Shown: positions 1 to 54,402, numbered from the stretch's first letter. The stretch: 54,402 nucleotides of DNA from Myxococcales bacterium FL481 (GCA_006508105.1 QKPP01000286.1:1-54402); one strand, 5' to 3'. The notes: generated from the sequence alone by a model not told the origin. A program made the numbers and translations.

Positions 1-600
1 GGTGCGGTCGGTGATGTCGCCGTCGTCGTCGGAGGTGAAGGTGCGGTCGGTGACGTCGCCGTCGTCGTCGTCGGAGGTGATGGTGCGGGCGGCGACGTCG
101 TCGTCGTCGGAGGTGATGGTGCGGTCGGTGATGTCGCCGTCGTCACTGGTGCGGTCGTCACTGTCATCGGCGATGATGGTCGAATCGGCGACGGTGTCAT
201 CGTCAGGGTCATCGTCGGAGGTGATGGTGCGACCGGCGAGGCCGTCGTCTTCTGTGGAGATGGTGCGATCGACGATGTCGTCATCGGGGACGGTGCGGTC
301 ATCAGCGATGTCGTCGTCGTCGGAGGTGATGGTCCGGTTGGCGAGGCCTTCGTCGTCGGAGGTGATGGTGCGGTCGGCGATATCTTCGTCTTCTGTGGAG
401 ATGGCGCGGACCGGGATGTCGTCGTCTTCGGACGCGATCGTACGGTCCGCGACGGTATCGTCGTCGTAGATCGGGTCATCGGAGGGGATGGTGGGTTCTG
501 CGATGTCGTCGTCGGGGGTCTCGGGATCTGCGAGTTGTTCGTTGGAGCTGATGGTGCGAACGGCAAGGTCATCGTCCTCGGCTGCAATCGTGCGGCTGGC
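1..600 (-). repeat. Degenerate tandem repeat encoding RTI-[ST]-S-[DE]-D-D motifs
   Basis: About sixteen copies of a 9-16 residue unit can be read on the minus strand. Clear forms include DRTITSDDDD, ARTITSDDDD, NRTITSDDDD, VRTISSNEQ, DRTISTEDD and DRTIASEDDD. The Arg-Thr-Ile core is the constant part and the Asp/Glu run varies in length. The array continues past the window edge. Confidence 0.85.
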
Positions 601-3117
601 GACACTGTCGTCGGCGTCGGGCTCGACCGCTTCGGTTGAGTCACCCGTGTTGTCGTCGTCGATGCTGTCTTCGCGGGTGGCGTCATCGTCCGGTTCTTCC
701 GCTCCTCCGGCGCTATGGCTCTCGTCGGGCTTTCCGCCCGACTCGGACTCGGCCTGGTGAACACGCATCGCATCGCCGTGCTCGGCGTCCCGCACCTCGC
801 TCGCCTCCCGGTCGGCGGGGCTGGCGGGCGAGTCGGAGTCGATGGCCTCGCCCTCGGCTGGCGCCGGTGGAGTGTCGTCAGACTCAACTTCATCGACTCG
901 GTCGGGTTCCTCCGCGGATCGTCGCGCCTGTTCATCTCGGGCTGCCGATCGCTCGGCGCGTTTGCGCTTGCTCGCCCGGCGGGCCACGAGACTGCCCACA
1001 CCCCGAACGACGACCCAAGCCAGCGTACTCAGAAGTGTCAGCGAGAAGAGCCCTCCGAGCGCGAGAGCCGGCCAATACTGGGCGACGAACAACCGGTCGC
1101 GCAATTCGATGAGTTCGGGTGCGTCGCTGTAGCGCGCCTCGGCGCGCTCGAGCAGTTGGCTCGCGCGTCCGAAGTCGCCGCCGTCGATCAGCGCGCTGGC
1201 CCGCTTCATGACGGCGCCGAGATACAGTTCGCGCACTTGGGCTTCGTTGTCGCCGACCTCATCGGCTTCCAAGAGCTTGAGCCCGCGGTCGAACTCCCGT
1301 CGACTGATCGCAAGCCGAGCCCGAGCGATCGCCAGGGCTTGCGCTTGTGTGGTGGATCCTGCGTCCAGTGGAAGCGTCTCCAGCAGATGGAGGGCTCGAG
1401 CGCTCTCGGCGGGGCTGTCCGTGTCGAGTGCCAATGCGATTGTCGTCAGCAGGTCCATCACCTCGTCGGAGCGACGGCGAAGCCGTTGTGGGTCGATGGC
1501 ACTGAGACGTTGAATCGCCTGAAGCCGCGCGGAAAGCGAGATGACGTCGTTGTCGCCCTCGAAGACCTCTTCTTCGAGTTCGGAAGCGTCACGCCGTAGC
1601 TGGCCCGCCTGCTTCTCGTCGAACTTCGCGAGGGCCTGTTCCAGCGTGGCTTCGTCGGCGACCGCGACCCCGGTCGATCGGATGATTTGCACCACCTCGT
1701 TCGAGGGCTCCGTGTCGAGCTGGAGCAACAGCTTGCGGGCCAAGGCTTTATGTTCACGGCTACTCGGTTCGAAGTAGTGACGCAACAGTGCCGGGACGAT
1801 GCGCGAGCCCAGCTCACGTGCCGCAAAGACTCCGAGTCCGGCGTACTCGTCGGGGTGCAACAGCAGCCAGCGCAGCAGCGGCTCAACCACCGGGGCGTGT
1901 TGAACCCGCACGTAGTAGCGTAGTATCTCGCGCTGGGCCGCGACGTCGTGCGCGGCGGCGTCGAGCATGTCGGCCACGTTGGTGGGATCCAGCGGGCGCA
2001 GCAGCGCTTTGGCCTGCGCCTGCACGACAGACGGCTCGACCGCGCCGTCCGGCGCGTCGCGATAGTCCAGCGGGTCGTAGGTCAGCTCGAGCAGGCGAGC
2101 GAGCGACTTTCTCCGAACGTTCTCCAGCGCATAGCGATACGCTTGCATCAGCTCGCGGGAGGAGGACGGAAGGTGTTGAGCGCCGTGGATTGGAAGCTCG
2201 ACGAAGTTCTCTTCCAACAGCGCGTCGAAGTAGGAAAGCGCGGCGCTCGTTAGCATGATCCGCATCGCACGGTCGAGTCGCAGCAAAAACTCGAGGTCCG
2301 AGTCATCCGCCAGGGTTCGCACGAGCAACAGCATGGCGTTGATGCGTTGCAGGTCGCCGAGCCCGGGCGGCGCACGGAGGGTCCGTAGTCGCTCCCCAAT
2401 TGTGCGCATCAATGCGGATCGCTCGATCGGCTCAAATGGTGTGGAGTCTTCCCCGAGCTGATCCGCCCACTGCGTCAGCGCCATGAGATCGGTTGTGCCC
2501 CCGCGTTCGACGATCTGCGCCACATCTTCGGCCGTGGGCTCGTCGAGCGTGTAGTGGGTCAGCGTCGTGAGGTATCCAGGCAGCGCCCGCGGACTCAGCT
2601 CGAGGTGGTCGACCTCGGTTTGCACGCGCACATCGACCGCGCCGCGGACGGTGGCGTCCGGTTCGGCGAGCAGGTTCTTTTCGATCGTGAAGCTTGGACG
2701 GGGGAGGCGTTTTTGCAGTTCCTCGTCCGTCAAAGTGAGCGGAGATGCCGTGACGCGATGCCAGGTGCGCTCGGTTTCGTCGGCGCGAAAGAACGCGATC
2801 TTCATCTCGACGTCCCGCACGGGCGAGTCGAACGGGGATGTCAATGCGCCTGACACGGTGATCGTACCGGGGCCTTCGTACCGGTCTCGGATCGCGTCCA
2901 ATCCGGCGGCGTGGACGATGATCGCCAGATCCTCCACGCTGACCAGGTTCGGGAACTGGTGGCCATAGAGGGTGCGTTGGTCCTCGTCCTCTGCCTCTCC
3001 GGACAACGACGCCAGCAGCCGCGCAGTGTCGATCGGCTGGCTCAAAGGGATGTCGGGCTCGAGCGCGGGGCTGGTCCGAAGAAGCAGCGCCAAGTGCGCG
3101 ATGATGGACGCCAACAC
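1..3117 (-). CDS. Large single-pass membrane protein with acidic RTI-repeat tail (partial, C-terminus off the left edge)
   Basis: An uninterrupted minus-strand frame of 1039 codons runs off the window edge. An in-frame TGA at 3124-3126 limits the start; GTG at 3117 sits directly against a GGAG, and TTG at 3114 is an alternative. There is no clear signal peptide. Residues 1-680 are mostly alpha-helical, with short HEAT/TPR-like helix pairs, for example around residues 590-675. One strong membrane helix lies at about 684-705, followed by a very basic stretch (ARRASKRKR), which predicts that the C-terminal part is cytoplasmic. From about residue 735 the protein is acidic and low in complexity, ending in many copies of a motif like DRTITSDDDD. 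I do not recognise the family. The basic-acidic tail after one helix suggests a signalling or scaffold protein, possibly a Ser/Thr-kinase or FHA target. That role is inference; the frame and the membrane helix are seen directly. Confidence 0.8.
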   Translation of the reverse strand, partial: MLASIIAHLALLLRTSPALEPDIPLSQPIDTARLLASLSGEAEDEDQRTLYGHQFPNLVSVEDLAIIVHAAGLDAIRDRYEGPGTITVSGALTSPFDSPVRDVEMKIAFFRADETERTWHRVTASPLTLTDEELQKRLPRPSFTIEKNLLAEPDATVRGAVDVRVQTEVDHLELSPRALPGYLTTLTHYTLDEPTAEDVAQIVERGGTTDLMALTQWADQLGEDSTPFEPIERSALMRTIGERLRTLRAPPGLGDLQRINAMLLLVRTLADDSDLEFLLRLDRAMRIMLTSAALSYFDALLEENFVELPIHGAQHLPSSSRELMQAYRYALENVRRKSLARLLELTYDPLDYRDAPDGAVEPSVVQAQAKALLRPLDPTNVADMLDAAAHDVAAQREILRYYVRVQHAPVVEPLLRWLLLHPDEYAGLGVFAARELGSRIVPALLRHYFEPSSREHKALARKLLLQLDTEPSNEVVQIIRSTGVAVADEATLEQALAKFDEKQAGQLRRDASELEEEVFEGDNDVISLSARLQAIQRLSAIDPQRLRRRSDEVMDLLTTIALALDTDSPAESARALHLLETLPLDAGSTTQAQALAIARARLAISRREFDRGLKLLEADEVGDNEAQVRELYLGAVMKRASALIDGGDFGRASQLLERAEARYSDAPELIELRDRLFVAQYWPALALGGLFSLTLLSTLAWVVVRGVGSLVARRASKRKRAERSAARDEQARRSAEEPDRVDEVESDDTPPAPAEGEAIDSDSPASPADREASEVRDAEHGDAMRVHQAESESGGKPDESHSAGGAEEPDDDATREDSIDDDNTGDSTEAVEPDADDSVASRTIAAEDDDLAVRTISSNEQLADPETPDDDIAEPTIPSDDPIYDDDTVADRTIASEDDDIPVRAISTEDEDIADRTITSDDEGLANRTITSDDDDIADDRTVPDDDIVDRTISTEDDGLAGRTITSDDDPDDDTVADSTIIADDSDDRTSDDGDITDRTITSDDDDVAARTITSDDDDGDVTDRTFTSDDDGDITDRT

Positions 3118-3274
3118 CTCCGGTCATCGCCAGGCGCAGCCTCGAACTGTCGTCGCCGGGGGCGAGGGGTTCGACCGCGGCGCACCGGGCGTCTCAGGAC
3201 GACCACGATCATCGGCGTCGCGGCCGAGGCTGAGCCGTCGCGTCCGAGAACGGTTCGCTGATAGGCTGCCCACG

Positions 3275-3544
3275 ATGGCGAACGCGAGCAGCCATGACCT
3301 CGCGCCCAAACACGGGGCGCGGTTCGTGTTCACGCGGCAACACGGTGAGGATGACCCGCCAGTGTACACGGTCGACGTGCATCGACCTGACCGCGCGGTG
3401 GAGCGACTCGCGGTGCGCTGCGGTCATCCGATCACGTTGGAGCCGATCCCCCGCGACACGCGAGTGGCCGAGGCCGTGACCAAACTGGCTCGCGCCCTCA
3501 AGCGCCAGCCCAAGGCTCGTCTGGTCCGCTGGCGCGAGATCTAG
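3275..3544 (+). CDS. Small conserved-looking hypothetical protein (89 aa)
   Basis: This 89-residue protein begins MANASSHDLAPKHGARF. It has a central beta-rich part (VYTVDVHRPDRAVERLAVRC) and a basic helical end (VTKLARALKRQPKARLVRW). It shows no signal peptide, membrane helix or motif that I recognise. The ribosome-binding site is weak. It diverges from the large membrane-protein gene on its left, with about 157 bp between start codons. Its stop codon shares the four bases CTAG with the stop of the convergent lipoprotein gene. Third-position GC and continuous reading support coding, but the function is unknown. Confidence 0.55.
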   Translation: MANASSHDLAPKHGARFVFTRQHGEDDPPVYTVDVHRPDRAVERLAVRCGHPITLEPIPRDTRVAEAVTKLARALKRQPKARLVRWREI

Positions 3545-4290
3545 CCCGCGTCACCGTCCCAGCACAGGCACGTGTAGAGCGAGTCGTCCCCGATATCGCA
3601 GGCCCCGAACTCATAGGCGACACCATCGAGCTCGCCGGACGAGCAGAAGCGTTGGCAGCTGTCGGCCGTCACCTTGTCGAACTTGCAGAACTGGATGACG
3701 TCGCTGTCGACACAGTTGTCGACATATGCGTCATCGCATGCAGTACCCGGACCCGAGCCACAGAGGAACTCGATGTAGGGGTCTGCCCCGTCTGTCGGCA
3801 CGACGTCGGTACAGCCGTACGAGAAGTCGTACCCGCTGTCGGCGCACCAGGCGGTGCCCGTCACGCTATCGACGACCCACTGGCCGCCGCTGCACACGTA
3901 CAGGGTGCTGCCCTCAGGTCCCATGGCTTGATCGTGGGTGCACCACAACGCGCCTTCGTCGGTCATCTGACACTCGGCCGGCGGATGTACCCCTGCGTCT
4001 TCCTCACCGGTATCGCCGTCCCCGTCGCCATCGCCATCCCCGTCACCATCGCCGTCACCCGGGGCCGGAGCGTCTTCGATTTTGCAGCAGTTCAGGTCGT
4101 TGTTGTCGGCCGGGTTGCACCATTCGTACCCTTGGTCGCACTCGCAGTTCCCGTCGCCGTCGAGGTAGTTGTGCTCGCCGCTGTCACACGGCTCGCGAAT
4201 ACCCGTTTCGATCACGCAGCCGACAAACGTGCCGAACAAGCCGGCAGCCAGGATGGGGAGAGCAAAGAAGCGGGATGTGTGGCGAGTCAT
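3541..4290 (-). CDS. Cysteine-rich secreted lipoprotein with Gly-Asp repeat linker
   Basis: A 249-residue protein with a lipoprotein-type signal: a basic start, hydrophobic ALPILAAGLFGTFVG, then Cys25. The -3 residue is Phe, so the lipobox is imperfect. After Cys25 there are 20 further cysteines, an even number consistent with disulfides. An EGF-like patch (CECDQGYEWC) lies at about residues 47-56. A pure Gly-Asp run of about eight units lies at roughly 77-92 and separates the N-terminal Cys cluster from a larger Cys-rich domain. Such (GD)n linkers are common in myxobacterial surface lipoproteins. The start ATG follows a good GAGGAC Shine-Dalgarno. It probably acts at the cell surface in binding or adhesion; no catalytic motif is visible. 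Confidence 0.75.
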   Translation of the reverse strand: MTRHTSRFFALPILAAGLFGTFVGCVIETGIREPCDSGEHNYLDGDGNCECDQGYEWCNPADNNDLNCCKIEDAPAPGDGDGDGDGDGDGDGDTGEEDAGVHPPAECQMTDEGALWCTHDQAMGPEGSTLYVCSGGQWVVDSVTGTAWCADSGYDFSYGCTDVVPTDGADPYIEFLCGSGPGTACDDAYVDNCVDSDVIQFCKFDKVTADSCQRFCSSGELDGVAYEFGACDIGDDSLYTCLCWDGDAG

Positions 4291-4360
4291 GATGAAGTCC
4301 TCGTGCGTTCGTTAGGATGTGACGCGGCCGCGCCGATTTCATTCTGAGAGAGGTGCGTCG

Positions 4361-4380
4361 CGCCGGTGGGGGGACCGGCG
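4361..4380. terminator. Perfect 7-bp hairpin with a G6/C6 loop between korB and the lipoprotein gene
   Basis: CGCCGGT and ACCGGCG flank a six-G loop. The hairpin lies in the 181-bp space downstream of korB and upstream of the lipoprotein start. There is no T-run on either strand, so it is at most a weak terminator or an RNA structure in the lipoprotein leader. Confidence 0.35.
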
Positions 4381-4471
4381 GCGGCGTGACTCGACGTCCT
4401 ATTGCCTCGGGGCGGAGCTTAGCGCGCGAAAGCATCGGGCCGGCGTCCAGCGCGCGGAACGCGTCGACTGG

Positions 4472-5485
<1,014 letters not shown>

Positions 5486-5504
5486 GGATCGGCCTTTTTT
5501 TGAT

Positions 5505-7370
<1,866 letters not shown>

Positions 7371-7571
7371 GGTGTTGGTCGCGACGCGTCGAATGTCGGA
7401 CCGGCCTTTTAGCGCAGCCCGTCCTGCAGGGGGAAGCCGCACAGGTATAGTGCGGTTTCGCAGGGTCGGCCCTGATCGAGTTCAGCGCTGCCTACGCAAC
7501 GCGAGACCGGGTCGACGCGGGTGCGTCCGTGAGCACGGCGTATCGTGCGCTAGTCCGCGGTTGAGGCTCGC

Positions 7572-8201
7572 CTAGCCCATCGTACGGACAAGCTCGTCGA
7601 TGTAGCTCACGTACGCTGCCATCGTGCTCGACGTCGGCTCAGCCGGCAGCTTGGCAAGCGAGGCCGGGCTCGGGCCGGCGCTGGCGTCGACGATCACCCC
7701 CGTCCACTCGAGAAGATACACCCGAGCGTACGTGTCGGCCCATCGAGCGCCGCGGTGTGAGGAACGCTGCAGGGCCTGGGTCCACCGCAGCGCCCGCCGG
7801 GCGAACGGACGACTCCATTCGCGGTGCTGGAGGCGAAGCTGCGCCTCGCGTTGGGGTGCCGCCAGGATCAGCGCGTCTCGAATGTTGGCGGCCGCGGTCG
7901 TCGCATTGCGAGCGTCATCGAGGAAGCGAGTGGCCGCAACGCCCGAACCCTTGACTCGGATCCGCGCGGCGATCTCGACGTGGCGCGACCCCGCGAGCAC
8001 GAGGCGGTTCGCGTCGATCGAACGATCGACCGTGACGCTTGCGAGTTTGCCGGCGATGGCCGCGACGATCGCACCGACGCTGTGGTTCGGCACAACCACC
8101 GGCACCGACGGGTTCGCGGCAAGCATCGCTCTCGCGCCGCGCGTGGGACCGACGACGACGGCTGCGGACAAGGTGGTCAGTAGGTTGCGGCGGGAGATCA
8201 C
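7572..8201 (-). CDS. Secreted TroA/ZnuA-like substrate-binding protein, degenerate
   Basis: About 209 residues from a GTG start. The N-terminus VISRRNLLTTLSAAVVVGPTRGARA is a twin-arginine-like export signal, suggesting folding before export to the periplasm. The segment FLDDARNATTAAANIRDAL, with a following Gln/Arg-rich helix and REWSRPFARR, resembles the hinge and C-lobe of metal-binding TroA/ZnuA proteins (usual pattern D-P-R-N-A-x-x-M-A-x-N-I). The usual His ligands are not evident and the protein is shorter than the roughly 300-residue family norm. No ABC permease or ATPase genes flank it. It may be a domesticated or orphan binding protein. In-frame upstream codons exist to 8309 but look unlike protein. 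Confidence 0.5.
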   Translation of the reverse strand: MISRRNLLTTLSAAVVVGPTRGARAMLAANPSVPVVVPNHSVGAIVAAIAGKLASVTVDRSIDANRLVLAGSRHVEIAARIRVKGSGVAATRFLDDARNATTAAANIRDALILAAPQREAQLRLQHREWSRPFARRALRWTQALQRSSHRGARWADTYARVYLLEWTGVIVDASAGPSPASLAKLPAEPTSSTMAAYVSYIDELVRTMG

Positions 8202-8481
8202 GGCGACATCTTCGACGCTGCGCCGCGCCGAGTCTTCTACTTTAGCGCCGTCCGGGGTCCGGCACCTGCAATCGCGCGCTGCGGCGTCGATTGCGGTCTT
8301 CGGCGCCAAGGGCGAATGCCGACGACGGCGCCGCCGGGCCCGATCGCCAGACTGAACACCGGCGCTGCGAGCCCTGATCGGTGACCGCGTGGGCTTGCGA
8401 GTCGCTGGGCGTGGCGACCGCGACGAGACGACGCGTCGCGGTGGTGTATCCTATCTGACCCGCGTTTGCCGAAAACACGCC

Positions 8482-9930
8482 ATGTCCGCCTCACCTCGTC
8501 CCTTCCCCTCGCTGGTGATCGGCCGCGACCGATTGTCGGCGCAGGGTAGTTTTGCTGAACACCAACGCGAGTTCCTTGAGCCTGACCCGGCCACGGTGAC
8601 CGAGCTCGAGCGCACGCTGAAGGCCGCCAACGCCGGCGTGGTTGCGCACTTCTACATGGACGCCGAGTTGCAGGCGGTGCTCTCACGCTGCCAGTGGCCG
8701 CACGTGCACATCTCCGACTCGCTTCTGATGGCGGACCACGCGATTGCCATGGCGGACGCGGGCGTGCGGGTAGTCGTGGTGCTTGGGGTCGACTTCATGG
8801 CCGAAAACGTCCGGGCCATGCTCGACGCATCCGGGCATGAGGGCGTCGCCGTGTACCGCGTGGTATCGGAGCCGATCGGATGCTCGCTCGCGGAAGCGGC
8901 CGACAGCCGCACCTATCGCGCCTACCTGGAGCGGGCGCGGCGTAGCCAGCATCCGCTGCATGTCGTCTATATCAACACGAGCTTGCGCACGAAGGCCCAC
9001 GCGCATCACCTCGTGCCCACGATCACCTGCACGTCGTCGAACGTGGTCCAGACGGTGTTGTCCGCGTTCGCCGACGCCCCCGATCTCGAGGTCTGGTTCG
9101 GCCCGGATGCCTACATGGGCGCGAACCTAGCGGCGATGTTCGAGCGCTATGCCGCACTCGACGCGGAGGACGTGGCCCGGCTGCACCCTCGCCATACTCC
9201 ACAGTCCATCGCGCGGATGCGGCCGCGATTTCACTACTACCAGCAAGGGATCTGCCTGGTGCACCACATGTTCGGTGCGCAGGTGGCCGAGCGCGTGCGC
9301 AATGAGTACCGCGACGCCCATGTGGTCGCCCATCTTGAGGTGCCCGGAGAGATGTTCGCGGTCGGTCTGCAGGCCCAGCTGCGACGTCGCGGGGTGGTCG
9401 GCTCGACGTCCGACATTTTGGGCTACATCCGGCGCACAGTGACCGACGCGTGTGAAGTCGACGGTCCCGCTCGTCCGCGTTTCGTGTTGGGGACGGAGTC
9501 CGGCATGATCACGGCCATTGTCAACGCGGTTCAACGCGTGCTGGCCCGGACGGGCCGAGCCGACGTGGAAGCAGAGATCGTGTTCCCCGTCGCCGACGAT
9601 GCGGTGGCGCTAACTGGAGACGAGCGTCTTTCTGTGGTCCCCGGAGTGATTGCGGGCGAGGGCTGCTCGGTCTCTGGCGGTTGTGCCAGCTGTCCGTACA
9701 TGAAGCAAAACTCACTCGATGCTCTGCTCCAGATCGTGGCTCGCAGCCGCACGCCCGCTGGGCTCGCGGGATTTCATCCGCACGTCTACCGCGAGCAGAT
9801 CGCCGGGCGTAAGGTGGCGGAACTTGGTACCCACCCCATCGTGGCGATGCGGGAGTTTCAGCGGACGGGGCGATTGCCGGCCGATCTGCTGCAGCGGGTC
9901 GGCAGTCACGGCGCGCTTGCGATGGTCTAG
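8482..9930 (+). CDS. nadA: Quinolinate synthase (long form)
   Basis: NadA condenses iminoaspartate with dihydroxyacetone phosphate to quinolinate, the second step of de novo NAD synthesis, using a [4Fe-4S] cluster with one open site. Visible family features are the early HFYMDAELQAV and HISDSLLMAD blocks, YINTSLRTKAHAHH, TCTSSNVVQ (Cys183), GICLVHHMFG (Cys258), the GTESGMI block, and the C-terminal GGCASCPYMKQNSLDALL (Cys401/Cys404). The protein is 482 residues against about 300-370 for most bacterial NadA; extra sequence lies mainly between Cys183 and Cys258 and before the last Cys block. The start ATG is the first in frame after a TATCCT-containing upstream stretch. nadB and nadC are not in the window. 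Confidence 0.93.
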   Translation: MSASPRPFPSLVIGRDRLSAQGSFAEHQREFLEPDPATVTELERTLKAANAGVVAHFYMDAELQAVLSRCQWPHVHISDSLLMADHAIAMADAGVRVVVVLGVDFMAENVRAMLDASGHEGVAVYRVVSEPIGCSLAEAADSRTYRAYLERARRSQHPLHVVYINTSLRTKAHAHHLVPTITCTSSNVVQTVLSAFADAPDLEVWFGPDAYMGANLAAMFERYAALDAEDVARLHPRHTPQSIARMRPRFHYYQQGICLVHHMFGAQVAERVRNEYRDAHVVAHLEVPGEMFAVGLQAQLRRRGVVGSTSDILGYIRRTVTDACEVDGPARPRFVLGTESGMITAIVNAVQRVLARTGRADVEAEIVFPVADDAVALTGDERLSVVPGVIAGEGCSVSGGCASCPYMKQNSLDALLQIVARSRTPAGLAGFHPHVYREQIAGRKVAELGTHPIVAMREFQRTGRLPADLLQRVGSHGALAMV

Positions 9931-9961
9931 TTGATCGCCCCCGTGCGGACGACGACGCTTG

Positions 9962-9979
9962 CGATCGTGGAGTCGATCG
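9962..9979. terminator. Small inverted repeat in the nadA-rimO convergent gap
   Basis: CGATCG-TGGAGT-CGATCG forms a 6-bp stem, 32 bases after the nadA stop and in a 189-bp convergent space. It has no T-run; its role in termination is uncertain. Confidence 0.25.
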
Positions 9980-10119
9980 TCCGTCCCCACGCGGACGACG
10001 GCGCGTGCGGTGCGACTCGCGTTTAGCGGGCGCTGGCCGGCGCGCGATGGCGTTGGACGGCCCGTCGGCCATCCACGTCGAGCGCGGGCTCGGGCGGTCA
10101 CACGAGTCCCGTCAGCGCG

Positions 10120-11505
10120 CTAGTCGTCAAGTGAGGAGCGATCGAGATCGGCCGAAGCCACCAGGTCGTGGGCGCTCGCGTTGAGGATCCGCACGGCATG
10201 CATCTCCCCGGGGGCCGCCGATAGATCGCAAACGACCACTTTGCCGTCAATCTCAGGAGCCTGGCCTTCATGGCGAGCGTCGAGGAGATACTCGCTCTCA
10301 TCACTCGCTCCGTCGATCATCACCTGCATCGTCGACCCGATCATGCTGCGGAACCGCTCTCGGCGGATCTCTTCTTGAATGGTCATGATCTCGGCCGCGC
10401 GAGCTTCCGCGACGTCCTCGGTTACGCGGGCCGGCAGCATGGCCGAGGGGGTACCCTCTTCTCGTGACCACGGAAACACGCCGAGATGGTCAATGGCACC
10501 GTCGCCGATGAAGTCCGCGAGCCGGCGAAATGCGGCCTCGGTCTCACCGGGGTGGCCGACCAGCATCGTGGTTCGCAACCAGATCTTAGGGGAACGAGAC
10601 CGAACCTCGTCCACGAGGGTTTGTACTTGCCGCTCGGTGTACCCACGACGCATGCGTCTGAGCACCTCGGTGTCGACGTGTTGCAGCGGGACGTCGAGGT
10701 AGGATGCGATTTTGGGATGCGTGGCGATCCGATCGAGTACGCCCGCCGACGTCGTCGTCGGAAACGCATAGTGCAAGCGGATCCAGGCCAGGCCCGGCAC
10801 GCCGCACAGCCCATCGAGCAAGTCTTCGAAGTCCGCCGGGGCAAACCCGCGCCGCTGGAGATCCGTGCCGTAGGTGGTGAGATCCTGACCGACGAGGCAT
10901 ATCTCGCGGACGCCTCGCCCGACGAGTTCGGTCGCTTCTGCGACGACGCTTTCGACCGTGCGCGAGCGCTGAGGTCCGCGAAGCTTCGGGATGATGCAAA
11001 ATGCGCAAGGACGGTCGCAGCCCTCTGCGATCTTGATGTACGCCCGGTGAGGCTGGCCGACCAGCACCCGCGGGGCCGCGTGGTCGTACAAGTAGGCGCG
11101 TCGGTCGAGCTCGGAGACCTGCTGCCGTCGCCGGCTGCCACGAACGATGTCACGCAGCGCGAGCATGTCACTGCTGCCGAGGAAGTGGTCCACCTCCGGC
11201 ATCTCGGTGGCGAGTTGCCCCGCGTAGCGTTGACTCAGGCAACCCGTGACGACGAGCTTGGCGCCCTCGCTTTGCCGTTTGATCTCCGCGAGCTCGAGGA
11301 TTGTCTCGATCGACTCTTCTTTCGCAGCATCGATAAAGCCGCAGGTGTTGACCACGAGCGTGTCCGCTTGGCTGGCGTCGTCGACGAGCTCGCAGCCCTC
11401 ATCTCGCGCCACGCCGAGCATCACCTCGGTGTCGACCTGGTTTTTCGGGCAGCCCAGGGACACGAAGTAAACCCGGCGCGACGGCGAGTCGGTGGCGGAG
11501 GACAT
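10120..11505 (-). CDS. rimO: Ribosomal protein S12 methylthiotransferase RimO (radical SAM)
   Basis: RimO adds a methylthio group to a conserved aspartate of ribosomal protein S12 and carries two [4Fe-4S] clusters. The N-terminal MTTase domain shows its three cysteines in SLGCPKNQVD, VVNTCGFID and VVTGCLSQRY. The radical-SAM motif is CDRPCAFCIIP. DVPLQHVD and TTMLVGHPGETE are typical later blocks, and a C-terminal TRAM-like domain begins near MQVMIDGASDESEY. The length of 461 aa fits. The ATG before SSATDSPS is preferred over the TTG six codons upstream. It lies 21 bp after the cytochrome gene on the same strand, so they probably share a transcript. Confidence 0.95.
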   Translation of the reverse strand: MSSATDSPSRRVYFVSLGCPKNQVDTEVMLGVARDEGCELVDDASQADTLVVNTCGFIDAAKEESIETILELAEIKRQSEGAKLVVTGCLSQRYAGQLATEMPEVDHFLGSSDMLALRDIVRGSRRRQQVSELDRRAYLYDHAAPRVLVGQPHRAYIKIAEGCDRPCAFCIIPKLRGPQRSRTVESVVAEATELVGRGVREICLVGQDLTTYGTDLQRRGFAPADFEDLLDGLCGVPGLAWIRLHYAFPTTTSAGVLDRIATHPKIASYLDVPLQHVDTEVLRRMRRGYTERQVQTLVDEVRSRSPKIWLRTTMLVGHPGETEAAFRRLADFIGDGAIDHLGVFPWSREEGTPSAMLPARVTEDVAEARAAEIMTIQEEIRRERFRSMIGSTMQVMIDGASDESEYLLDARHEGQAPEIDGKVVVCDLSAAPGEMHAVRILNASAHDLVASADLDRSSLDD

Positions 11506-11526
11506 CGCGGCCGTATAGCGCAAAAT

Positions 11527-13362
11527 CTACTGCTTTGCGCAGCTGCCCCCGGCTTTCTCGATGGCGGCGGCCCGCAGCTGTCGGCCGGTTGGACCGGTCC
11601 CAAGGGTTTCTCTCGCGCGCGCGCCGTGCCCCGGGCCCAGTACGTCTCGTAGGTAGGCCGGATAGTCGAAGGTGTCCGAGTGCTCGGGTGTGTGGCAAGT
11701 GAGGCAGACCTCCACCGGAGCGTGGCGCGCGATGTGTAACGGGCGTTCGCTCGCGGGGTCGATGGGCAACGAGACGTGCAGGCTGCCGGGTCCGTGGCAC
11801 TGTTCGCACTGCACGTCGCGAAGGCCCTCGTTTTCCACCACTTCCGACCCGCCGGGCTGCCGAAACCCGGTGACGTGACACCCGACGCAATCGACGTCGT
11901 ACTGCTTGTTCCCGCGTTCCAGCGTGGCGAAAGCGCCGGCGTGGCGCGTGTCGACCCAAAACTCGTGGGCCTCGGCGTGACAGCTCGAACACGCTTCGCC
12001 TCCCACGTAGCGCGCCGTCCCCGGCGTCGGTTCGGGTGGCCGGACGCCCGCAAAACGGGCCTTGTTCGTCTGCGCGATCCATGCGTTGTACGTCTCGAGT
12101 CCCTGCTCCGCGTCCCGGTCGGCGGGAAGGCTGCAGCGGACCTTGACCTGTTCGAAAGTCACCGATGCGTTCTCGCCCTCGGGCTGCGAGCCGCCGCCAC
12201 TGAGCTGGCGCTCGACTGTGGCGAGTTCGGCCTTCAATCGGGCCAGAAACGCCCGGTCTGCGCTCGGATCGTCGGCGAACTTGTTGAGGCGCGCCGCAAT
12301 GTGGGCTTTTTGGCGCTCTAGCGTCGAGCGCGGCGGGGTCACGCTCCAGTTTTGGGCCTCGCCGAAACCTGACGTCGAGATGGCTAAGCGGACGTGGGAG
12401 ATCGTTTGTGCTCGATCGCCGGGCTCGACCAGCCATGTCTTGCCGACTAGCACGGCGTTGCTACCCACTCGACCCCGTTGCGCATCGGTCAGTGGTCCCC
12501 CCATGACAACCAGATGGAATCTCCCGGTTCGCGCGATCGCTTCGGCCAGTGAGCGCGGTCCCTGGACGCTGGCCACTCGCAGCGCGTGCTCGGCGAGTTG
12601 AAGCTGTTGGGCCGCCGCCACGGGATCGCGCAGCGGCGGGAAGCCGGCGTCGACGGGAATGCTGCCGGGGTCGACCAGCGTCGTGGCCACGGCTTCCAGT
12701 CCATCTCCCAGTCTCACCGTGGTCGTGGGACTCACTTGCGGCTCGCCATCGGCCGAGGTCTGACTCAGATTGCCGATGGCTCGGGGCAGCGGCCAACGCT
12801 GCAGTGCTGCCCCGCGCTGCGGCGATGCGAAATCAGTGGCTCCCACGCCCGCGACCAGCGCGTGGCCGAGCTGGCCGAATCTCCGATGAAGAAGATCCGC
12901 CCGTTGGACCGCCTGCGCCCATGCCGCTTCGTCGCGTGGCGCCTCGGGACCTTGAGGATCGGGAAAAAGAAACGAGCCCGGCTCCACGATGAGCCGGTGC
13001 GCGTCCTTGGACCGGGCTTCGATCATGCCGAAAGCGTGATCTAGCCCGCCAAGTGGATCACTCGTACAGCCGCAGGGAGCGACGGTGCCGAGCAGTCGCC
13101 CGAACGCGAACACGTCGACAACGCGTGTTTTCTGGGGGGGGGTGGGGATGGTTCCACTCGTTCCGTCGCGCGCGTCCGTCCGGTTCGCGCACCCGGACGA
13201 GCAGCCCAACCCCGCTGCGAACACGGCGGCCATCGTCAGCGCGAGCGCCCGCGCCACCGCTCGCGGGTCCCAGCGCCCTCGGGCGCGCGGGGGTGGCAGG
13301 TCGCTGGGGTGCGCCTCCGATCGTCGGTCGCGGCCGACTGCGGGCGAGCTAGCGTGCATCAT
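11527..13362 (-). CDS. Tetrahaem cytochrome c lipoprotein with N-terminal UshA-like domain
   Basis: A 611-residue exported protein with four c-type haem sites: CSSCH (458), CVGCH (492), CEQCH (519) and CLTCH (553). This resembles the cytochrome c554/multihaem electron-carrier group. The region at about 80-340 starts VVDVFAFGRLLGTVAPCGCTSDPLGG, the APCGC..GG signature I associate with UshA/5'-nucleotidase-like domains joined to multihaem cytochromes. The export signal (ALALTMAAVFAAGLG, then Cys) is preceded by about 35 Arg/Pro-rich residues. The ATG at 13362 has GGAG nearby; a GTG at 13257 would give a shorter, more normal signal. A C9 tract (13134-13142) lies at codons 74-76. It probably works in periplasmic or outer-surface electron transfer; the donor is unknown. 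Confidence 0.85.
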   Translation of the reverse strand: MMHASSPAVGRDRRSEAHPSDLPPPRARGRWDPRAVARALALTMAAVFAAGLGCSSGCANRTDARDGTSGTIPTPPQKTRVVDVFAFGRLLGTVAPCGCTSDPLGGLDHAFGMIEARSKDAHRLIVEPGSFLFPDPQGPEAPRDEAAWAQAVQRADLLHRRFGQLGHALVAGVGATDFASPQRGAALQRWPLPRAIGNLSQTSADGEPQVSPTTTVRLGDGLEAVATTLVDPGSIPVDAGFPPLRDPVAAAQQLQLAEHALRVASVQGPRSLAEAIARTGRFHLVVMGGPLTDAQRGRVGSNAVLVGKTWLVEPGDRAQTISHVRLAISTSGFGEAQNWSVTPPRSTLERQKAHIAARLNKFADDPSADRAFLARLKAELATVERQLSGGGSQPEGENASVTFEQVKVRCSLPADRDAEQGLETYNAWIAQTNKARFAGVRPPEPTPGTARYVGGEACSSCHAEAHEFWVDTRHAGAFATLERGNKQYDVDCVGCHVTGFRQPGGSEVVENEGLRDVQCEQCHGPGSLHVSLPIDPASERPLHIARHAPVEVCLTCHTPEHSDTFDYPAYLRDVLGPGHGARARETLGTGPTGRQLRAAAIEKAGGSCAKQ

Positions 13363-13423
13363 GTTGAACTCCGTGCGTCGAGGAGCGCGGCCAAATCGGA
13401 CCGGCTATCGCCCCGCTTTTGGC

Positions 13424-13452
13424 TTGACCGCGGTCCGAGCCGCCGTTAGGGT
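13424..13452 (+). promoter_or_regulatory. Sigma-70-like promoter for the rpsP operon
   Basis: TTGACC, then 17 bases, then TAGGGT, about 38 bases upstream of the rpsP start. The -35 matches 5 of 6 and the -10 matches 3 of 6. A strong GAGGAA Shine-Dalgarno follows at 13481-13487. Confidence 0.5.
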
Positions 13453-13490
13453 CCCGGGCCCTTCGACCGCGAAGTTTTTCCGAGGAAACA

Positions 13491-13751
13491 ATGTCCGTCA
13501 AGCTCAGGCTCTCCCGTGCCGGCGCTCGCAAGAGGCCGTTTTATCGCATCGTCGCCGCCGATGCTCGCAGTCCGCGTGATGGTCGGTTTCTCGAGAAGCT
13601 CGGCACCTACGATCCGCTCGCCGCCAAAAGCGGGCTGTTTCTGAAGCGAGACCGCGTCGACTACTGGCTCGGGGTTGGGGCGCAGCCCACCAACACGGTG
13701 GCGCGGTTGCTGCGGAAACAGGCCGCCGGCGAATCCTCTGCCGACAACTAA
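13491..13751 (+). CDS. rpsP: 30S ribosomal protein S16
   Basis: This 86-residue protein shows the S16 start [20 protein letters not shown] and the later [33 protein letters not shown]. It binds 16S rRNA in early 30S assembly. The start ATG follows GAGGAAACA. It heads the operon leading to khpA, rimM, trmD and rplS. The ffh gene that often precedes rpsP is not present; a divergent cytochrome gene takes its place. The stop is followed by a 207-bp gap before khpA. Confidence 0.97.
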
Positions 13752-13758
13752 TCGGTTC

Positions 13759-13775
13759 GAGCGGAGCAACCGCTC
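13759..13775 (+). other. Hairpin after rpsP (possible attenuator or processing site)
   Basis: GAGCGG-AGCAA-CCGCTC forms a 6-bp stem just downstream of the rpsP stop. No T-run follows, so read-through into khpA is likely. The rest of the rpsP-khpA gap shows no gene. Confidence 0.3.
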
Positions 13776-13958
13776 TAGCCCGCCAAACGGCTCATACGGC
13801 ATGCAGCGGAGGTCCGCGGCGTGCCTCGTGATCGTTTGGGCATGTTGCGGCCAGTCGTCGCGCTTTGCTCCGAGGGCGGCGATGTGGAATGCTACTAAGG
13901 TCCGCCCTCCCTCCGCGCTTCTGCTCGCTCTCCCTTCTCGGCTCCTGGAGGCCCCTCG

Positions 13959-14204
13959 ATGTCCAACGTCTCGCTCAAAGAGCTCATTGCGTATTTGGCC
14001 CGCGCACTCGTGGACCAGCCTGACGAAGTGGAGGTGGCAGAGATCGCGGGCGAGCAGACCATCGTGCTCGAGCTTCGTGTGGCGAAAGAAGATCTCGGCA
14101 AGGTGATCGGCAAGCACGGGCGCACCGTGAAAGCCATGCGTGCGATCCTTAGCGCCGCATCGGCCAAGGCCCGCAAACGCGCCGATCTCGAGATCCTCGA
14201 GTAG
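13959..14204 (+). CDS. khpA: KH-domain RNA-binding protein KhpA (YlqC family)
   Basis: An 81-residue single KH domain. Its body reads [20 protein letters not shown], then [20 protein letters not shown] with the GKxG-type loop (GKHG) that contacts RNA, then [13 protein letters not shown]. KhpA proteins bind RNA, often with KhpB, and are regularly encoded between rpsP and rimM. The start ATG is preceded by CTGGAGG. The gene lies 20 bp upstream of rimM. Confidence 0.95.
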
Positions 14205-14224
14205 GTCGCTACGGCGAGCAGCTC

Positions 14225-14797
14225 GTGTCAACTGCGACCCCAGACCCCATCGAAGTCGGCGTGGTGGTGGGGGCGCATGGTATCGCCGGCGCATTGCGAG
14301 TCCGGCTTCACGACGCCCAATCCGAAGCCCTCGCCAACGCGCGTCCAGTCGTGCTGCGGCTAAAAGACGGTGAGTCTCAAAGCTGCACGGTGCACCGGCT
14401 CGCGCGTCAGCCCGGGACGCCGACGATTCGGTTGTGGGTCGATGCCATCCGGTCGCGCGACGATGCCGAGCGCTGGCGCGGTGCCGCGGTACTTGTGGAC
14501 CGCGAACAGCTGGTCTTGGGTGACGACGAGTACTACCTGGCGGACCTGGTGGGACTTCGGGTGCGGGGACACGCCGACTCGAGCGTCGGGGCGGGTCGCG
14601 ACCTGGGTCAGGTGGACGACGTCACGTCGAACGGTGTCCAGGACTTGCTCCAGATCGAGACCGTTACCCCGGACGGTCGAATCCAGTGGCTGCTGCCTGC
14701 GCTGCCCGAGTTCGTGGTGTCGTTTGACGAGGAAGAGATCGTCGTCGACGTGCCTCCCGGATTTGCTCCAGATCTGTTCGAGCCCGACTCGAGATGA
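14225..14797 (+). CDS. rimM: Ribosome maturation factor RimM
   Basis: This 190-residue protein begins at GTG. The N-terminal domain carries EVGVVVGAHGIAGALRVRL, the hallmark of RimM. The C-terminal PRC-barrel starts DDEYYLADLVGLRV and ends with DEEEIVVDVPPGFAPDLF. RimM binds S19 and helps mature the 30S head. Its last four bases (ATGA) overlap the trmD start, consistent with translational coupling. Confidence 0.95.
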   Translation: MSTATPDPIEVGVVVGAHGIAGALRVRLHDAQSEALANARPVVLRLKDGESQSCTVHRLARQPGTPTIRLWVDAIRSRDDAERWRGAAVLVDREQLVLGDDEYYLADLVGLRVRGHADSSVGAGRDLGQVDDVTSNGVQDLLQIETVTPDGRIQWLLPALPEFVVSFDEEEIVVDVPPGFAPDLFEPDSR

Positions 14798-16026
14798 CGA
14801 CGCCGCTCGAATTCGAGGTCTTCACGCTCTTCCCCGCTGCGGTACAGTCCTTTGCGAGCAGCGGCATTTTAGGGCGAGCGGCTCGGGACGGTCGGGTGGC
14901 GGTGCACACGACCGACTTTCGGCAGTTCACCGACGACCGACACGGCCGAGTCGATGACGCGCCCTTTGGGGGCGGACCGGGCATGACGATTCGAGTGCAG
15001 CCCGTCGCCGCCGCGCTCGCTCACGTGAGCCAACAACGCGGCGCGATGCATCGAGTCTTGCTGACGCCGTCTGCCCCGCGATTCGACCAGCCGACGGCCC
15101 GGCGGTTGGCCGCGCACGATCGCATTGGGTTGTTGTGCGGACGCTACGAGGGCATTGACGACCGAGTGCGCGAGCACTTCGTCGATGAATGTCTGTCGAT
15201 CGGTGACTACGTACTCAACGGCGGTGAGGTCGCCGCGGCCGTGATCATCGAAGCCGTGGCTCGGTTGCGAGAGGGCGTGTTGGGGAATGCCGCTTCGGTG
15301 GAGCACGAGAGCTACGACGCGTCAAACCGGCTCGAACATCCGCAGTACACGAGGCCGGAAGCGTTTGAGGGGTGGCGGGTGCCGGCCGTACTGCTCACCG
15401 GTGACCATGCCGCGATTCATCGTTGGCGTCGGTCCGCTGCGGTTCGGCGAACGTTTGAGCTGCGGCCGGACCTGTTGCCTCCGCTGTCACCCCATGTCAG
15501 TTACGTCGTGCTTCCGCGCGGGGCCTCAGCGGCCAGCGCCCGCGCGTTTCACCGCGTGTCGGGGCTTTGGCAGCCGCAGGGGGATCGGCTGCGCGCTCAC
15601 GCACGCGCCGGAGCTCGCGCGCAGCCCGACAGTCGAGATCTCCGGGATCTGCGTCGGCGAGTGCGTGCTCGCCATGGCGAGGATCCCGTCTGGGTCCGGG
15701 TGCGTCTGGCCGGCGACGCGGCGCACGCCGACGAGGCCACCTCGATTGAGATGTGCCTGACCATGGTTGACGCCAATGGCGGTGCCGGCGCACCCATTGT
15801 GTGGGTGCTCGATGACGACAACGGGGCGCCGGGGCGCCCCCCTCACGGCTTCGCCGCCGTCTTGCGCCCCCGAGCCGGTCCCCGTGGGCCCGGACTTGCA
15901 GATCCGCCAGGGATCGAGCACCCTTCGCCCCCCATCGCGGGCATCCCGGCTCCGGCCGCAAGCATTGAGGCGTTTGCGTCCGAGCTCGCGGCTACGCCAG
16001 CAGCGACGAGCGATTCATTGCCATGA
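14794..16026 (+). CDS. trmD: tRNA (guanine-N1)-methyltransferase TrmD with an unusual ~180-residue C-terminal extension
   Basis: TrmD methylates G37 of tRNAs using SAM. The family core is clear over residues 1-230: [52 protein letters not shown], the [20 protein letters not shown] block, and [20 protein letters not shown]. The total is 410 aa, whereas TrmD is usually about 240-255. The extension (about 231-410) contains a plausible small alpha/beta part ([19 protein letters not shown], then [11 protein letters not shown]) and a Pro/Ala-rich end. Some relatives have a separate RNA-methyltransferase gene after trmD, but I do not see that family's motifs here. The extension overlaps rplS by four bases (ATGA). 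Confidence 0.95.
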
Positions 16027-16421
16027 GCGACAGCACCAAGAAGTTCCCCTCCCTCGCGTCCATCGAAGCCAAGCTAGTGCAGTCCAGTTTCCCGGAGTTT
16101 CGTGCGGGTGACAAGGTGCGCGTACATGTGCGCATCGATGAGGGCGACAAAGAACGCATTCAGGTGTTCGAGGGCGTTTGTATTCACCGGTCTCACCGTG
16201 GTCGTCGGGGTTCGTTCACCGTTCGCAAAGTCTCGCACGGCATCGGCGTGGAGCGAGTCTGGACCGTGAACTCGCCGCGGGTGACGAAGATCGAACTCGT
16301 CTCTCGCGGTGTGGTCCGGCGCGCCAAACTGTATTACCTGCGCGAGCGCAGCGGGAACGCGGCTCGTATTCGCGAGAAAATCGGCGGGTACAAGTCCGCC
16401 AGCGCGACCTCGGCGAGCTAA
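16023..16421 (+). CDS. rplS: 50S ribosomal protein L19
   Basis: A 132-residue L19 with [48 protein letters not shown] and [21 protein letters not shown]19 sits at the 30S-50S interface. It has a slightly long Ser/Ala-rich C-terminus. The start ATG overlaps the trmD stop, so its expression is probably coupled to trmD. Confidence 0.97.
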
Positions 16422-16534
16422 TCTCGCGGCGACGCTTGCGTTTCGCAGCCCGGTCCGACGCGTTCGCCGGTGTCTGCTGCGGTTTCGTCGAAAATGCCCG
16501 CTCCTCGTGTTGCACCGCGCTACGGTGGGTTCCA

Positions 16535-16942
16535 ATGGCGCCTCGCCGTGAAGCTTCGGGTCCGTCGACCAGCTCGATCGGACGCGAGGCCGAGTCCGTG
16601 GTCTGTGACTGGCTGAAACGCCGCGGTCTCGACATCGTTGCGCGCAACGTCGTCAGCGGGGGCGTCGAGCTCGACGTGATCGCGCGAGAGCGACGCGGCG
16701 ACGGACCGGCGACATGCGTGTTCGTCGAGGTGCGAGCCCGTCGCAACGTGGAGCGCGGCCACCCGCTCGAGACGATCGATCGTCGCAAGTGTCGACGGCT
16801 CATTCATGGCGCACGGGCGTGGCTCGTCGCGAACGACCTATGGGAGCGGGTCGAAGTCAGGTTTGACGTTTGCGCCGTGCTCCTTGGTGACGTCCCGCAG
16901 ATCGAGTGGTGCCGTGCCGCGTTCGACGGTGACGCGGGCTGA
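16535..16942 (+). CDS. yraN: YraN family (UPF0102) nuclease-like protein
   Basis: A 135-residue protein with the UPF0102 pattern: SIGREAESVVCDWLKRRGLD, then GVELDVIARE and CVFVEVRARRNVERG, then RKCRRLIHGARAWL. The E, D and E-x-[KR] positions resemble the PD-(D/E)XK nuclease fold, suggesting a Holliday-junction-resolvase-like role. Biological function is not settled for the family. It follows rplS by 113 bp. The rnhB gene commonly found between rplS and yraN in related bacteria is absent. Confidence 0.85.
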   Translation: MAPRREASGPSTSSIGREAESVVCDWLKRRGLDIVARNVVSGGVELDVIARERRGDGPATCVFVEVRARRNVERGHPLETIDRRKCRRLIHGARAWLVANDLWERVEVRFDVCAVLLGDVPQIEWCRAAFDGDAG

Positions 16943-17959
16943 TTCCCCGACATCGTCCGCGGGGACGATCCGACGGCGGCCCGGTGCCGGAGCTGAGTAG
17001 ACTCCGTCCGTGCGCCGGGGCGCCGGCGGTCTCGCTCGTATTCGTTTGAAACCAGTCCATCCGTGGTCTCGAGCTCGGGTCGAAGCGCGAGCATCGGCAC
17101 TGGCACCGGCTGAGGTGCCACCGGATCCAGCCCGGCCCAAAGCGGTGTCGTCCGGGCGCGCTCCGGCTCGAGGTTCGCACGGATACGTGTCCGCAAGTGG
17201 GTGCCATTCGCGGGGCGTCCGGCCAGCCCCGTGCTCCCAAGCACCCGGAGCGGTCGTGGGTTGCGCGTGCGCGCCCAGGGGGCTGGCTCGAATGGACGGA
17301 CAGGGACTGCAAGCCGAACGGAGCGTGCTCCCGAAGCGGATGGCATGTGATCCGCGGCCGTCGTGACTCGGACCAGCCCTCGATCACGCTGCGGCTCTCT
17401 CGATGCGCGTGTCGTGAGACATCGCCCAGCGCAGTCCTCACACCCCGCTCGACGCACGCGCGCTCTCGCATTCGGCCCGACCTCGAGCCATGCCGCGTAG
17501 TCACGCAGAAATCTGTGCGATCACCCTGACGTCCCGACTGCCTACCTCCGTCGTCGCGCAAGGACAGCCGCGGCGCGAGCCCCCGCCCCCGCGCCCCAGC
17601 GGCGCACGATCAGACGCGACGGTCCGAGTTGGCACGACGACCAGCTTTCCGGACTCCACTCGCCCCGCGCGAGCACGAACGGCATGTGACAGCGCATGAC
17701 ACGATCTCGCCTGGCGAGCTGCAGCTTTCATATACGCGGCCACGGGCGACAATCGCACCCGCGATCTCGACCCTTGCATTGGACTTTGCTGCGACAACGC
17801 CGAACGACCCGCGCTCTTGCGAGCAGGCTGGCCACACTGCTAAAGTCGCTGCTTCGACCGGGCGACTAACGTGCGTCTCGCTCGGTTTGCGCCTTCGAAC
17901 CCGACAGCCTCGCAAGCTTGACCTCCGTCCCGACGCCTCCGCGAGCGTAACCACCGACC
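16943..17959 (+). other. 1.0-kb gene-free region upstream of the TPR/Glt-like operon
   Basis: No convincing coding sequence was found on either strand; frames here lack homology-like features and overlap each other. The only site I can support is a promoter-like pair near its right end (17817-17846). The remainder may hold an untranslated RNA or a regulatory leader, but no terminator or conserved fold was identified. Confidence 0.5.
17817..17846 (+). promoter_or_regulatory. Possible promoter of the exported-TPR operon
   Basis: TTGCGA, 18-base spacer, TAAAGT; each box matches consensus at 4 of 6 positions. It lies about 115 bases upstream of the first TPR gene's start. Confidence 0.35.
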
Positions 17960-19729
17960 ATGAACCGACTTCGACGAAGCTGCCTCCCACTCCTCGTTGC
18001 GCTAGGCCTGACTGCCAGCGTGCCTGTCGCTTCCGCAGCCGCCCCGCCTCCGCCCGGAGCCAAGAAGAAGTCCGACAAGAAGAAGGGGGCCCCTCCACCT
18101 CCCGGCGCCAAGGAGGGTGATGGTGACAAGGGCGACGCAGCCGGCGCGGAAGCGGCGAGCAAGAGCAAGGTCCCGGCGGCCGGCGAAGCCAGCGGGGCCC
18201 AGGACAAGGCGGAAAACGAGGACTACGCCAACGAGAAGTACGACGTGGCGGCAGCGACATTCCACGGAATCGCCACCGGCAAGTCGGGCGGCGACGCTGG
18301 TCGCGCTCAGTTCTGGCTGGGTAAGTCACTCTACAAGCTTGGGTTTTATGCCGCCGCGCTAGCGGCGTTCGACGAGATCGTTCAAGCCGGTTCCGCTCAT
18401 CCCTATCACCAGCCCACCCTTCCCTGGCTCGCCTCGCTGAGTCGGGTGCTGCCCGAGGGCGCAGGCGTGCTGGAGAAGATCGGCACCTACAAACCAGCCG
18501 ACCTCGAGAACGAGGCGTTCGACGAGGTTCGTGACGAGCTCTACTATCTTCTCGGGCGCTTCAACTATCGCAAGGGCGACCTGGGCCAAGCGATCGCTTT
18601 GTTGTCACAGGTACCCGATGCGAGCGACTTCTTCATTCCCGCACAATTCTTCCTCGGCGTGAGCGAAATGCGCGAGATGCGGGCGCCAGAGGCCGTTGAA
18701 GGCTTTCGCAACGTCTTGCGGCGCAACATCCAAGCCCGCGACGAGGCCGAGGCACGCGGTGAGAAACGGAAAAAGAAGCTGAGCGAGCGAGCCCGCAAAA
18801 AGCTCGGCATCTCGCTGGCCGAACTCGAGTTCCGCGAGCAAAACGAGCGGTACGAGGAGACCGCCGCAATCGCCCTCGGCTACATCTACTACCAGCTCGG
18901 GCGCTACGACACCGCAATCACGTACTTCGATCGGGTTCCGCCGGCGTCTCCGTACTGGCTCGATGCTGTGTTCGCATCGGCTTGGTCAGAGTTCATGCTC
19001 GTGCAAGTCGAGCCCGACCACGCGAACCGCCACTACCAGCGCGCGCTCGGGTACGTCCACACGATCAACGCCCCGTTCTTTTACGACTACTTGTACCCCG
19101 AGAGCCTGTTGCTAAAAGCGGTGACCTACTACTTCAACTGCCGCTACGGACCGGCCAAGGGTGCCATCGACGAGTTCAACACCCGATACCTCCAGACCCG
19201 CAAGGATCTCCAGGGCGTGCTAGACGCGGCCCCCGAGGACTACGGCCTGTACGAGCTGACCGTCCAGATCCGCAACGAGAAAGCCAAGCTGGACCCCTTC
19301 GTCCAGCAAGTCGCCCGCAAGTCGATTCAGGACAAGACGCTCGACAAGCACTATCAGTACGTCGAGCGGCTGGAGTACGAAGCGGAGCTACTCAGCAAGC
19401 AGACCAACGGCTTCAAGAACGGCGACGTCGGTGCGTATGTCGATGAGCAACTCGAACTCGTGACGTCGGTCGCAAAAGAGACCACCGGCGGCCTCGCCCG
19501 CCAGCGACTGGCGAAAGCAATCGAGCAGATCGGGAAGCTTCGAACGGACGCCATCAAGGTCCAATACGAGATTATCAACAAACTCAAGGCGCTCGGCGAC
19601 GAGAGTCTCGGCGAGCTGCAAAAACCGTTCGTGGACAGCGAGCACGAGATCTACAACTACAACGGCGAGTACTGGCAAGACGAGTTGGGCTACTACAACT
19701 ACAAAGTGACCAACGTTTGCCCAGAATAG
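17960..19729 (+). CDS. Exported TPR protein, possible GltC/NfsC-like core component
   Basis: A 589-residue protein with a signal peptide (MNRLRRSCLPLLVALGLTAS...VASAAA) and a low-complexity Pro/Lys linker holding two copies of PPPPGAK (about residues 29-50). Helical repeats run from about 85 to 400, for example AQFWLGKSLYKLGFYAAALA and AIALGYIYYQLGRYDTAITYFD, which match TPR consensus. A long helical/coiled segment follows (about 410-555), and the protein ends YNGEYWQDELGYYNYKVTNV. It should be periplasmic. It is the first of three same-strand genes with gaps of 73 and 28 bp. In Myxococcus, GltC is a periplasmic TPR protein working with GltD/E/G; the match here rests on size, signal and context, not on an alignment. 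Confidence 0.75.
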   Translation: MNRLRRSCLPLLVALGLTASVPVASAAAPPPPGAKKKSDKKKGAPPPPGAKEGDGDKGDAAGAEAASKSKVPAAGEASGAQDKAENEDYANEKYDVAAATFHGIATGKSGGDAGRAQFWLGKSLYKLGFYAAALAAFDEIVQAGSAHPYHQPTLPWLASLSRVLPEGAGVLEKIGTYKPADLENEAFDEVRDELYYLLGRFNYRKGDLGQAIALLSQVPDASDFFIPAQFFLGVSEMREMRAPEAVEGFRNVLRRNIQARDEAEARGEKRKKKLSERARKKLGISLAELEFREQNERYEETAAIALGYIYYQLGRYDTAITYFDRVPPASPYWLDAVFASAWSEFMLVQVEPDHANRHYQRALGYVHTINAPFFYDYLYPESLLLKAVTYYFNCRYGPAKGAIDEFNTRYLQTRKDLQGVLDAAPEDYGLYELTVQIRNEKAKLDPFVQQVARKSIQDKTLDKHYQYVERLEYEAELLSKQTNGFKNGDVGAYVDEQLELVTSVAKETTGGLARQRLAKAIEQIGKLRTDAIKVQYEIINKLKALGDESLGELQKPFVDSEHEIYNYNGEYWQDELGYYNYKVTNVCPE

Positions 19730-19802
19730 CTTGAATTCAAAGTGTCCATTCGGCCGACCATCCTTCTACGGCCAGCAGCGACCATCATCAGGCGAGGAAT
19801 CC

Positions 19803-22800
19803 ATGCAGTCGTCGAGTAAGAACACAAGCATCTCTTCAGGCAAGCGAGGAGCGAGCACCATTTGGCGTCTTGCTCGCATCGGCTTGGCGAGCTTTCTGGC
19901 GTTGGCCGCCCCAAGTGCGGGTGCGGCCGAGCCGGACGGCGGAGACGGGAAGAGCGGGGTTCGCTACGAACGCAAGTCGAAGAGGACCAAGGCGAAGTCC
20001 GATCTTCTCGACACGAAGTTCAAAAGCGCGGTGAAAACCTCCAAAAAAGGCAAGGATCGTCCGCCGGAGATGATGAGTGCCCGCGACTTTCGCAAAGAGC
20101 GCGAGGCGGTCGAGCAGAGCATGGCTGATCAACAGATCGCGATGCTCAAGGATCTCATCACCAATGCTCCGGGTGGCGATCCTGAGTTGCCTGACTACCT
20201 GTTCCGGCTCGCAGATCACTACAACGAGAAGCAGCACTACTACTCGCTGCAGGCTGGTGCGTTGTACGAGGGGATCTACGACGCAGAGGAAAAGAAGCAC
20301 AAGTCCAAGGTTCGCCAGCTCAAGCAAAAGCAAAAGCGTTTTCAAAAAGACGCCAAGAAGATGCACGGCGAGTCCGCCAAGGTCTACAAGGCCCTGACGA
20401 ACCAGCCGGCGTTTGCGAACTACAAGCGCATGGACGAGGCGCTGTACCTCTACGCCTACGTGCTCGGCGAGCTCGAGCGCGACAACGAGATGAAGGAGGT
20501 GTTCAAGAAGCTGATCAACAACTATCCCGACAGCAAGTTCATCTCCCACGCGTACCTCGCCTTCGCGGACTACTACTACGACCAGCAGCAGATCCAGCCT
20601 GCCGTCCGCCTGTACGAGAAGGTGCTGCAATTCAAAGACAGCCCGGTCTACGCGTACGCTCTGTACAAGCTGGCGTGGTGTCACCTCAACCCGATCGGAA
20701 CCGCTGAGCCACGTTACGATCTCAGCCTGAACTACTTCGTGGCAACGATTAAGGCCACGCAGGAGGGTCGCGCAGGCAGTGAAGCGGCCGGCAAGCAGCT
20801 TCGTCGCGATGCGCGGCGCGACCTCGTCAAGGCCTATATGTACGCCTCGAAGCCCAGCAAGGCCTGGGAGTTCTTCGGCAAGTGGGGCGTGGGACCGGGC
20901 AAAGAAGAGGACGACGCCCGAAAAATGATGACGCTGCTGGCCGACGCGTACTTCGCCAACGGCATGTACACCGAGTCGACCTTCACCTACAAACGCCTAC
21001 AAGAAGAGTTCGACGGCGACGCCGACACGTGCATGTGGCAGGGCCGGATCGTCATCAACACGCTGGCCACGGACAACAAAGAGGTCCAGTGGAACGAAAC
21101 GCGGCGTCTAGGCGAGTACTGGCTCGAGTACAAAGACGCCAAGCACAAGAAAGCGGTCAAACGAAAGTGTCGCGACGACGCCCTCGCCACCATGAAGCAG
21201 ATGGCGACGGTGTGGCACGACGAGGCGCACAAAACGAATCTGCCGCTCACCTACCAGCTGGCCGAAAAGGCCTACAGCTACTTTCTCGAGGTGTTCCCGA
21301 AGGACAAGGACGCCTACGAGCTGCAGTACTACTATGGCGAGCTGCTTTGGTCGTTGGCGTCAAATCACTACAACTCCAAGGCCGAGTCCGACCGGAACGA
21401 GGGGCTGAAGTATTTTCGAAAGTCCCACGCGGAGTTTGTCAAAGCGCTCGAGCTGAACCCCAAAGGCAAGTTCACGCGAGATGCCGCGCAGGCCCAGATG
21501 CTCGCGATGAAGAACGCACTCGAATACGACGAGACTGGTGGCAAGGCCAAGGCCTGCAAAACGAACTCCGAGGGCGTGTGTACCTATAAGACGGGCAAGA
21601 AGAAGAAGGAGAAGCGCGACAAGGACACCAAGGTGGACGCCGCCGCCCAGTATCCCGAGAGCGACTACACCGATGACGAGAAGCAAATGCTCGCTGCCTA
21701 CGATCGGTACATGAAGTACGTCAACGATCCGAAGGACAAAGAGCTGCCAAAAATCATGTTCCACCGCGCGAACTTGATGATGGTCCACAACAAGTTCGAC
21801 GAGGCGCGGCCGCTCCTTGAAAAAGTGCTGGCGAAATTCGATGGCACCATCTACGGGGCCTGGTGCTCAGAGATGCTGCTCGACCTCCTGACCATCAAGT
21901 GGGTCGACAGCGGGAACACGCCTGAGCAAACGGTCAAAGCGAGCGACGACCTCGAAGAGTGGGCCAACAAGTTCCAAAAGATGAAGGTGTGGACGCACCC
22001 CGAGGCCGACCAGATCCGAGAAGCGGTGCCGCGCCTGCTCGCGGGCATCGGTTGGAAGAAAGGCAAAGCCTACCAGGAGGCCGGAAAAGCCTACTTCGAA
22101 GGTGACCCCAACGGCGACCCGGACGGCTTTCGCAAGTGCATGAACCAGTTCGTCGAGGTCTGGAACGAGTACGAAAACCACGATCAGGCCGACACCCTGC
22201 TTTGGAACGCCGCAGAGTGCGCCGACGCAGCTTACGTGATCGGCGATGCGATCAACATCCGCCAGCAGTTGCTGTCGAACCATCCTGAGAGCAAGCACGC
22301 CAAGCGCACCCTCGAGTACTTGGCCAAGAGTTACCGCTCCGCCGCGATGTTCCAAGAGTCAGCGACGCACTACGAGCAGTACGCGGACAAGTACGAGAAG
22401 GACCCGTTCAGCGAGGAGGCGCTGCAAAACGCCTATCTTTTCCGCTTGGGCCTCGGTGACTCCGAGAAAGCCGCCGAGAACCTGAACAAGTACGAAGCGC
22501 TGTTCAAGCGCAAGAACGTGGCGAAAGCGGCCACGATCTTTTGGTCCCGCCACGCGCTGCTCGACAACGACGAAGAGAAAAAGGAACACGCGATTGCGTA
22601 CCTCAAGACCTATGGCGGAAAAGGTGGCAAAGACCGGCAGGTCGTCGCGGAGGCGGCGGTAGGCCAAGCGCTGTGGCGGCAGTCCTGTCCCAAAGAGCTC
22701 CTCTACGACAGCTGCATCTCCATCGCTCGCAAACGTGCGCTCTCAGCCGCGCAGCAGATTGAGCAGCGCAAGAAGCTCGAGCGCAAACTCAAGAAGAAAG

Positions 22801-23702
22801 GACGCAAGAAGTTTGTCGTCCCTGACCGTTGCGGCGAGCCGACCAAAGGCGTCGTGACCGTGTACAAGCGCGACAAGAAACTCGCGGCTGAGGCTCAGAA
22901 GCGATTCTCCAACGTGCTGCGTCTGGTCGGGAAAGGGAAGATCGCGATCCCGGAAGACGAGCCGAACCGCGCCGAGGCGTTCAAAAACGCTTGGGGCATG
23001 GCGATGGTGTACCGCGCCGACCAAAAGTTCGAGGCTTTCTTGGAGATGAGCATGCCCACGGACCTGTTCTTCGGCGTGGAGCAGTACAAGAAAGACTCTG
23101 GCATCCCTCGTTGGGAGCGCGAGTACGCTGAGCAGGTGAAGAAGGAAGCCGAGAGCAAAAAGAAGCTCGAGGCCTACATGGCGCAGAAGGTGAAGCTGAT
23201 GGCGGAGCTGGCCGAGCAATACGCCGCGGTCAAGGGGACGGGGAGCAAAGCATGGTGGCTGGCTGCCGCCGGCCGAACCGCCGCGACCCACCAGAACTTT
23301 GCCGACGAGTTGTATCGCGCACCGGTTCCGTCTGGCGTGATCAAGACGGAAGAGATGTACGACGTCTACTGCGACCAACTCGCGCAGTACGGCGACCCGC
23401 AGATCTCTCGCGCCGTCGAGGCCTACACGGCCTGCATCGAGGCCTCCACCAAGAACAAGTACTTCAACGAGTTCTCACGGATGTGCGAAGACGAGATGCA
23501 GCAGACCGACGCCGACAGATACCCGGCCACCAATGAGGCATTCGGCCAGTCAACCTACACGACTAGTCGTATCGCCCACGTGGGCGTCTACAGCGATCCG
23601 ACCGGAGGTAGCGCGCTGGCGAAGCAGACGCGAAGAAAGAAGGGCAAGTCGGGCGACTCCGAGGACTCGGCCGCCGACGACGATGCGGGCGAGGAAGAAT
23701 AG
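19803..23702 (+). CDS. Large exported TPR protein, possible GltD/AgmU-like
   Basis: A 1299-residue protein. The ATG before QSSSKNTS has a strong GAGGAA Shine-Dalgarno. A signal peptide (WRLARIGLASFLALAAPSAG) directs it to the periplasm. Most of the mature part is TPR-like helical hairpins, for example DEALYLYAYVLGELERDNEM, ISHAYLAFADYYYDQQQIQP, VYAYALYKLAWCHLNP and AYKSYFLEVF-type helices. Lys/Glu-rich stretches lie around 610-640 and 985-1015, with an acidic C-terminal tail. M. xanthus AgmU/GltD is likewise a signal-bearing TPR protein of about 1200 residues, encoded just before AglT/GltE. The neighbour here (next gene, 28 bp on) is an AglT-like lipoprotein, supporting the assignment by context. 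Confidence 0.8.
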   Translation: MQSSSKNTSISSGKRGASTIWRLARIGLASFLALAAPSAGAAEPDGGDGKSGVRYERKSKRTKAKSDLLDTKFKSAVKTSKKGKDRPPEMMSARDFRKEREAVEQSMADQQIAMLKDLITNAPGGDPELPDYLFRLADHYNEKQHYYSLQAGALYEGIYDAEEKKHKSKVRQLKQKQKRFQKDAKKMHGESAKVYKALTNQPAFANYKRMDEALYLYAYVLGELERDNEMKEVFKKLINNYPDSKFISHAYLAFADYYYDQQQIQPAVRLYEKVLQFKDSPVYAYALYKLAWCHLNPIGTAEPRYDLSLNYFVATIKATQEGRAGSEAAGKQLRRDARRDLVKAYMYASKPSKAWEFFGKWGVGPGKEEDDARKMMTLLADAYFANGMYTESTFTYKRLQEEFDGDADTCMWQGRIVINTLATDNKEVQWNETRRLGEYWLEYKDAKHKKAVKRKCRDDALATMKQMATVWHDEAHKTNLPLTYQLAEKAYSYFLEVFPKDKDAYELQYYYGELLWSLASNHYNSKAESDRNEGLKYFRKSHAEFVKALELNPKGKFTRDAAQAQMLAMKNALEYDETGGKAKACKTNSEGVCTYKTGKKKKEKRDKDTKVDAAAQYPESDYTDDEKQMLAAYDRYMKYVNDPKDKELPKIMFHRANLMMVHNKFDEARPLLEKVLAKFDGTIYGAWCSEMLLDLLTIKWVDSGNTPEQTVKASDDLEEWANKFQKMKVWTHPEADQIREAVPRLLAGIGWKKGKAYQEAGKAYFEGDPNGDPDGFRKCMNQFVEVWNEYENHDQADTLLWNAAECADAAYVIGDAINIRQQLLSNHPESKHAKRTLEYLAKSYRSAAMFQESATHYEQYADKYEKDPFSEEALQNAYLFRLGLGDSEKAAENLNKYEALFKRKNVAKAATIFWSRHALLDNDEEKKEHAIAYLKTYGGKGGKDRQVVAEAAVGQALWRQSCPKELLYDSCISIARKRALSAAQQIEQRKKLERKLKKKGRKKFVVPDRCGEPTKGVVTVYKRDKKLAAEAQKRFSNVLRLVGKGKIAIPEDEPNRAEAFKNAWGMAMVYRADQKFEAFLEMSMPTDLFFGVEQYKKDSGIPRWEREYAEQVKKEAESKKKLEAYMAQKVKLMAELAEQYAAVKGTGSKAWWLAAAGRTAATHQNFADELYRAPVPSGVIKTEEMYDVYCDQLAQYGDPQISRAVEAYTACIEASTKNKYFNEFSRMCEDEMQQTDADRYPATNEAFGQSTYTTSRIAHVGVYSDPTGGSALAKQTRRKKGKSGDSEDSAADDDAGEEE

Positions 23703-23730
23703 GCGTACGGGCGTTCAGAGGAAAAGCACG

Positions 23731-25296
23731 ATGAAGACCTACCAAGCACTATTCAGCACGCTGGCGCTTTGCGGACTCATGAGCGGCTGCGCCGGCTCAG
23801 GCGGTGGCGCGGCCGGAAAGACCGCCGCGCCGGGATCCAAGCTCAAGCCGGAGGACCGAGGCAATCGCGAATCACCATCGGACGCGGCAAAGAAGGCCTT
23901 TGCGAAGGCGGTGGCGTCGTACAAGTCCGCGGGTGGAGGAGACACGGGGGTGTCGAAAGGGGATTGCGCCTCCGTGGCAGGAAAATTCACCAAGGTCTAC
24001 GAGAAGTTCGGCGACCAAATGGTGATCGCCCGTTTCAACGCGGCCGCAACTTGGGAAGAGTGCGGCGACACGTCCAAGGCGCGCGACATCTACAAAGAGC
24101 TGGTAAAGGCGAAGTACTGGCCCGCCTACAACAATCTTGGCGTGCTGTACTGGAACGAAGGCAACACGAGCAAGGCGCTCGAGTACTTCGAGAAGGCGAC
24201 GCAGGCGGACCGCGCCCACGCAACGGACGCTCGCAACAACTTGGCCGTTGCCCACCGTGACAAGTACGCTGACAAGCCAACCTCGAGCGACTTCAACCAA
24301 GCGCAAAAACAACTGCGTAGCGTGTTGGTCGTCGAGACCTGGAACAAGAAGGCCTACGAAAACCTTGCCCGCCTCTATTACGATCGAGGTCGCCTCGAAG
24401 AGCGGTCGTATCTCGTCCTGTCGGACCTCGTTGTGCAGCAAGCGCTGCGAGTGCTACGCGAGCACAACGAGGAGAGTGCCGAGCTGTGGAACTTGCGGGG
24501 CCTCTTGTACCTGGCGCGTGAGAACAATCAGGTCGAGGCCTATCGCGCTTTTCAGAAGGCCGTGGAGATCGACCCGCAACACGTCGACGGCAATCTCAAC
24601 ATCGCGTTCATTTCGATCCGGTTTCGAGACTACGAGCAAGCCGAGAAGAGCCTGGCCATCGCCCTGAAGGACAAAGCGCAGAAACGCAACGCCGAGGCCC
24701 ACCTGGCCATGGGCGTGGCCAAGCGTGGGGTCAAGAAGTACAAAGAGGCCGAGAAGTACTACAACAAGGCGATCAAGCTCGCCGCGGACGATCCGCGCGG
24801 GCACTTCAACCTCGGCATCTTGCACCAAGAGCACATGGTCGCGGCCGACGATGTGGGGCCAAAAGAAATCGAGGCCCTCTACAACACCGCGAAAAAACAC
24901 TACAACAAGTCGATTTCGGTCGCCGGGTCAGACAAGGACTACGCCGACGGTGTAACCGACGCGAAAGAGCGCGTGGTGGTGATCGACGACGCGATCGAGA
25001 CCTTCCGCGTCATGGAAGAGTTGGAGAAGCAGGCGAAGGCCCTCGAGAAGCAAGCGGCTGAGGAAGCCGCGAAGGAGCGCAAGCGCCTGCTGGAACTCGA
25101 GGAGAAGGCGCTTGCGGCCGAGGCGGAAGAGGAAGCCGCGACCGAGAAAGCGGCCAAGGCCTCCAAGGAGGCCAGCGGCTCCGCCGCCAAGGAAGACAAG
25201 AAGAAGCCGACCGACAAGAAGTCGGCGGACAAGAAGTCGGCGGACAAGAAAACCGCGGCCAAGAAAACCGCGGCCAAGAAGACCAAGAAGAAGTAG
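23731..25296 (+). CDS. TPR lipoprotein, possible GltE/AglT-like, with Lys-rich tail
   Basis: A 521-residue protein. The start MKTYQALFSTLALCGLMSGC has a clear lipobox (LMSGC), so it should be lipidated and, lacking an obvious retention signal, may sit in the outer membrane. TPRs fill about residues 90-400 (AYNNLGVLYWNEGNTSKALE, ELWNLRGLLYLARENNQVEA, AHLAMGVAKRGVKKYKEAEK). A long charged coiled coil follows (about 430-480), ending in 5-residue Lys repeats (DKKSA, DKKTA, AKKTA). AglT/GltE of Myxococcus is an outer-membrane TPR lipoprotein next to AgmU; size and order fit. It is the last gene before a good intrinsic terminator. Confidence 0.8.
   Translation: MKTYQALFSTLALCGLMSGCAGSGGGAAGKTAAPGSKLKPEDRGNRESPSDAAKKAFAKAVASYKSAGGGDTGVSKGDCASVAGKFTKVYEKFGDQMVIARFNAAATWEECGDTSKARDIYKELVKAKYWPAYNNLGVLYWNEGNTSKALEYFEKATQADRAHATDARNNLAVAHRDKYADKPTSSDFNQAQKQLRSVLVVETWNKKAYENLARLYYDRGRLEERSYLVLSDLVVQQALRVLREHNEESAELWNLRGLLYLARENNQVEAYRAFQKAVEIDPQHVDGNLNIAFISIRFRDYEQAEKSLAIALKDKAQKRNAEAHLAMGVAKRGVKKYKEAEKYYNKAIKLAADDPRGHFNLGILHQEHMVAADDVGPKEIEALYNTAKKHYNKSISVAGSDKDYADGVTDAKERVVVIDDAIETFRVMEELEKQAKALEKQAAEEAAKERKRLLELEEKALAAEAEEEAATEKAAKASKEASGSAAKEDKKKPTDKKSADKKSADKKTAAKKTAAKKTKKK
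25213..25287 (+). repeat. 15-bp tandem repeats encoding the Lys-rich tail
   Basis: Two copies of gacaagaagtcggcg (25213, 25228) are followed by gacaagaaaaccgcg (25243) and gccaagaaaaccgcg (25258), plus a partial copy. The array encodes [DA]-K-K-[ST]-A pentads at the protein C-terminus. Confidence 0.85.
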
Positions 25297-25317
25297 CCGA
25301 GCGGGCCCCGGCGACAG

Positions 25318-25358
25318 CGGCGACAGCGACCGATCAGGGCGCTGCCGCCGTTTTGTTT
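25318..25358 (+). terminator. Intrinsic terminator after the three-gene TPR operon
   Basis: Stem arms cggcgacagcg and cgctgccgccg (11 bp, one A.C mismatch) enclose an 11-base loop and are followed by TTTTGTTT. It lies 21 bases after the lipoprotein stop. Confidence 0.8.
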
Positions 25359-25714
25359 GGTTGTCCGTCACTCGCCCCCGACGCGAGAGCGAAGAGTCAG
25401 CGCAGCGAGCCCGAAAAACCCGCCCGGCCCTGGCCAAGCTGGCCTCACTGGCCGAGCTGGCCACGCTGGGGACCCGCACGCGCCCACCAGGGCGGACCGG
25501 CGGGTGCGTTCACGCGGGGGTGGTGGGATGTCACAGACATCCCCGGCCAACGAGGCGACCGCGGCGCTCGATCTCCGTAGCTGACTAGTTGAGCGCGCGC
25601 CACAACGCTGGCTCGGGAGCGTGAGATCTCCCGGGCCGCGAAGGCCCGGATCCAGATGCGCCGACAACACCCCGTCAACCACCCTAGGCGCCGCCCAATC
25701 GCAGACGCTCGGCC

Positions 25715-25743
25715 TTTACACGCACCGAGACAGCATGTACCGT
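25715..25743 (+). promoter_or_regulatory. Possible promoter for the small exported protein/FHA gene pair
   Basis: TTTACA (5 of 6), 17 bases, TACCGT (3 of 6), about 69 bases upstream of the next start codon and downstream of a terminator. Confidence 0.4.
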
Positions 25744-25811
25744 CTTCGCTCGCCGCTGTGCCCCCGGGCCGTTCACTGGCACGGTCGGTCGGCGCGAGGA
25801 GTGCACGTACG

Positions 25812-26099
25812 ATGAAACGCAAGCTGCCCACTGTCATGCTCATCACGGGGATTGCGCTGCTGGCTCCGCAAGCGGCCCACGCCTTTGCACCCGCGCCGCA
25901 GGACGCGGATGAGGCCGCATTCAAGGGCGAGCAGGGCGGAGCGACGGTGTACGACTTCGAGGACGACAACGTAGACGGCGAGATCCTCCGCCCCGAGGGC
26001 GCCTTGATCAACTCTCGGGCAGGTACGCGCCACGCATCCCTCATCACGCTTCGGCGTCACTTCATTCCGGAACTGATCCGGATGGCAGAAGACATTTAG
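25812..26099 (+). CDS. Small exported protein, possible GltF-like
   Basis: A 95-residue protein: a signal peptide (MKRKLPTVMLITGIALLAPQ, cleavage after AHA) and a mature part of about 70 residues containing ATVYDFEDDNVDGEILRPEG and then HASLITLRRHFIPELIRMAE. The acidic 'Y-x-F-E-D-D-x-[VL]-x-G-[ED]' element recurs, from memory, in small proteins near myxobacterial gliding genes. The position between an AglT-like and an FHA/AgmX-like gene matches GltF in the Myxococcus gltD-E-F-G order. The family is weakly characterised and the assignment is by context. Confidence 0.65.
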   Translation: MKRKLPTVMLITGIALLAPQAAHAFAPAPQDADEAAFKGEQGGATVYDFEDDNVDGEILRPEGALINSRAGTRHASLITLRRHFIPELIRMAEDI

Positions 26100-26200
26100 C
26101 GCGCGTTGCGCTGCCCCGTGCGGCAAAAAAGTCGCGGGGTTGGGAACTCGCCCGCGTCAACAATGTCTGACCGGCAAGCGGCCCACGACAAGGACTCAGC

Positions 26201-28471
26201 ATGGCCACCACAGTGCTCAACGTACACATCTACTGCAACGGCGAATACGTCGAGACCAAGACCTTGTCGCAAGAGGTCATCAAGATCGGCAAGCTCAAGA
26301 GCGCCCACATCTGTCTAGAGGACGATGCCGTGGCACGCATGCACGCCGTCATCGAGACGACGGCGAACGACGTTCGGCTGATCGATCTTGGTACCGCCGC
26401 CGGGACGGTCTTGAACGGACAGCGTGTCGACAAGAACGCACCGCTAGCCTCCGGAGACGTTCTGTCGTTCGGCCCGTACGCGCTGAAGGTGGAGATGGCC
26501 GTCGCCCCCGCGGCAGAGGTGGCGCCGGCCGCTGGTGTCGCGGCGACGCAGCCCGCTCCGCCTCCTGCGAGTGCTCAGATGCCGGCTGCTCCCCAGCAGC
26601 CAGTTCCGGCGGCGCAGCCCGTCGCGGCGACCCAGGTGGCGCCGGCCGGCTTCGCTCCGCCGCCCGCCGCCGCGGCACCAGTGGCCGCGGCCCCCGTGGC
26701 CGCGGCACCAGTGGCCGCCGCACCGCTAGCGGCGACCGCCGCGGTCGCGGCACCGGTCGCGGCCCCGCCAGCCGGCTACGGTGGTCAGCCGAGCAACGTA
26801 GACGTGTCATCAGTCGAGAGCCCCGACAAGCGAGTCGCTGAGGTCGTGGCGATGTACGGCTCGACCGCGCTGGACGTGACCCACGTCGGACAAGTCGCCT
26901 CGAGCAAGGGGTCCGGCCCGGTGTTGCTCGGACTCGGTGCCGTGTTGTTTCTCGGCGGGGCCGGCTTGTTCGGCTACGAACAGTCACGCGACTGGGAGAC
27001 CTACAAAAAGGCGGAGATCGCTGCTCGACAAGAGGGGCTTCCGCTCCCAAAGGAGCCGGGAATGGGTACCGGCGCGCTGGGTCTGAGCATCGCGTTGCTT
27101 GGACTCGCGCCGCTCATTTTAGGCGGCATGCGAGTGCGCGAGCGGGTGGTTGACGCCTACACCATCGGCGAAGGTCACGACACGATCTTCCATGTACCGA
27201 CGCAAGGATTGCCCGATCCGGTGGCGTTTCCGTTGGTCGCTGGCGGTGGGAGTGGCGATTTCAGCCTGTCGTTCACGCGTGAGATGACCGGCGACGTAGC
27301 CCTCGATGGTCAGCGAATCTCCTTGCAGGACCTCGTCGCTTCGGGACGCGCGGCCGGATCAGGCAACTCGTTCTCGTTCCCGTTGCCGCACGGCGTCAGC
27401 TGCCGAGTTCGGCATGGCGACATCACATTTCACATCAACACCGTCAATGCCGGTGCCATCGTGGCGAACCGTGGTGAAACGGACTGGCCGTTCTTCGCCT
27501 ACGCCGGAGGCACCGCGACCGTCGCGGTCGCGCTGTACACGTTGATGCGCATGATTCCCGACAACATCCTCGCGTTCGACTTCGACGAGGATCTCGGCGA
27601 AAACCGCTTCGTGGGGTACATGAATCAGCCCGACGAGGTGAAAGAGGAAGAGCCGCCGCCCGAGACAGAGAACGAGGACGACGAGGAAGCCGGCGGAACG
27701 GGTCAGCGTCACAAGGGTGAAGAAGGCAAAATGGGCAAGCCGACGAGCAAGAACAAAGCCGGCTTGTACGCGATGAAGGGGCCCAAGGATGCGATTCCAC
27801 AGATGGCCCGCAACTTCGATCCAGATATGACCGCTCGCCAGGCGGGCATCCTGGGCGTGCTGTCCGCGCAAAGCGGACACTTCCTTGCCTCGCCTTTCGG
27901 CGGTGCGTTCGCAGTGGGTAACGACGATGAAGACGTCTGGGGCGGCCTGACCGGCACAGAGATCGGCGAGGCCTACGGCGTCGGCGGTCTCGGCCTGGTC
28001 GGAACCGGACGTGGCGGCGGTGGTACGGGCGAAGGAACCATCGGCCTGGGGAACACCGGCCTGATCGGCAAGGGCGGCGGCGGCGGTACCGGTTCGGGCT
28101 ACGGTCGCGGATCCGGGGCCGGCTTCGGCGGCAAAGGTAAGCGAGTTCCGCGTGTCCGGCAGGCGAAGGCCAAGGTCCAAGGTGCGCTCGACAAGAACAT
28201 CATTCGTCGAATCGTTCGTGCGCACATCAACGAGGTCACGGCTTGCTACAACCAGGGCCTGAGCCGAAACCCCAACCTCGCAGGTCGTGTGGCGGTGAAC
28301 TTCGTGATCACCGGAACTGGCAAGGTGGGGTCCTCGGTGGTCCAGCAAAGCTCGCTCAAGGACCGCAACGTGGCGAACTGCATCGCTAAGGCGGTCAAGC
28401 GCTGGAAGTTCCCGCGTCCGAAGGGCGGCGGAAACGTCATCGTGACCTATCCATTCAACTTGAGCACCTAG
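26201..28471 (+). CDS. FHA-domain membrane protein with AgmX/PglI (TonB-like) C-terminal domain, GltG-like
   Basis: A 756-residue inner-membrane protein. The N-terminal FHA domain (about 1-100) has IKIGKLKSAHICLEDDAVA, then RMHAVIE and DLGTAAGTVLNGQRVDK. An Ala/Pro linker follows (102-195, with AAPVA repeats). Hydrophobic helices lie at about 239-259, 290-310 and 430-450, an acidic stretch at 478-497 and a Gly-rich linker at 590-645. The C-terminal domain (about 660-756: LDKNIIRRIVRAHINEVTAC, then NLAGRVAVNFVITGTGKV and NCIAKAVKRWKFPRPKG) is the AgmX/PglI tail, TonB-like, with the two conserved cysteines at 682 and 727. GltG/PglI of Myxococcus combines FHA, membrane helix and this tail, linking motor and periplasm. 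An alternative is a paralogue from an Nfs- or energy-transducing system. Confidence 0.88.
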   Translation: MATTVLNVHIYCNGEYVETKTLSQEVIKIGKLKSAHICLEDDAVARMHAVIETTANDVRLIDLGTAAGTVLNGQRVDKNAPLASGDVLSFGPYALKVEMAVAPAAEVAPAAGVAATQPAPPPASAQMPAAPQQPVPAAQPVAATQVAPAGFAPPPAAAAPVAAAPVAAAPVAAAPLAATAAVAAPVAAPPAGYGGQPSNVDVSSVESPDKRVAEVVAMYGSTALDVTHVGQVASSKGSGPVLLGLGAVLFLGGAGLFGYEQSRDWETYKKAEIAARQEGLPLPKEPGMGTGALGLSIALLGLAPLILGGMRVRERVVDAYTIGEGHDTIFHVPTQGLPDPVAFPLVAGGGSGDFSLSFTREMTGDVALDGQRISLQDLVASGRAAGSGNSFSFPLPHGVSCRVRHGDITFHINTVNAGAIVANRGETDWPFFAYAGGTATVAVALYTLMRMIPDNILAFDFDEDLGENRFVGYMNQPDEVKEEEPPPETENEDDEEAGGTGQRHKGEEGKMGKPTSKNKAGLYAMKGPKDAIPQMARNFDPDMTARQAGILGVLSAQSGHFLASPFGGAFAVGNDDEDVWGGLTGTEIGEAYGVGGLGLVGTGRGGGGTGEGTIGLGNTGLIGKGGGGGTGSGYGRGSGAGFGGKGKRVPRVRQAKAKVQGALDKNIIRRIVRAHINEVTACYNQGLSRNPNLAGRVAVNFVITGTGKVGSSVVQQSSLKDRNVANCIAKAVKRWKFPRPKGGGNVIVTYPFNLST
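26675..26734 (+). repeat. 15-bp tandem repeats encoding the Ala/Pro/Val linker
   Basis: Four consecutive units related to gcaccagtggccgcg encode APVAA-type pentads in the cytoplasmic linker between the FHA domain and the first membrane helix. Confidence 0.8.
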
Positions 28472-28496
28472 CTCGCTAGCATCGAGCTCGGCGAGG

Positions 28497-28528
28497 AAGG
28501 CACGACCCGCGGTGGTGGATCGTGCCTT
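28497..28528 (+). terminator. 9-bp perfect inverted repeat after the GltG-like gene
   Basis: AAGGCACGA and TCGTGCCTT enclose a 14-base loop. The following bases (catcaattt) are only moderately T-rich, so it is a probable rather than certain terminator. Confidence 0.6.
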
Positions 28529-28765
28529 CATCAATTTGCGCGCTAGCGGCCAGCCGGAGCGGGCGTGATCCCACTGCTCTAAAGCCGCTTACCGACGAGC
28601 GCGCGTGCGCGTCTGTCGATCGAGCCACGGCTCCAGTCGAGCGGCGCCCATGCCCGGCGCTACCCAAACGGTTCGTCGCGTCTCGGGGGCTACCGGTCAT
28701 TGTCACGACGGAGGCGACGACGCGAAGCGGGACGCGCGCTCACGGTAGACGTTCGCCGTCTAAGC

Positions 28766-28795
28766 TTGTCACCGCCGCGCCGCGACAGGTAACAT
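28766..28795 (+). promoter_or_regulatory. Promoter of the TPR lipoprotein gene
   Basis: TTGTCA (5 of 6), 18-base spacer, TAACAT (4 of 6). The predicted transcript would start a few bases after 28800, with a short leader carrying GAAAGG before the ATG. Confidence 0.5.
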
Positions 28796-28816
28796 GTGGG
28801 CCCGAAAGGTCCTCCG

Positions 28817-29725
28817 ATGCGACGAGTTCTTGCTGCTGTGGTTGTCGCCACTCCTTTGCTGTTTTCTTCGCTGGCTTGCAATCTGACAAGTCAGTCCCGC
28901 GTGGATTCGATCCACCGAATGAACGAAGGGATCAAACAGCTCAAAAAAGGAAACTACTCTGGCGCGGAGATGGGCCTCAAGGAGGCGATTCAGCTCGATC
29001 CCTCCCACGGACTCGCGCACTCCAATCTTGGCAAGCTCTACCGCAAGCAAGGGAAGTGGGCGGATGCAGCCGCCGCCTACCAGGCCGCCATCGCCAACAT
29101 GACCGAGTCGCCAAACGCCAGCTTCCACTACGAGCTGGGGATTGTGACCGCCGCGCAGGGCGACGCTCCGGGGACGGCTCTGTCGGAGCGCGACTCAAAA
29201 TACCGAGCGGCGATCACTTCTTATCAAGAAGCGCTCAAGCTGAATCCCAAACTCTACAAGGCGCACTACCGAGCCGGCGTCCTGCACGAGAGGCTCGACG
29301 AACCCAAAAAGGCCGACGCTGCTTATCGCTCGGCGATTGGACTGAACGCCAAGTATAGCTCTTCGTTCGTGTCGCTCGGGAACATGTACATCGATTATGG
29401 CTTCGCCAACGTGGCCATGGCGGTGCTCGATACCGGGGTGAAAGTCAACGATACGGACGCCGCGATGTGGAACGGACTCGGGCGTGCGTACCTTTCGCTC
29501 AAGCAGGCTCCTAAAGCCATCGACGCCTTCAAGAAAGCGCACGCGATCGATCCCGACATGCCCGACGTCCTCTTCGGTCTCGGCATGGCGCACGCAGAAC
29601 TGCGCCAGAAGGTCGAAGCCACCAAGAATCTCGAGGCCTTTCTCAAGAAGGCGTCCGCTGGCGTTCCCGAGGACACCCAGAAGGCCGCGCGCGACACACT
29701 CGCGCGGATGCAGGACGTGATCTAA
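28817..29725 (+). CDS. TPR lipoprotein (302 aa)
   Basis: The start ATG follows GAAAGGTCCTCCG. The N-terminus MRRVLAAVVVATPLLFSSLAC ends in a good lipobox (SLAC). The mature protein is almost all TPR: GIKQLKKGNYSGAEMGLKEA, AHSNLGKLYRKQGKWADAAA, KAHYRAGVLHERLDEPKKAD, MWNGLGRAYLSLKQAPKAID. It resembles PilF/NrfG-type assembly lipoproteins in architecture. It lies between the GltG-like gene and the giant TPR gene on the same strand, with its own promoter. It is probably an outer-membrane or periplasmic assembly factor; its partner is not known. Confidence 0.8.
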   Translation: MRRVLAAVVVATPLLFSSLACNLTSQSRVDSIHRMNEGIKQLKKGNYSGAEMGLKEAIQLDPSHGLAHSNLGKLYRKQGKWADAAAAYQAAIANMTESPNASFHYELGIVTAAQGDAPGTALSERDSKYRAAITSYQEALKLNPKLYKAHYRAGVLHERLDEPKKADAAYRSAIGLNAKYSSSFVSLGNMYIDYGFANVAMAVLDTGVKVNDTDAAMWNGLGRAYLSLKQAPKAIDAFKKAHAIDPDMPDVLFGLGMAHAELRQKVEATKNLEAFLKKASAGVPEDTQKAARDTLARMQDVI

Positions 29726-30891
29726 AATCGCGTCCGGTTTGCGGCCGTGGGACCGAGCGCTGCACGGCCAGCGAGTGTTCTGGCATCAGCGTGAGCTGCA
29801 CGAGGGAGCACCGTTTCGTGGCGAGTGCGCCGATGTGGCGGAGGGTCCGTGGGGTTCGGGGTGAGCTCGCCGGCCGCGGCGATGGCCCCGACGGCTCTGC
29901 GGATCGCTTCCTCGCAGCGGAGCCCGGCACGATCTACGCGGTTCATCGCGTCGAGACACCGCGACGGAAAACCCGACAAGGGTGCTGACACGCGTTGTCG
30001 CGTCACGCTGGGGCCGTGCGACGCTCAGACCAACCGGCGGGTGGGCTCCGTGTCAGTCGCACGCGAGACCACCGCGGCTGGCACCACCGGCGAGCGACCG
30101 CGTCGGCCGACGCCCGCGGCCGGTACCGGCACGGGCGGGTGACTGGACCATCGTGCCGAGGACTCACGAAGGCGCACGCGATCTGTGTTGGAGGCAGCCG
30201 CAAGCCGAGAAATTGGGCCAACGCGACGGCTGACCGCCATGGCAAAGACTCGCGCTCAGCCGGAGGACCGCTCGGCGCCGCGGTGGATGAGGTCGTTCAG
30301 GTTGAGTTGCACGACTGAGTGAACCCGTACGGTTGGTCGCCGCGTCGCGCCGTGCCGCGCCGCTCGGTGAGCCACCGGCTCGAAGGCCAGATCCATCATG
30401 TGCAAGAGAGCGGATCGCGTGGGCACAGCGGCTCGGTGCTGCGGCAGCGCAGATCGCCCGCGGTGCCTTCTCGGGAGCGGCCGGCGTAGGCCGGTAAAGG
30501 CATGGTCGATTCCGCTCGAGTGGTGCAAACTCCTCGTCAGCGCGTCGGGCCCGAGAAGATGGCCTGGCGCTCCGGAGAGTCGCCGGGTCCTCCGGCGCGG
30601 TCGCACTAGGGCTGAAACGTCACGCGGGCCAGTGCCGAGTCGCGATCGATGGGGTGTTCGTCGTGGCACATCGCGCCGAGCAACGGCCCCGCCAAGTCCG
30701 TCTTCATCTCGTGCGGTCCGGCGTCGAGCCAGTGATGAACGCAGCACACGCGGCTCGCGGGGCGAGACGGCCAGACGGCGAAATCGGGCCTTCGTTGGTC
30801 GGCGACTACATTTACGGAGCCGAGTTTCGCGTGCTATATCCGACCGGCCAATTCTCGCGCGTACGCCCGCAATCTCGGCAATAGAGGCCAG
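29726..30891 (+). other. 1.17-kb gene-free region upstream of the giant TPR gene
   Basis: No believable coding frame on either strand; a 240-codon minus frame overlapping the giant gene's start is Arg-rich and looks like an antisense shadow. A 7-bp hairpin (GGCCGTG/CACGGCC, 29741-29767) lies just after the lipoprotein stop without a T-run. The right end holds the promoter at 30811-30840. The rest shows nothing I can name. Confidence 0.5.
30811..30840 (+). promoter_or_regulatory. Probable promoter of the giant TPR gene
   Basis: TTTACG, 18-base spacer, TATATC (each 4 of 6), about 52 bases upstream of the start codon; AGAGG precedes the ATG. Confidence 0.45.
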
Positions 30892-42543
<11,652 letters not shown>

Positions 42544-42622
42544 TCCGGTGGCGCGCTAGGGGTTCGCTTCGGATGGGGCGAGCTCGCAGCCGGGTGGTGC
42601 CGTTCACCCACTTCCGAGGTGG

Positions 42623-43006
42623 CTACGCGGCAGAGGCGTCCGCCATCAGCTTGCCCACTCGTCGCCCAAGTTCGCGGGGCGAGACCGGCTTGGCGAGGTA
42701 GTCGTCGCATCCGGCCTCGAGAGCCCGCTCTCGATCGCCTCGCATCGCGTGCGCGGTGAGGGCTAAGATCGGGAGGGCGGCGACCCTCGCGTCATTGTCT
42801 TCTCGGATCCGGCGAGCGACGGTCCATCCGTCGATCTTCGGTAGTGAGAGGTCCAAGACCACTAGATCGGGTCGTTGCTCGTGAACCATTGCGAGACCCA
42901 TCTCACCGTCGCAGGCGACGAGGACCTCGTGACCGTAGTGTCTCAGGGTGGCCTTGAACAGCTCTCGGTTGTGGTGGTTGTCTTCGACGAGCAGAATTTG
43001 CGCCAT
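42623..43006 (-). CDS. Single-domain response regulator (CheY/DivK-like)
   Basis: A 127-residue receiver domain with no output domain. Acidic pocket residues are in ILLVEDN, the phospho-acceptor is Asp52 (VVLDLSLPKIDGW), the conserved Thr is in LALTAHA and the Lys is in DDYLAKPV. The ATG is chosen because AGGGA lies just upstream; an in-frame GTG five codons earlier overlaps the kinase stop. It is the last gene of the sensory operon and is the likely phosphoryl acceptor of the kinase encoded just upstream. Its target would be another protein, since it has no DNA-binding domain. Confidence 0.9.
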   Translation of the reverse strand: MAQILLVEDNHHNRELFKATLRHYGHEVLVACDGEMGLAMVHEQRPDLVVLDLSLPKIDGWTVARRIREDNDARVAALPILALTAHAMRGDRERALEAGCDDYLAKPVSPRELGRRVGKLMADASAA

Positions 43007-43017
43007 GGGACGTTCCC

Positions 43018-45108
43018 TCACGATGCGAGTGATGTCTCGCGGTTGGCATCCGAGCCCAGACTGAAGCGTGACTCGGCGGATGCTTGCGATTGTTGCGGAG
43101 GACGAGCCGGCAGTTCGAGGACGAACACGCTCCCGCGTCCGAGTTGGCTGGTGACGCTGAGGGTGCCTCCCAGGGCTTGCGCGAGGCGGCGGCTGATGTG
43201 GAGGCCCAGGCCCACGCCGTCGTGCTCGCGCGTTGTACTTCCGTCCGCCTGACGAAATGGCTCAAAGATCGCGTCGATGTCCTCGGGGGCGATTCCGATG
43301 CCCGAATCGACGATCTCGATGCGTGCGCCCCCGTCCGGCAGCGAAGTCAGACAGACGGTGACCTCACCCGTGGGGGTGAATTTGATGGCGTTGTTCAAGA
43401 GATTGGTGACAATCTGGTACACGCGCTCCGCGTCCGTGCGGAGCCGGTGACCGGGTCCAACGAGGACGGGGACGTAGGGACGGTCGCGGCACAAAGGGGT
43501 GGCTAGCGACACGGCCTCGCGAAGCACATCCTTGAGCTCACACAGTTCGACATGTAGTGGCAAATGGCCAGCTTGGGCACGGCTGAGGTCCAAGACCTGA
43601 TTGACGAGCTCGAGCAGGTGGCGGCTGGCCTGTTCAATCCCGGCGAGGGCTGTGGATTGGTCGGGGGTGATGGCGCCGTACATGCCGTCCGCCATCAGCT
43701 CGGCGTAGCAGGTGATCGCGTTGAGCGGGGTCCGCAGCTCGTGCGAGACGTTGGCGACGAACTCTTGTCTGAGCTGGTCGACGACTTCGAGTTGGTCGTG
43801 TTGGGTCATGAGCTCAGCGTTTCGCAACTCCAAGGCGGCTGTGAGCTTGCGCGACTCGGCGTAGGAGCGGCGTCCGGCCAAGGCGATGGCCAGCGGCCCT
43901 GCGGCGTCGCGGAAGAACTCGAGGTCCGCTTGCACGAAGCGATTGGGGGCCGCGAGGACGACGTAGCTCGGTGAGCGGCGACCGAACACCAGCGGAATCT
44001 GAGCGATCCCGGACAAGGGGATCTGTCGCTTCGCGTAGCTCAGCCAAGGATGCGTACGCATGAGTGGCGGGGCGGTGGAGGGCCCCTGGCGTGCCGCTTC
44101 TGCGGGGACCAAAGTCCACGCTAGTTTGTTGGCGTCGACCTGGTCGAGCGGCACGCGAAGACCCTCGGCTGCGAGACAGCGCCACGCGCCCTCGTCTTCT
44201 TGGTCAAGCAACAGGCCGAGCACAGCGTCCGTTTCGCGCATGATTGCCTCGAGCACGGGGGTGAGCGTCGGATCGCCGTCGAGCGGAGCAACGAGTCGAG
44301 AGGCCAGCCGGCTCATGCGGGCGATTCGCTCGTCTTGCAACGTGACGTCACGGAGCAGGCCAGCGTTGCGATCGTGCACGCGCTCGACTTGTTCACGGGT
44401 GTACTCGCGGATGTCTTGGATCTGGTGGCCGACCCAGGCGAATTCATCGCTCCCCGCGAGTCGCTGAGCCCGTTCATGGGCGCGGCCGAAGTGCCCGGTG
44501 GCCACGTCGATGGCGATGTCGGCGAGATTGATCAGCCGTCGTCGCACCCACCACGCGCTGCCGACCGCGAAAGCAAGCGTACCGAGCCAGATGCTGAGAA
44601 AAAGCGGCTCAAGCGGTGGTCGCGCGAGCCCGGGGTCGACCCAGGGACCGGTTTCCACGACGCCGACTTCGACCTGTCCGAGCGCCTGGCCAGCCCCCGA
44701 GATCTGCTGCAATGGCCAGTCTCCAAACACGAGCATGTCCGCGCTGGTGCTGTGGTGCTCCACGGTCGCATGAGCCAACGTGGCCGAGTTGTCGCGGAGG
44801 CCCACGGTGAGCGGGGGCCGACTTTGGAAGTTGAGGACCGCGTATCGCAGCGAAGGGTCGGACGCGATCGCAGCCTCTGCCACGTCGCGGGCGAGCTCGT
44901 CGTCGTCCAACGCGAATGCCAAACGAACCGAGGTTGCGAGGCGTCGCGCGACGGCCAAAGCGTGGTGTCGCTCCGCGGCCGTGATGGTCTGAATGACCCG
45001 TTGTTGGTAGCTGCGGTGCTGCGCCCAGACCACGGCCGAGATCACGGCGACTGCGGCCACGATCCAGACCAACGTCAGATGAACCGGAGCGCGGGGCGAA
45101 GTCATCAC
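43018..45108 (-). CDS. Membrane sensor histidine kinase (HAMP-GAF-HisKA-HATPase)
   Basis: A 696-residue kinase. Membrane helices lie at about 9-29 and 167-189, bracketing a periplasmic sensor of about 135 residues. A HAMP-like linker (about 190-240) and a GAF-like domain (about 270-420) follow. HisKA carries the phospho-accepting His456 in FVANVSHELRTPLNAITCY. The ATPase domain shows NLLNNAIKF (N box), VDSGIGIAPEDIDAIFEPF (G1) and GVGLGLHISRRLAQALGG (G2). The start overlaps the stop of the upstream ligand-binding-like gene by four bases, and the response regulator follows directly. The arrangement predicts a periplasmic binding protein passing a signal to the kinase. Confidence 0.94.
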   Translation of the reverse strand: MMTSPRAPVHLTLVWIVAAVAVISAVVWAQHRSYQQRVIQTITAAERHHALAVARRLATSVRLAFALDDDELARDVAEAAIASDPSLRYAVLNFQSRPPLTVGLRDNSATLAHATVEHHSTSADMLVFGDWPLQQISGAGQALGQVEVGVVETGPWVDPGLARPPLEPLFLSIWLGTLAFAVGSAWWVRRRLINLADIAIDVATGHFGRAHERAQRLAGSDEFAWVGHQIQDIREYTREQVERVHDRNAGLLRDVTLQDERIARMSRLASRLVAPLDGDPTLTPVLEAIMRETDAVLGLLLDQEDEGAWRCLAAEGLRVPLDQVDANKLAWTLVPAEAARQGPSTAPPLMRTHPWLSYAKRQIPLSGIAQIPLVFGRRSPSYVVLAAPNRFVQADLEFFRDAAGPLAIALAGRRSYAESRKLTAALELRNAELMTQHDQLEVVDQLRQEFVANVSHELRTPLNAITCYAELMADGMYGAITPDQSTALAGIEQASRHLLELVNQVLDLSRAQAGHLPLHVELCELKDVLREAVSLATPLCRDRPYVPVLVGPGHRLRTDAERVYQIVTNLLNNAIKFTPTGEVTVCLTSLPDGGARIEIVDSGIGIAPEDIDAIFEPFRQADGSTTREHDGVGLGLHISRRLAQALGGTLSVTSQLGRGSVFVLELPARPPQQSQASAESRFSLGSDANRETSLAS

Positions 45109-45869
45109 TGGACTCGTCTACACGGAAGTGCGTGGCGGACTCGCTTGCCACGCGGGCGTCGAAGCTGACGCGTGACCCACCGACTGGTGGCGAGCGTCAA
45201 CGCGTCGAGGTCGGGCGCCACCCAATGACCGATGCCGAAGCGGCGAAAACCGGCGGCGTCGCTGCCGAGCTGGAATTCCGGCAGACGCGTCATGGCGCCG
45301 AGGTAGCTGAGCCAGGTGGGAACGGCAAGCGCCGGATCGCTGCGAAGCCAGACGGTCGTTGGCGTCGTCAGGCCACCCGACTGAAGTCGCCGCTGCAACT
45401 GCTGCGCTGTGCCCTGCCACAGCGGCGCTTGGAGTCTTTGCGCCAAGACAACGGCCCCGTCGTCGCTTGGGCTCGCCAAAACCAGCCAGCCTACGCCGTC
45501 GCGCCCCTGTAAAGCCGCGGCCGTGCAGACTGGGTCCATTCGTGCCGAAATCAGCAGATGGCTAGTCGGTGCCGCGATCGGCTCGTCCCACAGTAGCAGG
45601 GATGCTCGTGGAGTGTCGGGCCATCGCGCAGCGGCCTCTCGCTCACTCGGGTCGCCGATGGCCACGACGACCCGTGGCGCCTGGCTCGACTCCCAGCGTT
45701 GCCCCGAGGACAAGACCACGGCGCGGCCCGGCAAGCGATCGGCGAGTGCGTCGGCGGCGGACTGGTGAGCGACGATGGTCGGGTCGGCTACGACAGCGAC
45801 CGTGTCCCCACCCTCCCGGCCGACCACCAATAGCCACAGGGCAACCAAGGGTCCCACGAGTTGGTTCAT
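45105..45869 (-). CDS. Periplasmic ABC-type substrate-binding-like protein of a sensory operon
   Basis: A 254-residue protein with a short hydrophobic N-terminus (MNQLVGPLVALWLLVVGREG). The alternating strand/helix pattern (TVAVVADPTIVAHQ, RVVVAIGDPSEREAAARW, VGWLVLASPSDDGAVVLAQR, TVWLRSDPALAVPTWLSYLG) resembles the substrate-binding proteins of the TrpX/ABC_sub_bind type. These are often paired with kinases rather than permeases. No transporter genes lie nearby. Its stop overlaps the kinase start, so it is very probably the kinase's ligand sensor. The ligand is unknown. Confidence 0.65.
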   Translation of the reverse strand: MNQLVGPLVALWLLVVGREGGDTVAVVADPTIVAHQSAADALADRLPGRAVVLSSGQRWESSQAPRVVVAIGDPSEREAAARWPDTPRASLLLWDEPIAAPTSHLLISARMDPVCTAAALQGRDGVGWLVLASPSDDGAVVLAQRLQAPLWQGTAQQLQRRLQSGGLTTPTTVWLRSDPALAVPTWLSYLGAMTRLPEFQLGSDAAGFRRFGIGHWVAPDLDALTLATSRWVTRQLRRPRGKRVRHALPCRRVQ

Positions 45870-45875
45870 CGGTCA

Positions 45876-45914
45876 CGGCGGCGCGCTCTTGAACGCCGCT
45901 TGAGGGCGCCGCCG
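45876..45914 (-). promoter_or_regulatory. 9-bp inverted repeat immediately upstream of the binding-protein start
   Basis: CGGCGGCGC and GCGCCGCCG are separated by 21 bases. On the minus strand the hairpin lies between the small membrane-protein stop and the next start codon, only seven bases before it. It could lower translation of the downstream gene or act as a partial terminator. Confidence 0.4.
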
Positions 45915-45941
45915 AGGAACTTGGAGAGAACTGTTTTCGTC

Positions 45942-46349
45942 CTACTTCAAGACCAGTTCGTACTCTACCTGGACCGTTTCGAGCTTCGGCGCGATCAGAT
46001 CGTAGGGCCACTCGATGAGCTCCGCATACGCGACACCGAACTGGATCACCTGTTCGCTGTCGACCTCGATCCAAGTCTCCATCTCCGGATCGGTCAGTCC
46101 CAGCCGGTACAGCTCGGTGTGCATCTCTCGGCGCAGCGTTTCGATGTGATCGGGCGAGGCCAAGTAGCGTTTCTTGGACCCGGCGAAGGTCGAGGATGTC
46201 TCGTCCAAAACCCGCCTCGCTTCGCTCTTGCGCAGTTGGACAGGCAGGTATTGGTAGGTGAGATAGGCGACGATGGCCGCCGCCACTGCGAGCGAAACGC
46301 TGACCGGATTGATCTTGCGCGGTCGTTTGTACTTGACGGTTTTGACCAT
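45942..46349 (-). CDS. Small single-pass membrane protein of the sensory operon
   Basis: A 135-residue protein with a basic start (MVKTVKYKRPRKINPVSV), one membrane helix (about 17-37, SLAVAAAIVAYLTYQYLP) and a periplasmic part of about 95 residues rich in charged residues (SKKRYLASPDHIETLRREMH, TWIEVDSEQVIQFGVAYAEL). I do not recognise the family. It precedes the binding-protein gene by 72 bp on the same strand. A TATGAT box upstream (minus strand) may be the -10 of the operon. The reading frame extends further upstream but that part is Pro/Gly-rich and non-protein-like. Confidence 0.7.
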   Translation of the reverse strand: MVKTVKYKRPRKINPVSVSLAVAAAIVAYLTYQYLPVQLRKSEARRVLDETSSTFAGSKKRYLASPDHIETLRREMHTELYRLGLTDPEMETWIEVDSEQVIQFGVAYAELIEWPYDLIAPKLETVQVEYELVLK

Positions 46350-46730
46350 TCGATCGGTCGACGGGCAACCCTCGAGTGGATCATAGCGCAGCCCGGTCGG
46401 ACCAGCCGCCGCCCCAAGATGGGGCCGATCGGGTTGCACGAGAGCAATTGGTGGGCGGGGCCCGACGCCGAACACCAGCTCGCTGCCCCGTGGCCCGACC
46501 GTAGCAAATGGGCTTGTCAGTCAGCGCGGCCGGCTCCGAGGAGGATGAGCAGTGGCGAGCCGCGCGGCCGCGAGGGCGCTTGTCGCCACGCCACGCGACG
46601 CGAACTCAGGTGGATGTCGTAGGCCGTTGGCCCCCAATGGGCCGGCCGCGTCGAACCTGCGGCGCGACGGCGTGCTCAGCTTGCGGTCAGCGATGAGGTG
46701 CGAGCGCCGGTTCGCCACGTGGAGGGTCAC
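46350..46730. other. 380-bp divergent region between the sensory operon and the methyltransferase-like gene
   Basis: It contains a TATGAT box for the leftward operon (minus strand, near 46380-46385) and a GGAGGG Shine-Dalgarno for the rightward gene. No gene or repeat was found. Confidence 0.45.
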
Positions 46731-47993
46731 ATGGTGGGTCGGCAGGTATATGATGGCGGCTCGGAGATGGACGAGCTGTCGGCATATGTGGCTCTGATCA
46801 GTTTCGCGCGCGGAAGAGACGTCGTGGTTCACGGTGCGCGACGAGCCGAGGGGTTGCTCATGCTCGCGCGCCAAGCCGCGGGCCTACGCGAGGTCGGCGA
46901 AGGACGCGATGTGGCCGACGACACGGCGCTGCGCTGGCACGAGATCGAGTCCGAGTCGGTTGATGTGGTCTGCTCCGTCGAGACGTTTCACAGTTTGGGT
47001 GCCGCAGCCCGCGGAGAGGTGCTGCGCGAGGTCAGCCGCGTACTTCGTCCGACGGGCGTGTTCGCGGCCTGGCTGCCGAGTGCAGGTTCGTCAGCCGCGG
47101 GGCTCGACTACTGGCGCCTCGAGCACGAGCTCAACTCTGGGTTCGAGTTCGTGCGCATGGTCGCTCAGATGCCGTGGGCGGGATCGTGTTTTGCTCCAGT
47201 TCTCGACAGCGGCTCGCTTCCCGACGTGACCCTCTCGCTTGACGAGCGGCTTTGTCCGGGCCCCGTCGATGCCTCGGCCTACCTTGCCTTCGCCAGCAAC
47301 GTCGACGAACTGCGGGAACTGGACTCACGATGCTTGTTGATCGCCGCGCCGCCGTTCTCGGCTGGGACGCCGCGTGCCGTGGGACCGAGTCCCGGCTCGT
47401 CGACCCGTTCCGAACCGACCGCGCAACCCTGTCCCCGATGTGACGCGCTCGACGGTGAATTGAGCCACGCCTGCATGCAGCTCGACGAGGTGAGGCTCGA
47501 GCGCCAGGATCTGCGAGGCGAGCTGGACGGGCTGTCGGCGCGTCGCTCCGACGACCTCACCGAGATCGCTCGGCTGCGCGACGAGGTGACCCGGTGGCAG
47601 CGAGCGGCGACGGATGCGGTGGAGAGCTTGCAGGCGGTGCAACGGGAGCTCGACACTCGCGCCGGCCAGGTCGGTGAACTGGAAGTTCGGATCGAGCGGC
47701 TGCGACGTGCGATCGGGCAGGTGCGACCCAGCGAGGAGTTCCAAGCTCGTGCGTTGCGTCGGGGTTTCGGCGCGCCGTGGGAGCGGGCCGAGCTCGAGGC
47801 CAAGACCCGCAGCGAGGAGCAGGTGGTGATGCTCGCGCAACTCGAGCAGCTCGAGACCCGGCTGCGGGCGAGTTCGGGCGAGGCTGCAGCCCGGCTCGCC
47901 CGCCCCTCCGCAGGCGCGCCCGGTGGGAGGGACCGGGCCGCGTTGGCGAACGCCGGTCATGGGCAGCCCGCTGACGCGGATGCCCACTGTTGA
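46731..47993 (+). CDS. SAM-methyltransferase-like domain fused to a coiled coil
   Basis: A 420-residue protein; the ATG is preceded by GGAGGG. Residues about 25-200 look like a class I methyltransferase: SVDVVCSVETFHSLGAAARG fits motif IV, and VSRVLRPTGVFAAWLPS fits the following strand. The expected Gly-rich SAM loop is replaced by VVVHGARRAEGLL, so activity is doubtful. A CPRC...C patch lies near residues 237-254. A long coiled coil follows (about 255-345: VRLERQDLRGELDGLSARRS, EVTRWQRAATDAVESLQAVQ). It may be a regulator or scaffold built on a methyltransferase fold. Confidence 0.65.
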   Translation: MVGRQVYDGGSEMDELSAYVALISFARGRDVVVHGARRAEGLLMLARQAAGLREVGEGRDVADDTALRWHEIESESVDVVCSVETFHSLGAAARGEVLREVSRVLRPTGVFAAWLPSAGSSAAGLDYWRLEHELNSGFEFVRMVAQMPWAGSCFAPVLDSGSLPDVTLSLDERLCPGPVDASAYLAFASNVDELRELDSRCLLIAAPPFSAGTPRAVGPSPGSSTRSEPTAQPCPRCDALDGELSHACMQLDEVRLERQDLRGELDGLSARRSDDLTEIARLRDEVTRWQRAATDAVESLQAVQRELDTRAGQVGELEVRIERLRRAIGQVRPSEEFQARALRRGFGAPWERAELEAKTRSEEQVVMLAQLEQLETRLRASSGEAAARLARPSAGAPGGRDRAALANAGHGQPADADAHC

Positions 47994-48085
47994 TGTGGAG
48001 CCGCGAAGGCCTGGGGTGCTTCTCGTCGACCGGCCACGGGTGAAACGCGCCGTCTGCGGACGGGGGAACTCCGCGCGGCTCGATC

Positions 48086-48114
48086 TTGACGTTTGGCGGA
48101 CCCGCGACTAGCTT
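48086..48114 (+). promoter_or_regulatory. Promoter of tRNA-Leu(CAG)
   Basis: TTGACG (5 of 6), 17-base spacer, TAGCTT (3 of 6); the tRNA 5' end begins 13 bases after the -10 box. Confidence 0.6.
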
Positions 48115-48126
48115 GCACGTCCTTCA

Positions 48127-48210
48127 GCGAGGGTGGCGGAACTGGTAGACGCGCACGGTTCAGGTCCGTGTGGCTGCAAAGCCGTGGGGGTTCAAGTCCC
48201 TTTCCTCGCA
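48127..48210 (+). tRNA. tRNA-Leu(CAG)
   Basis: An 84-base class II tRNA. The acceptor GCGAGGG pairs with TCCTCGC (one G.T). The D arm is GCGGAACTGGTAGACGC. The anticodon stem CACGG/CCGTG encloses TTCAGGT with anticodon CAG at 48161-48163. A long variable arm follows, and the T arm has GGGTTCAAGTCCC. CCA is not encoded (ACA follows). Confidence 0.97.
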
Positions 48211-48211
48211 C

Positions 48212-48238
48212 AACCCCGCGCAAGCGGGGTTTTTTTTT
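48212..48238 (+). terminator. Strong intrinsic terminator of tRNA-Leu(CAG)
   Basis: AACCCCGC-GCAA-GCGGGGTT: an 8-bp perfect stem with a GNRA tetraloop, followed by a run of T to 48238. Confidence 0.95.
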
Positions 48239-48253
48239 GGTCTTTAGGCTTGG

Positions 48254-48463
48254 CTAGACTTCCTCGAGCGACTCCACCTTCAGGGCCGGGCCGCTCATGT
48301 GGATGCCAAATCCGCCTTGGTCAACCGTGCCGCGAACGCGGACGCGTTGACCGGGCGTACCTTGGCCGCCCTCGAGGCGATACACGTCGCCTTCGTCCGT
48401 GACCAGCTCGAGAAAGCCGCCTTCGAGGTCGTTGTGGCGCAAAGTCCCGGAAAATGTCGGCAT
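48254..48463 (-). CDS. Small beta-rich (OB-fold-like) protein
   Basis: A 69-residue protein: MPTFSGTLRHNDLEGGFLEL, VTDEGDVYRLEGG, RVRVRGTVDQGGFGIHMSGP, ALKVESLEEV. The pattern of short strands with Gly turns is like small OB-fold domains; I recall DUF-type relatives in myxobacteria. No signal peptide. A TACAAT box lies only six bases before the ATG on the minus strand, so the mRNA may be leaderless. It diverges from the HEAT-cyclophilin gene. Function unknown. Confidence 0.6.
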   Translation of the reverse strand: MPTFSGTLRHNDLEGGFLELVTDEGDVYRLEGGQGTPGQRVRVRGTVDQGGFGIHMSGPALKVESLEEV

Positions 48464-48500
48464 CGTGAGATTGTACTTGGCCCGCCGGAGCGCGCTAGTT

Positions 48501-50645
48501 TTGCCCACTGTGCGGCTCCGCATCGCGCTGATCACTGGTTGTCTCGTGGGCTGTCCGGCCCGCTCACCTCCGCCGGCTGCGCGGAGCGAAGCGGCCGTCA
48601 CGTCGGTCGCGACGTCGGCCAGGCCCCCGCGCGTGGTCGACGATCTCTCGCCCTCGGCCACTCGACCGGCCTGGGGCGCCGTGGCTCGCCCGCCACGGCT
48701 CTCCGACCCCGCGCGCGCTTGGACGCGGCTCGCCGAGGAAGGTTGGTCGCTCGCGGCGGGTCTGTGGACGCTCGAGCCGGAGCTCGGGCTCGGCGGGCCG
48801 GCCCCACGGCTGAGCGACGATTGGCTCCGGCTCGAGCGGGATGCGTGGGGCCGCTACGCGCTCGCAGAGCAAGAGGCCGACGCGCGATCGTTTGCGTTCG
48901 TCGTCGCGCGGCTCGGCGGACGGCGGTCGGTCGCCTGGCTCGCGCAAGAGCTTCGCGCCCTCCCGCAGGTCGACGGTCGCTCCGAGATGGCGCTGCACGT
49001 CCTCGGCCTGTTGTGCGCTCGAGGGTATGCGATCGACGAGGTTGCGCTGGCCGTCGCCCAGGCCGGCCTATCCGCCCGCGACCCGCAGGTGCAGCGCGCG
49101 AGCCGTTACGCACTCCAGCGGTGCGCTCGGTCGTCACCCGACTTGTTCTCCCGCGAGGGCGCCCGACTGCAACTGCGCGATCGCTTGGTCGCCACCGACG
49201 AGCGTTGGGACGAGGGAGGCGGCCGCTTGACCTGGCAGGCGCTCGCCGCCCTGGCTGAAGTTCCCGCGGAGGTGTCACCGACGATTCTCGGAACCGCGCC
49301 GCCACCCTGGCTGGTGGAGGTCGAGGCCGTGCGGGCGCTGTCCCGGCATCCGGAAGGACGCAGCCGCCTGTTGTCCCGGCTCGCCACCTTCGACGTTGAC
49401 GGTGGCTTGGCGGGCCCGCGGGTCCATGTGGTCCTCGAGGCGCTGCGCGGGCTGCGGCCGTACCCGGGTGACTTGTCGGCCTTCACCGAGCGGATCGCCG
49501 CGCACCGAGCCGACCTGATTGGCAAGGGCGAAGCGCCGACGCGAGGCGTCGACTGGGTTGAGTGTGAACTCGCCTGGCGTGACGCGGTGCACGGCGGCCG
49601 CCTCGAGTCACTGGCAGCGTGCGGTCCGAACCTCGACCCGGTGGCGAAAGGCGCTTTGGTTGTCGATGCTCTGACCGCGCAGATCGCCGGTGCGAGCACG
49701 AAGCGACCGATCGATCGCCTGGTTGCGATGGCTGCGGACGCTGACGAAGCGGCGGGTGCCTACGCGCTCGCCGCCCTCGCCGACGTCCAAGGTGGCGGCA
49801 CGGTCGATGCGCTCAGGTCTGCCCTGCTCGGCGGCGATCCGGCCCGGGCGGCAGCCGCCGCCGGAGCGGTGGCGGCTCGCAGCTTGGACGGCTCAATGCT
49901 CGATGACGCGTTCGCAGACGGGTTGTTCGCCGTGGCCGGCCACCCCTCGGAGTCGGCGTGGATCGAAGCTCGGGTCACCGCGATCGAGGCATTGGCCGCG
50001 TTGTACCAAGATGCCTCCCGCGTCCCCCGCGGCTCGCCGCCGGTTGAGACCGCGGTCTCGCACTGGGAGCAGGCGCTCGACGACCCCGCTCTGACTGTGC
50101 GCGCGGCGGCGTATCGCGCGTTGCGAGCGCATGGTCTCGCACCCGATCGCTTCCCCGCCACCGACCTGGTCGCTCCCGCCGACGCAGATGCAGACGCACG
50201 ATCGACGTTGGACGGAGTCCGTGGACTATCGATCGCCACCGACCACGGTGATTTCCGGATCAGCTTTGTCGGTGTAGACGCGCCGCAGAACCAGGCCAAC
50301 CTGGTGCAGCTGGCCGCCGCGGGGTTCTTCGAGGGTACGACGTGGCATCGGGTGGTGCCGGGGTTTGTCACCCAAGGTGGAGATCCGCGCGGTGACGGTT
50401 ACGGCGGGCCCGGTCGTACCGTCCCGTGCGAGCTATCGAATCTGACCTTTGGGAGAGGGGCCGTAGGCATGGCGTTGGCCGGTCGCGACACCGGCGGCTC
50501 GCAGTTCTTCATTACCCACGCCGCTGCCCCTCACCTTGATGGTCGTTACACACTCGTGGGCCACGTCGACGAGGGGATGCCGGTGGTCGATAGACTCCTC
50601 GTTGGCGACGTCATCCATCGGGTGGAGGTCGTGCGCGAGCGATGA
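48501..50645 (+). CDS. HEAT-repeat lipoprotein with C-terminal cyclophilin-type peptidyl-prolyl isomerase
   Basis: A protein of about 714 residues. The TTG at 48501 is preferred because GGAG lies 10 bases upstream; a GTG at 48510 is the alternative. A short signal (RLRIALITGCLVGC) ends in a lipobox. Residues about 60-540 are Ala/Leu/Arg-rich helical pairs of HEAT type (SEMALHVLGLLCARGYAIDE, AAGAYALAALADVQGGGTVD). The last 150 residues are a cyclophilin: FEGTTWHRVVPGFVTQGGDP with the catalytic Arg, then GAVGMALAGRDTGGSQFFIT and HLDGRYTLVGHVDEGM. The core residues for proline cis-trans isomerisation are present. It should act in the envelope, the HEAT part perhaps selecting clients. Confidence 0.85.
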   Translation: MPTVRLRIALITGCLVGCPARSPPPAARSEAAVTSVATSARPPRVVDDLSPSATRPAWGAVARPPRLSDPARAWTRLAEEGWSLAAGLWTLEPELGLGGPAPRLSDDWLRLERDAWGRYALAEQEADARSFAFVVARLGGRRSVAWLAQELRALPQVDGRSEMALHVLGLLCARGYAIDEVALAVAQAGLSARDPQVQRASRYALQRCARSSPDLFSREGARLQLRDRLVATDERWDEGGGRLTWQALAALAEVPAEVSPTILGTAPPPWLVEVEAVRALSRHPEGRSRLLSRLATFDVDGGLAGPRVHVVLEALRGLRPYPGDLSAFTERIAAHRADLIGKGEAPTRGVDWVECELAWRDAVHGGRLESLAACGPNLDPVAKGALVVDALTAQIAGASTKRPIDRLVAMAADADEAAGAYALAALADVQGGGTVDALRSALLGGDPARAAAAAGAVAARSLDGSMLDDAFADGLFAVAGHPSESAWIEARVTAIEALAALYQDASRVPRGSPPVETAVSHWEQALDDPALTVRAAAYRALRAHGLAPDRFPATDLVAPADADADARSTLDGVRGLSIATDHGDFRISFVGVDAPQNQANLVQLAAAGFFEGTTWHRVVPGFVTQGGDPRGDGYGGPGRTVPCELSNLTFGRGAVGMALAGRDTGGSQFFITHAAAPHLDGRYTLVGHVDEGMPVVDRLLVGDVIHRVEVVRER

Positions 50646-51376
50646 CGCTTTGGCTCCTCGGCGGCATCGACCCCACGGGGGGCGCGGGCCTGTGGCGAGA
50701 CAGTTGGGCCGCGCAGGTGTTCGCGCCGGACCTGAGAATCCGCGCGGTGGTGACCGCCTGGACGTGGCAAGGTCGGGGCCAGCGCGCGCGCGCTCAGGGG
50801 GCGGACCTGGCACATTTTCGCGCCAATTGTCACGGCCTGGCCGACGCGCAGGCCGTCAAGATCGGTTTGCTGCCGTCCGCGGTCGCGGTCACGCTCGCCG
50901 CGATGCACCACGGCGCCCGACCGTGGGTCGTCGACCCGGTGCTCGGTGCCACCTCGGGCGGGACGTTCGACGTATCGATGGCGGCCCTGGTGGCGCTGCG
51001 GCGAGATCGCGTGGTCTTCACGCCGAACCAAGCGGAGGCGCAAGCGCTCCTGGGAACCGGCGCGGAGCTCTCCACGTCGCAGCTGCACGCCTTGGCGCGC
51101 CAGCTGTCGCCTTCGCCGGTGCTGGTTAAAAGCGCCCGGCAAGACACGACCTCCGTCGCCGACGTCCTGATCGCGGGTCACAGTGAGCGGTGGTTCGTGC
51201 GATCGCGTCAGCCGGGACCGGATCCGCGGGGCACGGGTTGTGCGCTCTCCACCGCCATCGCAGCTGGGCTCGCACACGGTCGCTCACTCGTCGCCAGTAT
51301 CGACGCCGCAACAAAGTGGCTGGACGGTCGGCGTACTCAGTTAAGGAACGTGGGCGGGGGCCACCACTTCCGGTGA
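50642..51376 (+). CDS. ThiD-like phosphomethylpyrimidine/ribokinase-family kinase
   Basis: A 244-residue kinase that starts inside the cyclophilin stop (ATGA overlap). It shows the ThiD/PdxK pattern: GGIDPTGGAGLWRDSWAAQV, QAVKIGLLPSAVAV, RPWVVDPVLGATSGGTFD, VVFTPNQAEAQALLG and the anion-hole block DPRGTGCALSTAIAAGLAHG with the GTGC catalytic region. ThiD phosphorylates hydroxymethylpyrimidine (and HMP-phosphate) for thiamine synthesis. No other thi gene is nearby and several positions are divergent, so substrate assignment is uncertain. The end overlaps the convergent LRR gene by 36 bp. Confidence 0.8.
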   Translation: MTLWLLGGIDPTGGAGLWRDSWAAQVFAPDLRIRAVVTAWTWQGRGQRARAQGADLAHFRANCHGLADAQAVKIGLLPSAVAVTLAAMHHGARPWVVDPVLGATSGGTFDVSMAALVALRRDRVVFTPNQAEAQALLGTGAELSTSQLHALARQLSPSPVLVKSARQDTTSVADVLIAGHSERWFVRSRQPGPDPRGTGCALSTAIAAGLAHGRSLVASIDAATKWLDGRRTQLRNVGGGHHFR

Positions 51377-53275
51377 TTCGGCCCCGGGCGCCGTGCTTGC
51401 GGTGGGATGCAAGCGCGTGCCGCTGAGGTCGATGGCCACGAGCTTGGGGAGCGAGGCGAGGGTCGGGGCCGCGGCCTCGGACACGACCGTGCCGGCGAGG
51501 TTGAGACGCTCGAGCTCATGCAGTGAGCGGAGGTGCTCCACGCCGGTGTCGGTCACGAGCGTGTGGTCTAGCCGGAGCTCTCGCAGGCCCGATAGACCGG
51601 CGAGATGCTGCACCCCTTCGTCGACGACGTCGGTGTGATCGAGCTCGAGCACCTGCAGGTTCGTCAGGCCCGCGACATGGGCGAGTCCCGTGTTGGTCAC
51701 TCGCGTGTGATGCAGACGCAGCGTCTGCAGGCCGACGAGGCCGGCGACCGCACGTAATCCGGCATCGGTGATGCGCGTACCTCCCAAGTCGAGTTCTCGC
51801 AGTCGCGTGAGATTCGACAGATGCTGCGCATGCTTGTCGGTGAAGTCCGGGGCATCGAACTCCAGCACCTCGAGGTGCGCGAGGCGGTTGAGATCGGCGA
51901 TATTCGGGGTGGCGAGCTCAACTCGTTCGAGCCGGAGACGGCGAAGGTGAGCGAGCTCGGCCAAGGCGGTGAACATCGAGCCCCCCACGGGAGCGTGGGT
52001 CACCCGCAACTCCTCGAGATGCTCGAGTCGCGCGAGGTGCTCCCAGCCCGCGAGGGAGATGTTCGGTTGTCGCAGATCGAGTTGGCGCAGATTGGCGAGC
52101 AGCCGAAAATGGCGCAGGCCGGCGTCACCGAGCCGTGGGCAGGCACAGATGACCCGCTCGAGGGGGAGGTGGCGCAAGTAGAGCGGACTGTGGTCGTTGA
52201 ACCTCCCGCTCTCCCAGTGCAAGCGCCGCAGCTTCTCGAGCGGCTTGACGAGATTGAGACCGTAGTTCCCGACCGCGGCATCGCGCACCGTCAGTGATTC
52301 GAGGTGACGCGACTCGGACACGGCCTGCATCGTCGAGTAGCGGATCCATCGGCCTTCCAGCTCGAGCTCGACGAGTTGCCGGCTGTCGGAGATGAGGTCC
52401 GTAAGTGGCGTGTCGCGCTCCAGCTCGCGCAAGGTCAAACGCTGTAGGGCGAGTTGTCGTGCCAGTGCTTTGACGCTGACCTCTGGCGCTTGCACCCGCG
52501 TCAGGGAGAGTGCGGACAAGTGGGGGAGTGTCGTGAGGGCCTGCGCAACTCGCCGGTCGATCTGGATGTCGACCAGCTCAAGTTCGAGCAGCGTGCCCGC
52601 GAACGTGGTGACCAACTCCAGCACCAAGGCATCACAAGAGGCCAATCGGATGCGACGAACGCGGGGCATGGCCTGCGCGAGCTCGACCGGACTCGGTAGC
52701 CCGCAAAGCGCGTCGTCGGTGGCATCGGGCCGTACGACGGCGAGCGGCCCCGGTCCGAGCTCGAGATGCTCGACGTCCATGTAGTCGCGGTAGCGCGCGA
52801 GATCGGAGCGGTGACGCACGGCGAGTCGGCTTGGGGCGCGGGCTCGTGCGGCGTGCGGCGGGGCTTGTTCGGGGGGCACCTCGGGGCGGTCGGGGCGTGC
52901 CAATCGCGGGCCCGCGTCGTAGTCGTCCGCGATCTCGAACGCTTCGATCGGCGGGGCGTCATCTCCACAGCGGGGCCCCGTGCAGGCCGACGGCGAAGCG
53001 ACGGTGAGCAAAGCCAGCGCCCAACGGCGTGCGTGTCTTGCGATGTCCGGGCGCCTCGCCTGCTCGTGCGCGATGAAGCCGAGGGCAAGCCCGCTCTCCC
53101 CCGGAGACGGGGGCAGACGCGATCTCCGTGTCGCTGGAGTCAGGACCCGGCTCGAGAGTGCGGCGAGTGGCGTGCGGACGGTTCCAACCGCGATCTTGCC
53201 GTCGCGATCGGTCGGCGTGCCGGTGGCTTCGCGGGGCGAGAAACCTAAGCGTGAGCGCATGACACGAAGGCGCAT
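51341..53275 (-). CDS. Leucine-rich-repeat protein, probably membrane-anchored or lipoprotein
   Basis: About 644 residues from the ATG before RLRVMRS; the start is uncertain (another ATG at 53260, and the frame opens to 53401). A hydrophobic segment ending SPSAC (WALALLTVASPSAC, residues about 82-96) could be an uncleaved anchor or lipoprotein signal, oddly far from any start codon. The rest is LRR: about 17 units, the last ones with a 24-residue period of the form L-x-x-L-x-x-L-x-L-x-x-T-x-[IV]-T-D-x-G (LRELDLGGTRITDAGLRAVA, LQTLRLHHTRVTNTGLAHVA). This resembles GALA/RI-type LRRs used in protein binding. It has no catalytic domain. Confidence 0.75.
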   Translation of the reverse strand: MRLRVMRSRLGFSPREATGTPTDRDGKIAVGTVRTPLAALSSRVLTPATRRSRLPPSPGESGLALGFIAHEQARRPDIARHARRWALALLTVASPSACTGPRCGDDAPPIEAFEIADDYDAGPRLARPDRPEVPPEQAPPHAARARAPSRLAVRHRSDLARYRDYMDVEHLELGPGPLAVVRPDATDDALCGLPSPVELAQAMPRVRRIRLASCDALVLELVTTFAGTLLELELVDIQIDRRVAQALTTLPHLSALSLTRVQAPEVSVKALARQLALQRLTLRELERDTPLTDLISDSRQLVELELEGRWIRYSTMQAVSESRHLESLTVRDAAVGNYGLNLVKPLEKLRRLHWESGRFNDHSPLYLRHLPLERVICACPRLGDAGLRHFRLLANLRQLDLRQPNISLAGWEHLARLEHLEELRVTHAPVGGSMFTALAELAHLRRLRLERVELATPNIADLNRLAHLEVLEFDAPDFTDKHAQHLSNLTRLRELDLGGTRITDAGLRAVAGLVGLQTLRLHHTRVTNTGLAHVAGLTNLQVLELDHTDVVDEGVQHLAGLSGLRELRLDHTLVTDTGVEHLRSLHELERLNLAGTVVSEAAAPTLASLPKLVAIDLSGTRLHPTASTAPGAESPEVVAPAHVP

Positions 53276-53697
53276 CTTAGACCCGCGCGAGTGCGCGGTG
53301 TGAGGTCCACGCCGCGAACCTCCACTTTGTCGACGAGCTGGGGCTGCCCGATGAGTTGGAGCGACGCTGAGGACCGGGTTCGTCGACCACCCCACCCCCA
53401 CCCCATCGCCAACGCTTCGAGGCGGGTGCTGAGCGGCCGATGACGGCTCCCATCACGGCTCGGGGCGGCGGCCGGGTCGGAACAGATAAATGCGGCGAAA
53501 ACGGCGCGCTTCGACGGCGAAAAACGCGGGGGTCGAGGCTGGAGGGCGGACATGTGGGCAGGTCGGTCTCCCGTGCGGTGCCGGCGTGAGACGCTCGCGA
53601 ACCCCAGAATTCGCGCGAATTTCTCACACTGTGCGCGATCTGGGCGGCGTAGCAAGCGCGTGCCAGAAGGGCTCGGTCTCGCTCTTGGATCGCGCCT
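53276..53697. other. Intergenic region with a G-quadruplex-like tract
   Basis: About 420 bp upstream of the LRR gene (leftward) and of the small gene (rightward). It holds the C-rich tract at 53387-53404. No gene was found. Confidence 0.5.
53387..53404 (-). other. G-quadruplex-forming tract on the minus strand
   Basis: Plus strand CC-A-CCCC-A-CCCCC-A-CCCC; on the minus strand GGGG-T-GGGGG-T-GGGG-T-GG. It lies about 112 bases upstream of the LRR start on that gene's coding strand. Confidence 0.5.
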
Positions 53698-53726
53698 TTG
53701 ACGCTCGTCGTGGGTTCTTGTAGAAC
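53698..53726 (+). promoter_or_regulatory. Strong promoter with palindrome overlapping the -10
   Basis: TTGACG, 17 bases, TAGAAC, about 30 bases before the start codon of the next gene. GGGTTC-TTGTA-GAACCC (53712-53728) is a perfect 6+6 inverted repeat covering the -10, as expected of a repressor site. Confidence 0.6.
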
Positions 53727-53756
53727 CCCGCCACGTCCTTTCAACAGGAAACCTCG

Positions 53757-54086
53757 ATGGCAGCTATGAGCAGAATCGAACGAGTTTTGCGCCACGACGG
53801 CATTGTGGCAGTTCTCGACATGACCGCTGAGCAAATGGGCGGAGAGCCTTCTTGGGTTGGCGACGATCGCTGGAAGCCGATCGTCTTGGAGGCGGTGCGT
53901 CTTCGGCACATCGCCAACGAGCCCTCGATCCGCGTGCTTGTCGGAGACCACGCGGTGCTGGTGTCCGGCGACGAGAAGCACGTCGTGGGCGTCGTCTTCA
54001 TCAAGGGCCACCCCGTCGTCAAGTCGGTGGTCCGCATGGTTCGCCAGCTGCTTCGTCCCGCGAGCCCGCAGCCGGCTGCGCTGTAG
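53757..54086 (+). CDS. Small hypothetical protein (109 aa)
   Basis: Starts MAAMSRIERVLRHDGIVAVL after a clear AGGAA Shine-Dalgarno. It is alpha/beta in character (WKPIVLEAVRLRHIANEPSI, RVLVGDHAVLVSGDEKHVVG) and ends in an amphipathic basic helix (HPVVKSVVRMVRQLLRPA). The closing H-P-V-x-K-S-x-x-R-M-x-R pattern is one I have seen at the ends of myxobacterial roadblock-like proteins, but I cannot name the family. No signal peptide. It has its own well-formed promoter with a possible operator. Confidence 0.65.
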   Translation: MAAMSRIERVLRHDGIVAVLDMTAEQMGGEPSWVGDDRWKPIVLEAVRLRHIANEPSIRVLVGDHAVLVSGDEKHVVGVVFIKGHPVVKSVVRMVRQLLRPASPQPAAL

Positions 54087-54140
54087 CCGAGGCCGGACCG
54101 CGCGGTGCACGGGTCTCGCTGAACGGAGTCGTTCGTAGGC

Positions 54141-54158
54141 CCGGCCGCGTGCGGCCGG
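54141..54158. terminator. Strong GC hairpin after the small gene
   Basis: CCGGCCGC-GT-GCGGCCGG, effectively a 7-bp stem with a four-base loop, 55 bases past the stop. It has no T-run, so it is a probable weak terminator. Confidence 0.4.
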
Positions 54159-54288
54159 CTGCGAAGCACGCGTGAGCGAGGCGACCGCGGATCGAGCCCG
54201 CGGGTGACCCCGCGAGGCCGCCCGCTCGCGTCACTGCGCAAATAATCAGGCGAGGTCTCGTCTCACGTGACTGAGGCGTCGCCGGGCT

Positions 54289-54308
54289 GGCCTCGGACGG
54301 ACGAGGCC
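54289..54308. other. 7-bp hairpin just upstream of tRNA-Leu(UAG)
   Basis: GGCCTCG-GACGGA-CGAGGCC, ending nine bases before the tRNA; a processing or regulatory role is possible. Confidence 0.3.
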
Positions 54309-54317
54309 GTGGCCCTC

Positions 54318-54399
54318 GCGAACCTGGCGTAATTGGTAGCCGCGCTGGATTTAGGTTCCAGTACCGCAAGGTGTCCGGGTTCGAGTCCCGGGGTTCGCA
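54318..54399 (+). tRNA. tRNA-Leu(UAG)
   Basis: An 82-base class II tRNA: acceptor GCGAACC/GGTTCGC, anticodon stem CTGGA/TCCAG with loop TTTAGGT and anticodon TAG at 54352-54354, variable arm TACCGCAAGGTG, and T arm CCGGGTTCGAGTCCCGG. CCA is not encoded before the window ends. Confidence 0.96.
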
Positions 54400-54402
54400 C
54401 GA

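Follow-up and report, generated by a model that had tools for sequence, protein, structure and literature searches.

A Glt-type gene cluster in Myxococcales bacterium FL481, most likely the Nannocystaceae form of a gliding complex

The locus described here encodes the Nannocystaceae version of Glt, a trans-envelope complex, and most likely belongs to a gliding machine. It is a system of a known type, and FL481 is one more carrier of it, glt carriage in Plesiocystis having been reported in 2011. The evidence lies in the identities, order, domains and conservation of the genes, and in the presence of further parts elsewhere in the genome. In this manuscript, we use the term window for the whole stretch of DNA analysed (54,402 nucleotides; GCA_006508105.1, QKPP01000286.1:1-54402). 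The host assembly is a Nannocystaceae draft of 6.45 Mb in 322 contigs (93% complete, 5% contaminated).

Genes of the locus

Five co-directional genes occupy positions 17960-28471 of the plus strand; they are real, and lie at the coordinates given in a first-pass annotation (Table 1). That annotation had likened them to the Glt/Nfs core, and the likeness holds, as NCBIfam models name GltC, GltE, CglF and GltG, with GltD following by synteny. Its account of the extent of the locus was correct for these five, but it left out two genes, those for a TPR lipoprotein and a giant TPR protein, with which the block continues and which are conserved with the others. Start codons were picked by inspection, and membrane segments were predicted by a hydropathy scan only.

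Table 1. Features of the Glt-type locus and its upstream neighbor
Feature	Coordinates	Strand	Size (aa)	Basis
rplS (ribosomal protein L19), external to the machine	16023..16421	+		read from sequence
gltC homologue, exported TPR protein	17960..19729	+	589	NCBIfam gliding_GltC 2.2e-65, residues 61-587
gltD (AgmU) homologue, exported TPR protein	19803..23702	+	1299	TPR_6 4e-13; slot between gltC and gltE
gltE (AglT) homologue, TPR protein	23731..25296	+	521	NCBIfam gliding_GltE 1.1e-20, residues 14-450
gltF (CglF) homologue, small exported protein	25812..26099	+	95	NCBIfam gliding_CglF 4.2e-14
gltG (PglI) homologue, FHA + membrane segments + TonB-like tail	26201..28471	+	756	NCBIfam GltG 1.0e-99
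TPR lipoprotein, gltG-gltI interval (agmV slot)	28817..29725	+	302	conserved slot, Cys21, predicted TPR superhelix
GltI (AgmK)-like giant TPR protein	30892..42543	+	3883	ORF, TPR-type matches, slot

The GltC homologue begins with a signal-like hydrophobic stretch (residues 8-26). For gltD, whose reading frame is open from TTG 19731, none of NCBIfam's gliding models matched, and the gene is assigned from synteny and conservation, as related loci also have it flanked by gltC and gltE. The GltE homologue has a lipobox-like N-terminus (LMSGC). CglF is another name for GltF (PMC4488436); 16 positions of this small protein are invariant among 17 aligned homologues, and its predicted structure is poor (pLDDT 63). 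Paralogues of the TPR proteins also occur: gltD is duplicated in tandem within one related locus (L235/L088), and the host genome carries a distant GltC/GltD paralogue pair on contig C60 (L069:2180-8067) and a separate GltD paralogue on contig C24 (L070:5111-7627).

All four named proteins score below the NCBIfam equivalog cut-offs (222 bits against 450 for GltC, 74 against 225 for GltE, 52 against 90 for CglF, and 335 against 650 for GltG). These cut-offs are tuned to M. xanthus. The host does not reach them, and almost every other genome searched in the phylum falls short as well; that for GltG is exceeded by none of the phylum genomes sampled. A strict equivalog label is thereby excluded, but homology is not.

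In domain architecture, Pfam supports the TPR repeats and the FHA domain noted in the first-pass annotation (FHA of GltG, 1.7e-14), while the TonB_C-like end of GltG falls slightly short of the Pfam cut-off (22.0 bits, cut-off 24.6). The annotation had also read GltG as an FHA protein with an AgmX/PglI-type tail, a reading staked on how the tail would group; the tail matches NF033768 (myxo_SS_tail) at 114 bits, with a cut-off of 40, and the reading was thus not refuted. The FHA motif itself differs by lineage: Nannocystaceae GltG proteins with a readable motif all have Ala or Gly (VARMHA, IGRMHA) at a position where Ser (VSRMHA) is kept in all other lineages sampled. In FHA domains this Ser normally contacts the phosphate of phosphothreonine, and phosphothreonine binding by the Nannocystaceae domain may therefore be weakened; the family-wide change calls phosphothreonine reading there into question.

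Several additional GltG proteins were seen. Nannocystis and relatives have a second one that scores nearly as well (~870-900) and has no glt genes within 10 kb (isolated copies at L184, L186, L187, L192, L193, L197 and L199), and gltG occurs as a tandem duplicate at three Nannocystaceae loci (L177, L178 and L203). The host itself encodes a GltG-like protein with an AgmX/PglI tail on contig C95 (L027:17001-18641), in which the FHA region is apparently cut down to its first strands.

The giant protein at the downstream end has neither a signal nor a membrane segment in the hydropathy scan. By its size, TPR domain, slot and lack of a signal it is GltI/AgmK-like; M. xanthus GltI is a 4132-residue TPR protein that also lacks a signal (PMC3169522).

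Conservation and comparison with known systems

Nannocystis, Plesiocystis and Enhygromyxa share the seven-gene order gltC-D-E-F-G-lipoprotein-gltI, which turns up in further families and classes as well; this recurrence excludes a chance origin. To annotate the loci of named and other genomes, we built a profile for each gene. The named loci were chosen by GltG similarity; loci from different searches partly covered the same genomes, and known duplicates were removed before counting. Genes in these loci were called by a simple script, so that gene ends are approximate. Of the 36 core loci for which 3 kb or more of downstream sequence was available, 33 have gltI after gltG, and the same number have the TPR lipoprotein in the intervening slot (32 by script, plus L228, where the gene overlaps the gltG frame); given the choice by GltG similarity, these fractions describe that set and are no unbiased survey. 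Within the phylum, 192 of 237 genomes have GltC, and each of 59 relatives has a GltG-family match. The nearest named loci are from Nannocystaceae (e.g., Nannocystis, Plesiocystis, Enhygromyxa, Paraliomyxa), and in a GltD tree the window sequence groups within this family, with Plesiocystis and Enhygromyxa. The genes rplS, trmD and a yraN-like gene are conserved upstream neighbors; rplS and the yraN-like gene precede gltC in several related loci, and these neighbors are seen 5' of gltC in other families as well.

The locus is thus the standard Nannocystaceae version, and largely what would be expected, as the arrangement is conserved throughout the family and in much of the phylum. The first-pass annotation had called the setting non-canonical, which must be reversed: Nannocystaceae as a rule have this order followed by gltI, as do many other lineages of the phylum. 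Plesiocystis, Haliangium and Sorangium were already named as glt carriers by Luciano et al. (2011), and the Plesiocystis pacifica system treated there belongs to the same family and has the same gene order (L175), differing from the present one in lineage only.

The best-known relative is the M. xanthus Glt system (gltA-K in clusters G1 and G2, with the AglRQS motor), the parts of which are spread over three loci (PMC3169522). Shared with it are the gltD-E-F-G order, the TPR protein GltC, a GltG of the FHA-membrane-TonB-like type, a giant TPR gltI following, and GltJ-like and GltB/GltA-like proteins, which are here encoded elsewhere in the genome. Unlike in M. xanthus, gltC adjoins gltD-G, gltJ lies apart from gltI, the gltG-gltI interval holds a TPR lipoprotein gene and no gltH, and GltG has additional predicted membrane segments together with the Ser-to-Ala change in its FHA motif. 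The seven-gene block, often beside rplS/yraN, is the usual arrangement in Nannocystaceae and is also seen in other classes of the phylum, so that the split loci of M. xanthus seem exceptional. According to Luciano et al., GltH was gained late, so its absence from the gltG-gltI interval bars the label of an M. xanthus-type G1 cluster, but not that of a Glt-type machine.

The core of gammaproteobacteria, Geobacter and Fibrobacter combines gltC, D, E and G with aglRQS in one region (PMC3169522). C, D, E and G are shared with the present locus, which differs in that gltF and gltI are present and motor genes are not adjacent.

Distant parts, probable mechanism and alternatives

The first-pass annotation correctly saw none of the AglRQS, GltH or GltJ genes within the window, and a search of the genome found GltJ-like and GltA/B-like proteins and TolQ/TolR-type triads on other contigs. 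The GltJ-like protein (contig C250) has a zinc ribbon, a GYF domain (GYF_2 2.5e-18) and a TonB-like tail; it matches NCBIfam GltJ at 2.8e-37 (below the cut-off). Matches at 6e-9 and 5e-8 were also obtained to the zinc-ribbon and GYF domains of M. xanthus AgmX, the structures of which are solved (PDB 7z3c, 7zok). Of 29 family genomes, the GltJ model matches only 3 at E<=1e-15, which marks GltJ as diverged or patchy in the family. Contig C135 carries tandem outer-membrane barrels of the OMP_myx_plus type, a pair that appears GltB/GltA-like.

Two ExbB-ExbD-ExbD triads are present, on contigs C88 and C279, and for either one identity with the Agl motor is putative. The C88 triad, whose ExbB has 69-80% identity across sampled Nannocystaceae, is the better motor candidate, but it too has a TonB-like gene upstream. 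The C279 triad (L028:1-5303) was dropped as the leading AglRQS candidate because a TonB-dependent receptor gene follows it and relatives have a TonB gene directly upstream. Blocks of the C279 type with the upstream TonB gene are conserved in Nannocystaceae. A further set, on contig C305, is TolQ-TolR-TolA-like by gene order.

If the M. xanthus model is carried over, from which we infer the physical complex, its link to a motor and its gliding function, GltI would act as a cytoplasmic scaffold, inside the cell together with the FHA end of GltG. GltG would span the inner membrane, with its TonB-like tail reaching the periplasm, where GltC, GltD, GltE, GltF and the TPR lipoprotein may form a bridge to outer-membrane barrels, presumably the GltB/GltA-like pair encoded elsewhere. 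A proton-driven ExbB-ExbD-ExbD motor, also encoded elsewhere, would power the complex via GltG, and the periplasmic and outer-membrane proteins would pass the force to the cell surface. In M. xanthus, AglR contacts GltG (PMC3858216), and GltI with GltG links the motor to the cytoskeleton (PMC13104615).

The same genes might instead be an ancestral core with a general role in the envelope or in polysaccharide transport, like G4 and G5 of M. xanthus or the gammaproteobacterial core, and without a part in gliding. This would agree with the phylum-wide conservation and with the M. xanthus extra copies G4 and G5, which have no motility phenotype (PMC3169522). We consider it unlikely, however, since gltF and a gltI-like gene are part of the locus, GltJ- and GltA/B-like proteins are encoded in the genome, and GltF, GltI, GltJ and GltA/B are among the additions that turned the core into a motility machine (Luciano et al.); moreover, apart from that of the glt block, the host genome has no full-length GltC match, and so no second such locus. 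The first-pass suggestion of an ancestral or repurposed core is mostly not upheld, and nothing points to repurposing.

We give far less weight to the idea that this lineage uses the locus for sporulation, as a machine of the Nfs type, although gltC is joined to gltD-G in a single cluster, as is the paralogous C-G core of the M. xanthus spore coat system (nfsA-H), and in contrast to the M. xanthus glt genes, which are split (PMC3858216). Nfs lacks paralogues of GltI, GltJ and GltK (PMC3858216), whereas this locus contains a GltI-like gene and a GltJ-like one is present elsewhere in the genome; gene content therefore favors a machine of the Glt type over one of the Nfs type, and the locus is also common to many other lineages of the phylum. 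It would be most surprising if an unrelated TPR/TonB envelope system merely resembled Glt here: TPR repeats are generic, and comparing the fold of the TPR lipoprotein gives no guidance, but the long GltC and GltG profile matches, the GltF match, the tail far above its cut-off and the fixed gene order all argue against it.

The TPR lipoprotein and the rest of the window

The gene between gltG and gltI encodes a protein with a hydrophobic leader followed by Cys21, a residue that does not vary in an alignment of 25 homologues. The protein is modelled by AlphaFold2 as a TPR superhelix (pLDDT 92.8), and a fold search with it returned generic TPR proteins only. Its slot corresponds to that of M. xanthus agmV (MXAN_4864/65), which was set aside by Luciano et al. 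(2011) as likely a pseudogene or probably not a gene; the MXAN_4865 product has since been detected by mass spectrometry in outer-membrane vesicles, with CglB and AgmO (PMC4158809). We tentatively suggest, at somewhat less than even odds, that the lipoprotein is an unrecognized structural part of Glt and corresponds to AgmV of M. xanthus. If so, it would help to tether the TPR proteins of the periplasm to the outer membrane. An overlooked lipoprotein gene in the agmV slot offers a directly testable lead.

Downstream of this gene, a gap of 1,166 bases (29726-30891) precedes gltI, compared with ~270 bases in Nannocystis, and contains neither a convincing gene nor an Rfam match. The Rfam search returned two tRNAs and nothing else. 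Further on, at 51341-53401 of the minus strand, the window encodes a 686-residue protein that carries leucine-rich repeats close to the C-terminus.
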